Source: Antiquaquibacter oligotrophicus
Lineage (GTDB): Bacteria > Actinomycetota > Actinomycetes > Actinomycetales > Microbacteriaceae
Assembly (NCBI RefSeq): GCF_020535405.1
Contig: NZ_CP085036.1
Span: forward strand, 868,001-932,000
Length of the DNA stretch: 64,000 bases
Reading direction: 5' to 3'
The notes beneath the pieces are model-generated. The model worked only from the letters and a program-made list of their open reading frames with translations, was not told the DNA's origin and ran no database searches. The number at the start of each line of letters is the position of its first letter. The stretch's first letter is position 1. Shown here piece by piece: positions 1 to 64,000 of the stretch. Both the position numbers and the translations under genes were made by a program.

Positions 1-124
1 TGAAGCCGACCGGTACGACGTGAATCGAGCCGTCTTTCGCGACGGTGGAGAGTGTTGCCAAGTGGTAATCGCTGAGAAACTGTCGGGCTTCGTCGGTCAG
101 ATGGACGGTAGTGAAGTCGCGCAC
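1..124 (-). CDS. PPOX-type (pyridoxamine oxidase-like / F420-dependent) protein, 5' part only
   Basis: Only the first 41 codons are in the window; the gene runs off the left edge. Starting from GTG at 124-122 the reading is open and gives VRDFTTVHLTDEARQFLSDY followed by HLATLSTVAKDGSIHVVPVG. That L-A-T-L-S-T-V then V-P-V-G pattern is the usual start of PPOX split-barrel flavin/F420 proteins. No ATG is in frame upstream. The gene is divergent from the PadR gene at 221, with about 97 bp between them. The substrate cannot be inferred from this fragment. Confidence 0.7.
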   Translation of the reverse strand, partial: MRDFTTVHLTDEARQFLSDYHLATLSTVAKDGSIHVVPVGF

Positions 125-165
125 ACCCCAGCATCCCACGCCCACCCGCCTCCCAGGTCAACGAT

Positions 166-191
166 GTATCGTTACGTATCGCTAGGTATCG
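166..191. promoter_or_regulatory. Three phased GTATCG repeats in the divergent PPOX/PadR promoter region
   Basis: GTATCG occurs at 166-171, 176-181 and 186-191, exactly 10 bp apart. The stretch also reads as an imperfect palindrome around GTATCGTTACGTATC. One-turn spacing beside an autoregulatory PadR-type gene suggests an operator; this is inference from position and repeat pattern. Confidence 0.4.
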
Positions 192-220
192 CCGGATGCC
201 GCGACGGGAAAGGACACGCC

Positions 221-745
221 ATGCGCACCACACCCCCCACCGGCTTCGATCTCTGGGAGAGCCTCGACGGCCTCCGCGAAGCCTTCGCCCCCAAGGTCGC
301 CGCACGAATGGGGCGCGGAGACATCCGCACCGCCATCCTCGTTGCCCTCCTCGAACAGCCCATGCACGGGTACCAAATCATCCAGGCCATCGAAGCGCGC
401 ACCAACGGCGCGTGGAAGCCAAGCCCCGGATCCATCTACCCCACGCTGCAGCTCCTCGCCGACGAAGGACTCGTCACCGCCGAGCAACAGGGCGAACGCA
501 AGGTGTACTCGCTCACCGAAAGCGGCCGCGCCGTCGCCGACGAATCGGCGGAAGGCCCCCTCCCCTGGGCGCCGCGCCGGTCGCGCGAATGGGAAGCGAA
601 GACGGAACTCCCCAAGGCGGGCGCCAAGCTCGCACAGGCCGCAGCGCAAGTCGCCCAGTCCGGAACACGCGACCAGCAGGACCGCGCCGTCGCCGTCATC
701 GACGAAGCACGGCGCAAGATCTACACGATCCTCGCCGAGGACTGA
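221..745 (+). CDS. PadR family transcriptional regulator
   Basis: The 174-aa protein has the PadR winged-helix core at about residues 28-100. It includes the signature pattern ILVALLEQPMHGYQIIQAI, then a wing reading SPGSIYPTLQLLADEGLV, then ERKVYSLTESGR. The C-terminal part is charged and helical, as expected for the dimerisation region. ATG at 221 follows a GGGAAAGGA ribosome site; the frame is open further left but lacks a comparable start. Four bases separate it from the ABC1-kinase gene, so the two are probably co-transcribed. The inducer is unknown. Confidence 0.85.
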   Translation: MRTTPPTGFDLWESLDGLREAFAPKVAARMGRGDIRTAILVALLEQPMHGYQIIQAIEARTNGAWKPSPGSIYPTLQLLADEGLVTAEQQGERKVYSLTESGRAVADESAEGPLPWAPRRSREWEAKTELPKAGAKLAQAAAQVAQSGTRDQQDRAVAVIDEARRKIYTILAED

Positions 746-749
746 GGGG

Positions 750-2444
750 ATGCCGAGCAGCGGCACAACTGAGCCGCCTGCCCTCCAACAACATCGCGCG
801 CGCTACCGGCGCATCATGCGCTTCGCGACGCGTGTGCTCGTGCAAGCGTGGTGGTTCGAACTCGTGCTCCCGCGTTTCGGTCTCGCGCGTTTCGCCGCGC
901 GGGGGCGAATCCCCCGCCTGCAGAAGGTCGCGCGACGCTTTCACGGTCTCGCCATCGAACTCGGCGGGCTGATGATCAAGGTCGGACAGTTCATGTCGTC
1001 GCGCCTCGACGTGCTCCCACCCGAGATCACTCGCGAGCTCGAGGGACTCCAAGACGAAGTCGCGCCCGAAGCGTTCGAGAGGATTCGTGCGCAGGCGGAA
1101 GCGGAGTTGGGGCTGTCACTCTCGGACGCGTTCGCCTCGTTCGACCCGGTGGCCATCGCCGCGGCATCCCTCGGCCAGGCCCACCGCGCGACACTGTCGG
1201 AGGGCCTCGCCGCCGATCTCGGTTTCACGGACGTTGTGGTCAAAGTCCAACGCCCCGGCATCGAATCGATCGTCGAGGTCGACCTCGCGGCCCTTCGGCG
1301 AGTGTCGCGGTGGCTCGCGCGTGTGCGCATCGTGTCATCGCGTGTCGATGCGCCAGCGCTGGTCGAGGAGTTCGCCGCGACGAGCCTCGAAGAGATCGAC
1401 TACCTGCACGAGGGCGCAAACGCCGAGCGTTTCGAGGCCGACTTCGCTGGGGATGCGCGAGTTGCCGCGCCGACGGTCGTGTGGGAGCGCACCACTCTGC
1501 GTGTTCTCACGCTCTCGGATGTCACGGCCATCAAGATCAGCGATGTCGCGGGCCTCACCGCCGCCGGCATCAACCCCGCGGAGGTAGCTCAGGAGCTCGC
1601 ACGCGCGACGTTCCAGCAGATCTTCGTCGCGGGCTTCTTCCACGCCGACCCGCACCCCGGCAACATTTTCGTCACCCCGGGGGCTACCGGCGAGCCCGGC
1701 GATTGGCGTCTCACCTACATCGACTTCGGGATGATGGGCGAGATCACCGACACCCTCCGCGCTGGGCTGCGTGACTTCATCCTCGCCGTCGTCGCCCGGG
1801 ACTCGCGCGCCCTCGTCGCCTCGCTCGAACGACTCGAAGTGCTCCTGCCGTCGACGGAGACGGACGAACTGGAGCGGGCCATGTCCGCCCTGTTCGACAG
1901 GTTCGGCGGCATGGGGGTAGCGGAGCTCCAACGGGTGGACCCCCGAGAACTCGAGGTCTTCGCGGCACGATTCGGGGAAACCATCCGTTCACTGCCGTTC
2001 CAACTGCCCGAGAACTTTCTCCTGCTCATCCGCACGATCTCGCTCATCTCCGGTGTCACGAGCGCACTCAACCGCGATTTCAACATGTGGGACGCCGTCG
2101 AACCCTTCGCGCGCACCGTGTTGAACCCCGGCACGGGCGCGTTGCGGGAGTTCGGTCAGCAAGCCGTGTCGTTCGCCTCAACACTCGCGCGGCTCCCCCG
2201 CCGCGTTGACGAACTGGCGGCGAGAGTCGAACGCGGACAAGTCGCCGTGCGCACCCCGGAACTGGACCGACGGATGCGCCTCCTCCAGCGCGCCGTCAGT
2301 CGGGTCGCTTCCGCCGTCGTCTTCTCGGCGCTGCTCATCGCGGGGGTGCTCCTGCGCCCGACGGACGAGGTGCTCGGCTGGGTGCTCATGGGCGCCTCGG
2401 TGGTGCCGCTCCTCCACGTTGTGCTGGGTGGTCGCGGGCGGTAG
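750..2444 (+). CDS. ABC1/AarF/UbiB family protein kinase-like protein
   Basis: The 564-aa protein belongs to the ABC1 (AarF/UbiB/ADCK) atypical kinase family. Visible motifs are the KxGQ-type segment MIKVGQFMSSR near residue 75, the catalytic-loop equivalent FHADPHPGN near 300, and YIDFGMMG near 324, which carries the metal-binding Asp. Two hydrophobic segments close the C-terminus (about 520-560), so it is probably membrane-anchored. In other bacteria members support quinone or lipid metabolism; the role here is not shown. ATG at 750 lies directly behind the PadR stop and an AGGGG ribosome site, making this the likely PadR-controlled gene. Confidence 0.85.
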   Translation: MPSSGTTEPPALQQHRARYRRIMRFATRVLVQAWWFELVLPRFGLARFAARGRIPRLQKVARRFHGLAIELGGLMIKVGQFMSSRLDVLPPEITRELEGLQDEVAPEAFERIRAQAEAELGLSLSDAFASFDPVAIAAASLGQAHRATLSEGLAADLGFTDVVVKVQRPGIESIVEVDLAALRRVSRWLARVRIVSSRVDAPALVEEFAATSLEEIDYLHEGANAERFEADFAGDARVAAPTVVWERTTLRVLTLSDVTAIKISDVAGLTAAGINPAEVAQELARATFQQIFVAGFFHADPHPGNIFVTPGATGEPGDWRLTYIDFGMMGEITDTLRAGLRDFILAVVARDSRALVASLERLEVLLPSTETDELERAMSALFDRFGGMGVAELQRVDPRELEVFAARFGETIRSLPFQLPENFLLLIRTISLISGVTSALNRDFNMWDAVEPFARTVLNPGTGALREFGQQAVSFASTLARLPRRVDELAARVERGQVAVRTPELDRRMRLLQRAVSRVASAVVFSALLIAGVLLRPTDEVLGWVLMGASVVPLLHVVLGGRGR

Positions 2445-2495
2445 CGCCCCCGATCGCCAGCCCGACCACGCTGGCCTGGGCATCCCTGCTATCCA

Positions 2496-2570
2496 AACGT
2501 TGCGGAGGATGACACGCCCTGCAGTGGCCCGCTGCATGCCCGCTCTCGGCGCGCCATCCTCCGCAACGTT
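2496..2570. repeat. Long inverted repeat (16-bp perfect arms)
   Basis: Arm AACGTTGCGGAGGATG at 2496-2511 is perfectly complementary to 2555-2570. The next several inner bases also pair imperfectly (ACACGCC against GGCGCGC). The 43-nt loop region is GC rich and there is no T-run, so it is not a standard terminator. It fills the gap downstream of the ABC1 gene and could be a dispersed palindromic element. Confidence 0.7.
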
Positions 2571-2646
2571 GTCGATCGGCAGGCACTCGCGTCCTAGACG
2601 GATGTCGGCTCCCTGGGGTAGACCTTTCAGGTGACCCCCATTTGGG

Positions 2647-2668
2647 GTTCACATCCTGTTCACGAAGT
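2647..2668 (+). promoter_or_regulatory. PHO-box-like direct repeat upstream of the secreted nuclease
   Basis: Two contiguous 11-bp units, GTTCACATCCT and GTTCACGAAGT, match the GTTCAC-N5 direct-repeat layout of actinobacterial PhoP boxes. They end about 110 bp before the nuclease start codon. The remaining bases of the 2445-2780 gap hold the inverted repeat at 2496-2570 and nothing else I recognise. Confidence 0.55.
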
Positions 2669-2780
2669 GGAAACGGCGCGTGCGCATCACCGACCTAGCG
2701 TGAAAGGTCAGGGGGATTCGCGCGGTGTCGCGCACGTCTGCCCCGTGGCAACAGCCGGTCGATCACACGAGGAGCGAAAC

Positions 2781-5700
2781 ATGTCACCCAGTCGATCCAT
2801 CAGAACCAGAGCCTGGTGCGTGGGGGTGATCGGGGCGGCCCTCATCGCCGCGCCCCTCGCTGCCGCGCCAGCGCACGCCGCTGAGACCGCGGTGTTCATC
2901 AACGAATTCCACTACGACAACGACGGAGCCGATGTCGGCGAAGCGATCGAAGTCGCGGCGGCACCCGGTACCGACCTCACGGGGTGGAGCATCGTGCTGT
3001 ACAACGGAAGCAACGGAGCCTCCTACGGCACGCTCCCCCTGAGCGGAACCGTCGGCGCGACCGCGACGGTCGTTGTGCCGGCCCCCGGAATGCAGAACGG
3101 CTCGCCGGACGGCCTGGCGCTGGTCAACGGAACCACCGTGGTCGAGTTCCTCTCCTACGAGGGAGTCATGACCGCGACCAACGGCCCGGCATCCGGAATG
3201 ACGAGCGTTGACGTAGGGGTCTCGCAGCCGTCCAACGCGCCCGTCGGCTCATCGCTGCAGCGCATCGGAACGGGGGATGTCGCATCCGCCTTCACGTGGA
3301 CGGGCCCGGCCACCAGCAGCTTTGGCACCATCAACAGCGGCCAGACCTTCGCGGGCATTTCCGGTCCGGAGATCGAGGAGCCCGGCCCCGCAGTCGAAGC
3401 CACCATCGCGGAGATCCAGGGGACCGGCAGCGAAAGCCCCTTCCACGGTGACCTCGTCATCACGACGGGTATCGTCACCGCAGCCTACCCGACGGGTGGG
3501 TACAGCGGGTACTTCATCCAGACCCAGGGCACGGGAACGATCGGCGAGGGCCACGCGGCATCCGACGCCGTCTTCGTCTACTCGCCGTCGACAGTCGGCT
3601 CCGTCTCGATCGGCGACCTCGTCGAGGTCACGGGAGAGGTCGACGAGTTCAACGGACTCACCGAGGTGATCGTCGAAAGCGCCGACGACCTCACGATCGT
3701 CGATGACAACCCCGCGACCGGTGTGACGCCGGCGGCGATCGCGATCCCCGGGACCGTCGAAGGGCGCGAAGCCCTTGAAGGAATGCTTCTCGCACCGCAG
3801 GGCGACTTCACCGTCTCGAACAACTACACGACCAACCAGTACGCAGACATCGGTCTCGCGGTGGGCACGGCCCCCCTCATCCAGCCGACGGAGATCGCTC
3901 GCCCCGGCACCGCGGAGTACGCGGCTGTGGTCGCCGACAACGCGGCCCGGGCGATCACACTCGACGACGGCGCCAGCATCGACTTCCTCATCGGAGACGC
4001 CCGTAACACGCCGCTCCCCTACCTCACGACCGACGTCATCTCCGTCGGGGCACCGGTGACGTTTACGTCGCCGATGATCTTCGACTTCCGCAACAACACC
4101 TGGAAGCTGCAGCCCACGACGCAACTCACCGTCGAGAACGCAGCGACCGTGCAGACGGCGGAATTCGGTGAGATTCGAGTCGACGAGCCCGAGGATGTCG
4201 GGGGCGATGTGAGCCTCGCAAGTTTCAACGTGCTCAACTACTTCACCACCACCGGCGACGAGCTCACGGGCTGCATCTACTACCGGGATCGCAACGACAA
4301 TCCCATCTCGGTTGACGAAGGATGCGACGCGCGCGGAGCCGCGAACGACGAGAACCTTGCGCGACAGCAGGTGAAGATCGTCGCCGCCATCAACGCGCTC
4401 GACGCGGACGTGGTCTCCCTCGCGGAAATCGAGAACTCGGCGGCGTTCGACACCAATCGCGACGAGGCCCTCAGCCACCTCGTGGATGCCCTCAACGCCG
4501 ACCTCGACGGCGAGGTGTGGGACTTCGTTCCCTCGCCCGCCGCGGTGCCCGCCGACGAGGACGTGATCAGGAGTGCGTTCATCTACCGCAGTGCGGCGAT
4601 CGCGCCGATCGGTGAGTCGAGCATCCTGCTGAACTCCCCTGCCTTCGGCAACGCACGCGAACCCCTCGCGCAAGCGTTCCGCCCGGTGGGCGGCGACGAG
4701 TCGACGACGTTCGTCGCCATCGCCAACCACTTCAAGTCGAAGAGCAGCGGAAGCGGACCGGATGCCGACCAGAACGACGGGCAGGGTGCATCCAATGCGT
4801 CCCGCGTCGCACAGGCACAAGCACTCGTAACATTCGCCGACCAGCAGGCCGCCGCGGCAGCAACCGACATGGTGTTCCTCACGGGTGACTTCAACGCGTA
4901 CACACAGGAGGACCCCATGAAGGTCTTCTACGACGCCGGATACACCGACCTCGGTTCGACCACGGGCGAGTACACGTATGCGTTCCAGGGCCGGGTCGGC
5001 TCGCTCGACCACATCATCGCCTCGCCGGCAGCGGCGGCCGCGGTGACGGGTGTCGACATCTGGAACATCAACGCGGGTGAGCCGGTGGCCCTCGAGTACA
5101 GCCGTTACAACTACAACGCGACGCTGTTCTACGACGAGTCGGTGTTCCGCTCGAGCGACCACGACCCCGTGATTGTCGGCCTGGATCTCACGAGCGACAC
5201 CGGGATCACCGTCGACCGCGTTGCCGGCGCCAACCGCTACGAGGTCGCGAGCAACATCTCGCAGGCCGCCTACCCGGAGACGGCGCCGGTCGTCTACGTC
5301 GCGAGCGGCGAGAACTACCCGGATGCTCTCTCCGCTGGCCCCGCGGCCGCGGCCGAGGGCGGCCCGCTCCTCCTCGTGCGCCCGAACGAACTGCCGACCG
5401 TGATCGCGAGCGAGATCGCACGGCTCCAGCCGTCGAAGATCGTTGTCGTCGGCGGGACCGCTTCGGTGAGTGAGGGTGTGTTCAACGACCTCGCGGCGCT
5501 CGCGGACGAAACGGTGCGCATCGCCGGAGCCAATCGCTACGAGGTGTCGCGCGCGGTCGCCGAGTACGCGTTCGGTGCAGCCGACGTGCCGCTCGTGTAC
5601 GTGGCGACGGGCGAGAAGTTCCCGGATGCTCTGGCTGCGGGTGGAGCCGCCGGTTCCCAGGGCGCGCCCGTCGTGCTGGTGCGAGGTTCGGCAACGGACC

Positions 5701-6113
5701 TCGACGCTGACACGGCGACGCTGCTGGCGGACCTCGGCACCAGCGACACACGCGTGCTTGGAGGCGAGGCATCCGTGACACCCGGCGTCTTCGAGGATGT
5801 CGCGGCCCTGACCACCGCGGTGCGCCTCGGCGGTGTCGACCGCTACGAGGCGGCGCGCTCGGTCAACGCTGATGCATTCGACGCGGCCGACCGTGCCTTC
5901 GTGGCGACGGGCGCGAACTTCCCGGATGCTCTCGCGGGCTCTGCGTGGGCGGCCTCGGCTGGCGCCCCGCTGTTCTTGGCGCCGGGCACGTGTGTGACCG
6001 CGGGTGTGTTGGCCGACTTCGAGTCGCTTGGGGTTGACCACGTGACACTCCTCGGTGGCGAGGCATCCCTCTACCCGGACGTGTTCGCACTCACGCCGTG
6101 CACCGGTAGATAA
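2781..6113 (+). CDS. ExeM/NucH-type extracellular nuclease with cell-wall-binding repeats
   Basis: The 1110-aa exported protein starts with a signal peptide (residues 1-33, cleaved near APAHA-AE). A lamin-tail-like domain (about 35-190, INEFHYDN) and an OB-fold-like region (about 205-450) follow. The endonuclease/exonuclease/phosphatase domain spans about 475-795, with LASFNVLNYF, GDFNAY and the catalytic SDHDP all present. Three CWB2 repeats (about 806-1110, each opening with a V-R/A-G-x-x-R-Y-E motif) should hold it on the wall. It probably degrades extracellular DNA for phosphate or nucleosides, which fits the PHO-box-like repeat. ATG at 2781 has an ACGAGGAG ribosome site and is preferred over the open frame upstream. 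Confidence 0.88.
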   Translation: MSPSRSIRTRAWCVGVIGAALIAAPLAAAPAHAAETAVFINEFHYDNDGADVGEAIEVAAAPGTDLTGWSIVLYNGSNGASYGTLPLSGTVGATATVVVPAPGMQNGSPDGLALVNGTTVVEFLSYEGVMTATNGPASGMTSVDVGVSQPSNAPVGSSLQRIGTGDVASAFTWTGPATSSFGTINSGQTFAGISGPEIEEPGPAVEATIAEIQGTGSESPFHGDLVITTGIVTAAYPTGGYSGYFIQTQGTGTIGEGHAASDAVFVYSPSTVGSVSIGDLVEVTGEVDEFNGLTEVIVESADDLTIVDDNPATGVTPAAIAIPGTVEGREALEGMLLAPQGDFTVSNNYTTNQYADIGLAVGTAPLIQPTEIARPGTAEYAAVVADNAARAITLDDGASIDFLIGDARNTPLPYLTTDVISVGAPVTFTSPMIFDFRNNTWKLQPTTQLTVENAATVQTAEFGEIRVDEPEDVGGDVSLASFNVLNYFTTTGDELTGCIYYRDRNDNPISVDEGCDARGAANDENLARQQVKIVAAINALDADVVSLAEIENSAAFDTNRDEALSHLVDALNADLDGEVWDFVPSPAAVPADEDVIRSAFIYRSAAIAPIGESSILLNSPAFGNAREPLAQAFRPVGGDESTTFVAIANHFKSKSSGSGPDADQNDGQGASNASRVAQAQALVTFADQQAAAAATDMVFLTGDFNAYTQEDPMKVFYDAGYTDLGSTTGEYTYAFQGRVGSLDHIIASPAAAAAVTGVDIWNINAGEPVALEYSRYNYNATLFYDESVFRSSDHDPVIVGLDLTSDTGITVDRVAGANRYEVASNISQAAYPETAPVVYVASGENYPDALSAGPAAAAEGGPLLLVRPNELPTVIASEIARLQPSKIVVVGGTASVSEGVFNDLAALADETVRIAGANRYEVSRAVAEYAFGAADVPLVYVATGEKFPDALAAGGAAGSQGAPVVLVRGSATDLDADTATLLADLGTSDTRVLGGEASVTPGVFEDVAALTTAVRLGGVDRYEAARSVNADAFDAADRAFVATGANFPDALAGSAWAASAGAPLFLAPGTCVTAGVLADFESLGVDHVTLLGGEASLYPDVFALTPCTGR

Positions 6114-6120
6114 GAGGTGA

Positions 6121-6161
6121 CACGAGGGGGCGGCGGGCGCGAGCCTGTCGCCCCCTTCGTG
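6121..6161 (+). terminator. Hairpin terminator after the nuclease gene
   Basis: CACGAGGGGGCG pairs with CGCCCCCTTCGTG with a single bulge, immediately after the stop codon at 6113. The T-run is short (GTGTTG), so termination strength is uncertain. Confidence 0.6.
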
Positions 6162-6180
6162 TTGCGGCTACCCTCGAGGC

Positions 6181-6534
6181 ATGCACCGGATCTTCGGGAT
6201 GCCCGTCGCAAGCGTCTACCCCCTCTACGTGCAGAAGCTCGAGCGCAAGGGCAGGACCCAGGCCGAACTCGACGAGGTCATCCGCTGGCTGACCGGCTTC
6301 ACCGATGCCGAGATCGCCGGGCACCTCGCAGCTCAGACGACATTCCAGGACTTCTTTGCGGCGGCCCACCTCAACCCGCACGCCGACCTCATCACGGGTG
6401 TGATCTGCGGCGTGCGCGTCGAACACATCGAGGACCCCCTCATGCAGAAGATCCGCTACCTCGACAAACTCGTCGACGAGCTCTACAAGGGCAAACCCAT
6501 GGAGAAAGTGCTCCGGATGCCCGTGGGCGCGTAG
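6181..6534 (+). CDS. DUF2200 domain-containing protein
   Basis: The 117-aa soluble protein matches DUF2200 over its whole length. Recognisable segments are the opening MHRIFGMPVASVYPLYVQK, then KGRTQAELDEVIRWLTGF, and an ending with KIRYLDKLVDELYKGK and MEKVLR. Function is unknown. It stands alone behind a terminator, and its stop is only 20 bp before the first copy of the 58-bp palindromic repeat, so it appears to be the last backbone gene before the accessory segment. Confidence 0.85.
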   Translation: MHRIFGMPVASVYPLYVQKLERKGRTQAELDEVIRWLTGFTDAEIAGHLAAQTTFQDFFAAAHLNPHADLITGVICGVRVEHIEDPLMQKIRYLDKLVDELYKGKPMEKVLRMPVGA

Positions 6535-6553
6535 CGCGCTGCCCCTGCTGCAG

Positions 6554-6611
6554 CGAGTGCTGCCAAACGGTCGCTAAAACGACCCGCAGAGCAGCCATAT
6601 GGCATCACTCG
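6554..6611. repeat. 58-bp palindromic repeat, copy 1
   Basis: Begins CGAGTGCTGCCAAACGGTCG and ends GCCATATGGCATCACTCG. The ends are imperfect inverted repeats (CGAGTGxTGCCA against TGGCATCACTCG). A second copy of identical length and orientation lies at 11339-11396, so the pair brackets the accessory segment. No coding potential is apparent. Confidence 0.75.
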
Positions 6612-6806
6612 GCGTGACATGAAGTCGACTGCGCATTGATGTGACGCGCCTGGGTGACTCCGCGAAGCTCTTCAATGTGCGTGCACCAGGGAGGCACTGC
6701 TGTCGGTGGGAGTTGACCGGCCACGAACCTGCGTGCGGCGTGGCTGGCGGCCTCTTCAGATGATGAAATCCCTGTGAGAACCACAGAACCGCGCAACCGA
6801 CGCATG

Positions 6807-7262
6807 TCAGTCGCGCGTGTACTCGGCCACAACCTCATCATCCGGGTCGCCGACGTAGAAGCTAATCGAGTCGCGAATCCTGTTCAGCCAGCCCTGCCGC
6901 GAACCATTAAACGAATCCGGATCATCAATATCGAATCTAATCTCCGAGGCACTATTGACGAGGTCGATAGTGCCAGTGATGTCGGCGATCTCATTTGAGC
7001 CGATTCCGTCGCTCCATGAAGAGTTCTCGCGAGCGTGACCGAAGGGAAAAAACTCCTGCGGGGCATTCTCTAGTGTGAACGAGTTGTCACGTGAAATCGA
7101 CAGTTCGGATGTGTGCCCGGTGGGAGCCACGTAAGTCCAAGTGCCTACTACCTCTTGCAGTTCAATCTCGCGAGAATCAAGGAACGAGCAGGCCGTCAGG
7201 GTCGATATTAGAACGGCGATCGCGAGGATCCCGCCGAGGCGAGTATGGCCTTGATGCATCAT
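6807..7262 (-). CDS. Predicted lipoprotein, family not recognised
   Basis: The 151-aa protein opens with a type II signal peptide ending in the lipobox LTAC (Cys25). The mature part is acidic and starts ELQEVVGTWTYVAPTGHTSE, a pattern of lipocalin-like or META-like small lipoproteins; I cannot assign it to either. Start candidates are tandem ATGs at 7262 and 7259, with GGGG just upstream; the frame extends further but the signal peptide fits these. It stands alone in the accessory segment, with base composition less GC rich than the flanking genes. Between 6612 and 6806 I see no convincing gene. Confidence 0.6.
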   Translation of the reverse strand: MMHQGHTRLGGILAIAVLISTLTACSFLDSREIELQEVVGTWTYVAPTGHTSELSISRDNSFTLENAPQEFFPFGHARENSSWSDGIGSNEIADITGTIDLVNSASEIRFDIDDPDSFNGSRQGWLNRIRDSISFYVGDPDDEVVAEYTRD

Positions 7263-7436
7263 GCCCCGATCCAATGGGAAATACCGCACGAGATTCAACT
7301 TAGTGCGCACGAAATGCGCGATGGTCCAGGAGCCTACGCCCGCCGGGGATCGCGCGGCAGAGGCATATCAGCGACGATCTCTCGAGTCAGCGGAGAAGGT
7401 GCTGCGCTGCCTCTCGCAAAGGCGACGCCTTACGTC

Positions 7437-7461
7437 GTGCCCCTGGAGGGACTCGACGCCC
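7437..7461 (-). pseudogene. Orphan 3' end fragment of a tRNA-Arg-like gene
   Basis: The plus-strand string GTGCCCCTGGAGGGACTCGA is repeated exactly at 7614-7633, where it is the acceptor and T-loop end of the split tRNA-Arg(CCT). Here the T-stem no longer pairs properly and no anticodon arm follows. It may be debris from an earlier integration at the same tRNA. Confidence 0.55.
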
Positions 7462-7584
7462 CACCGGCACGGCCGCCACGTCGCGGTAAGCCGCAAGTGC
7501 AAGTGACTGCGAAGCGCGACCCGTCGGAACCGGCGGGGCGGGGACCCCCGGCATCCGAGGGGCCACCCACCGGCACGATGTGAA

Positions 7585-7604
7585 AAGCCGCCCGCAGGCG
7601 GCTT
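7585..7604 (-). terminator. Intrinsic terminator of the host tRNA-Arg(CCT)
   Basis: An 8-bp perfect stem, AAGCCGCC with GGCGGCTT around a CGCA loop, is followed on the minus strand by a short T-run. It sits 11 bp beyond the tRNA 3' end at 7615, which supports that fragment being the original chromosomal tRNA gene. Confidence 0.7.
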
Positions 7605-7614
7605 CTCACATTCG

Positions 7615-7658
7615 TGCCCCTGGAGGGACTCGAACCCCCAACCCTTTCCTTAGGACGG
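7615..7658 (-). pseudogene. tRNA-Arg(CCT), 3' half (split by integrative element; includes attL core)
   Basis: Reading the minus strand, 7658-7615 gives the second half of the anticodon arm, the variable region, a T-arm with TTCGAGT, and the acceptor end CAGGGGC plus discriminator A. No CCA is encoded. Joined at the shared 15-bp core to the 5' half at 11261-11303 it forms a 72-nt tRNA with a 7-bp acceptor stem (GCCTCTG/CAGGGGC, one G-U) and anticodon CCT. The interruption falls in the anticodon arm. Confidence 0.8.
7644..7658. repeat. attL core (15-bp direct repeat)
   Basis: CTTTCCTTAGGACGG occurs here and exactly again at 11261-11275. It covers the anticodon loop and 3' anticodon stem of tRNA-Arg(CCT), a common crossover site for tyrosine recombinases. 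Confidence 0.8.
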
Positions 7659-7941
7659 TCACGATCGCGAAACAAGAGATTGCAATCCATCGCAGTCTCT
7701 AGGCCGAGATCCGCGGGAATACGGGATTGTTGGACAGTTTTGGTCGCGCGGATTGCAAGCGATTGAAGGGGATTGCCACGGCTGTTGCCCCACGTTTGCC
7801 CCACGTTCTGCCCCACGCCGGAGATACGAGGATGTCGCCTCAACGGAGCAGCGCTGGTCTTCGAGTGGCACGCAGAAAGCCGGTTCCGCTAATCCGGACT
7901 CGTCTGCGGATAGAGTTTGGGGAATTCCCGAAGGAGATTCA
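7659..7941. other. Left end of the element: non-coding, integrase-side remnant
   Basis: Apart from the repeats at 7786-7817 I see only a minus-strand frame reading VGQNVGQTWGN. It resembles the right-end frame VGQTWGRVEETPW near 11174-11214. Both arise because the TGCCCCACG repeats encode GQTWG on the minus strand, so this may be an integrase C-terminal remnant or simply the repeats. Confidence 0.4.
7786..7817. repeat. Arm-type repeats, left end (three TGCCCCACG)
   Basis: TGCCCCACG lies at 7786-7794, 7797-7805 and 7809-7817, spaced 11-12 bp, about one helical turn. The right end carries two copies at 11195-11214. Repeats of this kind flanking an att core are typical of integrase arm-binding sites. 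Confidence 0.6.
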
Positions 7942-9579
7942 GTGGCGAACGACACCGACTTCAACCATGACCAACTCGGTCACATCCTCGGGGACCAGTT
8001 GCTCGAGGTTCCACGCTTCCAGCGCGCGTACTCGTGGAAGCAGGAGAATGTCGAGGAATATTTGGCCGATCTAAAGGCCGCGAGGTCGCGTGGCGACGCG
8101 TACTTCATGGGGACTGCCGTCTTTGCTAAGCCTGCGGATCCGAAGGATCGATTACAAGTTGTCGACGGCCAGCAGCGCCTTGCAACTACAGCGGTGTTCT
8201 TCATGGCCATCCGCGATCTCCTCGCTGAGTACGGATTGGCGAAACAAGCAGAGGAGACCGAAAAACAATATCTGCGGGGATACGCGCTTTCGGCACAGGC
8301 GGAAGTCGAGAGACTGATTTTGAGCCCCAAAGACGTCCCGACCTACAACTTGCTGCTTGATGGCGACCGAGCAAACGCCGACGATGACCACCTGTTGACC
8401 GCCTGCTACGACGTCTGCCTCAATCACTTGCGGGAGGTCGCACCGACTCCAAAGGAAGTTGATCTGGTCAACGCAGTCGCGACTCAGCTCTTGACCCGCG
8501 TGCAAGTCCTAGTCGCTGTGGCTTCCGGGCTTTCCGAAGCGTACGTGATCTTTGAGACACTGAACGACCGCGGCGCAGACCTGACCACCGCAGACCTGCT
8601 CAAGAATTACCTGTTCAGCAAGGCCGGTGCACATATGCGCTACTTCGAGCACTCCTGGGTCGCGCTTGAATCGGGCTTCGATAAGGCGGACGATTTGGTG
8701 CGCTTCATCCGGTACGAGTACGCGACACGTAATGGTGCAGTGCAAGTGCGTCGGCTCTACCGCTCCATCCAGACCGAGCTCGAGCAGCCGGGCGCAGATG
8801 CTAGAAAATATGTCGAGAGGCTTTTGAAGGCTCGCGACGTGTACCGCGCGCTCCGCAACCCGGACGATGCGTATTGGTCTACTCAGGACACCGACGTTCG
8901 GGACGCACTCCTTGCGTACCGCCGATTTGGATTTGAGAGCAGTTTTCCGACACTCATGGCCGCATTTCTAAAGTGGACCAAACCCAGCGCGTCCAAATTG
9001 CTGGTCAAGCTGTCGAAGTGGTCAGTTCGTGCCCAGTTCGACGGACGAATCGGCGGACAGCAGTCCGAGGAAGCCTTCGGCACTGCCGCCGTCGCAATTA
9101 CCACCGGTGCGGCAACCAACCAAAGCGCAGTTCGAACGCACCTCGCTAAATTGATCCCGACCGATTCAACCTTCAAGGCCGCCTTTGTCGCGTACGGCGC
9201 AGTTCCCACAACACGGGCGAAATACGTGCTTGCGATGCTTGACCGCGCGGCTGAGTCCAAAGCTGGCCGGGCCCCGCGGTCGGTGGACTGGGCATCTACG
9301 TCCTACAACATCGAGCATGTCTATTCGAATAGCGCAGGCAAGTCCGACCCTGACCTGAATGAGATCGTCGGAACGATAGGCAACCTCGCGATCCTTGAGA
9401 AGAAACTCAACCGGGATCTGGGTGCGAAACCATTCAGCGCCAAAAAGACCAACTACGCGACATCAGATTTTGAGCTAACCAAGAGTCTGGCGAGTGAATC
9501 AACTTGGGGCAGGGCGGAGATCGAGAAGCGAACGCGCGAACTCGCCGACCTCGCCGTTATCGCGTGGCCAGCGCACTAG
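7942..9579 (+). CDS. DUF262/DUF1524 (GmrSD-like) nuclease, candidate defence protein
   Basis: The 545-aa protein has an N-terminal DUF262 domain (about 10-230) opening with LLEVPRFQRAYSWKQENVEE and carrying the NTP-linked motif VDGQQRLAT (D75-R79). The C-terminal DUF1524 His-Me/HNH-like domain (about 440-545) has IEH (His459), the GNL Asn481, and KKLNRDLG with Asn490. This pairing occurs in GmrSD-type modification-dependent restriction enzymes and in SspE/BrxU-like proteins, so it may cleave modified phage DNA. GTG at 7942 is chosen because AAGGAG lies 6 bp upstream; the open frame to 7753 lacks a ribosome site. Neighbours are an unknown gene and a tRNA inside the same element. No methylase or phosphorothioation gene is nearby. 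Confidence 0.85.
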   Translation: MANDTDFNHDQLGHILGDQLLEVPRFQRAYSWKQENVEEYLADLKAARSRGDAYFMGTAVFAKPADPKDRLQVVDGQQRLATTAVFFMAIRDLLAEYGLAKQAEETEKQYLRGYALSAQAEVERLILSPKDVPTYNLLLDGDRANADDDHLLTACYDVCLNHLREVAPTPKEVDLVNAVATQLLTRVQVLVAVASGLSEAYVIFETLNDRGADLTTADLLKNYLFSKAGAHMRYFEHSWVALESGFDKADDLVRFIRYEYATRNGAVQVRRLYRSIQTELEQPGADARKYVERLLKARDVYRALRNPDDAYWSTQDTDVRDALLAYRRFGFESSFPTLMAAFLKWTKPSASKLLVKLSKWSVRAQFDGRIGGQQSEEAFGTAAVAITTGAATNQSAVRTHLAKLIPTDSTFKAAFVAYGAVPTTRAKYVLAMLDRAAESKAGRAPRSVDWASTSYNIEHVYSNSAGKSDPDLNEIVGTIGNLAILEKKLNRDLGAKPFSAKKTNYATSDFELTKSLASESTWGRAEIEKRTRELADLAVIAWPAH

Positions 9580-9675
9580 GCCAGCCCGCCACCCAGCTAG
9601 ACAAAGGCGATGGCGATGGCGGGACACCTCCGAGCGGCCAGTGCTCGATGTCGCGCCTGCTGAGAGAATTTGAGT

Positions 9676-11049
9676 ATGGCAACTAGTCCCGGGTTCTACC
9701 TTGCAGTTGGGTCGGTTCTTAGCGAATCAGTCACTACGAGGATCACAACATCTGGCAGCAAGTACGTATCCAAAGCGCTGTCGTCAGGGCCGGCAAACTG
9801 GCGAAAGATCACTGAGCTCCTTGAACGCCCCGACCTCACCGGGGCGATCGTCAAGCTCACCGGTAAGGACTTTGAACGCTTACACCAGGATCGCTACCGC
9901 GATGCCGCCGCAGGGTTGTTGAACGCGCTTACGAAGGTGCCGCACATCCTCCTTGTGCACGAGGCTGTCGCAAGCGCGCCGGGACTTGAGCTGCCAAACG
10001 AACCTCTTCAAGAGAACGACGAAGGTGTGGTCGACGACGACTGGGACGACGGATCCTGGAACGATCGAGTTGCCAAAGCGTACTTCGGGACCGTGCCAGA
10101 CGAAGTTCGCGCCCACGTTCAAGAGCTGTTGGCAAGTCATGGCCTGACCATGTCCACGTATAAGCGCAACGCCGAAGCCTCGGTTCTCGCTGCATCGTTC
10201 GTCGATGACTCGCAAGGCAATCTTCTGTTCCGGATCTACGTGCCGTCGGGGAGGTTGTATGAGGATGAGTTGGCGAAGCTCCTCGAACTATTTCACGACT
10301 GGCTAGGTGCGGTGAAGCATCAGACGGTGAGGCAGGAAGGGTACAGGACTCCAAGCGGACGCGTGATTGAGTTCTATGGGGAACCAGGAACGACTGCAGC
10401 CGAAATGAGTACCGAACTCCAGGAGTTCACCGCATTTCTTAGCGTTATTGACGAGCCGGAGGCTGCGGAGCGAATGCTGAACGAAATGGGCCTTGAGCCG
10501 CGGCGCGCTAGGGAACTAGTGGCAAAGTATTCGAAGGAGGCTCGCCGAGTACTGCTAGATACGAAACACGAACGAGATCGTCGAACACTCGCGATTCAAC
10601 AGCAGCTTGAATCCGAACTGGTCGACGAACTGCAAGCTGTCCCTCCCGCGGAGATTGAACGCTGGGTCCAAGAGCTCGTACCTCATTCTCCTTTTGCGTC
10701 TAGCCCTTACACTCAAAAGACTCTTCCGGGATCCGCATTCCCTCAACTGGTCGTTCAACAGCAGTTCTTCCACCATGTCGAAGGCGTTGTGGCTCAGAAC
10801 GTAAACGGCTCGATCACCTTCGGAACACCCGCTGACGATCTAATCAAACTGATTCGCGAGTTCGGCGGCGACTCCATGAACGCACTTGAATCTGACACGC
10901 GCGAACTTTCCGATCCTGGGGCGCCTGCACCAGCGCGGATTGGGGCCCGTCAGAGACTCAAGGACTTCCTTGTTCGGAACGGAAACCGGATCGAAGGCGC
11001 TGCGTTCGCCACGGTTTGGAAGTGGCTAGAGGGTCAACTAGGTGGCTAA
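9676..11049 (+). CDS. Unrecognised 457-aa protein, partner of the DUF262 gene
   Basis: I cannot assign a family. No signal peptide or membrane segment is visible. Residues about 1-110 are helical and include KLTGKDFERLHQDRYRDAA. An acidic patch (about 115-130) precedes a mixed alpha/beta region containing RIYVPSGRLYEDELAKLLEL and SGRVIEFYGEPGT. A charged helical stretch follows (about 275-325, ARRVLLDTKHERDRR). The last 85 residues start VAQNVNGSITFG, then DDLIKLIREFGG, and end WKWLEGQLGG; such N-x-N-G-x-I-x-F tails recur in bacterial effector or defence proteins, but that is only an impression. ATG at 9676 is preferred to the TTG two codons earlier. It follows the nuclease gene by 96 bp. Confidence 0.75.
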   Translation: MATSPGFYLAVGSVLSESVTTRITTSGSKYVSKALSSGPANWRKITELLERPDLTGAIVKLTGKDFERLHQDRYRDAAAGLLNALTKVPHILLVHEAVASAPGLELPNEPLQENDEGVVDDDWDDGSWNDRVAKAYFGTVPDEVRAHVQELLASHGLTMSTYKRNAEASVLAASFVDDSQGNLLFRIYVPSGRLYEDELAKLLELFHDWLGAVKHQTVRQEGYRTPSGRVIEFYGEPGTTAAEMSTELQEFTAFLSVIDEPEAAERMLNEMGLEPRRARELVAKYSKEARRVLLDTKHERDRRTLAIQQQLESELVDELQAVPPAEIERWVQELVPHSPFASSPYTQKTLPGSAFPQLVVQQQFFHHVEGVVAQNVNGSITFGTPADDLIKLIREFGGDSMNALESDTRELSDPGAPAPARIGARQRLKDFLVRNGNRIEGAAFATVWKWLEGQLGG

Positions 11050-11088
11050 GAGTCCGGGCGCGGGACTCGCGGCTTAACATCGCCTGAG

Positions 11089-11160
11089 TGCCCCCGACAG
11101 GACTCGAACCTGCAACCTAACGCTTAGGACGCGCACGCTCTTCCATTGAGCTACGGAGGC
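11089..11160 (-). tRNA. tRNA-Arg(CCT), intact, carried by the element
   Basis: The 72-nt minus-strand cloverleaf has acceptor GCCTCCG/CGGGGGC, D-arm GCTC-AATGGAA-GAGC, anticodon loop GTCCTAA (CCT), and a T-arm GCAGG-TTCGAGT-CCTGT. The 27-43 pair is a T-T mismatch, and the reconstructed host tRNA is also mismatched there. No CCA is encoded. It lies inside the element, 101 bp from attR and in the same orientation as the disrupted host tRNA, so transcription from the host tRNA promoter beyond 11303 could reach it. Confidence 0.88.
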
Positions 11161-11260
11161 CAACCTTTTCCCTACCAGGGAGTTTCTTCTACCCTGCCCC
11201 ATGTTTGCCCCACGAAAACACTTGAAAACCCCGGAAAACCTGAACCCGTGAGGGAACATT
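11161..11260. other. Right end of the element between the carried tRNA and attR
   Basis: Contains the two arm-type repeats and a GT/AT-richer stretch with GGAAAAC motifs. No gene is convincing; a short minus-strand frame ending VGQTWGRVEETPW could be an integrase C-terminal remnant. Confidence 0.4.
11195..11214. repeat. Arm-type repeats, right end (TGCCCCATG and TGCCCCACG)
   Basis: Two copies 11 bp apart in the same orientation as the three at the left end, 47 bp from the attR core. Confidence 0.6.
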
Positions 11261-11275
11261 CTTTCCTTAGGACGG
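11261..11275. repeat. attR core (15-bp direct repeat)
   Basis: CTTTCCTTAGGACGG, identical to 7644-7658. The flanks differ immediately outside the 15 bp on both sides (T versus C before; A versus T after). Confidence 0.8.
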
Positions 11276-11303
11276 AACTGCTCTTCCATTGAGCTACAGA
11301 GGC
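11261..11303 (-). pseudogene. tRNA-Arg(CCT), 5' half (split by integrative element)
   Basis: Minus strand from 11303: acceptor 5' strand GCCTCTG, D-arm identical to that of the intact tRNA, then the anticodon arm up to GTCCTAAGGAAAG. After the core the sequence (AATGTTCCC...) cannot form a T-arm, so this copy is not restored by the element, unlike most tRNA integrations. Confidence 0.8.
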
Positions 11304-11338
11304 CTGGTGCATCCAGTGTAGTTGCGCGCGACAGGCGT

Positions 11339-11396
11339 CGAGTGTTGCCAAACGGTCGCTAAATAAGGCGCCAGAGCAGCCAAATGGCATCACTCG
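11339..11396. repeat. 58-bp palindromic repeat, copy 2
   Basis: CGAGTGTTGCCAAACGGTCG to GCCAAATGGCATCACTCG, the same length and orientation as 6554-6611 with about ten differences, mostly in the middle. It ends 23 bp before the CHAP gene stop. With copy 1 it brackets the accessory segment. Confidence 0.75.
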
Positions 11397-11418
11397 GCGA
11401 CAAGTCGAGCAAGCGGCC

Positions 11419-12339
11419 CTAGCTGGGAGGGTAGAGGAACGACACCACCGACGACGCGGGAATGGTGCGCTGGCTGTACATGCCGGGCACGTAGTTGTAC
11501 TCCTCGAGCGTCACGGTGCCGTCGGCATTGACGCTCTTCACGTAGGCCACGTGGTTGCCGCCGGTGTAGGCGACCGCGCCGGCGATCGGCACGTTCGAGA
11601 TGGTGCGGCCGAGCGACTCCCAGTTGTACTGCCACTGGCCGCCGTTGCCGCCGTACGGGGTGAGGTTCGACCACACCCACTTGAACGGCGGGGCAAACGA
11701 GCCCTGGTCGCGGTTGATGCGCCACGCGACGAAGTCGACACACTCGCGGTAGTAGTAATTGAGCGGCGAGAGCTGGTTGTCCATGATCTCGTAGGGCCAC
11801 GGGTAGTCGTCACCCATCTCACGAGCGCCCGACGCGAGGTAGGCCTCGTTGGCCGCAGCGCGCACGGCATCCTCACTCGCCTGTGCGAGCTGCTCCGGCG
11901 TGGTGGCGCTGTAGCCGTCGCGCGTGGCGATGCTCGCCGCGATGTCGTCGCTCACCTGGATGGTCTGCGTGGTGCCGGGCGCCTTCGCCTCGATCACCTG
12001 GGTCTGCTGCGTCGCGTACGCGGGAATGGCCGCGACAGCAAACAACCCGCCTACTGCGGTCATCGTTGCGAGAACGCTCAGCGGGTTGCGCTTGGAGGGC
12101 TGGGGCCCGGATGCCCGAACCTCCCGCACCTCGGAGGTACGAAGTGTCTTCTTCACGGCCCGAACCCGTGGCTGCTTCTGCCGTGTGGGCCGCGGAGCGG
12201 CTGCCGAGAGCGCCGCCGCCTGGCGGGCCGCGCGGCGCGACTCGTGCTGAACCTGGGCAGGGGCATCCGCAGAATTACCCCGCGCTGATGCAGGGTCGAA
12301 CAGGTCATCCAAGTTTCTGGATGGCGTGCGGTCAACCAC
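11419..12339 (-). CDS. CHAP-domain peptidoglycan hydrolase (secreted or membrane-tethered)
   Basis: The 306-aa protein has a long basic cytoplasmic N-terminus (1-85) and one hydrophobic segment (about 86-110, ending IPAYATQ) acting as anchor or late signal. The CHAP domain lies at about 185-306 with catalytic Cys near 201 (RECVDFVAWR) and His near 262 (NHVAYV). Before it is the motif ATRDGYSATTPEQLAQ, which the neighbouring NlpC/P60 protein shares in near-identical form. It probably cleaves amide bonds in the wall. The start is GTG at 12339 with AAGGGA about 13 nt upstream. It is the first backbone gene right of the accessory segment. Confidence 0.82.
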   Translation of the reverse strand: MVDRTPSRNLDDLFDPASARGNSADAPAQVQHESRRAARQAAALSAAAPRPTRQKQPRVRAVKKTLRTSEVREVRASGPQPSKRNPLSVLATMTAVGGLFAVAAIPAYATQQTQVIEAKAPGTTQTIQVSDDIAASIATRDGYSATTPEQLAQASEDAVRAAANEAYLASGAREMGDDYPWPYEIMDNQLSPLNYYYRECVDFVAWRINRDQGSFAPPFKWVWSNLTPYGGNGGQWQYNWESLGRTISNVPIAGAVAYTGGNHVAYVKSVNADGTVTLEEYNYVPGMYSQRTIPASSVVSFLYPPS

Positions 12340-12424
12340 GAATGCGGTTCCCTTCGGGTTCAGGACTCCGTTCGAGGGTACGCGAGGTACTCGCTCAAGT
12401 CCATTTGAGGTAATGGATTCCCTG

Positions 12425-12922
12425 CTAAGCCGCAGGTGCGAGGTATTCCTCCCAGTCGGGAAGCGCGCGTTCGATTCCGCGAACGAGCCACGAGGTGCCG
12501 TGCGGGGGGCGCGGCTGGCTGCGCAGGTTCCAGTTCATCTCCGCTGGTGTGCGGTCGCCTTTGATGTTGTTGCAGCGGAGGCAGCAGGCGACGAGGTTCT
12601 CCCACGTGTCCTTGCCGCCTCGCGACCGGGGCATGATGTGGTCAATGGTGTTCGCGGACCCGCCGCAGTAGCCGCAACGGTTGTTGTCGCGGCGCAGCAC
12701 GCCTCGGCGCGACACGGGAACGTGGCGGCCCGTCGGGATGCGCACGTAATTTCGGAGGATGATCACGGACGGGCGTTCCCACGCGCCATCCGCCGCCCAC
12801 ACGGGGTGTTCGATATCGGCGGCGACGATCGTCGCCTTCTGATTCATGACGAGCACGAGCGCTCGTTTGAAGGACACGACGGCGAGCGGTTCATAGCCCG
12901 CGTTGAGTACCAGGGTTCGCAA
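12425..12922 (-). CDS. HNH endonuclease domain protein
   Basis: The 165-aa protein carries a complete zinc-type HNH fold at about 75-130: RRDNNRCGYCGG, then TIDHIMPRSRGGKDTWENLV, then CLRCNNIKGDRTP. The N-terminal part (LVLNAGYEPLAVVSFKRAL) is shared by a widespread actinobacterial family of chromosomal HNH proteins of unknown physiological role. ATG at 12922. Nothing here suggests mobility; it sits between two wall hydrolase genes. Confidence 0.85.
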   Translation of the reverse strand: MRTLVLNAGYEPLAVVSFKRALVLVMNQKATIVAADIEHPVWAADGAWERPSVIILRNYVRIPTGRHVPVSRRGVLRRDNNRCGYCGGSANTIDHIMPRSRGGKDTWENLVACCLRCNNIKGDRTPAEMNWNLRSQPRPPHGTSWLVRGIERALPDWEEYLAPAA

Positions 12923-13008
12923 CGGTCATCCTCTCGAAGGGCCTGCACGGCTTGCAGGCGGGTTCGACAACCTCAGACCAGCTGCGCGCGCGGCGACTTC
13001 GGGGCAAC

Positions 13009-13038
13009 AAAAAAGGCACCGTCAACTAAGACGATGCC
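13009..13038 (-). terminator. Intrinsic terminator after the 31-codon ORF
   Basis: GGCATCGTC pairs with GACGGTGCC (minus strand, one mismatch) around a 6-nt loop, followed by TTTTTT. It begins immediately after the stop codon of the small ORF at 13039, so that ORF or its RNA is an independent transcript. Confidence 0.75.
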
Positions 13039-13134
13039 TCATTGGAGCGCGCGGCTGACCGCGCCCTGCCCGCTGTGCCGTATGTAGAAGTAGGCACGCG
13101 CATCCACGGTTTGGATGCTGCACCTGCGACACAT
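13039..13134 (-). CDS. Small protein or leader peptide, 31 aa
   Basis: ATG at 13134 lies 6 nt behind GAGGAG, one of the strongest ribosome sites in the window. The peptide starts MCRRCSIQTVDARAYFYIRH and ends SGQGAVSRALQ. The stop is at once followed by an intrinsic terminator, so it has every mark of a real short transcription unit. The paired N-terminal cysteines are unusual. I do not recognise a family; it could be a regulatory leader for the HNH gene downstream or a stand-alone microprotein. Upstream (13142-13258) are three GTTAC/GTAAC motifs that may form its promoter region. Confidence 0.65.
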   Translation of the reverse strand: MCRRCSIQTVDARAYFYIRHSGQGAVSRALQ

Positions 13135-13261
13135 AGGGCTCTCCTCGTACGCAATTACTCCGAGGGCTACAGGGTAACCCAGTTTGTCGGTGCAACTGTT
13201 ACGCGACGCGAAGACGTAACCCAGCCTTCACTTGGCTGGCCGTAGCGGCGTACGCGAAAAC

Positions 13262-14119
13262 TCAGATCCCGATGCGAACGATGTAGTAGCCGCTGTCGTA
13301 GATGGGTCGCACGCGCACGACGTCACCGTAGTCGGGGGCGTCGATGAACATGCCGTCGCCGAGGTAGATGCCGTTGTGGCCGGGCAGAGTCACGATGTCG
13401 CCCGGGAGTGCTGCCTCGGTCGCAATCGGGGTGCCCATTGCGGCGATACCCGACACCGAGTGCGGAAGCGCGATACCGAACTGCGCGTACACGTAGGAGA
13501 CGAAGCCGGAGCAGTCGAAACCTGCGGGGGTCGCGCCACCGTAGACATACGGAACACCCTGGTACTGCAGCGCAACACTTGCCACCGACGCGAGGTCGAA
13601 GCTCGGGTATGGCGGGTTGGCGAGCAGATCGGAGATCGAGGGCCCGGATGCCGCGACGGCGGCAGCCGCAGCAGCGGCCGCCTCTGCCTCGCGTGCTGCA
13701 GCGAGTTCCTCCGGGCTGGTCGCGCCGAAGCCATCGCGGCTTGCGGAGAGGACCGAAGCGGAACCCGCGACCGTGAGGTTCTGGGCATCCGCCTTCTTGA
13801 GGGTCTCCAGTTCGCCGGACGCCTGGATCGCTGCGTCGGGGCTACGGAACGCATACGCGGGCAATGCCACGGTGGCGAAGAGCCCGGGAACGACGAGTCC
13901 CATGACGGCGACGCTGAGGATGCCGGAGCGCACAGACTTGGCGCTCGGGCGGGAGATTCGGGGTGCAGTCGGGAGGGTGAGCTTCGAGGCGATGGCCTTG
14001 AACTGAACTGCTACTTCGGTACTGCGGTCGTGCTCGGGTCCTGCATTCGTCAAGAGGTGACCTCCTGGCGCCTCGGCAACTGTAGGTTGTTGCCCCATCC
14101 GTTCCGTATATGTATTCAC
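13262..14119 (-). CDS. NlpC/P60 family peptidoglycan endopeptidase
   Basis: The 285-aa protein has a cytoplasmic basic N-terminus, one hydrophobic segment (about 70-92, ending LPAYAF), an Ala-rich helical linker, and a C-terminal NlpC/P60 domain (about 175-285). The catalytic Cys is in FDCSGFVSYV (about 201) and the His in LPGHNGIYLG (about 247). The linker carries ASRDGFGATSPEELAAA, matching the CHAP protein. It should cleave stem peptides in the wall. GTG at 14119 gives the full frame; ATG at 14098 is an alternative. The 152-bp leader up to the DtxR gene has a weak hairpin but no riboswitch I can confirm. Confidence 0.85.
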   Translation of the reverse strand: MNTYTERMGQQPTVAEAPGGHLLTNAGPEHDRSTEVAVQFKAIASKLTLPTAPRISRPSAKSVRSGILSVAVMGLVVPGLFATVALPAYAFRSPDAAIQASGELETLKKADAQNLTVAGSASVLSASRDGFGATSPEELAAAREAEAAAAAAAAVAASGPSISDLLANPPYPSFDLASVASVALQYQGVPYVYGGATPAGFDCSGFVSYVYAQFGIALPHSVSGIAAMGTPIATEAALPGDIVTLPGHNGIYLGDGMFIDAPDYGDVVRVRPIYDSGYYIVRIGI

Positions 14120-14242
14120 GTACCTGGGTGAGACGGGCTTTGCGAGGCGCTCACCTCAGCGTCCACGATCGGGTGTCAGATCTGCGGGACCTAGCGAGTG
14201 TACGCGACCTTGCGGCGAATGTCACCTGTTCGCGTGTCATGA

Positions 14243-14258
14243 AAGCGCCTCAGCGCTT
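14243..14258 (-). terminator. Weak hairpin after the IdeR/DtxR gene
   Basis: AAGCGC and GCGCTT pair around a 4-nt loop shortly after the DtxR stop at 14272, followed on the minus strand by only a short pyrimidine run (TC). Low strength. Confidence 0.35.
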
Positions 14259-14271
14259 CAAGTGGCGCGGT

Positions 14272-14961
14272 TTAGCGCTCCACGAAGATGTGGACCGCGA
14301 CCTCGTTCGGCAGCTCGAGTCCCTCGTCGAAACCGTCAACCTGAACCGCGACATAGGAGCCGGCGGCCGAGAATGTGGCGGATGCACCAGGCACAACTCC
14401 CGCGTTCTGCAGCTGCTGGAGCAGCTCCGGCTCGAACTGCACGGGTTCGCCCAGGCGACGGATCACGGCGGTGCGGGCATCCCCCGCAGCAACGAACTCG
14501 ACGAGGTTCACGACACCGTCCATGAAGGCGGGTGCCGCCGTGCCACCCAGCTCTTCGAGGCCGGGGATCGGGTTGCCATACGGCGACTCCGTGGGGTTGC
14601 CGAGCATGTCGAGGAGTCGTCGCTCCACCTGCTCACTCATCACATGCTCCCAACGGCATGCCTCGTCGTGCACGTATGCCCAGTCGAGACCGATGACGTC
14701 GGCGAGCAGGCGCTCGGCGAGGCGATGCTTGCGCATGACGTGGACCGCGCGAGACCGCCCCTCGGTGGTGAGTTCCAGGTGGCGGTCGCCCTCGACGACA
14801 ACGAGACCGTCGCGCTCCATACGCGCGATGGTCTGCGAGACCGTCGGGCCCGAGTGTCCGAGGCGCTCCGAAATGCGCGCGCGCAGGGGCACGATGTGCT
14901 CCTCCTCGAGATCGAGGATCGTGCGCAAGTACATTTCAGTGGTATCGACGAGGTCCGTCAT
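14272..14961 (-). CDS. IdeR/DtxR family metal-dependent repressor
   Basis: The 229-aa protein has an N-terminal winged helix (about 1-70; DLVDTTEMYLRTILDLEEE and GPTVSQTIARMERDGLV) and a dimerisation/metal domain with HDEACRWEHVMSEQVERRL. In that segment the Cys-x-x-Glu-His metal ligands of IdeR/DtxR are all present. A C-terminal SH3-like domain spans about 150-229. It should be the Fe(II)-dependent repressor that binds the TTAG-type palindromes found before the HtaA and HmuT genes in this window. ATG at 14961; divergent from serC with a 40-bp gap. Confidence 0.9.
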   Translation of the reverse strand: MTDLVDTTEMYLRTILDLEEEHIVPLRARISERLGHSGPTVSQTIARMERDGLVVVEGDRHLELTTEGRSRAVHVMRKHRLAERLLADVIGLDWAYVHDEACRWEHVMSEQVERRLLDMLGNPTESPYGNPIPGLEELGGTAAPAFMDGVVNLVEFVAAGDARTAVIRRLGEPVQFEPELLQQLQNAGVVPGASATFSAAGSYVAVQVDGFDEGLELPNEVAVHIFVER

Positions 14962-14974
14962 GAGTCCAGCCTAA

Positions 14975-16464
<1,490 letters not shown>

Positions 16465-16493
16465 GACAACAACCTATGTCTCTTTGAGGCGTT

Positions 16494-16590
16494 GGTTTCG
16501 ATGACGCCGGGCTGCGCCCGGCTACTCAACCAACAGGTACTACAGACCCCGCTAGTTGAGGAGCGCTCCGCAGGAGCGCGTCTCGAAACC
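16494..16590. repeat. Composite dispersed palindromic repeat
   Basis: Two units face each other. GGTTTCGATGACGCCGGGCT to CTCAACC spans 16494-16531, and GTTGAGGAGCGCTCCGCAGG to GAAACC spans 16555-16590. Each can form a hairpin, with complementary GGTTTCGA/CTCAACC-type ends. The same units occur at 30048-30310. Confidence 0.85.
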
Positions 16591-16628
16591 TGCGCCCCCG
16601 CGCAACTCGCCGCCGCTAGGCTGCTGCC

Positions 16629-16868
16629 GTGAGACTGTGGCTGAAGGACTCGGAGCGTCGCCCCGACCCGGCACCCGTGGCGACGGATGACCGCAAGCCC
16701 ATGCTCATCGGCATCGCACTGTGGCTCGTGGCGCTAGCCGTGCTGCTGCTGTTCATGCCCCAGCTGACCGAGGCTGGCCTCGGCGGGTGGCTCTGGACGT
16801 GCATCGCCGGCATCGCACTCGGGCTCATCGGAATCCTCTACACCCACTGGCGTGGAGGCCGGCGCTAG
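16629..16868 (+). CDS. DUF2530 domain-containing membrane protein
   Basis: The 79-aa protein fits DUF2530. A conserved N-terminus (MRLWLKDSERRPDPAPVATD) is followed by two transmembrane helices (about 25-43 and 50-70) and a basic tail. Function is unknown. The start codon is GTG at 16629. It converges on the DUF3027 gene with 3 bp between the stop codons. Confidence 0.85.
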   Translation: MRLWLKDSERRPDPAPVATDDRKPMLIGIALWLVALAVLLLFMPQLTEAGLGGWLWTCIAGIALGLIGILYTHWRGGRR

Positions 16869-16871
16869 GGC

Positions 16872-17408
16872 CTAGTCCGAGCCTTCGCCCACCTCGTCGA
16901 AGACCGGCTCACGCTCATCGTCATCGTCGTCGGGTTCTTGCTCGTCGAGGTCGTCGATGTCGACACCGTCGAGATCGCCGCCGTGGAGCACGTCGTTGCC
17001 GAGCACGTCGTCCTCATCGAGTTCGTCCTCGTCCTCGTCTTCGCTGTCGCCGTCGAGGTCTTCGTCGTCCGCATCGCCGTCATCCGCGGCATCCGATGCG
17101 TTCTGCGCTTCCTGGGCCGCCTTGTACTCGGCGAGACGCTCCGACCACGGCACCCAGTCGGGCGCGAGAAGGGCACCGTCGCCGGGCAACAGTTCCGCCT
17201 CGAGGACGGTCGGGGCCTCACCGTCAATTTCGGCGAGCGACACCGTCCACGCCCAGCCGGGGTACCCGGCGAGCGCGGAATCGAAGGTCACAGTGATGCT
17301 GCCGTCCTCCTCCACCGCTTCACCGAGTAGGCGACCGATGGTGGCGTCGGGCGTGATCTCGACGAGTGCTGCGCGGGCAGCACTCACGCGCGGGGTGGGC
17401 TCAGGCAT
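16872..17408 (-). CDS. DUF3027 domain-containing protein with acidic tail
   Basis: The 178-aa protein begins MPEPTPRVSAARAALVEITP and carries the DUF3027 core to about residue 100 (YPGWAWTVSL, LLPGDGALLAPDWVPWSER). The rest is a highly acidic Asp/Glu tail. The longer frame upstream to 17720 is the shadow of the cold-shock gene. ATG at 17408 overlaps the cold-shock stop codon by 8 bp, implying translational coupling. This pair is a common actinobacterial arrangement. Role unknown. Confidence 0.85.
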   Translation of the reverse strand: MPEPTPRVSAARAALVEITPDATIGRLLGEAVEEDGSITVTFDSALAGYPGWAWTVSLAEIDGEAPTVLEAELLPGDGALLAPDWVPWSERLAEYKAAQEAQNASDAADDGDADDEDLDGDSEDEDEDELDEDDVLGNDVLHGGDLDGVDIDDLDEQEPDDDDDEREPVFDEVGEGSD

Positions 17409-17781
17409 CCAGCTCGTCCGCGACCCTGCGCAGCATGGCAGCGATCTTCGCGCCGTGCGCCTTGTCGGGGTAGCGGCCACGCTTGAGTCCAGCGCCGATA
17501 CCGTCCATGAGCTTGACGAGGTCCTCGATGATGATCGCCATGTCGTCGGCCGGCTTGCGGTTGATTTTCGCGAGCGACGGCGGGGCATCCAGCACCCGCA
17601 CCGACAACGCTTGCGCACCGCGCTTGCCGTCGGCGATTCCGAATTCGAGGCGAGTGCCCGCCTTGGGGGTGACGCCCGCGGGCAGGGCGGAAGCGTGCAG
17701 GAAGACCTCCTGGCCATCATCGCTCGAGATGAAGCCGAAGCCCTTCTCGTCGTCGTAGAACTTGACCTTGCCGGTAGGCAT
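17401..17781 (-). CDS. Cold-shock domain protein with C-terminal extension
   Basis: The 126-aa protein has an N-terminal cold-shock domain (1-68) with RNP1-like KGFGFI and RNP2-like VFLHAS motifs, which binds single-stranded RNA or DNA. The extension (about 70-126) is helical (DMAIIIEDLVKLMDGI) and typical of actinobacterial long Csp proteins. ATG at 17781 follows AAGGAGTT, so the 10-codon upstream extension of the frame is excluded. Co-transcribed with the DUF3027 gene. Confidence 0.9.
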   Translation of the reverse strand: MPTGKVKFYDDEKGFGFISSDDGQEVFLHASALPAGVTPKAGTRLEFGIADGKRGAQALSVRVLDAPPSLAKINRKPADDMAIIIEDLVKLMDGIGAGLKRGRYPDKAHGAKIAAMLRRVADELDA

Positions 17782-17860
17782 GAGGGAACTCCTTAAATGC
17801 TTGTAGTGCAAGCCTAGTCCGCCAGCGGCGGGCGAGTCGGGCGTCCTCTATCCTTGGGGG

Positions 17861-18124
17861 GTGGCTAACGACACTCCCCCGGTTCCGCGCGCTGAGCGCG
17901 TCATCGCTTTCATGATCGCGTCCTCGGTGGGACTGGCCGTTGTCGCGCTGCTCGCGGTCGTTATCGGCACTGCAGTGGGCGTCCGCGACTTCAGCACCGG
18001 GCTGTGGCCTTTCGCGTTCGTTCTCACCCCGATCGCGCTCGTCTTCGGCTTCATCCTCCTCATCACGCTGCTCGTTTTGACGGCGGTTCGGCGCAGCCGG
18101 GCTGCGAAGGATGCCGACGGTTAA
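17861..18124 (+). CDS. Small membrane protein, unrecognised
   Basis: The 87-aa protein has two hydrophobic helices (about 15-40 and 47-75) and basic ends. GTG at 17861. Its last 14 bases overlap the start of the helicase-associated gene, suggesting one operon. No family is recognised. Confidence 0.65.
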   Translation: MANDTPPVPRAERVIAFMIASSVGLAVVALLAVVIGTAVGVRDFSTGLWPFAFVLTPIALVFGFILLITLLVLTAVRRSRAAKDADG

Positions 18125-19952
18125 CGACTCGGCGCAGCTGCTCGCTCACCAGCTGCGGTCGTCGAGCGACGAGGCCCTGCGCGAACTGCTGGCGGTTCGC
18201 GAGGTGCGGTTGACGGGCATCCGGGATTTTTTCGATCTGGCGGATGCCCTGCTCGACCCGTCGTCCGTGCGTGCCGCGCTGTCTCGACTGGACCGACCGA
18301 CACTCTCCGCGTTGTCGGCCCTTGCAGCCCTGGGACACGCGACCCCGGCAGAGCTCTCGGCGCGGCTGTCGTCCCTCGGCGGTTCCGGTGAGCGCGTACC
18401 TGCCGCCCTGGTCACGGCGGAGTCACTGGCCCTCGTGGTGCGCTCCGATGACATCGTGCTCGCCGTCGCACCTGTAGCTGACGAGTTTCGCGAGTGGCCG
18501 ATCCGCGGCCTGCCGGGTGTCGAGGAACTCGCGGCCGGACTGAGACCGCCCGCGGTCATTCCCGCGATGGGCGCGGAAGCCGAGTCGGTCAATGTCACCG
18601 CCGCCGAGCACGCGTTCGATACGACCGCCGCAATCGCCGAGCTCGTTGTCGCGATCGGCGACGAGGGTGCCCATGAACTCGCACGCGGGGGCCTCGCTCT
18701 GCCCGACAGCAAGCGACTGGCGTCGGCGAGTTTTGTGCCCATCGACACCATCCCGCGTCTCGTTGAAATCGCTGCCCGCGCTGGACTGATCGCGCTCGAC
18801 GGTTCGACGTGGCGCGCTGAGCCGTCGTCGGCCGAATGGCTCCTGCTCGATTCGCCCCGGCGATGGGCGCGACTGGCGGGCGCGTGGCTCGAACAGGTTC
18901 CCCCGGACCTCCGCGAGGCACTGTCCGCTCTCGCCCGCGCCCAGTGGGGCGAGAAGCTCGCGCAGTACATCGCGTGGTTGTTCCCCGCGTCGGGCGAGTG
19001 GATGCGCGAGCGTGTTGCCGCGTATTCGACGGATGCCGAACTCCTCGGCATCACGGCGCGAGAGTTTCCGAGTGCGCCCGGCTCCGCGCTGCTCGTCGAC
19101 GGCGTGGACGCGGCGTGTGGCGAGATGGCGCGGCTCTTCCCGTCGGCCGTTGATCGCGTCTACGTGCAGCACGATCTCACGATTGTCGCGCCGGGCCCGC
19201 TCGCGCCGGCGGTGTCGGAGCGCCTCCGCAGTTTTGCGTCGCTGGAGGCCCGAGCGCTCGCGAGCACGTGGCGGGTGTCCGGCGAGTCGCTGGACCGCGC
19301 CATCGCACGCGGTGAGACCGTGCCGGGCATCCGTGAGTTCTTGGGCGACATTTCGCTCACCGGCATCCCTCAGCCGCTCGAATACCTCCTCGCCGAGACG
19401 GAAGCGCGATTCGGGCTAGTGAGGGTGTCGCGTAACGACGTCGGCGGCACGCGCGTGCGGTCTCGAGATGCCGCGATGCTGAAGACCCTGCTCGTGGATA
19501 AGTCGGTGGCATCCCTCGGCTTCGTTGTTGACGGCGTCGATCTGGTCAGTCGATTCGACCGCGACGTCGTGTTCTTCAGCCTGCGCGATGCCCGTTACCC
19601 GGTCGCCGCCGAAGGGCCATCTGGCGAGATCGTGGTGCCGTCACGACCGCGCCGAGCGCCCGTCGTCGCGGAAGTTCCCGATACCGTCGGCGCCCTTCTG
19701 CTGCGGCTACGCGCCGACGACGAGATGTCCGATGACACGGGCGAGGCGTGGATCGCGCGGCAACTCGACATGGCCATCCGCAGCAAGCAGGCGCTTGCGG
19801 TGAGTGTGCGGATGCCCGACTCCAGCGTCGTGGACTACCTCCTCGAACCGGCGAGCGTGGCCGGGGGAAGGCTCCGCGGTCGCGACCGGCGCTCCGACCT
19901 CGAGCGAACCCTCCCGCTCGCGAGCATCGTCGCCGTCGCTCCCGCACCCTGA
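18111..19952 (+). CDS. Helicase-associated (XPB/Ssl2-like N-terminal) domain protein
   Basis: The 613-aa protein is the large helicase-associated protein found directly before XPB in actinobacteria. It has no Walker motifs. The helical N-terminus (LREVRLTGIRD-type repeats about 20-170) and C-terminal part (about 395-600, including TGIPQPLEYLLAETEARFG) match the helicase-C-terminal-associated family. It probably works with the XPB gene 30 bp downstream in DNA repair or transcription-coupled unwinding. ATG at 18111 overlaps the preceding gene. Confidence 0.8.
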   Translation: MPTVNDSAQLLAHQLRSSSDEALRELLAVREVRLTGIRDFFDLADALLDPSSVRAALSRLDRPTLSALSALAALGHATPAELSARLSSLGGSGERVPAALVTAESLALVVRSDDIVLAVAPVADEFREWPIRGLPGVEELAAGLRPPAVIPAMGAEAESVNVTAAEHAFDTTAAIAELVVAIGDEGAHELARGGLALPDSKRLASASFVPIDTIPRLVEIAARAGLIALDGSTWRAEPSSAEWLLLDSPRRWARLAGAWLEQVPPDLREALSALARAQWGEKLAQYIAWLFPASGEWMRERVAAYSTDAELLGITAREFPSAPGSALLVDGVDAACGEMARLFPSAVDRVYVQHDLTIVAPGPLAPAVSERLRSFASLEARALASTWRVSGESLDRAIARGETVPGIREFLGDISLTGIPQPLEYLLAETEARFGLVRVSRNDVGGTRVRSRDAAMLKTLLVDKSVASLGFVVDGVDLVSRFDRDVVFFSLRDARYPVAAEGPSGEIVVPSRPRRAPVVAEVPDTVGALLLRLRADDEMSDDTGEAWIARQLDMAIRSKQALAVSVRMPDSSVVDYLLEPASVAGGRLRGRDRRSDLERTLPLASIVAVAPAP

Positions 19953-19982
19953 TTCTCGGCCGCACGCGCCTAGGCTGGAGGG

Positions 19983-21626
19983 ATGACTGACGGCCCTCTC
20001 ATCGTGCAAAGCGACCGCACGGTGCTGCTCGAGGTGGCCCACCCACAGGCCGAGGATGCCCGGCACGAGCTCGCCGTGTTCGCCGAACTCGAGCGCGCAC
20101 CCGAGCACATCCACACCTACCGCATCACGCGCCTCGGCCTCTGGAACGCGCGCGCCGCCGGCCACGACGCCACCGACATGCTCGCGACGCTGGAACGTTT
20201 CTCCAAGTTCCCGATCCCCCAGTCGGTCGCCGTCGACATCACCGAGACGGTGGGGCGCTACGGACGGCTCGTGATCGAACGGGACGACAACGGCACACTC
20301 CTGCTCACGGCCAAAGATCCTGCGGTCCTCAGCGAGATCACGCGCGCACGCAAAATCGCCGCACTGCTCCTCGACAAGGTCGGTGATCGTTCCTTTGTTG
20401 TGCAGGCGTGGGCGCGCGGGCAACTCAAGCAGGAGCTCCTCAAGCTCGGCTGGCCCGCGGAAGACGAGGCGGGCTACACACCGGGCACGCCGCACGAGAT
20501 CGAACTCGACGAGACGTCGTGGCACCTGCGCCCCTACCAGCACCAGGCGATCGACGGTTTCGCGGCGCACGGTTCGGGCGTTGTGGTGCTGCCCTGTGGC
20601 GCAGGCAAGACCCTCGTCGGGTTGGGCGCCATGGCCGAGGAGGGTCGCACGACGCTCATCCTCGTGACCAACACCGTCTCTGCGCGGCAGTGGAAGGCGG
20701 AGATTCTCAAGCGCACCACGCTCACGGAGGAGGAAGTGGGCGAGTACTCCGGGCAGGTGAAGGAGATCAAGCCCGTCACCATCGCCACGTACCAAATCCT
20801 CACGTCGAAGCGGAAGGGCGAGTTCGCCCACCTCGCACTCCTCGACGCGCTCGACTGGGGCCTCGTCATCTACGACGAGGTGCACCTCCTCCCCGCTCCC
20901 GTCTTCAAACTCACTGCCGACCTGCAGGCGCGACGCCGCCTCGGTCTCACCGCGACCCTCGTACGCGAGGACGGCCGCGAGGGAGACGTGTTCTCCCTCA
21001 TCGGACCGAAACGCTTCGACGCCCCCTGGAAGGAGATCGAGGCGCAGGGATTCATCTCGCCCGCCGAATGCTTCGAGGTGCGGGTGGATCTACCGGAGCA
21101 CGAACGGCTCCAGTACGCGGCAGCAGCGGATGACGAGCGCTACCGGCTCGCGGCATCCGCCCCCGAGAAGATCCGGGTCGTGAAGGAACTCGTTGCCAAG
21201 CACGAGGGCGAGCGCATTCTCGTGATCGGGCAGTACCTCGACCAGCTTGAGGAGCTGGCGGATGCCCTCTCCGCTCCCGCTCTGACCGGCTCCACCCCGG
21301 TTGCCGAGCGTGAGCGGCTCTACCAGGAGTTCCGCGACGGGGTTACGAAGGTGCTGGTCGTTTCGAAGGTCGCGAACTTCTCGGTGGACCTCCCCGAGGC
21401 AACGGTCGCGATCCAGGTCTCGGGTTCGTTCGGGTCGCGCCAGGAGGAAGCGCAGCGACTCGGTCGCCTGCTGCGACCCAAAGAGAGCGGCATCCCTGCG
21501 AGCTTCTACACGCTTGTCGCGCGCGACACGGTGGATCAGGATTTCGCCCAAAACCGCCAGCGCTTCCTTGCCGAGCAGGGCTACAGCTACACCATTCTCG
21601 ACGCTGCGGCCCTCGCCCCGGCCTAG
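19983..21626 (+). CDS. DNA repair helicase XPB
   Basis: The 547-aa SF2 helicase has an N-terminal damage-recognition-like domain (about 1-170), Q-motif region LRPYQHQAIDGF, Walker A LPCGAGKTLVGLG (about 202-214), DEVH box (about 299), motif III GLTATLVRED, and motif VI QRLGRLLRPKE. ATP-dependent 3'-5' unwinding is expected. Length and order match mycobacterial ErcC3. ATG at 19983. Convergent with the DUF1697 gene through a 23-bp-arm palindrome. Confidence 0.92.
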   Translation: MTDGPLIVQSDRTVLLEVAHPQAEDARHELAVFAELERAPEHIHTYRITRLGLWNARAAGHDATDMLATLERFSKFPIPQSVAVDITETVGRYGRLVIERDDNGTLLLTAKDPAVLSEITRARKIAALLLDKVGDRSFVVQAWARGQLKQELLKLGWPAEDEAGYTPGTPHEIELDETSWHLRPYQHQAIDGFAAHGSGVVVLPCGAGKTLVGLGAMAEEGRTTLILVTNTVSARQWKAEILKRTTLTEEEVGEYSGQVKEIKPVTIATYQILTSKRKGEFAHLALLDALDWGLVIYDEVHLLPAPVFKLTADLQARRRLGLTATLVREDGREGDVFSLIGPKRFDAPWKEIEAQGFISPAECFEVRVDLPEHERLQYAAAADDERYRLAASAPEKIRVVKELVAKHEGERILVIGQYLDQLEELADALSAPALTGSTPVAERERLYQEFRDGVTKVLVVSKVANFSVDLPEATVAIQVSGSFGSRQEEAQRLGRLLRPKESGIPASFYTLVARDTVDQDFAQNRQRFLAEQGYSYTILDAAALAPA

Positions 21627-21632
21627 CGGCCC

Positions 21633-21692
21633 GTGAGGTGCCCACTTCGGTGGGTGTTAGCTCGATGGGACCCACCGAACTGGGCACCTCAC
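21633..21692. terminator. Large palindrome between convergent genes, probable bidirectional terminator
   Basis: Arms 21633-21655 and 21670-21692 are 23 bp with one mismatch (GTGAGGTGCCCA..TCGGTGGGT) and a 14-nt loop. It begins 6 bp after the XPB stop and overlaps the stop codon of the DUF1697 gene. No T-run follows, so it may also be a repeat element used as a terminator. Confidence 0.6.
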
Positions 21693-22213
21693 GAGGAGAG
21701 GTCGATGAGCTTGCCGATGGTGCGGAGGTTGCGAGCCGTTGCGGCAACACCGAGGCGCCTCGCGAGGGTCTCCTGGTTGAGCTCGGCCTTGCCCGCGCCA
21801 TTCGTGTAGCGGAGGTGCAGTTCGCGGCCGATGACCTGCCACAGGTCGTCACTGGCGCGGACCCCGGATGCTGCGGCAAGGCCATCCGCTGAGGGCTCCG
21901 CCGACAGCATCGCGATGTACGAGAAGCGCTCGTCGATGACCTCGAAAGGATGCGCGGCGAGGGCGTCACGAAGCTCCTCCGGTGTGCGCAGCATCACCTC
22001 GCGGCGGTACCCGTACCGCGATTCGAGCTCTCGCTCGACGGAGCGTGCGAAGTCGTCCGGCTCGCCGCCGAGGTCGAGCACTGCGTTGCCTGAGGCGATG
22101 TAGGTGCGCACGTCGGCCGCGCCGAGTTCTTCGAGCATCCCCCGGAACTCGGCCATGGGGAGCTTCGCGCCGCCGACGTTGACGGCCCTGACGAAGAGTG
22201 CGTAGGTGACCAC
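21689..22213 (-). CDS. DUF1697 domain-containing protein
   Basis: The 174-aa soluble protein matches DUF1697 along its length: start ALFVRAVNVGGAKLPMAEFR, then VRTYIASGNAVLDLGG, and the ending ATARNLRTIGKLIDL. Function unknown. Its start is GTG at 22213. Isolated, between the palindrome and the two-component system. Confidence 0.88.
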   Translation of the reverse strand: MVTYALFVRAVNVGGAKLPMAEFRGMLEELGAADVRTYIASGNAVLDLGGEPDDFARSVERELESRYGYRREVMLRTPEELRDALAAHPFEVIDERFSYIAMLSAEPSADGLAAASGVRASDDLWQVIGRELHLRYTNGAGKAELNQETLARRLGVAATARNLRTIGKLIDLSS

Positions 22214-22318
22214 GAGACCAGTGTGCGTTACGCGGGGGCGGATTCCATTCGGCCAGCATTCAAGAATCGCTCGAACGACTCCCAGATAACGTTCAGAGAA
22301 CTGTCAGAGAATGAGTGC

Positions 22319-23008
22319 ATGACTGATGGACCGAAGATTCTGATTGTCGATGACGAACCCAACATTCGTGATCTGCTGACCACGAGCCTGCGCTTCGCTG
22401 GCTTCGCAGTCCGTGCCGTCGGAAACGGCGCCCAGGCGATCTCCGCGGTGCTCGAAGAAGAGCCCGATCTGATCATCCTCGATGTCATGCTGCCCGACAT
22501 GAACGGATTCGGTGTGACCAAGCGCCTCCGGGCATCCGGCTACACCGCTCCCATCCTGTTCCTCACTGCAAAGGACGACACCGAGGACAAGATCACCGGT
22601 CTCACCGTCGGCGGCGACGACTACGTCACCAAGCCCTTCAGCCTCGACGAGATCGTGGCCCGCATCAAGGCGATCCTCCGTCGCACCATGCAGGACGACG
22701 AGGAAGCGATCATCCGTGCGGGCGACCTCACGATGGACCAGGACACCCACGAGGTGACGGTTGCCGACGAATCGGTCGACCTCTCTCCCACCGAGTTCAA
22801 GCTCCTGCGCTACCTCATGCTCAACCCCAACCGCGTGCTGTCGAAGGCGCAGATCCTCGATCACGTCTGGGAGTACGACTTCAACGGCGACGCGGGCATC
22901 GTCGAGAGCTACATCTCGTACCTCCGCCGCAAGTTGGATCAGCTCACCCCCGAGCCCCTCATCCAGACCAAGCGCGGTTTCGGGTACATGCTCAAAGCGT
23001 CCAAGTAG
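22319..23008 (+). CDS. OmpR-family response regulator (PhoP/TcrX-like)
   Basis: The 229-aa protein has a receiver domain (5-120; acidic pair Asp11-Asp12, phosphoacceptor Asp55 in LIILDVMLPD, Lys in VTKPFS) and a winged-helix DNA-binding domain (about 132-229; SPTEFKLLRYLMLNPNRVLS, GYMLKASK). The GLTVGGDDYVTKPFSLDE segment is closest in feel to mycobacterial PhoP. ATG at 22319 is used; the frame is open upstream without a signal. It is 9 bp before its kinase gene. Confidence 0.9.
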   Translation: MTDGPKILIVDDEPNIRDLLTTSLRFAGFAVRAVGNGAQAISAVLEEEPDLIILDVMLPDMNGFGVTKRLRASGYTAPILFLTAKDDTEDKITGLTVGGDDYVTKPFSLDEIVARIKAILRRTMQDDEEAIIRAGDLTMDQDTHEVTVADESVDLSPTEFKLLRYLMLNPNRVLSKAQILDHVWEYDFNGDAGIVESYISYLRRKLDQLTPEPLIQTKRGFGYMLKASK

Positions 23009-23017
23009 TCTGTCGGA

Positions 23018-24715
23018 GTGCACGATCTGGCCGGCTGGTGGAACAGGATCTCGCTGCGCACCAAAGTCACTGGTGTCACGGTCCTGCTGCTCACCGCCGG
23101 CCTTATCGTTGCTGGCGTGGGCACGGCGGCGGTGCTGCGCAGCTACCTCCAAGACGAGCTCGATGCGAAGATCGTCGCGGCCGCCGTCAAACTCGATGAG
23201 ATCCAACCGATGGGGTCGGCGGATGATCCGCAATGCCCCACCTCGGAACTCCCCAACGAGCTCTACCTCGCCGTCGTCGACGCTCGCGGCAACATCGTCT
23301 GCAGCAACCGACCAGCGGGGTCGGCTCGACCCGAGGTCGAGGCACTGACACTCGAGACGGTCAGCCGCATCGAGGATGAGATCACCCTCCCGAGCACCGA
23401 GCCCGGCGGACAGTGGCGCGTCGGTGCCTACCCCGCGACGGACAACACGGGAACCGACTACTACACGGTCGCCCTCGGGCTCGATCTCAAGGACACCAAC
23501 GGGATCGTCGCTCGGTACGCGGCGATTTTCCTCTTCTTCGGACTCACCGTGGTCATCGTGGGAGGGGCCCTCACGCGCCTCCTTGTGACCTCGACATTCG
23601 CACCGTTGCGGGATGTCGAGGCCACCGCCGCGCGGTTCGCCGCTGGCGACTTCAACCAGCGCATGTCGGGCGCTACCCCGAACACGGAGGTGGGGCGCCT
23701 CAACGCCTCCCTCAACGCCATGCTTTCGCGCATCGACAGCGCCTTCGCCGACAGGGCACGCACCATTCAGCAGATGCGACGCTTCGTCGGCGATGCCAGC
23801 CACGAACTTCGCACCCCCCTCGTTTCGGTTCGCGGTTACGCGGAGCTCTACCGCATGGGCGCGCTCACGAAACCGGAGGATGTCGCTCAGGCCATGGAAC
23901 GCATCGAGAAGGAGGCCATCCGCATGGGCGGGCTGGTCGAAGACCTCCTCGAACTCGCGAGACTGGACGAAACTAAACCTCTCGCTCTCACCGAGGTTGA
24001 CCTTGTTCCCCTGGCGGGGGATGCAGCGCTCGACGCGATGGCATCGTCCCCCGACCGCGTTGTCACCGTCGTCGTGATCGAACCCCCCGCGCGCACAGAT
24101 TCCGAGGAACCGCCCGCCGAGGACCCGAACCCCCCGACCAAGGTGCTCGAACTCGGCGACACCAAAACGCCGACACCCTCGCGAGGCATGACGGCACTGG
24201 CAACCGGACCTATCGCCTTTGCTGGCGCCCTTCGTCGCCTCGCGCGACGCGGCGCAGCAAACCGGGCCATCCCGACGCCTCCTCACATCGAGCTACCCAA
24301 ACCCGACGTGCACCTTCGCGCCGTCGTACTCGCCGAAGAGAACAAGATCCGCCAAGTGCTCGCCAACCTCATCGGTAACGCCATGCGGTTCACGCCCGCT
24401 GGTAGTCCCATCGAGATCGGTGTTGGTGTCGACCCCGAGCGCGAACGAGCGGTGCTCGCCGTGATCGACCACGGCGAGGGCATCCCGCCTCAGGTTCGCG
24501 GCAAGATTTTCGAGCGCTTCTGGCGCGCCGACAACTCGCGCACGCGAGAGACGGGCGGAAGTGGCCTGGGACTCGCGATCGTTGCCGCAATCGTCGACGC
24601 CCACAAGGGTGAGGTCGAGATCGTCGACACCCCGGGTGGCGGCGCCACCTTCCGTGTGCTGCTTCCCCTCCTCCCCAGCACGCAACCGGATGCCGAGGCC
24701 ACCGTCTCGCAGTAG
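23018..24715 (+). CDS. Two-component sensor histidine kinase with insertion between DHp and ATPase domains
   Basis: The 565-aa membrane kinase has TM1 (about 18-40), an extracytoplasmic sensor of about 125 aa, TM2 (about 168-190), HAMP, and DHp with the H-box DASHELRTPL (His near 263). The HATPase domain has NLIGNAMRFTP, DHGEGIPPQ and GGSGLGLAIV. Unusual is a stretch of roughly 85 residues (about 345-430), Pro-rich, between the DHp and HATPase domains, including an Ala/Arg-rich segment and a weak hydrophobic patch. It phosphorylates the adjacent regulator. GTG at 23018. Confidence 0.9.
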   Translation: MHDLAGWWNRISLRTKVTGVTVLLLTAGLIVAGVGTAAVLRSYLQDELDAKIVAAAVKLDEIQPMGSADDPQCPTSELPNELYLAVVDARGNIVCSNRPAGSARPEVEALTLETVSRIEDEITLPSTEPGGQWRVGAYPATDNTGTDYYTVALGLDLKDTNGIVARYAAIFLFFGLTVVIVGGALTRLLVTSTFAPLRDVEATAARFAAGDFNQRMSGATPNTEVGRLNASLNAMLSRIDSAFADRARTIQQMRRFVGDASHELRTPLVSVRGYAELYRMGALTKPEDVAQAMERIEKEAIRMGGLVEDLLELARLDETKPLALTEVDLVPLAGDAALDAMASSPDRVVTVVVIEPPARTDSEEPPAEDPNPPTKVLELGDTKTPTPSRGMTALATGPIAFAGALRRLARRGAANRAIPTPPHIELPKPDVHLRAVVLAEENKIRQVLANLIGNAMRFTPAGSPIEIGVGVDPERERAVLAVIDHGEGIPPQVRGKIFERFWRADNSRTRETGGSGLGLAIVAAIVDAHKGEVEIVDTPGGGATFRVLLPLLPSTQPDAEATVSQ

Positions 24716-24753
24716 CGGGGTCGAGCGCTCCCGGCGCCGCCTACCGTCGAGCC

Positions 24754-25044
24754 ATGACTCGATTCCAGGTAGACAGTGAAGCCGTTCTCAGCGCGACCGG
24801 AACGGTGCGCAACACGATCAGCCGCATCCAGGCCGAAGTTGCGGGCCTCCATGGGCAACTAACCAATCTCGAGGGTTCGTGGTCCGGTCAGGCCGCCACC
24901 GCCTTCGCGAGTGTCGTCGCCGAGTGGAAGGCAACGCAGCAGCGAGTGGAGGAGAACCTCGGCTCGATCAACCAGGCGCTGACGCTCGCCGGCCAGCAGT
25001 ATGCGGAGATCGAAAGCGCCAACACGCGGCTCTTCGTGCGGTAA
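24754..25044 (+). CDS. WXG100 family (ESAT-6-like) protein
   Basis: The 96-aa helical-hairpin protein carries the W-x-G turn at Trp43-Ser44-Gly45 (LEGSWSGQAATAF). The length is exactly right for WXG100 substrates of type VII-like secretion. No EccC-type ATPase or partner is in the window, so it is an orphan here. ATG at 24754. Followed by a strong bidirectional terminator. Confidence 0.88.
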   Translation: MTRFQVDSEAVLSATGTVRNTISRIQAEVAGLHGQLTNLEGSWSGQAATAFASVVAEWKATQQRVEENLGSINQALTLAGQQYAEIESANTRLFVR

Positions 25045-25055
25045 CGCGGGAACGC

Positions 25056-25089
25056 AAAACGGCCGGCCCCCGAAGGGACCGGCCGTTTT
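25056..25089. terminator. Bidirectional terminator between WXG100 and groEL
   Basis: AAAACGGCCGG(C)CCC and GGG(A)CCGGCCGTTTT form a GC stem with A/T tails on both sides, so it serves both convergent genes. Confidence 0.88.
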
Positions 25090-25100
25090 ACGCGTTCGGA

Positions 25101-26774
<1,674 letters not shown>

Positions 26775-26775
26775 C

Positions 26776-26801
26776 TAGCACTCGAAACGTGCGAGTGCCA
26801 A
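26776..26801. promoter_or_regulatory. CIRCE element 1 (HrcA operator) for groEL
   Basis: TAGCACTC, a 9-nt spacer, then GAGTGCCA: the canonical 9-nt-spaced CIRCE palindrome with one mismatch. 44 bp before the groEL ATG. Confidence 0.92.
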
Positions 26802-26810
26802 AGGAAAAAC

Positions 26811-26835
26811 TAGCACTCGGTAGGGTCGAGTGCAA
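26811..26835. promoter_or_regulatory. CIRCE element 2 (HrcA operator) for groEL
   Basis: TAGCACTC, a 9-nt spacer, then GAGTGCAA. Centre-to-centre distance to element 1 is 35 bp, roughly 3.3 turns. Confidence 0.9.
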
Positions 26836-26862
26836 GAAATGACGGTTGCCTAGGCTGGGTGG

Positions 26863-27519
26863 ATGACAGAGCCGTCGAACTCCCCGTCCGCACCTTCTGG
26901 CATCACCGAATTCAAACCGACTCAGGCACAAGTTTCGCGTCTCATGCGGACGAACCTGATTCTGTACGCCGTCATCGGTCCACTCCTCGTGGTGTCGGCC
27001 ACGCTGCAACTGGTCAGCGGCAATACTGTCGGCGCGATCATCGTCTTCGGCGCACTGATCATCGCCCTGCCCGTCGGCTTTGTCCTGGGAAAGCGCAATG
27101 CCTCACGCGCGCTCCTCCGGTTTGGCGACGGCACGTACGAGCTCCGTCAGACGCCGGGTGGCAAAAACTTCAGCGCTGCTGATGTCGACCAGGTCGTCGC
27201 GCTCGGCAACGCTCGATTCGCGATGTGGCCGGGAGCACCCATGCTCCTCATCGTGGGACCGACGAAACGACTATGCCTTCTCACCGGTTACCTGTGGAAC
27301 ACGGAACAGCTGGATGCCGTCGCTCGCGATCTCGGCAACCGCGGAGTGACCCTCGTGGATAAACCGGAGGCGCTCACTGGCGCGCAGTTGCGAGGGATAG
27401 ACAAGCGTTGGATTTCGTTCTGGGAAGCGCATCCGATCGCCATCGGGCTCACCGCGGGCCTCGCCATAGTCCTGATCGTGGCGGCCGCGGTGCTGATCGC
27501 GTTCGCGGTGCTGCGCTGA
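26863..27519 (+). CDS. Membrane protein, unrecognised
   Basis: The 218-aa protein has two hydrophobic helices (about 31-50 and 55-76), a cytoplasmic-looking middle region resembling a small PH-like fold (LLRFGDGTYELRQTPGG..DVDQVVALG), and a C-terminal helix (about 195-217). No family is named with confidence. ATG at 26863; its promoter region shares the gap with the CIRCE sites, divergent from groEL. Confidence 0.65.
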   Translation: MTEPSNSPSAPSGITEFKPTQAQVSRLMRTNLILYAVIGPLLVVSATLQLVSGNTVGAIIVFGALIIALPVGFVLGKRNASRALLRFGDGTYELRQTPGGKNFSAADVDQVVALGNARFAMWPGAPMLLIVGPTKRLCLLTGYLWNTEQLDAVARDLGNRGVTLVDKPEALTGAQLRGIDKRWISFWEAHPIAIGLTAGLAIVLIVAAAVLIAFAVLR

Positions 27520-27540
27520 GGCGACCAGGCCCGCCGAAGG

Positions 27541-27744
27541 CTAGGCCAGCTTGACCGACTCGGCCTGCGGACCCTTCGAGCCGGTACCGACCTCGAAAAC
27601 AACCGCTTGGCCCTCCTCGAGGACCTTATAGCCGGCCATGTCGATGGCGGAGTAGTGAACGAACACGTCCTGACCTCCACCGTCCACGGTGATGAAGCCG
27701 TAGCCCTTTTCAGCGTTGAACCACTTAACGGTTCCGTTCGCCAT
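27541..27744 (-). CDS. CspA-family cold-shock protein
   Basis: The 67-aa single-domain protein has both RNA-binding motifs, KGYGFI and VFVHYSAI, and starts [14 protein letters not shown]. It acts as an RNA chaperone. ATG at 27744 with an AGGGAG ribosome site; the open frame upstream is the long 5' leader usual for csp genes. Confidence 0.95.
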
Positions 27745-27911
27745 GTGTTGCTCCCTGCTGTGAAACGTGGCTGTGTACTCGCCACAGATTCCAGATGCTA
27801 GCGGAGCAAACGCGGCAGAAAACGGGGAAACAGGCCCCGGGAGGGGCATCCGGGCAATGTTAAACACGCACGTAACACGCCCGATACGGGGCGTGTCATT
27901 TCACGCCGGAA

Positions 27912-28493
27912 TCAGCCCTCGGCGACGGGCTGTTCGTCGTCCGCGCCGAGCACGATGGTGATGTCCGCTCCGGGGAAAGTCTCCGGCGGAACGAGGCGAA
28001 CATCGCCGACGCCGAGAGCGGCTACGAGGCCACGCGCGATGCCCTCGTCCTCGGGTATGCGGTAGTAGACGATGGTTTCGTCGACGACATCGGCGGCCTG
28101 AGCGTTGGCGCGAGTGCCGATCGGCCAACCCGCGGCGGCAAGCTGGTCACCGATCGTGTTCTGGAGGCCGACCTCATTCGTACCGTTGAGCACGGTGATC
28201 GTGAAGCCGCGTGCCGGGTCGATCGCCGAGGGGTCGGTTACGGCATCCATCGTCGGCGTCGGCGTGGGTGTGGGTGTCGGCGTTTCGGCGACAGGGGCCA
28301 GGCCCAGCCCCAGATCGATGTCGAGGAAACGGCTGATGCCGAACAGGCCGCCGAAAACGAGCACACCCGTGGCCAGAGCGGCCCACGCGAACGCGATCCA
28401 ACCGCGCCCCCTGCGGGCGGGCGCGCGGTGTGCGCCAACGCGGGAGAGGTCAGCGGGAACGTTGTCGAAGCGATCCGGGGGGAAAGAGGCCAT
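27912..28493 (-). CDS. LytR C-terminal domain (LytR_C) membrane protein
   Basis: The 193-aa protein has a cytoplasmic N-terminus, one TM helix (about 32-55), a Thr-Pro repeat spacer (TPTPTPTPT), and a C-terminal LytR_C domain (about 97-190; ITVLNGTNEVGLQNTIGDQL, VYYRIPEDEGIARGLV). The domain is extracytoplasmic and linked to wall assembly, but this protein lacks the LytR-CpsA-Psr catalytic part. It follows the DUF3263 gene by 12 bp, the same order as in mycobacteria. Confidence 0.85.
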   Translation of the reverse strand: MASFPPDRFDNVPADLSRVGAHRAPARRGRGWIAFAWAALATGVLVFGGLFGISRFLDIDLGLGLAPVAETPTPTPTPTPTMDAVTDPSAIDPARGFTITVLNGTNEVGLQNTIGDQLAAAGWPIGTRANAQAADVVDETIVYYRIPEDEGIARGLVAALGVGDVRLVPPETFPGADITIVLGADDEQPVAEG

Positions 28494-28505
28494 AGCTAAA
28501 TCGTT

Positions 28506-28805
28506 CTATTCCTGGTCGGGGGAAGAAATTCTGAACTCTCTGGCAGCGCGGGCACTCGTGCGAGCGTCCCGGGCCCGGAGCAGTCTCCTGACCAGCATGG
28601 GATCGTGTCGCACAGCTTCGGGCATATCGATCACGGCGTTCAGCAGTTGATAATAGCGGGCTGTGCTGAGTCCAAACTCCTCGCGGATCGCGACCTCCTT
28701 GGCTCCAGCGTGTCGCCACCACTGTCGCTCGAACGCCAGAATGCGGCGCTCCCGCTCGGGGAACTCGTCGCCATCGGCGCTGTGACGCTGCGGTTGCGCG
28801 GACAT
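28506..28805 (-). CDS. DUF3263 domain-containing protein
   Basis: The 99-aa protein matches DUF3263. It has a helix-turn-helix-like core, FERQWWRHAGAKEVAIREEF, then GLSTARYYQLLNAVID. It may bind DNA; no target is known. Start ATG at 28805; operon with LytR_C. Confidence 0.87.
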   Translation of the reverse strand: MSAQPQRHSADGDEFPERERRILAFERQWWRHAGAKEVAIREEFGLSTARYYQLLNAVIDMPEAVRHDPMLVRRLLRARDARTSARAAREFRISSPDQE

Positions 28806-28901
28806 TCGACCTCCCGACCGCTCATCCTAGGCGCGCCCAAGCCTTCGGAGCGGTTGCGCCGCGCTCTGCGCTCGCTCCCAGCCAGTCGAGCCGCCACCAA
28901 G

Positions 28902-28917
28902 GTTAGGATGTCCTAAG
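28902..28917. promoter_or_regulatory. DtxR/IdeR-type iron box before the HmuT-like gene
   Basis: The stretch contains TTAGGA-TG-TCCTAA, a perfect inverted repeat resembling the core of the DtxR box, about 25 bp before the start codon. It would place the heme-binding lipoprotein under iron control by the repressor encoded at 14272-14961. Confidence 0.6.
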
Positions 28918-28940
28918 TACTCCCGACTCGATTGGCCCCC

Positions 28941-30035
28941 ATGCTCACACGCACGAGCGCGTTCCTGGCGCTCGGTGCGGTCGTCATCACGGCGCTCGCC
29001 GGATGCACCGTGCCAGCCTCCCCGGCGCACGAAACACCCGTCGCGTCCAGCGCCCCGGCCGTCCCCCTCGCCGACCTGGACATCCTCGAGGACCCGCGGA
29101 GCTATGTCGGAGAATCGACCGCGGTGCTCGCCGATCGCTCCCTCGGGACCGCGCCCGCCCCCGAACAGTCGTTACCCGTGACCGTCACATCCCGCGACCT
29201 CGACGGTGAGACAACGGTCACCGTCAACAGCACCGAGCGCATCGTCGCCATGGACATAGCCGGATCCATCGCCTCGACCGTCGCCGCCCTCGGGCTCGGG
29301 GACAAGCTCGTCGGGCGGGACATCTCGACCACCGCGCCCGAGTTAGCGGACCTCCCCCTCGTGACCTCCAACGGCCACACCGTGAACGCAGAAGCGATCC
29401 TCGCCCTGCGGCCCGACATCGTCATCACCGACGGGACGATCGGACCGATCGATGTTGTGCTCCAACTGCGAGAAGCCGGGGTGTCCGTTGTGTTCGTCGA
29501 GAACGAACCATCGTTGGCGGGAGTGGGCGAACTGGCACGACAGGTCGGCGAAACGCTCGGGGCATCCGACGCCGGTGAGGCACTCGCCGAAACGCTCGAC
29601 GCCGAGATTCAGGCCAAGATCACGGAAATAGCCGAGATCGTGCCCGGCGGCGAGCCGCTTCGGATGCTCTTCCTCTACCTGCGCGGAAACTCAGGCATCT
29701 ACTACCTCTTCGGTGGCGACTCCGGCGCGGACGTACTCATCGAGTCGCTCGGGGGGATCGACGTTGCGGCCGAACTCGGGTTCGAAGGACAACGCCCCAT
29801 GACCGACGAGGCAATGGTGGCGGCCAACCCGGACCTCATCTTCGTGATGACGGCGGGCATCGAGAGTGTCGGCGGTGTGGACGGACTGCTGCAGTCGAAG
29901 CCCGCCATCGGGCTCACCGCCGCCGGCCAGCACCGCAGGTTCGTCGACATGGCCGACGGGGACATCCTGAGCTTTGGGCCGCGCACCGCCGGCGTGCTCG
30001 ACGCACTCGCGCGTGCGGTGTACGCGCCGGAGTAG
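28941..30035 (+). CDS. hmuT: Heme ABC transporter substrate-binding lipoprotein (HmuT-like)
   Basis: The 364-aa lipoprotein has signal peptide and lipobox LAGC (Cys22). The mature part is a class III periplasmic-binding fold: ERIVAMDIAGSIASTVAALG, LRPDIVITDGTIGP, VFVENEPSLAGVGELARQVG. This matches HmuT/FhuD-like hemin receptors. ATG at 28941 is preferred over the TTG three codons earlier. No permease or ATPase gene follows, so the transporter must be encoded elsewhere or is missing. It converges on the HtaA gene. Confidence 0.82.
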   Translation: MLTRTSAFLALGAVVITALAGCTVPASPAHETPVASSAPAVPLADLDILEDPRSYVGESTAVLADRSLGTAPAPEQSLPVTVTSRDLDGETTVTVNSTERIVAMDIAGSIASTVAALGLGDKLVGRDISTTAPELADLPLVTSNGHTVNAEAILALRPDIVITDGTIGPIDVVLQLREAGVSVVFVENEPSLAGVGELARQVGETLGASDAGEALAETLDAEIQAKITEIAEIVPGGEPLRMLFLYLRGNSGIYYLFGGDSGADVLIESLGGIDVAAELGFEGQRPMTDEAMVAANPDLIFVMTAGIESVGGVDGLLQSKPAIGLTAAGQHRRFVDMADGDILSFGPRTAGVLDALARAVYAPE

Positions 30036-30047
30036 CGCGGGGGCGCA

Positions 30048-30310
30048 GGTTTCGAGACGCCGCTCCGCGGCTCCTCAACCAGCGGGTATTGCGGGGCGCA
30101 GGTTTGGACGCCGCTTCGCGGCTCCTCAACCAGCGGGTATTGCGGGGCGCAGGTTTCGAGACGCGCTCCTGCGGAGCGCTCCTCAACCAGCGGGGTTATT
30201 GCGGGGGGGGGGGCGGGTTTCGAGACGCGCTCCTGCGAAGCGCTCCTCAACCGGGGGTGCGACTACCTGGTGGTTGAGTAGCCGCGGCGCAGCCCGGCGT
30301 TATCGAAACC
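30048..30310. repeat. Tandem cluster of five dispersed palindromic repeat units
   Basis: Four direct units run GGTTTCGAGACGC to CTCCTCAACC, at about 30048-30080, 30099-30131, 30152-30188 and 30216-30252. A fifth, inverted unit of the second subtype (GGTTGAGTAGCC to TATCGAAACC) lies at 30272-30310. Spacers of 18-27 bp are also related (GCGGGTATTGCGGGGCGCA). An 11-G homopolymer lies at 30203-30213. The cluster fills the gap between the convergent heme genes. Confidence 0.9.
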
Positions 30311-30381
30311 ACTGCACGCCGCACCTCGGACGCACGGTTCGGCGGCTCCCGCCCCCGGCGGGGCGAGGAGCCGCCGAACGG

Positions 30382-35538
<5,157 letters not shown>

Positions 35539-35588
35539 GGGTGTGATTCTCCAGAGGGTGACGGCCCGAGGGTGCGGGCACCAATCAC

Positions 35589-35607
35589 TTAGCTAAGGCT
35601 AAGCTAA
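35589..35607. promoter_or_regulatory. DtxR/IdeR iron box before the HtaA gene
   Basis: TTAGCTAAGGCTAAGCTAA is a 19-bp near-palindrome in the layout of the DtxR consensus TTAGGTTAGCCTAACCTAA. It lies 51 bp upstream of the HtaA start codon. A further inverted repeat, GGTAAGG-ATTA-CCTTACC, spans about 35648-35665 and overlaps the stop of the GNAT gene; it could be a second, weaker site. Confidence 0.78.
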
Positions 35608-35655
35608 CTCGACTCTAGGCCGAGACGCGTTTCGCTGTCAAAGCTTTGGTAAGGA

Positions 35656-36123
35656 TTACCTTACCGGGTCGCTGGCCCGGTACATGGAGAGATGCGGGAT
35701 GCCCGCCTCCTGGTACACGTCACCGAACGCCACGAATCCGTGCCGGGCGTAGAGCGGTGCGATGTACTCCTGCGCGTGCAGGAGCATCGAGTCACCCCCG
35801 AAGTCGGCGATCGCGGCCTCCAGCAGCGCGTGCGCGAGGCCCTTCCCACGATGGTCCGCGTGCACGACGACCCGACCGACGATGCGGCGGGCATCCCGGT
35901 GTTCAGGCTCGTCGTCGAGGAGCACCCGCAGGCAGGCCACGACATCGCGACCCTCGCGCACGAAGTAGTGCACGGTTGTGGGCTCCAGGTCGCGCCAGTC
36001 GAGTTCCTCCTCGTCGATGTGCTGCTCGAGGAAGAACACGTCGGTGCGCAGCTTGAGCACCGCGTAGAGTTCATCGGTCGAGAGTTCGTCGCTGCGCCTG
36101 ACGGTCACGGAACATTCGGCCAC
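35656..36123 (-). CDS. ElaA-type GNAT N-acetyltransferase
   Basis: The 155-aa protein fits the ElaA branch of GNAT: LRTDVFFLEQHIDEEELDWRD-type N-terminus and the acetyl-CoA loop VVHADHRGKGLAHALL. GTG at 36123 is chosen; the open frame to 36492 overlaps the msrB gene on the other strand and is not coding. Substrate unknown. Transcription continues toward the HtaA gene, 117 bp away. Confidence 0.85.
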   Translation of the reverse strand: MAECSVTVRRSDELSTDELYAVLKLRTDVFFLEQHIDEEELDWRDLEPTTVHYFVREGRDVVACLRVLLDDEPEHRDARRIVGRVVVHADHRGKGLAHALLEAAIADFGGDSMLLHAQEYIAPLYARHGFVAFGDVYQEAGIPHLSMYRASDPVR

Positions 36124-36174
36124 GCTCGCGAGTTTAATGGAGCACGAGAATTCTTCCCCGTTCTGGAGAACACC

Positions 36175-36576
36175 ATGACCTACAACGTGAACAAGTCCGA
36201 CGACGAGTGGCGCCAGCAGCTCTCCCCCGAGGAGTACGCGATCCTGCGCGAGGCCGCGACGGAGCGGGCGTGGACGGGTGATCTCCTCGACGAGAACCGC
36301 GAGGGTGTCTACCGCTGCAAGGGTTGCGGCCAGGAGTTGTTCCGTAGCAACGCCAAGTTCGACTCGCACTGCGGCTGGCCGAGCTTCTACATCCCTTCGG
36401 AGCAGGACGCCGTGGAGCTCGTCAAGGACACGTCGCTCGGCATGGAGCGCGTCGAGGTGCGCTGCGCGAACTGCGGTTCGCACCTTGGCCACGTCTTCGA
36501 TGACGCCCCCACGACCCCTACTGGCGACCGTTTCTGCATGAACTCGGTCTCGCTCACGTTCGAGGCCGCGGAGTAG
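36175..36576 (+). CDS. msrB: Peptide-methionine (R)-S-oxide reductase
   Basis: The 133-aa MsrB reduces methionine-R-sulfoxide in proteins. Zinc ligands are in CKGCGQELF and CANCGSHLGHVF; the substrate-site CGWPSF and catalytic Cys in RFCMNS are intact. ATG at 36175 after CTGGAG. Followed 7 bp later by the nitroreductase gene, likely one operon for oxidative-damage repair. Confidence 0.95.
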   Translation: MTYNVNKSDDEWRQQLSPEEYAILREAATERAWTGDLLDENREGVYRCKGCGQELFRSNAKFDSHCGWPSFYIPSEQDAVELVKDTSLGMERVEVRCANCGSHLGHVFDDAPTTPTGDRFCMNSVSLTFEAAE

Positions 36577-36583
36577 TTCGGCG

Positions 36584-37135
36584 GTGGCCCACCCAGCGCG
36601 CGACGCCGTCGAGCGCCGCAGGTCCCATTCGAAGGTGACGGCGGAGGCGCCGAGTCACGAGCAGCTGTTGCCGCTCGTGGCCGCGGCGGGAGGCGTCGCC
36701 GACCATGGGTCGCTGCATCCGTGGCGTCTCATCGAACTGCGTGGCGCCGACCGGGCTCGGCTCGGTGACGCGCTCGCGGAGGCCAGCGGGCTCGAGGGCA
36801 AGGATGCAGCGAAGCTCGCCGAGAAGCCGCTGCGGGCATCCCTTCTCATCGCCGTTGTCGCTGTGCACCAGCCGAGTTTCAAGGTGCCCGAGTGGGAGCA
36901 GGATGCCACGGCCGCTGGCGTCGCCCACGTGCTGAGCCTCCTCCTCGACGAGGCCGGCTGGGGTGTCATCTGGCGCACGGGAGGTCACACCCGATCGGAA
37001 CCCGTTCGACGGATGCACGGCCTCGCCGACAACGAGGTGCTGCTCGGCTGGCTCTACGTCGGCGGCATCGTCCCAGACAAATCGAAGCCCGGTCGCAAGC
37101 TCATCGACCCCACCCGATACCTCACGGCGCTGTAG
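36584..37135 (+). CDS. Nitroreductase family protein
   Basis: The 183-aa FMN-dependent family member is similar to YdjA-type small nitroreductases: RRRSHSKVTAEAPSHEQLLP, SLHPWRLIELRG, and GWGVIWRTGG. Substrate unknown. GTG at 36584. Co-directional with msrB and just upstream of tRNA-Thr. Confidence 0.82.
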   Translation: MAHPARDAVERRRSHSKVTAEAPSHEQLLPLVAAAGGVADHGSLHPWRLIELRGADRARLGDALAEASGLEGKDAAKLAEKPLRASLLIAVVAVHQPSFKVPEWEQDATAAGVAHVLSLLLDEAGWGVIWRTGGHTRSEPVRRMHGLADNEVLLGWLYVGGIVPDKSKPGRKLIDPTRYLTAL

Positions 37136-37181
37136 CGTTCGGCTGGCCGCGCCAGCGTCGGTAGGATGGTGCGCGGTTCAT

Positions 37182-37255
37182 GCCCCCTTAGCTCAGATGG
37201 CCAGAGCATCGCTCTTGTAAAGCGAGGGTCGTCGGTTCGAATCCGACAGGGGGCT
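37182..37255 (+). tRNA. tRNA-Thr(TGT)
   Basis: The 74-nt cloverleaf has acceptor GCCCCCT/AGGGGGC, anticodon stem TCGCT/AGCGA with loop CTTGTAA (TGT), and T-arm GTCGG-TTCGAAT-CCGAC. No CCA is encoded. Its 3' end is duplicated at 38388-38412. Confidence 0.93.
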
Positions 37256-37305
37256 CTGAGAATGCCCGATCAGAGGTCGAGATTACGTCGACTCTCCGCC
37301 AGACT

Positions 37306-37908
37306 GTGTCCGTGACTCTCGAATCTGGGATCGGGATCCTGTTGAGCGTCGGCGCTCTTGCGGTCGCCGGGTTCCTCGCAGCTCTCCATGTGCTCCCCAC
37401 TGGCCTCTCGCCCATCCGGAATCCTGTGAGCCAGTACGCGCTCACGAGGTATGGCCGCCTCTACCGCGGCGCGACCCTCGCGGCGGGATTCACCGGTGTC
37501 GTGGCGGCGGGGCTGCTCCTTCTTCGCTATAGCGGCGTCGCAGCGATGGTCACGACCGTTCTGCTGCTGGTTTTCGCGGTCGCGAGGCTGCTGATCGGGT
37601 TCTTCCCCATGGATGCTCCGGCTGCACCCCGCACGCGCACCGGGCGTACCCACAACTTCCTGGCATTCGCTGCTTTCGGGGCGGTAACCGCCGCGGCGTT
37701 CGTGGCAGGCGGCGCGTTCCACGACAACGGCGAACCGACCCTCGCGACCTTGTCGACCGCGGCTGGCGTCGTCATGGCGGTGGGCACGGTCGGGATGCTC
37801 GTCACGGCACGGTCGAAGCGCGGCTTCGGCCTCGCTGAGCGCTTCATCTATCTTGGCTTCATCGCATGGTTCCTCGTTGTTGGCATCTCAGCGGCGACGA
37901 CCGCGTGA
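37306..37908 (+). CDS. DUF998 membrane protein
   Basis: The 200-aa protein has six hydrophobic segments and the DUF998 pattern (GLSPIRNPVSQYALTRYG after the first helix; LLIGFFPMDAP). Function unknown. GTG at 37306, alternative GTG at 37312. It lies directly behind tRNA-Thr, inside the interval bounded by the duplicated tRNA end. Confidence 0.75.
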   Translation: MSVTLESGIGILLSVGALAVAGFLAALHVLPTGLSPIRNPVSQYALTRYGRLYRGATLAAGFTGVVAAGLLLLRYSGVAAMVTTVLLLVFAVARLLIGFFPMDAPAAPRTRTGRTHNFLAFAAFGAVTAAAFVAGGAFHDNGEPTLATLSTAAGVVMAVGTVGMLVTARSKRGFGLAERFIYLGFIAWFLVVGISAATTA

Positions 37909-37923
37909 ACTGAAAGGGAAATC

Positions 37924-38337
37924 ATGAACTCCGGATCGGGATTCGAGTACGAGCTGTACCACACGGTCATCATTGTGATCTCGAGCGTGATCGCGTACAT
38001 CTTCTACAGCCTCATGGCGTCGCGCATCTTCGCAAAAGCGGGCGTAAAGCCCTGGCAGGCGTGGGTGCCGTTCCTCGTCACCTGGCGTTTGCTGCAGCTC
38101 GGGGGTAAGCCCGGGTGGTTCCTTCTCATCGGACTCATCCCGATCGTCGGCCAGATCATTTACCTCATCCAGAGGTGGATCGCGCAGTACCGCATCGGCC
38201 TTGGACTGGAAAAAAGCGGAGTCTTCGTGATCCTCGCCATCCTGCTTGAGCCGGTGTGGTTCCTTGTCCTCGCGATCGACGGGTCAACGTGGAGCCCCAA
38301 GCACACCTCGCTTGTCCCCGAGTCGGCGAGGTCCTAG
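37924..38337 (+). CDS. DUF5684-like membrane protein
   Basis: The 137-aa protein has three to four hydrophobic segments. The motif IFAKAGVKPWQAWVPFLVTW, followed by a GKPGWFLLIGLIPIVGQI segment, is typical of the DUF5684 family. Role unknown. ATG at 37924 with GAAAGGG upstream, 15 bp after the DUF998 gene. Confidence 0.78.
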   Translation: MNSGSGFEYELYHTVIIVISSVIAYIFYSLMASRIFAKAGVKPWQAWVPFLVTWRLLQLGGKPGWFLLIGLIPIVGQIIYLIQRWIAQYRIGLGLEKSGVFVILAILLEPVWFLVLAIDGSTWSPKHTSLVPESARS

Positions 38338-38365
38338 AAATATCCGTGGTTGCCCGACCAGGGCT

Positions 38366-38412
38366 CGTCTCGCTCGGGTAAAGCAAAGGTTCGAATCCGA
38401 CGGGGGCTCTGA
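38366..38412 (+). pseudogene. tRNA-Thr 3' remnant (att-like duplication)
   Basis: GGTTCGAATCCGAC(A)GGGGGCTCTGA, the T-arm and acceptor end of tRNA-Thr(TGT), recurs at 38388-38412 with one base deleted. Upstream, TCGCTCGGGTAAAGC resembles the anticodon arm TCGCTCTTGTAAAGC. It is not a functional tRNA. The duplicated end delimits a 1.15-kb interval carrying two membrane-protein genes. Confidence 0.75.
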
Positions 38413-38456
38413 AAACTCGTTGTGGACAGTGTCCACATGCTGCTACCGTCCTGACT

Positions 38457-38723
38457 ATGGCGCTGGATCACACCTTCACGACCACACTCGTCGGCGGCAT
38501 GGGGCCACACAACTGGACGTGTGTCGTGATGCCGGAATCGCGCGAGATCCTCGGAACGTCGAAGGCTGCGAAAGTGCATGCGACCGTCGATGGCGCGGAC
38601 TTCGACGCGACGCTACTGCCACACAAAGGTGGTCACATGCTCGCCATCAAACAGGCCATCCAGAACGAGATCGGTAAACACGCCGGCGACGACGTCACGG
38701 TCCGACTAATTGCGACCGCCTAA
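38457..38723 (+). CDS. DUF1905 domain-containing protein
   Basis: The 88-aa protein is a single DUF1905 beta-barrel: start MALDHTFTTTLVGG, core KVHATVDGADFDATLLPHKG, and MLAIKQAIQNEIGKHAGDDV. Function unknown. ATG at 38457. Converges on the GGDEF gene. Confidence 0.85.
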   Translation: MALDHTFTTTLVGGMGPHNWTCVVMPESREILGTSKAAKVHATVDGADFDATLLPHKGGHMLAIKQAIQNEIGKHAGDDVTVRLIATA

Positions 38724-38744
38724 CGAGAGCCGCAAAGGTACCGC

Positions 38745-40145
38745 TTAGGCAGCGATCGCGATGCGGTCTTTGCCGGACTTTTTCGCCTCGTACATGGCGT
38801 CGTCGGCCATACGCGTGAGAGTTTCCGCGTTGATGGGGGTCGGGCCGCCCGGGTCCGCTACCGCGATGCCGATGGATGCCGTCACCCCGAAGCCGTTGGG
38901 CAGCCAGTCCAGCGGCGCCCTGACCGCGGTGGCAATACGTTCCGCGATGGCACGGGATGCCGCGGCATCCGCCCCCGGGCACACCACAAGAAATTCGTCC
39001 CCTCCGAATCGACCCACGGTATCCCCCTCGCGGCGAAGCACCTCGGAGATACGGGACGCGACATCCTGCAGAACTCGGTCCCCTGCGCGGTGGCCGAGCT
39101 CGTCGTTGATGGCTTTGAAGCCATCAAGGTCGAGAAAGATGAGCGACACGGGCGCACCGGTGGTGTGAGCCTCCTCGAAGGCGTCTGCCGCGCGCTCGTC
39201 GATCGTCGTGCGGTTGACGAGTCCGGTGAGCTGGTCGTACTCGGCCGCATACCGCAACTCCGCTTGCAAGCGGATCCTGGAGAGCGCCAGACCAGCGTGA
39301 CGGGCGAGCGCGCGATACAACTCCATGTATTGCTGATCGATATCGCGCGGTGTGCCGAAGAGGCACACGAAGGCGCCGAGAATCGCGTCGCCGTCGGGGA
39401 TAGAGATCGCCGTGAGTGTTGAGGTTCGCGCGGCGCGCATGAGGTCACCGACTTCCTCGCTTCGCGAGTAGGCGTCCTCGATGTCCCGGATGATGAATAG
39501 TTCGTCGGGCGACAGCGCCTTGGAACCGGCCGGTCGCGACGCCCTGATCGCATCGAGCATGGGTTGGTGCTGCGCGCCCACAACAACCTGAAACTTCACG
39601 CCCTCGGGGTCGTAGGCGACCACTGCTGCGTCGATAGCGCCGAAAGCAGAGCGACCGATCTCCACGAGCATCGTCGCAAGCTCCTCCTCGGACGAGGCGG
39701 CAAGGAAGCGGGCGGCTGCATCCTGGAGCACACGCACGCGACTTTCGGAGAACTCGGCGGCTCGTTTGGCGGCGAGCATTTCGTTCTCGAAATCGCGACG
39801 GTTGCTGGCGTCGAAGACCGCAAGTCGCACACCCTGTTCGTCGGCAGTGATGACGGCGTTGACGAGCACGGGGAGATCGGTGCCGTCGGCGCGCACAAGG
39901 CGGAGGGAGACCTCCTTCAGTTCCTTCCGCAACCAGAGCTCGTCCTGGAACTGGGTGGCGTACACCGTCTGCTCCCCCGCCGCCACGAGCGAAGCAAAAG
40001 AGCGACCGACGATGTCCTCGCGCGTGTAGCCGGTCCACAGCAGGAAGGTGTCGTTGACGTGAACGACGACGTCGTCGATACCCGCTGTGAGCAGACCACA
40101 CGGTGCCGCGTTGAAGAGCGCGTCGACGGAATGGAGCGGGCTCAT
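38745..40145 (-). CDS. PAS-GAF-GGDEF diguanylate cyclase
   Basis: The 466-aa soluble protein has a PAS domain (about 1-125; GIDDVVVHVNDTFLLWTGYT), a short coiled linker, a GAF domain (about 140-290), and a GGDEF domain (about 310-466) with intact active-site RFGGDEF, so it should make c-di-GMP. There is no transmembrane segment. Its ATG overlaps the stop of the RsbQ-like hydrolase gene (ATGA), implying coupled translation. In RsbQ/RsbP of Bacillus the hydrolase partner also acts on a PAS domain, so the PAS here is the likely input site. Confidence 0.9.
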   Translation of the reverse strand: MSPLHSVDALFNAAPCGLLTAGIDDVVVHVNDTFLLWTGYTREDIVGRSFASLVAAGEQTVYATQFQDELWLRKELKEVSLRLVRADGTDLPVLVNAVITADEQGVRLAVFDASNRRDFENEMLAAKRAAEFSESRVRVLQDAAARFLAASSEEELATMLVEIGRSAFGAIDAAVVAYDPEGVKFQVVVGAQHQPMLDAIRASRPAGSKALSPDELFIIRDIEDAYSRSEEVGDLMRAARTSTLTAISIPDGDAILGAFVCLFGTPRDIDQQYMELYRALARHAGLALSRIRLQAELRYAAEYDQLTGLVNRTTIDERAADAFEEAHTTGAPVSLIFLDLDGFKAINDELGHRAGDRVLQDVASRISEVLRREGDTVGRFGGDEFLVVCPGADAAASRAIAERIATAVRAPLDWLPNGFGVTASIGIAVADPGGPTPINAETLTRMADDAMYEAKKSGKDRIAIAA

Positions 40146-40936
40146 CGCAGGTAGTCCTTGATGCTCTGAGCCACGAGATCCGGATCGGAAAGCAAAGGGA
40201 CGTGACCTCGAGACGGGATCGTCACCATAGTGCTGGTCGGGATGCTGCGGTGAACGTACGCCCCCACCTCGGGCCCCGCAACGGCATCCTCGGCGATCTG
40301 CAGAACGAGCGCGGGAACCGTCACGTCACGCAGATCGCGCCGGTGGTCAGCACGGAACGTTACACGCGCGAACTGCGAGTTGATCTCCGGATCGATCGCG
40401 TAAATGCCTTCCGCGAAGTCGGCACTGAGCTCAAGCCTGTCGGGCATACCGACGATGATGGGCGCCAACGACTGCGAGAAGCTCAAGTAGTTCGTCTCCA
40501 GGGACGTCAACAGATCGTCGATCGCCTGTCGCGAGAAGCCGCCGCGGTATCCCTCATCGTCGAGGTAGCGCGGTGAGGGTGCGATGAGCACAAGTTTGCT
40601 CACGAGGTCGGGGCGCGCGTTGGCGGCAAGAACGGCGGTCATCGCACCAATCGAGTGACCCACGAGCACAACATCCGTCAGCGCGAGCGCTTCGACAATT
40701 TCGATGACGTCGTCGGCGTAACCGTGAAGTGTGTCGTACTTGGAGCGGTCGTAGACGCTCTTATCGGAGCCGCCGACACCGACCTGATCGAAGACGACCA
40801 CACGGAAGTGGGGTTCGAGGGCCTCGGCGACGTACCGCCAGGTCTCACGGGTCGAACCGAACCCGTGGATGAGCACGAGTGTTGTGCCGTCCGTATTTCC
40901 GGTAACGCGAACATTGTTGCGCTTCAAAGGGTCCAC
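40142..40936 (-). CDS. RsbQ-like alpha/beta hydrolase (signal-sensing partner of the GGDEF protein)
   Basis: The 264-aa protein follows RsbQ closely: RNNVRVTGNTDGTTLVLIHG, FDQVGVGGSDKSVYDRSKYD, LIAPSPRYLDDEGYRGGF. The triad is complete: Ser95 (GHSIGA), Asp217, His245 (GHVPLL). RsbQ and its plant relatives hydrolyse a small hydrophobic ligand and pass the signal to a partner. Here the partner encoded 4 bp downstream is a PAS-GAF-GGDEF protein instead of the PAS-phosphatase RsbP. The start codon GTG at 40936 is somewhat uncertain. Confidence 0.87.
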   Translation of the reverse strand: MDPLKRNNVRVTGNTDGTTLVLIHGFGSTRETWRYVAEALEPHFRVVVFDQVGVGGSDKSVYDRSKYDTLHGYADDVIEIVEALALTDVVLVGHSIGAMTAVLAANARPDLVSKLVLIAPSPRYLDDEGYRGGFSRQAIDDLLTSLETNYLSFSQSLAPIIVGMPDRLELSADFAEGIYAIDPEINSQFARVTFRADHRRDLRDVTVPALVLQIAEDAVAGPEVGAYVHRSIPTSTMVTIPSRGHVPLLSDPDLVAQSIKDYLR

Positions 40937-40974
40937 GCCCAGGTGCCCTTCTCACGATGACTACTCCCCGGAGT

Positions 40975-41628
40975 TTACCTGGTGAAGAGGTAATGCACGA
41001 CGCCGGACGGTGACGCGGTCGCTTCGACGCTGAACCGACCCTCGAGCCCTTCCTGGCCATCCCAGATCCGCACGCCTCGCCCGAGCACGATCGGCACGAC
41101 AACAAGATGCAGGTGGTCGACGAGGTCCTCGTCGAGGAAAGATCTGATCGTGGTGGCTCCGCCGCCGAGGCGCACGTCGAGACCGTCCGCGAGCTCGGTG
41201 GCGAGGGCGAGGGCATCCCGGGGGCTGGCGTCTCGGAAGAGGAAGGTGGTCTCGCCCGCAGCGAAGTCGGGTCGCGGATGATGTGTGAGCACGACCACCG
41301 GCGAGTGGAACGGGGGCTCCTCCCCCCACCAGCCGCGCCAGCTGTCGTCCTGCCATGGACCGGTCTGGGGCCCGAACTTGCCACGGCCCATGATCTCCGC
41401 GCCGATGCCGTTCCAGGATGCCGCCGCAAACGCGTCATCGATTCCGCGGGTGCCCGGTCCCTGAGCCTCGGCCTCGTGGCCGGATGCTTCGACGAAGGTG
41501 CGGGTCGGGAAGAACCACTCCATGAGCCTGCCGCCCGCGTGGCCGAATGGCGCTTCCGTGGAGAGCCCCTCCCCCGTGGCGAAACCATCAAGGGAAATGG
41601 CCAGGCTGTGGACACGCAATCTGCTCAT
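40975..41628 (-). CDS. Dihydrofolate reductase family (RibD C-terminal-like) protein
   Basis: The 217-aa protein has the RibD_C/DHFR-like fold: start RVHSLAISLDGFATGEG, NADPH-site GAEIMGRGKFGP, and VRLGGGATTIRSFLDEDLVD. Such stand-alone proteins have unknown substrates. ATG at 41628. Confidence 0.87.
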   Translation of the reverse strand: MSRLRVHSLAISLDGFATGEGLSTEAPFGHAGGRLMEWFFPTRTFVEASGHEAEAQGPGTRGIDDAFAAASWNGIGAEIMGRGKFGPQTGPWQDDSWRGWWGEEPPFHSPVVVLTHHPRPDFAAGETTFLFRDASPRDALALATELADGLDVRLGGGATTIRSFLDEDLVDHLHLVVVPIVLGRGVRIWDGQEGLEGRFSVEATASPSGVVHYLFTR

Positions 41629-41666
41629 GGCAGGAGACTAGCCCACATGTTCACAACGTGAACATG

Positions 41667-42437
41667 TCACGAGGCGAACACGACCACCTCGTTGTTGTCG
41701 CTGTCGTACACGAAAAGGAACGCCGTCTCGTCAGGGTAGGCCTCGACGAGTTCCTCGCCGAATGAGTCCGCGCCCGCGACAAACTGAACACTCGCGGGAA
41801 AGCCGCCAGCAGCGCACTCCCCGAGAAGTGGCCCCGAGAACGACGTGGAATCCGGCTGCCGGGCATCCGATTCGTACAGTACGACGAGGCAGTCGCTGGG
41901 TGTGCCACTGGCAAAGATGCCGCCGGTACTGACGACTGAGCGCAGCCCGTGGAACACCTCAAAGGCGTACGCCGGCACGTCGCCGTTGGGGCCGCTCCGG
42001 AGGATCGAGGGGATCTCGAACCCCTCGTCCACCGCAAGTCGCGCCACCTGGGTCGCCCCCGTCTGCAGCGGATCCGTCTGCACACGCTGCACGAGCACAA
42101 GCGCGACGACCAGGACGGCCGCCAAAGCGAGGGCACCAAGGGCGATAAGCACGGTCGACCGCCGCAACCGGGATACGCGCTCGACGACACGTTCCCACCA
42201 CGGGTCGGCCTCGGGCTCGGGCTCCGGCTCCGGCTGCGCGGAGACGGAGATGACCGGCACGGATGCCCCAGCATCCAGCACCTCGACGGCACCCGGCTCA
42301 ATCGTGACCGAAGGCCGTCTGGCCTCTTGTAAGTCGCGCAATCGCTGGAGCGCTTGTGGGTCGCGCTCAATGTCGGCGCCGGGCCCGTAGGCCCGCCGCA
42401 TCAGTGCTTCGAGTTCGCGTTCCTCCGCGTCCGTCAC
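41667..42437 (-). CDS. Single-pass membrane protein, unrecognised
   Basis: The 256-aa protein has a cytoplasmic N-terminus with a helix MTDAEERELEALMRRAYG, an acidic PEPEPEPE stretch, a TM helix (about 97-115), and an extracytoplasmic C-terminal domain (about 125-256) with two Cys. The topology is like an anti-sigma or sensor protein, without recognisable zinc motif. Its ATG overlaps the stop of the FAD-protein gene upstream (4 bp), so they are co-expressed. Confidence 0.7.
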   Translation of the reverse strand: MTDAEERELEALMRRAYGPGADIERDPQALQRLRDLQEARRPSVTIEPGAVEVLDAGASVPVISVSAQPEPEPEPEADPWWERVVERVSRLRRSTVLIALGALALAAVLVVALVLVQRVQTDPLQTGATQVARLAVDEGFEIPSILRSGPNGDVPAYAFEVFHGLRSVVSTGGIFASGTPSDCLVVLYESDARQPDSTSFSGPLLGECAAGGFPASVQFVAGADSFGEELVEAYPDETAFLFVYDSDNNEVVVFAS

Positions 42438-44092
42438 GTTCCCGCAGCCACCCTGGGCTCGGGTGCGACGTGGGCAAACGCGCGGTGCACGGAGGCGACG
42501 GCGCTCGACCCCTCACCGACGGCGGCTGCGACTCGTTTCATGGACCCGTTGCGCACGTCTCCCGTGGCGAAGACGAACGGCATGCTCGTCTCGAACGGCA
42601 GCGGGTCGCGACCGTGCAGCCCGAGTGTTGTCGCCGCCTCCGCGAGGGGAACGTCGGTGCCGGTGAGGAGGAAGCCGCGATCGTCTGTCGCGACGTCCTT
42701 CAGCCAACGGGTCGACGGTTCGGCGCCGATGAAGCAGAAGAGGCCACGCGCGTCGATGACTTCACCCGTGGAGAGGGTCACGCGCTCGAGCGCATCCTCA
42801 CCTTCGAGGGAGGTGACCTGCGTGTGGGTGTGGACGGTCACGCGAGAGTCGTCGGCGAGCCTGTCGATGAGGTAGGCGGACATGCTGGCGTCGAGCTTGT
42901 CACCGCGTATGACGAGGTGGACGGTGCATCCGTTGGATGCGAGGAAGAGCGCGGCCTGACCGGCCGAGTTGGCCCCGCCGATCACAACGACGGTCGAGCC
43001 CGCCACCTGCTTGGCCTCGAGCGGGGTGGCGGCGTAGTAGATGCCGGCGCCCTCGAGGTCCGCCCAGCGGTCGAGCGAGAGAGCGCGGTAGGAGGCACCC
43101 GTCGCGACGATGACGGCGCGGGCGTGCACGCGTGCGCCGTCGGTGAGCGACAGCACGAGGTGGTCACCGGATGCCTCGAGCCCTTCCGCCTCGCACGGTG
43201 CGAAGACTCGCACCCCGAACTTGAGGGCCTGAAGTTGGGCCTGACCGATGAGGTCGCCGCCGCTGACTCCGAAAGGGAATCCCAGGTAGTTCTCGATGCG
43301 TGAGGTCGCCGACGCCTGACCGCCCGGGGCGATGCCGTCGAGGAGAACCGTGGACAGGCCCTCGGATGCACCGTAAATTGCGGCGGCAAGCCCGGAGGGA
43401 CCCGCACCGACGACCGCGAGATCGACCGTGACATCCTCGGGCTCCTGGTAGGCGAGGCCGAGCTTCTCGGCAACCATGCCGGGTGTCGCGTTAGGGATCG
43501 GCTCGCCCTGCACCCACACGATGGGCATGTGATCGGCGGTGACACCGTTGTCGCGCAACTCGTCGGCGTGAAGGCTGCCGTCGTGCCACGTGTGCGCGAG
43601 CCCGAGACGAATCGCGTACGAGCGGAGGGCGAGCACACCGCGCGAACGCTCGGGCCCGACGATCTTGAGGGTGAGCGCCGCCGGGCCGGTCAGGAGTCCC
43701 TGGCGGCGCTTCCAGAGATCGCGGAGAAGCAGGTCGGCGAGGTCATCGTGCTCGGCCATGACGCGGCGGAATGCCGCGGTGTCGAGGGCGAGCATCCGGC
43801 CACCCTCCTTCACGCGACCGGCGAGGAACGCCCGCTGGCCGCTCAGCACGCCCAGCTCGCCCACGTAGGAGCGCGCACCGACGGTCGCCACGAGAAGTTC
43901 GGGGAACCACGCGTTCGCTGGCCGCACGATATCCACGAGACCCGTGTCGACGAGGATGAGCGGGTACCACTGCAGGCCCTCCTCGAGCACGTAGTCGCCG
44001 GGCGATGCGTCGATGGGCTCGGCGTAGGCGGAGATACGCGCCCACTGATCGTCGGTAAACGTGCCGGAGATGGTTTCGCTCGGAGAGGTCAC
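42434..44092 (-). CDS. Cyclic-nucleotide-binding domain fused to thioredoxin-reductase-like FAD protein
   Basis: The 552-aa protein has an N-terminal cNMP-binding-like domain (about 1-130; SYVGELGVLSGQRAFLAG), a thioredoxin-like segment without cysteines (about 140-215), and a thioredoxin-reductase fold (about 220-540). The FAD motif is VGAGPSGLAAAIYG, the NADPH motif VVIGGANSAGQAALFLA, and the FAD closing motif FVFATGDVRN. The redox-active Cys-x-x-Cys, expected just after the TrxR Q-A segment, is absent (it reads APGGQASATSRIENYLGFP). It therefore cannot use a TrxR disulfide mechanism. Function unknown. ATG at 44092. Confidence 0.85.
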   Translation of the reverse strand: MTSPSETISGTFTDDQWARISAYAEPIDASPGDYVLEEGLQWYPLILVDTGLVDIVRPANAWFPELLVATVGARSYVGELGVLSGQRAFLAGRVKEGGRMLALDTAAFRRVMAEHDDLADLLLRDLWKRRQGLLTGPAALTLKIVGPERSRGVLALRSYAIRLGLAHTWHDGSLHADELRDNGVTADHMPIVWVQGEPIPNATPGMVAEKLGLAYQEPEDVTVDLAVVGAGPSGLAAAIYGASEGLSTVLLDGIAPGGQASATSRIENYLGFPFGVSGGDLIGQAQLQALKFGVRVFAPCEAEGLEASGDHLVLSLTDGARVHARAVIVATGASYRALSLDRWADLEGAGIYYAATPLEAKQVAGSTVVVIGGANSAGQAALFLASNGCTVHLVIRGDKLDASMSAYLIDRLADDSRVTVHTHTQVTSLEGEDALERVTLSTGEVIDARGLFCFIGAEPSTRWLKDVATDDRGFLLTGTDVPLAEAATTLGLHGRDPLPFETSMPFVFATGDVRNGSMKRVAAAVGEGSSAVASVHRAFAHVAPEPRVAAGT

Positions 44093-44138
44093 GCTCCCAT
44101 CCTCGCCGACGTCGGCTCACACACCTAGAACCCACCAC

Positions 44139-45143
44139 TCAAAAGAGCGTCGGCTGGTTCAGTTGCTGCACTACGGCCGGTGTGCGTGCGGGAGGAGCCC
44201 ACGTCGCGCGTGAGTCGAACCCGTACTCCTTCATGAGCGCGCCCATCTTCTCGCGAAGCCACTGACGGTAGGCCTTGGGTGCAGAGGACGACCCTGAATA
44301 CATGGACCGGTAACGACCGACGAGCCCAGGATGCTCGCGCTCGAGCCACTGGAAAAACCACTCCCGCGCCCCGGGCCGCAAGTGCAACGCGCCGTACGTG
44401 AGGCGCGTGGCACCCGCTTCTCGGATCGACGACAGCGCAGCGCTGAGATGCGCCCTCGTATCGGTCAGGTAGGGCAGAACGGGCATAACAAACACGGAGA
44501 CGTCGAAGCCCGCGTCGACGGCAGCGCGCACGGTCGCCAGCCGCGCGGCCGTCGTGGGGGTACCCGGCTCGATGCTCTGCTGGAGCTCGTCGTCGTAGAC
44601 GGCTATCGACATCGCGATGTGGATGGGCACGCGGTCTGCGGCCTCAACAAGGAGAGGGAGGTCGCGGCGGAGCAGCGTTCCCTTCGTGAGGATCGAAAAC
44701 GGAGTGCCGCTGTCGGCGAGCGCAGTGATGATGCCGGGCATCAGCCCGTAGCGCCCCTCCGCCCGCTGATACGGGTCCGTGTTGGTGCCGAGTGCGACGG
44801 GATCGCGATCCCATTTGGGCTTCGCGAGTTCGGCGCGCAGCACCTCGGCGACGTTGACCTTGACAACAACCTGGTTATCGAAATCGCTGCCCGCATCGAG
44901 GTCGAGGTACTTGTGTGTGTTCCGCGCGAAACAGTAGACGCAGGCGTGTGAGCACCCGCGATAGGGGTTGACGGTCCAGTCGAAGGGCATTGCGCTCTGC
45001 CCGGGCACACGGTTGAGGGCACTCTTGGCCATGACTTCGTGAAACGTCATGCCGGCAAATTCGGGAGTGCGCACCGATCGCACGAGACCAGACAACCCGA
45101 TAAGCCCCTGATCTGCCGTTACCGATTGCCCGCTCCACCGCAT
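44139..45143 (-). CDS. Rv2578c-like radical SAM protein, predicted SOS-regulated
   Basis: The 334-aa protein has the SAM/Fe-S motif CSHACVYC (C-x3-C-x2-C, about 63-70), followed by FARNTHKYLDLD and TKGTLLRRDLPLL. It matches the family annotated as Rv2578c-type radical SAM proteins, distant relatives of spore photoproduct lyase. ATG at 45143 is chosen over the ORF start at 45227 because the LexA-like site at 45152-45167 sits in the proper promoter position and no ribosome site supports the longer form. It may repair a DNA lesion, but this is unproven. Confidence 0.83.
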   Translation of the reverse strand: MRWSGQSVTADQGLIGLSGLVRSVRTPEFAGMTFHEVMAKSALNRVPGQSAMPFDWTVNPYRGCSHACVYCFARNTHKYLDLDAGSDFDNQVVVKVNVAEVLRAELAKPKWDRDPVALGTNTDPYQRAEGRYGLMPGIITALADSGTPFSILTKGTLLRRDLPLLVEAADRVPIHIAMSIAVYDDELQQSIEPGTPTTAARLATVRAAVDAGFDVSVFVMPVLPYLTDTRAHLSAALSSIREAGATRLTYGALHLRPGAREWFFQWLEREHPGLVGRYRSMYSGSSSAPKAYRQWLREKMGALMKEYGFDSRATWAPPARTPAVVQQLNQPTLF

Positions 45144-45151
45144 TGCGACAG

Positions 45152-45167
45152 TAGAACATATGTTCGA
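45152..45167. promoter_or_regulatory. SOS box (LexA site) before the radical SAM gene
   Basis: TAGAACATATGTTCGA matches the actinobacterial/Gram-positive SOS palindrome CGAAC-N4-GTTCG with one mismatch in the outer arm. It ends 8 bp before the start codon. Confidence 0.75.
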
Positions 45168-45265
45168 GACGTGAGCAACCCCCGAGGTGTTACGTCGCAT
45201 TCGGCCCCCGAATACGGGCGGAAGCACGTGACCCCAAGGATGGGGATGGTCGATAGGGTCGTGCC

Positions 45266-46108
45266 ATGAGCGCGCCGACCGTCTCGATCGTCATCCCCGC
45301 CTACAACGAGGAGGATACGATCCGGCACTGCCTCATGGCGTGCATCGACCAGACCTCGCCCGCCCTCGAGATCATCGTCGTCAACAACAAGTCGACGGAT
45401 GGCACGGCCGCGGCTGTTGAGGCGATGCAGGCCGCGTTCCCTGAGGCGAGCATCCGGCTCATCGAGCAAAACGATGTGCAGGGAATCACGGCCACCCGCA
45501 ACGCGGGATTCAACGCTGCGGTCGGTGACGTGATCGGCCGTATCGACTCGGACTCGGCGATCATGCCGGACTGGGTCGAGCAAGTGCAGGCGGCATTCGC
45601 GGATGGCACGATCGACGCCGCGAGCGGATCCGTCGACTACTACGACATGCCCATGCGGGCCTTCGGCCACAAAGCCGACGATGCATATCGCAAGATCCAG
45701 GCGAAGCTGGCCGGCGACTACGTTTTTCTCTTCGGCAGCAATATGGCACTGCGACGCGATGCCTGGCTCGCCGTGCGTGACGAGGTGCACGACGATCGCG
45801 AGGACCTCATGCACGAGGACCTCGACCTCGCCATTCATCTCGCACTCGCGGGCAAACGAATCGCCTACGTCTCGGCGATGGAAGCGGGTATGTCCGCCCG
45901 ACGGCTCGATTCGAGCCCCAAGGACTACCTCTTCTACGTGGAGCGATTCAAGCGAACGTACGAGAAGCACGGCATCCATGACGTCCGTCTGCTGGCGCCC
46001 ATGGTCGTGCTGCTCGGTGTGTACCCCGCACTCCACGCGGAGCGCGCCATCTCGGGCAGGCGTGGGGCCGCCCGCACCGAACATCAACCGATCCAGGGGG
46101 AATCGTGA
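45266..46108 (+). CDS. Family 2 glycosyltransferase
   Basis: The 280-aa GT-A fold protein starts TVSIVIPAYNEEDTIRHCL, has IIVVNNKSTDGT and a DSD motif (IGRIDSDSAIMP). A hydrophobic stretch near 245-260 may contact the membrane. Donor and acceptor are unknown. ATG at 45266. The stop overlaps the GTG of the next gene (GTGA). Confidence 0.87.
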   Translation: MSAPTVSIVIPAYNEEDTIRHCLMACIDQTSPALEIIVVNNKSTDGTAAAVEAMQAAFPEASIRLIEQNDVQGITATRNAGFNAAVGDVIGRIDSDSAIMPDWVEQVQAAFADGTIDAASGSVDYYDMPMRAFGHKADDAYRKIQAKLAGDYVFLFGSNMALRRDAWLAVRDEVHDDREDLMHEDLDLAIHLALAGKRIAYVSAMEAGMSARRLDSSPKDYLFYVERFKRTYEKHGIHDVRLLAPMVVLLGVYPALHAERAISGRRGAARTEHQPIQGES

Positions 46109-46920
46109 GTCCAGAGTTCATCGTCGGGGGCATCTACGTCGCCCTCTGGTTGTTCTTTATCTACGCGTTCGCGGGTGTGCTCGTGGAGATGCTCTACTGC
46201 TGGACCATCGAGTACCGCGGAGTGGTGGAGTCCCGATTGGGCCTGCTCTACCTCCCGTTCAACCTCCTCTACGGCGCGGGCGGCCTCATCATCACCCTCG
46301 CCCTGCTCCCCTACTTCGATAACCCGTTTGTCGTGTTCGGTCTCGGCCTCGTGGTGGGCACGGTGCTGGAGTACTTCACGAGCCTCTTCATGGAGAAGGC
46401 CTTCGGGGCGGTGTACTGGGATTACAGCAAGGAGTTCCTCAACATCCAGGGGCGTGTGTGCCTCAAGTACGCCCTCATGTGGGGCGGTCTGTCGCTTGTG
46501 CTGCTCTACGTCCTCGACGTCGTGAACGTGCAAATCCTCCTCATGATCCCCGTGTGGATCGGTCTGCCCGTGTTGGGGCTGCTCATCGTGGCCACGATCC
46601 TCTCGGTCATCCTCACCCTCCTCGCCTACCGCCGCACCGCGCAGAAAAACGCCTACCTCCGTGCGAAGCGGGACGGCAAGGATGCGACGCTGCCGAACCC
46701 CGCGTGGGCGCGCCTCGTCGACCGGCTCGTACCCGACTCGGTGCTCATCAACACGTTCCCGCGGATGAGTCTCATCACCGAGTATCAGGAGCTCAGCGGT
46801 CACCACCGCAAGCTCATCGTGTGGCTCCCCACGATCGGCAAACCGACGCAGAAGACCGTCGAGGCCGGCGAGCGCGCTCGCGACCAGGAAACGAACCGCC
46901 TGCTCGCCGCGGGGTTCTAG
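46105..46920 (+). CDS. CmpB-family (putative ABC permease-like) membrane protein
   Basis: The 271-aa protein has five to six hydrophobic segments and the conserved block YLPFNLLYGAGGLIITLALL, then TSLFMEKAFGAVYWDYSKEF, of the pfam06541-type family. No ABC ATPase is adjacent, so transport is unproven. GTG at 46105. Its end overlaps the end of the opposite-strand gene by 4 bp. Confidence 0.82.
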   Translation: MSPEFIVGGIYVALWLFFIYAFAGVLVEMLYCWTIEYRGVVESRLGLLYLPFNLLYGAGGLIITLALLPYFDNPFVVFGLGLVVGTVLEYFTSLFMEKAFGAVYWDYSKEFLNIQGRVCLKYALMWGGLSLVLLYVLDVVNVQILLMIPVWIGLPVLGLLIVATILSVILTLLAYRRTAQKNAYLRAKRDGKDATLPNPAWARLVDRLVPDSVLINTFPRMSLITEYQELSGHHRKLIVWLPTIGKPTQKTVEAGERARDQETNRLLAAGF

Positions 46921-47231
46921 CTCTCGACGATTCGACTCACGCGCACGTGGACGGTGGCGCGTGTGCCGTCGGGCACGGCGTCGAGGAGTGCCGCCGAGAC
47001 CGCCGCCGCAATCTCCGGTGCGCGTTCGCGCGAGTCGACGGCGATACTCGCGACGATGGCCAATGAACCGTCGGACTCGCGCACGTCCACGAGGCTCGGC
47101 GACTCGCTTCCTGCGGCGAGCTGCCGCACGGTTGTGACAATCGCGGGCCGAGCCGAGTAGAGCGCAACGACCCCCGGCACCTCGCGAGCGACCGCGTCGA
47201 GCCCTGTCGACAGGGCGCTGAGATCGGTCAT
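46917..47231 (-). CDS. Asp23-related small protein, third gene of the sigma operon
   Basis: The 104-aa protein contains AVAREVPGVVALYSARPAIV and a beta-alpha-beta pattern ending ATVHVRVSRIV, which echoes the Asp23 fold at reduced length. ATG at 47231 overlaps the upstream gene's stop (ATGA). Probably part of the envelope-stress system, but the domain call is tentative. Confidence 0.6.
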   Translation of the reverse strand: MTDLSALSTGLDAVAREVPGVVALYSARPAIVTTVRQLAAGSESPSLVDVRESDGSLAIVASIAVDSRERAPEIAAAVSAALLDAVPDGTRATVHVRVSRIVES

Positions 47232-47830
47232 GAGGGGCTCCCGTCGTCGGTGGGCAGGGCCAGGTGCACGTCAGTGACGGTCACGTCGATGCTGTCGATC
47301 GTCAATTCGGTGTGCGCCAGGAGCTGGCTGTACACGCGCTGGCGCACCGCCTCGGCGACGTCCGGAACGGGGCTGTTCAGCACCACGCTGATAGTGACGT
47401 GCACACGGATGCCCTCGCCCGGCACCGTCACGTCGCCGTCGAGTGAACACGACCCGACGACCACACCCTCCACGGAATCGCCTGCAGCACGCACGAGCTC
47501 GCGCACGGCACCCTCAGTGACGGTGAGGGTCGTGTCAGGGTTCGGGGAGGCGAGGGGGATGTCGCGTCCTGCGCGCACCTCGCGGCTGATCGAGGCGAGC
47601 AGCCCGCCGAGCCAACCCTCGTCGAGCGCGGGATGCTCGCGCACATCCTGTTCGACGAGGTCCCGGGCGAAGCCACCGACGCGTTCCATCGAGTCGAGCA
47701 TCGCCTGGCATTCCGGGCTGTTGTCGATCGCCGCAATCGCTGGCGTGCGCCCGCGATCCAGGTACGCGCTCAAATCCTCGATGGTGTACCCGGTATCTCC
47801 GACACCCAGGTCAGCTCGCTCGTCCGTCAT
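47228..47830 (-). CDS. Asp23/Gls24 protein with anti-sigma-like N-terminus
   Basis: The 200-aa protein has an N-terminal segment (about 8-80; YTIEDLSAYLDRGRTPAIAA, then CQAMLDSMERV) that resembles the cytoplasmic part of an anti-sigma factor, then an Asp23-like domain (about 95-190; VRVHVTISVVLNSPVPDVAE-type strands). There is no TM helix. ATG at 47830 is 6 nt behind GGAGGT and overlaps the sigma factor stop. It may link Asp23 sensing to control of the sigma factor. Confidence 0.7.
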   Translation of the reverse strand: MTDERADLGVGDTGYTIEDLSAYLDRGRTPAIAAIDNSPECQAMLDSMERVGGFARDLVEQDVREHPALDEGWLGGLLASISREVRAGRDIPLASPNPDTTLTVTEGAVRELVRAAGDSVEGVVVGSCSLDGDVTVPGEGIRVHVTISVVLNSPVPDVAEAVRQRVYSQLLAHTELTIDSIDVTVTDVHLALPTDDGSPS

Positions 47831-48372
47831 CGCCACACCTCCATTTCGCGAACGACGGTGGCCCTGGCTCGCGCAAGCTTGCCGCGCACCGTCGCCACCG
47901 ACATCCCCAGTCGTTCCGCGATCTCCTCATAGCTGTAGCCACCCATCTCTTTGAGCACCCAGCACTGCCGTTGACCTTCGGGTAGCGCGTCCAGTACCGC
48001 CGAGAGCGCTTCGAGCCGCGATGAGGCCACGGCACGGGCATCCGGGGTCGAGCCTTCGTCGTCTGGCTGCTCCTCGTCGAGCTCATCGGACTGTCGGCGG
48101 GCACGGATGCTGTCCGTGGCCTTTCGCGAGACGATGCTCGTCAGCCAGGCGCGAACCTTGGACGGGTCCTGGAGCGAGGCAAGCTGCGCCCACGCGGTGA
48201 TGAGCGAGTCCTGAACGACGTCATCCGCGTCGGCGACCGACTTCGTCAAGCGGATCGCGAAGGCGCGGAGAAACGGGCCGTGCCGTCGGACGAGCACCTC
48301 GAAGGCCGCCGTGTCGCCGTCTGCTGCGCGCTGCGCGAGGATGCCGTCGCTCGCCGAATCGAGAGGCGTCAT
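47827..48372 (-). CDS. ECF (SigE-like) RNA polymerase sigma factor
   Basis: The 181-aa sigma-70 family protein has region 2 (about 25-95; FLRAFAIRLTKSVADADDVV, AWLTSIVSRKATDSIR) and region 4 (about 120-175; YSYEEIAERLGMSVATVRGK). An acidic linker joins them. ATG at 48372; divergent from the Asp23 operon at 48495, and the 122-bp gap probably holds its target promoter. Confidence 0.9.
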   Translation of the reverse strand: MTPLDSASDGILAQRAADGDTAAFEVLVRRHGPFLRAFAIRLTKSVADADDVVQDSLITAWAQLASLQDPSKVRAWLTSIVSRKATDSIRARRQSDELDEEQPDDEGSTPDARAVASSRLEALSAVLDALPEGQRQCWVLKEMGGYSYEEIAERLGMSVATVRGKLARARATVVREMEVWR

Positions 48373-48494
48373 CGCGCTCTCAGAATCCTCACAGCAAAAA
48401 CTCCACTCCGCACCGTGACGTTCTCCGAATTCAGTACGTCTGCTCTAGGACAACGATAAACGGCCCCACAAGGGCCGACGAGCAAGGAGAGAAC

Positions 48495-48917
48495 ATGGCT
48501 GAGAAGGTCATCACCACGGCAAGCCCCATCGTCGCAGGCTCGGCAACCGGAAAGACCGTCATCGTCGACCCCGTGGTTGCCAAGATCGCGGGAATCGCAG
48601 CCCGCGAGGTTCCGGGGGTTTTCGCTCTCGGCGGCGGTGCCGCCCGAGTGGTTGGCGCCATTCGCGAGGCGATCGGCGGAGCTGACCTCGGTCAGGGAGT
48701 CAAGGTCGAGGTTGGGGAGACCCAGGTCGCCGTTGATGTGACGATCGTCGTCGCCTACCCGGAGCCCCTCCAAGTTGTGGCCGCCGACGTTCGCGCCGCT
48801 GTGGCCCGAGCGATCGAGCAGCTCGTCGGTATGGAGGTCGCCGAGATCAACGTGACCGTCTCTGACGTACACATCCCCGGCGAGGACGACACCGAGACCG
48901 AGGTGCGCGTCTCATGA
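48495..48917 (+). CDS. Asp23/Gls24 family envelope stress protein
   Basis: The 140-aa protein is a full Asp23: VVAKIAGIAAREVPGVFALG, then QVAVDVTIVVAYPEPLQVVA, and NVTVSDVHIP. Asp23 forms a membrane-associated meshwork tethered by AmaP. ATG at 48495 with a GCAAGGAGAG ribosome site. First gene of an overlapping five-gene operon ending with the AmaP-like gene; CsbD follows 28 bp later. Confidence 0.9.
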   Translation: MAEKVITTASPIVAGSATGKTVIVDPVVAKIAGIAAREVPGVFALGGGAARVVGAIREAIGGADLGQGVKVEVGETQVAVDVTIVVAYPEPLQVVAADVRAAVARAIEQLVGMEVAEINVTVSDVHIPGEDDTETEVRVS

Positions 48918-49102
48918 CCGGTGTGACCTTCGGTGTCGGAGCCGGGCTCGCTCTCGCGGCGATAGCTCTCGCCTTCGGATTCTGGGGCTTCCTGCTGGCG
49001 GTCGTTTTCGCGACCATCGGCGGGGTTGCCGGTGCCGCGGCGAGTGGTCGACTCGATCTGCGAGCCGTCGCCGATGCGGCGCGGGGTCGCCGCGGTCTCT
49101 GA
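48914..49102 (+). CDS. DUF2273-like small membrane protein
   Basis: The 62-aa protein has a long glycine/alanine-rich hydrophobic region (about 5-45) forming one or two helices, consistent with DUF2273 proteins found with Asp23. ATG at 48914 overlaps the Asp23 stop by 4 bp. Confidence 0.75.
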   Translation: MTGVTFGVGAGLALAAIALAFGFWGFLLAVVFATIGGVAGAAASGRLDLRAVADAARGRRGL

Positions 49103-49410
49103 TGCAGGGCGGACGGGTGGCGATCACCGCCCGCGCCCTCGAGGCGGTGGCGCGGGCGGTGGCCGCCGGTCACCTCGGTGTCGCGGCATCCGACGTCGGG
49201 GTGACATTGCGTGACCGCGACGGCAGGTTGGCGGTCCGCGTGGATGCTCCGCTCGGCGTGACAACCGGAGGCCCTGGCATCCTCACGCGGGTCGGCGAGG
49301 CGCGCACCACCATCGCGCGCGACGTAACGCGGCTCACCGGCAGCCAGATCGGCTCCGTCGATATCCGCATCACAGCAGCACACATCACGAAAGGACCACG
49401 AGTCTCATGA
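49102..49410 (+). CDS. Short Asp23-like protein
   Basis: The 102-aa protein starts MQGGRVAITARALEAVARAV and ends with IGSVDIRITAAHI, giving the same start and finish as an Asp23 domain. ATG at 49102 shares one base with the preceding stop (TGATG). It is the second Asp23-type subunit in the operon. Confidence 0.72.
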   Translation: MQGGRVAITARALEAVARAVAAGHLGVAASDVGVTLRDRDGRLAVRVDAPLGVTTGGPGILTRVGEARTTIARDVTRLTGSQIGSVDIRITAAHITKGPRVS

Positions 49411-49973
49411 ACGAGCAGCGTCTCTACCAACGCGTGACGCGTCGAGCGCTTCACCGCTCCCGCTCGCTCGCGGTGTGCGTCGCGCTCCTGCTTCTTGCGG
49501 TGGCTGCGGCGTACGTCGCCGCGGAAGCGGTTCTGGCGGCGATCGGTCAGCCGGCTCTGCTCGCTACACCCTCCCAGATCGCAGCGGCAGTCTCGGAGCC
49601 CGGTCCCACAACGTTGGCCGTTGCGGCCGCCGCGGGAATCGTGGGGATCATCCTCGTGGTCATCGCGGTTGCGCCCGGCCGACGCCCACGACGCGTGCTC
49701 TCGCACGATCGACTTGCGGTGATCGTGGACGATTCGGTTCTCGCGAGCTCGATGTCCCGTGTTGCTCGGGGCGCGGCATCCGTCGGTCAGGGTCGTGTGC
49801 GGACCGAGGTCGGCGGTCGCCGGGCGTCCATTTCGGTGACGCCCACGAGTGGCTTCCCCGTCGATGCCGCTGCGGTCCAAGCGGCGGCGGACGATCTCAC
49901 TGACCGTCTCGCCCTCCGTTCGCGTCCGCGCGTGCGGGCCGTCATCGCCGAGAGCGGGGTGGTGGGCTCATGA
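49407..49973 (+). CDS. DUF6286-like membrane protein of the Asp23 operon
   Basis: The 188-aa protein has two TM helices (about 21-45 and 70-92) and a cytoplasmic C-terminal domain of about 90 aa (RLAVIVDDSVLASSMSRVAR). It matches the DUF6286-type protein usually beside AmaP in actinobacteria. ATG at 49407 overlaps the previous gene by 4 bp. Confidence 0.75.
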   Translation: MNEQRLYQRVTRRALHRSRSLAVCVALLLLAVAAAYVAAEAVLAAIGQPALLATPSQIAAAVSEPGPTTLAVAAAAGIVGIILVVIAVAPGRRPRRVLSHDRLAVIVDDSVLASSMSRVARGAASVGQGRVRTEVGGRRASISVTPTSGFPVDAAAVQAAADDLTDRLALRSRPRVRAVIAESGVVGS

Positions 49974-50518
49974 CCTCGAGCAATCGTGTGATCAACCGGA
50001 TGCTGCTGGCGCTCGTCGGCCTCGCGGCGCTGGTAGCGGCTGCCTACGTGACGGTGCGCGCGTACCCCGCCCTCATCCCGACAATCTCGATTCCCGCCCT
50101 CCCCGCGGTCGAGGGCGCGGCCCTCTGGTACCTCGCGGGAGCCAGTGGGATCGTCGTAGCGCTCTCGATCGCCTGGATCGTGACGCGGGGTCGAGGGAGC
50201 ACGCATGACGTGATTCACGAGAACACGCCGTTCGGCGTCGTGGAGGTGGATGTGCGGGTCGTCTCGGATCTCGTGTCGGCGCAGCTCGCAAACCGGCAGG
50301 ACATCGTCGGGGTGAGTGTGAATGCCTACCGTGTCCGCCGCGCAGCGACCCTCGCCCTCACGGTGACGGTTCGCTCGGGCGCCGACATCGAGCGAGTGCG
50401 CGATGACGTTGCGCTGGCCGTGGCCGAGGTCGACACACAACTCGAAAGCAGACTTCCGGTGGTCGTTCACATCACCGGGGCGCGCATCATCCGTGCGCGC
50501 GAGAAGCGCGTCTCCTGA
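49970..50518 (+). CDS. amaP: AmaP-like Asp23 membrane anchor
   Basis: The 182-aa protein has two TM helices (about 10-30 and 50-72) and a cytoplasmic domain with strands of the AmaP type (VVEVDVRVVSDLVSAQLANR, ATLALTVTVRSGADIERV). AmaP holds Asp23 at the membrane. ATG at 49970 overlaps the preceding stop. Confidence 0.78.
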   Translation: MTSSNRVINRMLLALVGLAALVAAAYVTVRAYPALIPTISIPALPAVEGAALWYLAGASGIVVALSIAWIVTRGRGSTHDVIHENTPFGVVEVDVRVVSDLVSAQLANRQDIVGVSVNAYRVRRAATLALTVTVRSGADIERVRDDVALAVAEVDTQLESRLPVVVHITGARIIRAREKRVS

Positions 50519-50546
50519 TCGGGACGCCCAACGAAAGGAGCCCATC

Positions 50547-50720
50547 ATGGGTGCAGACGACAAGATCAAGAACGCAGCCGAGGATCTCATCGGCAAGGGC
50601 AAGGAGGCGGTCGGCAAGGTGACCGGTAACGACAAGCTCGTCGCCGAGGGCAAGGCCGACCAGGTGAAGGCGGCTGCGAAGGACACCGTCGAGGACGTCA
50701 AAGACGCCTTCAAGAAGTAA
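50547..50720 (+). CDS. CsbD family stress protein
   Basis: The 57-aa charged helical protein matches CsbD: IKNAAEDLIGKGKEAVGKVT. These are abundant general-stress proteins of unknown mechanism. ATG at 50547 behind GAAAGGAG. It closes the Asp23 operon. Confidence 0.9.
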   Translation: MGADDKIKNAAEDLIGKGKEAVGKVTGNDKLVAEGKADQVKAAAKDTVEDVKDAFKK

Positions 50721-50730
50721 TCCCTCAACA

Positions 50731-50772
50731 GAGGGCGGGGCCCGGTCGGATCTTCGACCGGGCCCCGCCCTC
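50731..50772 (+). terminator. Strong intrinsic terminator after csbD
   Basis: An 18-bp perfect stem (GAGGGCGGGGCCCGGTCG with its complement) and a 6-nt loop, followed by a TTGTCCTCC pyrimidine tract. Confidence 0.92.
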
Positions 50773-50993
50773 TTGTCCTCCTTAAGGGGGACATGCTACA
50801 GTTTCGCCACCCGCTGACCCTAGCCTGGCGGCTCAATGAGGAGCCGCCTCGTACCAAGAAGGTGATACACCCGAGGTTCGCCCCTCTCCCGATGGGTTCG
50901 CTTTCCCGGTGCCACTCGCCCATCGTCGGCCATTCGGCGTCGCACGCCCCTGGTATCCCCCGGCACGTCCGCAGTGCACGAAAGAACCCGACC
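50773..50993 (+). promoter_or_regulatory. Promoter and structured leader of the CHAT-repeat surface protein
   Basis: TTGTCC (50773-50778) and TACAGT (50797-50802) with an 18-bp gap form a sigma70-like promoter. The roughly 185-nt leader that follows contains GGCGGCTC-AATGAG-GAGCCGCC, an 8-bp-stem hairpin. No known riboswitch consensus is obvious to me. Confidence 0.4.
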
Positions 50994-52787
50994 ATGTACA
51001 GAAACCAGTATTTGGCGACCCTCGGGGCGGTCATCCTGATTGGCGGATCGTCCGTCATCGGTGCCCTACCCGCCGTCGCCGACGAGACAGTGTCGACCGC
51101 GACAACCGTGGTGGAAGCCACCGAGACGATCGCACCCGGGACAGCTCCTGAAGCAGCGCCCGAGCCAGCACCCGAAGTAACGACCGAAGTCACGTCCGTA
51201 GAAACCGAGGCAACACTTCCGCAACCCGAGCCGGCAGCGGAACCCGTCGCAGAAGCACCCCCAGCCCAGCCGACCCCAGCCCAGCCGACCCCCGCCCAAG
51301 AGCCGGCGCAGCCGAACACGCCGTCGACGCAACGGTCCTCCCTGGACGGCGCGGTCGCGACCTCGGCCTCGGCGAGTTTCGCAGCGAAACCCGAGGATGA
51401 CGGAGCGACCAAAAAGATCGCGTTCTGCCATGCCACGGCCAGCGAGACGAACCCGTTCAACTTCATCGAAACGTCGGTGAATGCGTTCTTCCAGGCGGGC
51501 CACGATACGCATCAGAACTTCGAGGACATCGTGCCGCCCTTCAGCTACGTCAAGCAGGGCGACACGATCGACTTCCCGGGTTTGAACTGGGATGCCGAGG
51601 GGCAAGCGATCTTCAACGCTGGCTGTTCGACACCCGACGATCAGCCTCTCCTCGCGACGGCGTCGGTGTCCTTCACCGCCGCGACCTGCTCATCCCCGCA
51701 ACTCCTGGTGCTGGGAGCGATCACCAATGCATCCTGGGGCACCGTGACCGACCCGGAAGGGGACCTCGACTACCGTGTGGTCGCAACGGCCGACGATGGC
51801 GCCGAGTTCGCCGGAGGAGCCGGAGAGCTGGTCTTCGAAGGCCAACTCGATCCGATCGACAGCGGTCTGTCGTGCGACACCACCGAGGTCAAGAAGATTG
51901 AGTTCTGCCACGCCACGGGCAGCGAGCAGAACCCGTATGTGCTGCTCGAAACATCCGTCAACGCGTTTTTCCAGGCAGGCCACGACACTCATCAGAACTT
52001 CGAAGACATCGTGCCGCCCTTCTCCTATGTGAAGCAGGGGCAGGTGATCAACTTCCCCGGGTTGAATTGGGATGCCGAGGGACAAGCGTTCTTCGAGCAG
52101 GGATGCGGAACCGAGGTCACCCCGAAGATAGCTACCGCCGAGGTGAGCATCACCCCGGCAACGTGTGAATCCGGCGAGATGCTCGTCCTCGGGCCGGTCG
52201 TCAACGCCACGTGGGGCGAGGTTTCCGGACCCGTTGGGCCGAGCAACTACTCGGTCACCGCCACCGCGACCGGTGACGCGACATTCGAGGGAGGCCTCAG
52301 TCAGCTCACCTTCCAAGGCGAGCTCGACGGACCGCTCGACCCGACAGCTCCGCCCTGTGACCTCCCGGTGCAATCGCTCGTGCTGCCCACGGTCTCGTTC
52401 ACGCAGTTCACGTGCACCTCGCAGGGCAGCATCACACTCGGAGTCGCAGAGGGCTACAACCCGGACTTCGTGCGGTTCACCGTCAACGGTGCCTCCGGCC
52501 TGACTGTGGGAACCTACCCTGCGGCGCCCGGCCTCGCCACGGTCACCGCTCAGGCCGTGGAGCCCCACCAGCTCGAACCGGAGTGGGTCAACCCGCCAGC
52601 CTTCGCGTTCGTAGCTCCGACGGCGACGGAATGTTCCACCCCGGTGGCGCCGACAAAGCCGTCGAGTACGGTGCTGGCGCATACGGGCGGTAGCGCGACT
52701 GGCCCCGCTCTCGGGATCGGCTTGGCCGTGCTTCTCGCCGGCGCAGGAGCGGTGTACCTGAGCCGACGGCGCGCCGCGCGCCACTAA
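50994..52787 (+). CDS. Surface protein with two CHAT repeats and LAxTG sorting-like end
   Basis: The 597-aa exported protein has a signal peptide (1-30), a Pro/Glu/Thr-rich linker, and two near-identical modules (about 140-205 and 300-365). Each module begins FCHAT.SE.NP and contains FFQAGHDTHQNFEDIVPPFS and FPGLNWDAEGQA. The invariant Cys/His set suggests metal binding. The C-terminus has LAHTG, a TM helix and RRRAARH, a sortase-like signal, though no sortase is in the window. ATG at 50994; the longer open frame is the leader. Confidence 0.82.
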   Translation: MYRNQYLATLGAVILIGGSSVIGALPAVADETVSTATTVVEATETIAPGTAPEAAPEPAPEVTTEVTSVETEATLPQPEPAAEPVAEAPPAQPTPAQPTPAQEPAQPNTPSTQRSSLDGAVATSASASFAAKPEDDGATKKIAFCHATASETNPFNFIETSVNAFFQAGHDTHQNFEDIVPPFSYVKQGDTIDFPGLNWDAEGQAIFNAGCSTPDDQPLLATASVSFTAATCSSPQLLVLGAITNASWGTVTDPEGDLDYRVVATADDGAEFAGGAGELVFEGQLDPIDSGLSCDTTEVKKIEFCHATGSEQNPYVLLETSVNAFFQAGHDTHQNFEDIVPPFSYVKQGQVINFPGLNWDAEGQAFFEQGCGTEVTPKIATAEVSITPATCESGEMLVLGPVVNATWGEVSGPVGPSNYSVTATATGDATFEGGLSQLTFQGELDGPLDPTAPPCDLPVQSLVLPTVSFTQFTCTSQGSITLGVAEGYNPDFVRFTVNGASGLTVGTYPAAPGLATVTAQAVEPHQLEPEWVNPPAFAFVAPTATECSTPVAPTKPSSTVLAHTGGSATGPALGIGLAVLLAGAGAVYLSRRRAARH

Positions 52788-52792
52788 AGGTT

Positions 52793-52835
52793 CGAGGGTC
52801 TTCGCGCGGTCACCCCAACCGTGCGGAGGCCCTCG
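52793..52835. terminator. Convergent terminator between surface protein and transporter genes
   Basis: A 17-bp imperfect stem (14 of 17 paired), CGAGGGTCTTCGCGCGG against CCGTGCGGAGGCCCTCG, lies between the stops at 52787 and 52837. Confidence 0.65.
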
Positions 52836-52836
52836 T

Positions 52837-53994
52837 CTACCTGGCGACGAGCGCCAACCCCACGGTCGCCGCCGCAACGGTGAGGGGTGCAACGATGAGC
52901 CCGAGAAGCACGTAGCGAGACCAGCGGATGTCCACCCCGAGGGACTTCAGGCGCGAATGCCACAACAGGGTCGCAAGCGAAGCCCAAGGAGTAATGAGCG
53001 GACCAGCATTGACCCCGATGAGGAGAGCCGCGATGCGTTCCGGGGATCCGGCGACGGGCTCGAGCGCGAGGTAGGCCGGAAGGTTGTTCACGACGTTCGA
53101 GCCGGCCATTCCGGTGAACGAGAGCTGCAGGAGACTGAGCGGGTCGGTGCCGCTGCCAGCAACAGTGGCGAGCGCCGACGTCATCCCGAGCGAATGCCCG
53201 GCCTCGACAACGAGGAACAGGCCGGAAGCGAAAACGACCAGCTGCCAGGGGATGAGCGCGAATCGAAGAACCGATCGGCGACGAAGGGCGAAGACGACGG
53301 TAAGCAGCAGTGCGGCGGCGACGGTCGGAATCCACACCGGGATGCCCGTGACTAGAAGTGGGAGGAGCGCGATGAGCACGCCGGCGCTCCACCAGAACAA
53401 CACCCTGTCCTCCGGGGTGCCCGTCGCGTGCGCGACAAAACGCCCGGTCAGCTGACGGCGGAAGATCAGGAACAAGAACACACACGGCACGACGATCGCA
53501 ATGAGGGAGGGCACCGCCAAGAGCAGGAAGAACCGCCACGGGTCGGTGAACCCGAGGGCGTGGAGCGAGAGCAGGTTCGTGAGGTTCGACACGGGCAGTA
53601 CGAGCGACGCCGTGTTGGCGAGCCAGACCGTGGTGAGCGCGAACGGCATCGGCGGCAGTCCGTGCGCGGCCGCCACGAGCACCACCACGGGGGTGAGGAG
53701 CACGGCGGTGGTGTCGAGGCTCAGAAACGCTGTGCTGACAACGGCGATGGCGACCACGAGGAGCCACAGCAGCCAGGTGCGTCCCCGCGCAAGCCTGGCC
53801 GTCCGCTCGGCGACGGCGCTGAAAACGCCGGCTTCCGATGCGAGTTCGGCAACAACGGTTATCGCGACGGCGAAGAGAAGGATCGGCCAGACGCGATCGG
53901 CGACGGCGAGCGCGTCCTCGGTGGGGAGGATGCCGGTGACGAGGGCAACGCCGCCGACGACCAGCAGCGCGGCCCCGAGGATCGCGAGACGCAC
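52837..53994 (-). CDS. SLC13/ArsB-superfamily permease
   Basis: The 385-aa membrane protein has about ten hydrophobic segments and the SNLTN signature (LVLPVSNLTNLLSLHALG) plus GSNVVNNLPAYLAL, typical of ArsB/NhaD/SLC13 ion transporters. Substrate unclear: arsenite, sodium/proton exchange or dicarboxylate. ATG at 53994. Confidence 0.85.
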   Translation of the reverse strand: MRLAILGAALLVVGGVALVTGILPTEDALAVADRVWPILLFAVAITVVAELASEAGVFSAVAERTARLARGRTWLLWLLVVAIAVVSTAFLSLDTTAVLLTPVVVLVAAAHGLPPMPFALTTVWLANTASLVLPVSNLTNLLSLHALGFTDPWRFFLLLAVPSLIAIVVPCVFLFLIFRRQLTGRFVAHATGTPEDRVLFWWSAGVLIALLPLLVTGIPVWIPTVAAALLLTVVFALRRRSVLRFALIPWQLVVFASGLFLVVEAGHSLGMTSALATVAGSGTDPLSLLQLSFTGMAGSNVVNNLPAYLALEPVAGSPERIAALLIGVNAGPLITPWASLATLLWHSRLKSLGVDIRWSRYVLLGLIVAPLTVAAATVGLALVAR

Positions 53995-54021
53995 CGACCT
54001 ATTCTGCGCGCTCGTGGACAG

Positions 54022-54468
54022 CTACGGTGACGGGGTAGCCGCTGGCCCCGGAGTGGTGACGTACTTCTCGCGCGGCAACTCAACACGAATGTTGTCCGTC
54101 AGCACGAGCCAACCGTCCTCCTCGGGGACCGGTGCCGGATAGACCTGGAACGCTCCGAGGGGACCCGAGACGCCGAAGGGGCCACCAGGTCCACCGCATG
54201 ACGTCATCGCCGTCCAGCTGGACGCCAGGGCGAGACAGAAGTGCCCTTCTCGAGTGCGCGCGAGGTAAAGGTCTATGCCGTCATACGTCGTCTCGTAGCG
54301 CACCGTCTCGGGAAGGAGGTGGCTGGTGTCTACGACATCGAACTCCGGCCCCAGTGCATCTTTCTCGGTTTGCGGTCGGTCAAAGACCAGGTAACCCGGG
54401 GTGCCACTACATGCGCTCAGAGCCAGCGCGAGAATCGCACCACTGACACCAACCCGAGCTCCCCTCAT
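54022..54468 (-). CDS. Predicted lipoprotein, unrecognised
   Basis: The 148-aa protein has a type II signal peptide with lipobox LSAC (Cys20). The mature part contains YDGIDLYLARTREGHFCLAL and a GGPGGPFGVSG loop. No family recognised. ATG at 54468. It precedes the transporter gene in the same direction by 27 bp. Confidence 0.7.
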   Translation of the reverse strand: MRGARVGVSGAILALALSACSGTPGYLVFDRPQTEKDALGPEFDVVDTSHLLPETVRYETTYDGIDLYLARTREGHFCLALASSWTAMTSCGGPGGPFGVSGPLGAFQVYPAPVPEEDGWLVLTDNIRVELPREKYVTTPGPAATPSP

Positions 54469-54505
54469 GACCCCACGGTAGCCCGCGAGCTCGGGGGACG
54501 CTAGA

Positions 54506-55423
54506 TCAACCGTTCGGGGTCGGCGTGGGCGTCGGCGTCGGCGTCGGAGTGGTCGACTCGATGAAGGTTTCGCCCGCCGCGCTCACGACGAAGGCCTGGA
54601 AGGCAGCCAGGTCGTTGGGCGCACCCTCGTACTTCTCGCCATTAACGATGACTGTGGGTGTTCCCTCGACCTTGTCCACGTTCGAGTCCGGGAGGGGTCC
54701 GGTCAAGGCCCGCTCGGTGGATGCCGCGACCCATGGCCGGAACTCCTGCGAGCGGATGCACTCGGCGATCCCGCCGCCGGTGTCCTCGATCCCCGCGTCC
54801 CCGAGGAATTCAATGAGTTCGTCGTCGGACAGCCCCGCCGTGTTCTCTGCCGGCTGCCTCACGAAGAGCTGGAGGTGGTAGTCGTAGAACTGGTTGGGTA
54901 CCGAGTCGGCGACGCAGGCCGCGGCATTGGCCGCGCGCGTCGAGTACTTCGTACCCTGCGACGCCCGGTCGAGGATCGCGATCGGGTGAATCTCGAGCGT
55001 CGCGCCGCCGTTCTCCAGGAGGCTCGAGATGTAGTCCGCGTTCGTCTCCTCGAACTGGCGGCAGATCGGGCACAGGTAGTCGACGTACATCGTGATGCTG
55101 AGCTCACCTTCGGCGCGCTCGTTCGGCACCGGATCGGCGCCGGGCTGGAGGGCGGGCGTCTCGGTCGCGAGGAAGCCTTCACCGATACGGATGCCGTCGC
55201 TGGCCATGTTCGCGGGGCCGGGGCCTTCCGGCCGCACCGAGTTGACGATCACGAGTCCCACGATCGCGATGACCGCGAGCACGGCCACAACGATGCCCCC
55301 CTGAAGGAGGAAGCGGTTGCGGCGCTCCTTCTTCTTCTGTTCCTCACGGAGCTGGCGAGCCTTTTCGCGGGCTGCCTCTCGCTGTGCGTTCTTGGAGAGC
55401 TTTGCGTCGCTGGAGTCGCTCAC
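54506..55423 (-). CDS. DsbA-like membrane-anchored thioredoxin-fold protein
   Basis: The 305-aa protein has a cytoplasmic basic helix (about 8-42), a TM helix (about 45-65), and an extracytoplasmic DsbA-fold domain (about 100-285) with active site CPIC (about 119-122, YVDYLCPICRQFEE) and the cis-Pro loop EGTPTVIVNG. A Thr-Pro tail ends the chain. It likely oxidises exported cysteines. Start GTG at 55423 is preferred because GAGGT lies 5 nt upstream; ATG at 55438 is an alternative. Confidence 0.87.
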   Translation of the reverse strand: MSDSSDAKLSKNAQREAAREKARQLREEQKKKERRNRFLLQGGIVVAVLAVIAIVGLVIVNSVRPEGPGPANMASDGIRIGEGFLATETPALQPGADPVPNERAEGELSITMYVDYLCPICRQFEETNADYISSLLENGGATLEIHPIAILDRASQGTKYSTRAANAAACVADSVPNQFYDYHLQLFVRQPAENTAGLSDDELIEFLGDAGIEDTGGGIAECIRSQEFRPWVAASTERALTGPLPDSNVDKVEGTPTVIVNGEKYEGAPNDLAAFQAFVVSAAGETFIESTTPTPTPTPTPTPNG

Positions 55424-55639
55424 TCGGACCTCATTCATCGGGCGTCGGGGAAGGGCAACGCCGCCATCCGATGCATGCGTATGGTTCGCGCGCCTCGGGA
55501 ATTCTAGGAGAGGTCGCTGGGAGTTGGCTAACCGAGGTCGGCCGAGCGGTGTCATACTGAGAGGTGGTGGCCTCGGCCGCCGCATCCATTCACTACGGAT
55601 CGTCCGGCACGTACCTGCCGGTGAAGGAGTTAGTTTCGC

Positions 55640-56734
<1,095 letters not shown>

Positions 56735-56741
56735 TTCGCAG

Positions 56742-56777
56742 TCTCGGGTGGCGCGGAACGTTCCGCGTCACCCGAGA
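56742..56777 (+). terminator. Palindrome after ugpC
   Basis: TCTCGGGTG-G-CGCGGAA pairs with TTCCGCG-T-CACCCGAGA over a CG loop, with one mismatch. It begins just after the ugpC stop; no T-run follows, so it may be a terminator or RNA stabiliser ahead of the DUF4032 gene. Confidence 0.65.
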
Positions 56778-56791
56778 TCGAACGGATCCCG

Positions 56792-58063
56792 ATGAGCGGC
56801 GCACTCAACATCACGTCGGCGATTGCCGACCCCGGTCTTCTCGATCTCCCCTGGAACCTCCCGCTCGAGTCGTGGCCGGAGGATGCCATCACCGCCCTAC
56901 CCAAGGGCATCTCGCGCCATCTCGTGCGCTTCGCAACTCTCGGCGACTACGTTGTCGCCATCAAGGAGACCTCCTCTGAGCTCGCTCGGCGCGAGTACGA
57001 GATGCTCCGAACACTTCAACGTCTCGATGTGCCGTGTGTCGAACCCGTCGCCGTCATCACCGATCGTGTGGCGGATGACGGCGAGGAACTCGCCTCCGTG
57101 CTCGTCACACGTCACCTGCGGTTCTCGCTCCCCTACCGCGCGATCTATTCGCAGAGCCTCCGTCCGGAAACAGCGACGCGACTGGTCGATGCTCTCGCCG
57201 TACTCCTTGTGCGTCTGCACATCGTCGGCTTCTTCTGGGGTGATGTTTCGCTCTCCAACACCCTTTTCCGCCGTGACGCTGGCGCGTTTGCCGCCTACCT
57301 CGTGGATGCCGAGACGGGGCAGCTCTACGACAGGCTCTCGAACGGTCAGCGCGAGAACGATCTGGAGATCGCCCGCATCAATATTGCCGGCGAGCTTCTC
57401 GACCTTCAGGCTGGCGGTCGCCTTGAGGAGGACATCGACCCGGTCGCGATCAGTGACGGCATCGTCGATCGCTACCGCACGCTGTGGAAAGAACTGACGG
57501 GCCCCGAGCAGTTCGATCAGTCGGAGCGGTGGCGCATCAATTCGCGCATCGAGCGGCTCAACGATCTCGGTTTCGACATCGAGGAACTCGCGATCGTCAC
57601 CGATGACACGGGCACCCAGGTGCGCATTCAGCCGAAGGTCGTCGACGCCGGCCATCACTCCCGCCGTCTTCTCAGGCTGACCGGACTCGACGCCCAGGAG
57701 AACCAGGCGAGGCGCCTGCTCAACGACCTGGACTCGTATCGCGCTCGCTACGGCAAGCCCGACGCCGACGAGGAAGTGGTTGCGCACGAGTGGACTGCGA
57801 AGGTCTTCGAGCCGGTCATCCGTGCTATCCCGAAGGATCTGAAGGGCAAGCTCGAGCCTGCGGAGATCTTCCACCAGTTGCTCGATCACCGTTGGTACCT
57901 GTCGCAGAACGAGAGCCGCGATGTTCCGCTCGCCGAGGCAGTGTCGAGCTACATCGATACCGTGTTGCGTCACCGGCGCGACGAGGCGACGATCTTCAAC
58001 CCCGCGACGGGCACGTTCACGGCCCCCATTGACGTCGAGGGAGACTGGCGCCTCAACGTCTAG
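56792..58063 (+). CDS. DUF4032 (LPS kinase-like) protein
   Basis: The 423-aa protein has a kinase-like N-terminal half (VVAIKETSSELARREYEMLR, catalytic-loop-like FFWGDVSLSNTLFR, LVDAETG). The DUF4032 C-terminal region follows (about 240-423). Function unknown. ATG at 56792. Probably co-transcribed with ugpC. Confidence 0.87.
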   Translation: MSGALNITSAIADPGLLDLPWNLPLESWPEDAITALPKGISRHLVRFATLGDYVVAIKETSSELARREYEMLRTLQRLDVPCVEPVAVITDRVADDGEELASVLVTRHLRFSLPYRAIYSQSLRPETATRLVDALAVLLVRLHIVGFFWGDVSLSNTLFRRDAGAFAAYLVDAETGQLYDRLSNGQRENDLEIARINIAGELLDLQAGGRLEEDIDPVAISDGIVDRYRTLWKELTGPEQFDQSERWRINSRIERLNDLGFDIEELAIVTDDTGTQVRIQPKVVDAGHHSRRLLRLTGLDAQENQARRLLNDLDSYRARYGKPDADEEVVAHEWTAKVFEPVIRAIPKDLKGKLEPAEIFHQLLDHRWYLSQNESRDVPLAEAVSSYIDTVLRHRRDEATIFNPATGTFTAPIDVEGDWRLNV

Positions 58064-58065
58064 AC

Positions 58066-58104
58066 ATACCTTGAAGCACTATCCCTAGAACTGCGAGGTA
58101 TAGT
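58066..58104 (+). promoter_or_regulatory. PadR operator and leaderless promoter
   Basis: ATACCT at 58066-58071 and AGGTAT at 58096-58101 form an inverted pair. TATAGT at 58099-58104 is a good -10 box; the GTG start of the PadR gene begins 7 bp after it, so the mRNA is probably leaderless and the operator covers the promoter. Confidence 0.55.
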
Positions 58105-58110
58105 GGCGGC

Positions 58111-58455
58111 GTGAACATCGACAAGGATCTCGTCGCCGCGATGGCGACACCCCTCGTATTGGCGATCCTCGCGGAGGGTTCTAGCTACGGCTACGCGATC
58201 CTCGGGCGGGTGCGTGACCTCTCCGCCGGGGAACTCACGTGGACCGACGGCATGCTCTACCCGCTCCTCCACCGACTCGAGCGACTCGACTACGTGCGCG
58301 CCGAATGGGGCCGCTCCCCCGAGGGTCGCCGCCGCAAGTACTACGAGATCACCGAAGCGGGGCTTGCCCAGCTCGCCGAACAACGACAACAGTGGGCGAC
58401 CGCCACCCGAACCCTCGACAACCTCTGGGGTCGAGAGCCCCTCCTGGGAGTGTGA
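58111..58455 (+). CDS. PadR family transcriptional regulator
   Basis: The 114-aa short PadR (subfamily 2) starts MNIDKDLVAAMATPLVLAIL and contains SYGYAILGRVRDLS, DGMLYPLLHRLERLDYV and EGRRRKYYEITEAG. GTG at 58111. One base separates it from the membrane-protein gene that it likely represses. Confidence 0.92.
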   Translation: MNIDKDLVAAMATPLVLAILAEGSSYGYAILGRVRDLSAGELTWTDGMLYPLLHRLERLDYVRAEWGRSPEGRRRKYYEITEAGLAQLAEQRQQWATATRTLDNLWGREPLLGV

Positions 58456-58456
58456 C

Positions 58457-59821
58457 ATGAAGACCGACACACTTGACGAGCAGATCGCCGCATGGCGAAA
58501 GGCCCTTCTGCGCAGCGACGCGGTGACGGATGCCGACGCCGACGAACTCGAAGAACACCTCCGCGACCAGGCCTCCGACCTTGCCGCCGCTGGCCTCACG
58601 GACGACGAGGCATTCCTCATCGCGGTCCGTCGAATCGGCCAGGTTGATGCCGTCACCGCCGAATACGCGCGTGAACACGGCGACCGACTGTGGAAGCAAC
58701 TGGTGACCCCGGGGCGATCCTCCGACGGCTCGACGCGTCAGTCGGTGGGCGTCATGATCGCATTTGCCGCGGTCGCGATCGTGGTTCTCCACTCCGCGAG
58801 GCTCCTCGCCATGGGCGGATACAGCGACACCCGCTTCCTCGACGAGCCCATCCAGCCGTGGTTCGGACGGAGCTTCAGCCTGTTCGTCCTCCCGGTGCTC
58901 GGGGCCTACTTCGCCTACACACGCAGGTCGAGCCTGGCTCGCGTCGGAGTCATCGCCGCAGCCACCATCGCGCTCGGTATCGCCATCAACGTCTTTCCCT
59001 ACTCCAGCGACAGCTCGAGCGAAGTGATTGTCTCCCTCCACCTGCCATTCCTGCTGTGGTTCCTGATGGGCGCCCTCTACGTTCGCGACCTGCGGTCGTC
59101 GTCGGAGCGTATGGACTTTGTGAGGTTCACGGGCGAGTGGGTGATTTACGTCCTGCTCATCGTGATCGGCGGTGGCGTGCTGCTGTCGCTGACCTCCCTC
59201 GTGCTCGCGCCGATCATGCCCGATGCGATCGGCGAGATCTTCGTCTGGGTCATGCCCGCCGGTGGCGCGGCCGCGGTCATCGTCGCCGCGTGGCTCGTTG
59301 AGGCAAAAAAGAGCATGATCGAGAACCTCGCACCGGTACTCACGGCGATCTTCACGCCGCTGTTCGCCGCGCTGCTTTTGGTCGCGGCCGTCGGTTACGC
59401 CGCGCTGCGACCCGAGGACTTCAACCGCGAACTCCTCGCGGGCTTCGACGTACTCATGATCATCGTTGTAGCCCTCGTCGTCTACGGGATCTCCGCGCGA
59501 CCGTCCGACCGAGCACCGGGTGTGATGGACGTGCTGCGGCTTGTCGCGGTGGTCGCCGCGATTCTGCTCGACGTGATCGTGCTGATCCTCATGTTCGCGC
59601 GAGTGGGCGACCTCGGGTTGACGCCGAACCGGGTTGCGGCGCTCGGCCTCAACATCGTTCTGCTCGTCAATCTGATCGGAACAGCGTGGTTTTCCGCACG
59701 CCACCTAGGTGGGGCGCCCATCGTGCACCTGGAGCGCTGGCAGACCGGCTATCTGCCCGTGTTCGCTGGGTGGCTCGCCCTCGTTGTGGTGGCTCTGCCA
59801 CCGGCGTTCCTCTTCGGGTAA
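58457..59821 (+). CDS. Permease-prefix domain membrane protein
   Basis: The 454-aa protein has an N-terminal HAAS/permease-prefix-type domain (about 5-75; DADELEEHLRDQASDLAAAG, AFLIAVRRIG), then ten or so hydrophobic helices (about 95-450). Such proteins are regularly paired with PadR regulators. Function unknown. ATG at 58457. Converges on rlmB with no gap between the stops. Confidence 0.8.
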   Translation: MKTDTLDEQIAAWRKALLRSDAVTDADADELEEHLRDQASDLAAAGLTDDEAFLIAVRRIGQVDAVTAEYAREHGDRLWKQLVTPGRSSDGSTRQSVGVMIAFAAVAIVVLHSARLLAMGGYSDTRFLDEPIQPWFGRSFSLFVLPVLGAYFAYTRRSSLARVGVIAAATIALGIAINVFPYSSDSSSEVIVSLHLPFLLWFLMGALYVRDLRSSSERMDFVRFTGEWVIYVLLIVIGGGVLLSLTSLVLAPIMPDAIGEIFVWVMPAGGAAAVIVAAWLVEAKKSMIENLAPVLTAIFTPLFAALLLVAAVGYAALRPEDFNRELLAGFDVLMIIVVALVVYGISARPSDRAPGVMDVLRLVAVVAAILLDVIVLILMFARVGDLGLTPNRVAALGLNIVLLVNLIGTAWFSARHLGGAPIVHLERWQTGYLPVFAGWLALVVVALPPAFLFG

Positions 59822-60817
59822 CTAGCGCTTGCCCGCGCGCAGGGTAGCGATCTCGTAGAGGGTGACGCTCGCGGCGATACCGGCGTTGAGAGACTCGGTC
59901 GAGGCGCTGATCGGAATCGACACGACGGCGTCGCAGTTCTCCGTGACCAGGCGCGAGAGCCCCTTACCCTCGCTTCCCACGACAACGAGCACCGGCTCCT
60001 TGGCCAGCTGAAGGGACGGCAGCGAAACATCCCCGCCGCCGTCCAGACCGAGCACAAAAACGCCACGTTCCTTGAAGGCTTTGATCGTCTGGTTGAGGTT
60101 GGTCGCCATGGCAACCGGCGTGCGTGCTGCCGCGCCCGCTGACGTCTTCCATGCCGAGGCGGTCATACCGACCGAGCGACGCTGGGGCACAATCACACCC
60201 TGGCCGCCGAAGGCAGCAACCGAGCGGATGATCGCGCCGAGGTTACGCGGATCGGTTACGCCGTCGAGCGCCACGAAGAGCGGCACCTGGCCACGCGAGA
60301 TCGTTTTGTCGAGCAGGTCCAGCGGGTTCGCGTACTCGTACGGCGGTACCTTGAGTGCGACACCCTGGTGCACCGAGTCGGCTCCGGTAAGGCGATCGAG
60401 CTCCGGGCGCATGACCTCGAGCACGGGGATCCCGCGGCCGGTGGCGATGTGCAGGATCTCCTTGATGCGCTCGTCGAACTCGATCCGAGCAGCGATGTAG
60501 AGCGTCGACGACGGGATACGGGCGCGCAGCACCTCGAGCACCGAGTTGCGGCCCGTCACGAGCTCCGACTCGTCACCGCGCTTGGGCGCGCGTTGCTGCT
60601 GCTGGGGCTTCGAACCGGTGCGCTTGGCGCTCGCCGCCTCATAACGCTCGCGCGCGGCCTTGCGCTTGCCGGCGGGGTGATACGGGCGGTCCTCCGCCTT
60701 GGGGGTCGGCTTGCGGCCCTCGAGCGCCTGGCGGCCCTGGCCGCCCGAGCCCACCTGGGGGCCCTTGCGGGCCTTACGGACGGCTCCGGCGCGCGGCTTG
60801 TTGCCGGGATTCTTCAT
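59822..60817 (-). CDS. rlmB: 23S rRNA (guanosine-2'-O-)-methyltransferase RlmB
   Basis: The 331-aa SPOUT methyltransferase has a basic disordered N-terminus (1-80), a substrate-binding domain ([16 protein letters not shown]), and the knotted catalytic domain with [25 protein letters not shown] and [14 protein letters not shown]. It methylates a conserved G of 23S rRNA. ATG at 60817 overlaps the cysS stop by 4 bp. The longer frame to 61003 is excluded. Confidence 0.93.
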
Positions 60818-62226
60818 GAGAGGCTCCATCGTGTCGCGCCGGCACCGTCCTCGACGGTGATGCCGGCTGCGGCGAGTTCGTCGCGAATGCGATCGGCTGT
60901 GGTGAAATCTTTGGCCGCGCGCGCGGCATTGCGGTCGGCGACGAGGGAGTCGACGAGGCTTGCCAGCGCGCGCTCGGCGGGCTCTGCGGCATCCGTGCGC
61001 CACTGCGGCGACAACGGGTTGATACCGAGGATTTCGGTCATGGCGAGCACCGCTCCGCGAGCGGATGCCACGGCTGCGAGGTCCTCGTCGTCGAGCGCCG
61101 TGTTGCCGGCACGAACGGTGTCGTGCAGCACCGCGATTGCCTGCGGAACGGACAGGTCGTCGTCCATCGCGTCGGCGAAGGCCTCCGGCACCTGCTCGAC
61201 TCCGGAACCGGCGTACCGCGTTCCGTCGAGACGCGAGGACGCGCGCGAGAGGAAGGCTTCGATACGTTCCACGGCGGCTTCGGCCTCGAGCAGAGCGCCG
61301 TCGTGGTAGTCGATGGTCGAACGGTAGTGGGCGGTGCCGAGGTAGTACCGCACCGCGATCGGGCGCGCCATTGCCAGAAACTCGGCCGCGTAGAGGGAGT
61401 TGCCGAGCGACTTTGACATCTTCTGGCCGTTGACGTTCACCAGACCGTTGTGCACCCAGTAGCTCGCGAAGGCGTCGCCCGCCGCCGTGGTCTGGGCGAG
61501 CTCGTTCTCGTGGTGCGGGAAGCGCAGGTCAAGCCCGCCACCGTGGATGTCGAATGCCGCACCGAGGTAGCGACTCGACATCGCCGAGCACTCGATATGC
61601 CAGCCGGGGCGACCGGCACCCCAGGGAGAGGCCCAGCTTGCGCTCTCCGGCTCGCCGGTTTTGGTGCCCTTCCACAGGGCGAAGTCACGCGGATCGCGCT
61701 TGCCGCGCGGGTCGGCGTCGGTGGCCGCGACCATGTCGTCGGCCTTCTGCCGCGTGAGTTCGCCGTAGGAGGGCCACGATGCAGTGTCGAAGTAGACGTC
61801 GCCCGAGTCATCCGGCGCCGGGTATGCGTGACCACGCTCGATGAGACGCTCGATGATCGCCACCATCTGCGGGATGCTCGCCGTCGCACGCGGCTCGTAC
61901 GTCGGCGGCTGGATGCCGAGCGCCGAGTAACCCGCCGAGAACTCCAGTTCGATGCGGTACGCGAGGGCCCACCATGCCTCGTGCTCGGTCGCGTTGTCGA
62001 GCACCTTGTCGTCGATGTCGGTGACGTTGCGAACGAGGGTGACATCGAACGAGCGGTAGCTCAGCCACCGGCGCCACAGGTCGTAGACGAGGGCCGAACG
62101 CAGGTGGCCGATGTGCGGCGACGACTGCACGGTCGGACCGCACACGTACATGCTCACCTTGCCGGGTTCGAGTGGAGCGAAATCCACCACGGCCTGGGCG
62201 CGGGAATCGTAGAGGCGTACGGTCAC
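60814..62226 (-). CDS. cysS: Cysteinyl-tRNA synthetase
   Basis: The 470-aa class Ia synthetase has the HIGH motif in [11 protein letters not shown] (about 36-46) and KMSKS in [13 protein letters not shown] (about 268). Zinc ligands include the Cys of YVCGPTV and the HHE of [12 protein letters not shown] at 62226. The order ispF-cysS-rlmB is standard for actinobacteria, but here a divergent surface-protein gene separates ispF from cysS. Confidence 0.95.
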
Positions 62227-62319
62227 CGGGCAATTCTACTGTCGGCGTGGTTTCGCGCCTCGCGTGATCGGGTGAGAGGGGGCCTATAAAGAAGAGACCC
62301 CTTCGTGTAGCCTCACCCC

Positions 62320-63555
62320 ATGGCTCTCCCCCGTCCGCTGGCGGTTGCTGCCGCTGCATCCGCATCCCTGACTCTTGTTCTTGCCGCGCCGTCTACCGCA
62401 TTCGCCGCGGATGTCACGTGGGACGGCGATCTCGGCGTCGGCTGGGACCAGCCGGGCAACTGGGTCTCCGGTGCCGTACCTAACGCGGGCGATGCGCTGT
62501 TCTTCCCAGTAGTCGGGGTCGATGGGTACTCCGAAAACAACCTCGCCAATCCCTTCGTTGCGGATCGGCTCGACGTGAGTGGTGCTGGCGTCACCATCTC
62601 CGGGTGGCCCATTGAGATCAACCCCGCGGGAACCGTCGGCATCACCGTGACGGCAGCGGATGTCGAGATCAGCCCGGAGCTGCGACTGAACGGCGACCAG
62701 ACGGTCAGTGTGTCTGCCTCGGGCGCAGTCGACTTCCCGTCGAACATCCGGGTCGAATCGGGCACAACAACCTTCGACGTCGATGGTTGGGCCTCGATCG
62801 GGCAACTTGATGGTGTCGGTTTCGCCGGAGGAGTAGTGAAGACGGGAACCGGTGTGCTCCAGGTTGTCGGTGCCGGTGGAGTCGCCGACGGAGTGCAGGT
62901 GCAGGAAGGCCTCGTACACATCGTGGGCGACGGCGCGGGCACAGCATGGGTGCTCGAGGGTGGAGCTATCTCGGGCAACGGCTCCCTCGAGCGACTCCTC
63001 GCCGACGAAGGCTGGGTTGCGCCCGGAAGTGGCGAGTACGGCGAGGGGATCGCCCAGCTCGAGATCTGGAACCAGTTCACCGCAACCGAGAACACAACGC
63101 TGGCGCTGGAGCTGGCCGCCGACGGAAGCTCCGACTCGATCGTCACACTCGAGGGAACCCAAATCGACGGTGCTGCGCTTGACCTCCTCCTCGAGCCCGA
63201 CACCACCATCGGCACCGAGTTCGTGATCCTCGAGCAAGAACGCGAAGAAGGTCCCGCGTTCTTCTGGAACTTCACGACACCCGAAGGCGACCCGATCGTC
63301 GAGGGCGAGGAGTTCGAGTCGCTCGGCAACCTCTACAGCCTCGAAACCGTCGGCCGCACTGTGGTGGTCACCTATCTCGGTGCCGCACCCGTTCCGCCGT
63401 CGCCGTCACCGTCGCCGTCGACCGGTCCCGCTCCGTCCGCGCTGGCGAAAACGGGTGGCGGGCTGCCACTCGGCATCGTGGCGCTCGCGGGAGGCGTCAT
63501 CCTTGCTGGGTCGCTCGGTCTTGTCGCTGTGCGTCGCGCCCGCCGCTCGGCGTAG
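62320..63555 (+). CDS. Beta-strand-repeat surface protein with LAKTG end
   Basis: The 411-aa exported protein has a signal peptide (1-29), a beta-rich body starting DVTWDGDLGVGWDQPGNWVS, and a PATR-like motif FAGGVVKTGTGVLQVVG (about 169-185). A PSPSPSPSTGPAPS linker precedes LAKTG, a TM helix and RRARRSA. The ending is sortase-like with Ala in place of Pro, as in the 50994 protein. ATG at 62320. It lies in the opposite direction between ispF and cysS. Confidence 0.78.
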   Translation: MALPRPLAVAAAASASLTLVLAAPSTAFAADVTWDGDLGVGWDQPGNWVSGAVPNAGDALFFPVVGVDGYSENNLANPFVADRLDVSGAGVTISGWPIEINPAGTVGITVTAADVEISPELRLNGDQTVSVSASGAVDFPSNIRVESGTTTFDVDGWASIGQLDGVGFAGGVVKTGTGVLQVVGAGGVADGVQVQEGLVHIVGDGAGTAWVLEGGAISGNGSLERLLADEGWVAPGSGEYGEGIAQLEIWNQFTATENTTLALELAADGSSDSIVTLEGTQIDGAALDLLLEPDTTIGTEFVILEQEREEGPAFFWNFTTPEGDPIVEGEEFESLGNLYSLETVGRTVVVTYLGAAPVPPSPSPSPSTGPAPSALAKTGGGLPLGIVALAGGVILAGSLGLVAVRRARRSA

Positions 63556-63558
63556 GGA

Positions 63559-64000
63559 CTACTGGCCGACCTTCGAGAGCAGGGCATTGGCGATGACCGC
63601 CACACCCTCGCCCTTGCCGGTGAAACCCAGACCGTCGGACGTTGTCGCGGAGACGCTCACCGGTGCACCGACGAGGCTCGTGAGGTGGCTCTCCAGCTCG
63701 GTGCGACGGGCCCCCAGTCGCGGACCGTTGGCGATGAGCTGCACCGCGACGTTGTTGACGGTGAAACCCGCACCCTCCACGAGAGCGACGGTCTCGCGAA
63801 TGAACACGTCACCGTGCGCCCCAGCGAAACGGGGGTCGTCGGTTCCGAACTTGCTGCCGATATCTCCGAGGCCAGCCGCCGAGAGCAGCGCATCGCAGAT
63901 GGCGTGGCACATGGCGTCGCCGTCGGAGTGACCAGAGAGGCCCACCTCGTCCGGCCAATAGAGGCCACCGAGCCACAACGGTTCGCCCGCGTCGTAGGCG
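63559..64000 (-). CDS. ispF: 2-C-methyl-D-erythritol 2,4-cyclodiphosphate synthase, 5' end beyond window
   Basis: 147 residues of IspF are visible; the start lies beyond 64000. Motifs: GLSGHSDGDAMCHAICDALL (metal-binding His/Asp), LGDIGSKFGTDDPRFAGA, and TSDGLGFTGKGEGVAVIANA. It forms the cyclic diphosphate in the MEP isoprenoid pathway. The reading remains open to the window end. Confidence 0.95.
   Translation of the reverse strand, partial: AYDAGEPLWLGGLYWPDEVGLSGHSDGDAMCHAICDALLSAAGLGDIGSKFGTDDPRFAGAHGDVFIRETVALVEGAGFTVNNVAVQLIANGPRLGARRTELESHLTSLVGAPVSVSATTSDGLGFTGKGEGVAVIANALLSKVGQ

Follow-up and report, generated by a model that had tools for sequence, protein, structure and literature searches.

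A 3.6-kb island carrying its own tRNA-Arg(CCT) probably split and replaced the host tRNA-Arg(CCT) gene in Antiquaquibacter oligotrophicus

Replacement of a host tRNA by one brought in on an integrating element is known so far chiefly from bacterial viruses. The tRNA-dependent lysogeny of actinobacteriophages was described by Guerrero-Bustamante and Hatfull (2024, PMC10865867). Table 2 of that paper gives Lys-TTT, Ile2-CAT, and Leu-CAA as the tRNAs replaced in phages, and the need for the carried tRNA was shown by experiment in the phages. An earlier Lactobacillus prophage is cited in its discussion. Substitution of a tRNA by phage-related sequences is reported for Sinorhizobium meliloti (PMC11476347), and prophages that instead rebuild the tRNA are the subject of PMC12429752. 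The cis-mobilizable element, or CIME, is defined in PMC5704250. No description of replacement tRNAs in non-phage islands was recognised in the literature searched, as far as the portions of the sources consulted extend.

The window analysed here is a 64,000-nucleotide stretch of the A. oligotrophicus genome. It contains an element that lies between the two halves of a host tRNA-Arg(CCT) gene, designated A, and that itself contains a complete tRNA-Arg(CCT), designated B (Table 1). In minus-strand direction, A breaks off at 11261 after its 5' half and picks up again at 7658 with its 3' half. Both halves contain the 15-bp core CTTTCCTTAGGACGG, which lies in the anticodon loop and is present in two identical copies 3617 bp apart. 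The first-pass annotation had recognised the two halves and their common core, with correct coordinates. It had also stated that neither junction restores the gene, and indeed neither ARAGORN nor Rfam calls a tRNA at either one. The puzzle of an unrepaired tRNA that this seemed to imply does not arise, as the annotation missed B, a complete tRNA of the same isotype inside the element. Nor is the integration an unexplained exception, the mode having already been published (PMC10865867). We consider it highly probable that a tRNA-carrying island split the host tRNA-Arg(CCT) gene by integrase recombination and that B replaced A.

Table 1. Coordinates of the island, its junctions, and the adjoining host gene in the window
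Feature	Position	Strand	Remark
3' half of A and attachment junction	7615..7658	minus	host tRNA-Arg(CCT)
Core copy 1, 15 bp	7644..7658	minus	
Three arm-type-like direct repeats (TTGCCCCACG, TTGCCCCACG, CTGCCCCACG)	7785..7817	plus	
Cargo 1, GmrSD-type (DUF262) protein, 545 aa	7942..9579	plus	PADLOC HEC-06
Cargo 2, protein of unknown family, 457 aa	9676..11049	plus	
B, complete tRNA-Arg(CCT)	11088..11160	minus	ARAGORN and Rfam, 59.1 bits
Two arm-type-like direct repeats (CTGCCCCATG, TTGCCCCACG)	11194..11214	plus	
5' half of A and attachment junction	11261..11303	minus	core copy 2 at 11261-11275
CHAP-domain gene	11419..12339	minus	host, outside the element; marks the insertion site in relatives

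The joined halves of A find some match in 320 of 349 family genomes. Going by the matches listed at 100%, 107 of the 349 genomes have an identical stretch of 73 nt or more. Within the genus, joined A is matched in all 27 genomes and is uncut in 25 of them. It is in two pieces only in the source genome (G000) and in a second genome, G002. A homologue of the CHAP-domain gene (46–70% identity) sits 5' of A at all 25 uncut loci, which are therefore taken as the empty site. The homologue is found at 26 of the 27 loci, including that of the 5' half in G002, and the 27th locus is the far end of the G002 island. Because uncut A and the CHAP gene are kept together in relatives, the halved gene is read as an insertion into a conserved site. 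The first-pass annotation had called for relatives with an uninterrupted tRNA and an insertion of exactly 3617 bp; the 25 uncut genomes provide the former, and the size agrees. A hairpin is present after the 3' end of A and the full matches are numerous, but the folding energy of joined A is no different from that of shuffled sequences (z = -0.47). Joined A is thus taken as genuine on the basis of homology rather than folding. Since the joined halves constitute a tRNA-Arg(CCT), attB overlaps a host tRNA gene.

Two further observations concern the same target gene. A second tRNA 3'-end fragment of 29 nt, 93% like 7612-7640, lies at 7435-7463 of the window, 177 bp beyond the 3' half of A. Similar fragments occur near A in several genus loci, and the one in the window is perhaps the fossil of an older insertion. 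In genome G026 (locus L081, 873-15331), a 14-kb integrase-bearing element occupies the 3' end of tRNA-Arg(CCT) in the ordinary restoring mode. Its cargo includes an MmeI-like restriction enzyme, an AAA ATPase, and a helicase, by which tRNA-Arg(CCT) may be a defence hotspot.

The island is composed of two protein genes, neither of them structural, and the tRNA. Phage structural genes were not recognised in it, and integration and transfer genes are absent from the element. Cargo 1 matches PF03235 and PF07510 above cut-off, so a single protein unites the N- and C-terminal domains of GmrSD. In PADLOC it is best matched by models of HEC-06, which is a candidate family for defence, and there is a match to one solved DUF262 chain. 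Most of its length is also covered by a match to phrog_21165 (9e-75), a PHROG of unknown function; relatives of cargo 1 therefore exist in phages, and a viral contig scan turned up no close ones. Cargo 2 has no match in Pfam, PADLOC, NCBIfam, or PHROGs. A scan with six exact peptides, which reaches close relatives only, returned a single relative of cargo 2 in the genome collection (57% identity, Microbacterium paulum). None was found in viral contigs or plasmids. Judged by family, the cargo is probably devoted to anti-phage defence. The G+C content is 57.6% in the element and 66% in its flanks. AGG accounts for 8 of 70 arginine codons in the two genes of the element, compared with 6 of 240 in a host sample of nine selected ORFs. 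Elsewhere in the window, an msiK RNA element is found at 55578-55635 (62.2 bits).

Identical cores and arm-like repeats are present at both ends of the element, and attL and attR are thus kept. The genome contains 14 exact copies of TTGCCCCACG, as many as of the reversed control, and 3 of the 14 are inside the element, where 0.018 are expected. The double repeat was found in 10 viral stretches. In five of these (L115, L117, L118, L122, and L124), a BLAST search at 1e-4 detects a tRNA, or half of one, at a distance of 59 to 134 bp. A tyrosine-integrase motif, defined by a pattern devised for the analysis, lies over the double repeat or within about 110 bp of it in five of the ten (L116, L117, L118, L121, and L124). 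L124 also matches annotated phage integrases, and L117 matches L124. Three stretches (L119, L120, and L123) have neither a tRNA by BLAST nor the integrase motif near the double repeat. Among the 349 family genomes, the double repeat is confined to the source genome and G029. In G029, an integrase gene some 40 kb away has a similar repeat pair at its end, as expected for the two ends of one element.

In L117 and L124 the repeats stand between the tRNA 3' half and the integrase, and in the window they stand between the tRNA 3' half and the GmrSD gene. This arrangement suggests that an integrase formerly followed the window repeats or is supplied in trans, one of which is probably the case. In line with the first-pass annotation, no integrase was found in the 3617-bp element: it contains no PF00589 match, and the four PF00589 matches of the source genome are all elsewhere. 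No integrase relic was found in the element. A peptide resembling an integrase tail at the left repeats was rejected as a relic, the repeats themselves encoding it. The integrase family of L124 is matched in 7 of 398 genomes at 1e-45, and no match was obtained in the source genome at this threshold.

The split A of G002 is occupied by a different island. Its 12-bp core copies are 17,408 bp apart, and different repeats, TATCAAC, are present on both sides. The 17.4-kb island carries a tRNA-Arg(CCT) about 95 bp inside the other junction. It also encodes an integrase-like protein of 422 aa, which matches PHROG integrases and 475 phage records at 1e-10. These records include Boilgate (31%), a phage of the 2024 paper (PMC10865867). 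The best phage relative is Microbacterium phage vB_MoxS-R1 (45%), in which inspection by eye found no tRNA-Arg half near the integrase. The G002 protein has no PF00589 match and, as judged by eye, has WQ where its sisters have GH and a shorter tail. On these grounds it may be inactive. The island additionally contains a TrwC relaxase fragment, a sign of conjugative rather than phage ancestry. Among other genomes, G174 has an intact gene and, 46 kb from it, an integrase (39% identity to the G002 one) next to a 3' half of 47 nt; this is the ordinary restoring mode, and G174 was set aside. In G115 (locus L198, 4707-6310), an integrase 39–41% identical to that of G002 lies beside the 5' half of tRNA-Arg(CCT), and an intact gene is on another contig. 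This is perhaps a 5'-half restoring element. G048 has a 3' half only, which ends at the contig end.

The chances are evenly balanced that the window element is the dead residue of a prophage or conjugative island that was once larger and has decayed to 3.6 kb, and that there is no small mobile unit. The missing integrase, the same arrangement in the 17.4-kb island of G002, and the failure to find a second copy of the 3.6-kb unit are consistent with decay. Against this, the reading frames of both cargo genes are uninterrupted and seem to be of full length, the cores do not differ, and the repeats are kept on both sides.

B lies about 100 bp inside one junction. Its Rfam score is essentially that of the intact A of G003 (59.0 bits). 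Rfam finds 45 tRNAs in the source genome, among which B is the sole CCT by ARAGORN anticodons and the only intact tRNA-Arg(CCT). The remaining arginine tRNAs are CCG, ACG, and TCT. A and B share 77% identity and have the same anticodon loop, but TTCCGTCCTAAGGAA of A is GCGCGTCCTAAGCGT in B. B is without the 15-bp core, of which a 9-bp piece, CTTAGGACG, is left. With the core absent, B is likely to serve poorly as a target of the same integrase; phage cores go down to 8 bp (PMC10865867, Table 2). The proximity of B to the 5' half of A resembles a possible tandem copy, as if B were an old host duplicate and the insertion had struck one of a pair of adjacent host tRNA genes. This is improbable, as B is located between the two cores, the 25 uncut genus genomes gave matches to A-type genes only at this site, and B is closest to the island-borne tRNA of G002 (92%) and to a tRNA of another genome, G148 (100%).

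The DNA upstream of B shows no sharing between the window element and other elements. Two B-derived patterns had no match in viral contigs, and the phage matches to B among the matches listed are phage tRNAs of only 77–84% identity. A 97-nt tRNA-Gly(TCC) called at 16192-16288 of the window by ARAGORN, and not by Rfam, overlaps the end of a long reading frame and is probably a false call.

Judged from the assembled sequences, an assembly error is very improbable: the window belongs to a single-contig genome, and the arrangement recurs around a different island in G002, an independent genome. That the halves, each complete in sequence, are transcribed separately and joined in trans as a split tRNA is likewise very improbable, given the complete CCT tRNA, a core duplicated in both halves as integration predicts, and the uncut gene that is the rule in relatives.

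A search with B at 1e-15 among 398 family genomes, in which G002 was left out, matched seven, four of them by other tRNAs. In G161 and G407, the B-like match (84–85%) is an A-like CCT tRNA; in G234 and G235, it is a TCT tRNA. The three B-type genomes are the source genome, G148 (identical), and G201 (97%). G148 and G201 belong to another genus, of which G248 and G079 have strong A matches. In both, B is flanked by blocks that match the A locus of the sister genome G248, and hence lies at the orthologous site. A decayed 3' end of A is located about 170 bp from B in G148. Searched by match only, G148 yields no host-type A at E values up to 1e-3. In G201, which is 88% complete and was searched in the same way, there is none among the best matches listed (best E 6.6e-11). 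These comparisons suggest that the island tRNA replaced host A for good in G148 and G201 as the island itself decayed. A less favoured reading is that B was transferred separately.

The following sequence of events would account for the locus by integration and replacement. A mobile island enters the anticodon loop of the single tRNA-Arg(CCT) gene of the host by recombination between attP and attB, presumably catalysed by a tyrosine integrase; the insertion itself is evident from comparison with relatives. Neither junction would rebuild the tRNA because attP and attB have only the 15-bp core in common. B, a complete gene, would then take over as the CCT tRNA, and its different anticodon stem and lack of the 15-bp core would spare it from the same integrase. 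Arm-like repeats flank the core on both sides, and the integrase may have been lost or be given in trans by a related element. Without an integrase, the only way out for the island would be exact recombination of one core with the other. If any other deletion removed B, the last CCT tRNA would go with it, and for this reason B may anchor the island. The CCT tRNA may, for its part, be dispensable, since tRNA-Arg(TCT) may read AGG in the source genome and no A-like CCT tRNA was found in 6 of 13 re-examined family genomes, the 13 having been picked from 349 mostly for weak A matches.

A wider generalisation is tentative and rather doubtful. It holds that replacement-tRNA integration also operates in non-phage islands, including a minimal defence cassette that has no integrase of its own and is mobilised in trans by integrases recognising TTGCCCCACG arms, and that it can lead to permanent replacement of the host tRNA, as in G148 and G201. 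The case would extend a type of integration known in phages to a compact defence-like island. It suggests how such an island could make its own loss costly, and offers a concrete route by which a bacterium could swap one of its core tRNA genes for a foreign version.

The window island resembles tRNA-dependent lysogeny (PMC10865867) in its host tRNA target, its short core (8–17 bp in the positive examples of that paper), the tRNA left unrestored at the junction, and the carried tRNA of the same isotype. It differs in involving tRNA-Arg-CCT and a 3.6-kb island, and in being known from sequence alone. The phages of that system are temperate and encode tyrosine integrases; no integrase gene was found in the island, which is not a recognisable temperate phage. 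Like a CIME (PMC5704250), it keeps its attachment sites and has no recognised integration and transfer genes. CIMEs stem from ICEs or IMEs; the window island may or may not share that descent, and it carries a whole tRNA. The S. meliloti case (PMC11476347) likewise replaces a host tRNA gene by an incoming one, but concerns phage-related sequences in Alphaproteobacteria. Islander islands (PMC4383910) share the tRNA target and a site centred on the anticodon. Islander needs a restored tRNA and an integrase gene, and the window island is without both. Finders with these two requirements are expected to miss such islands.
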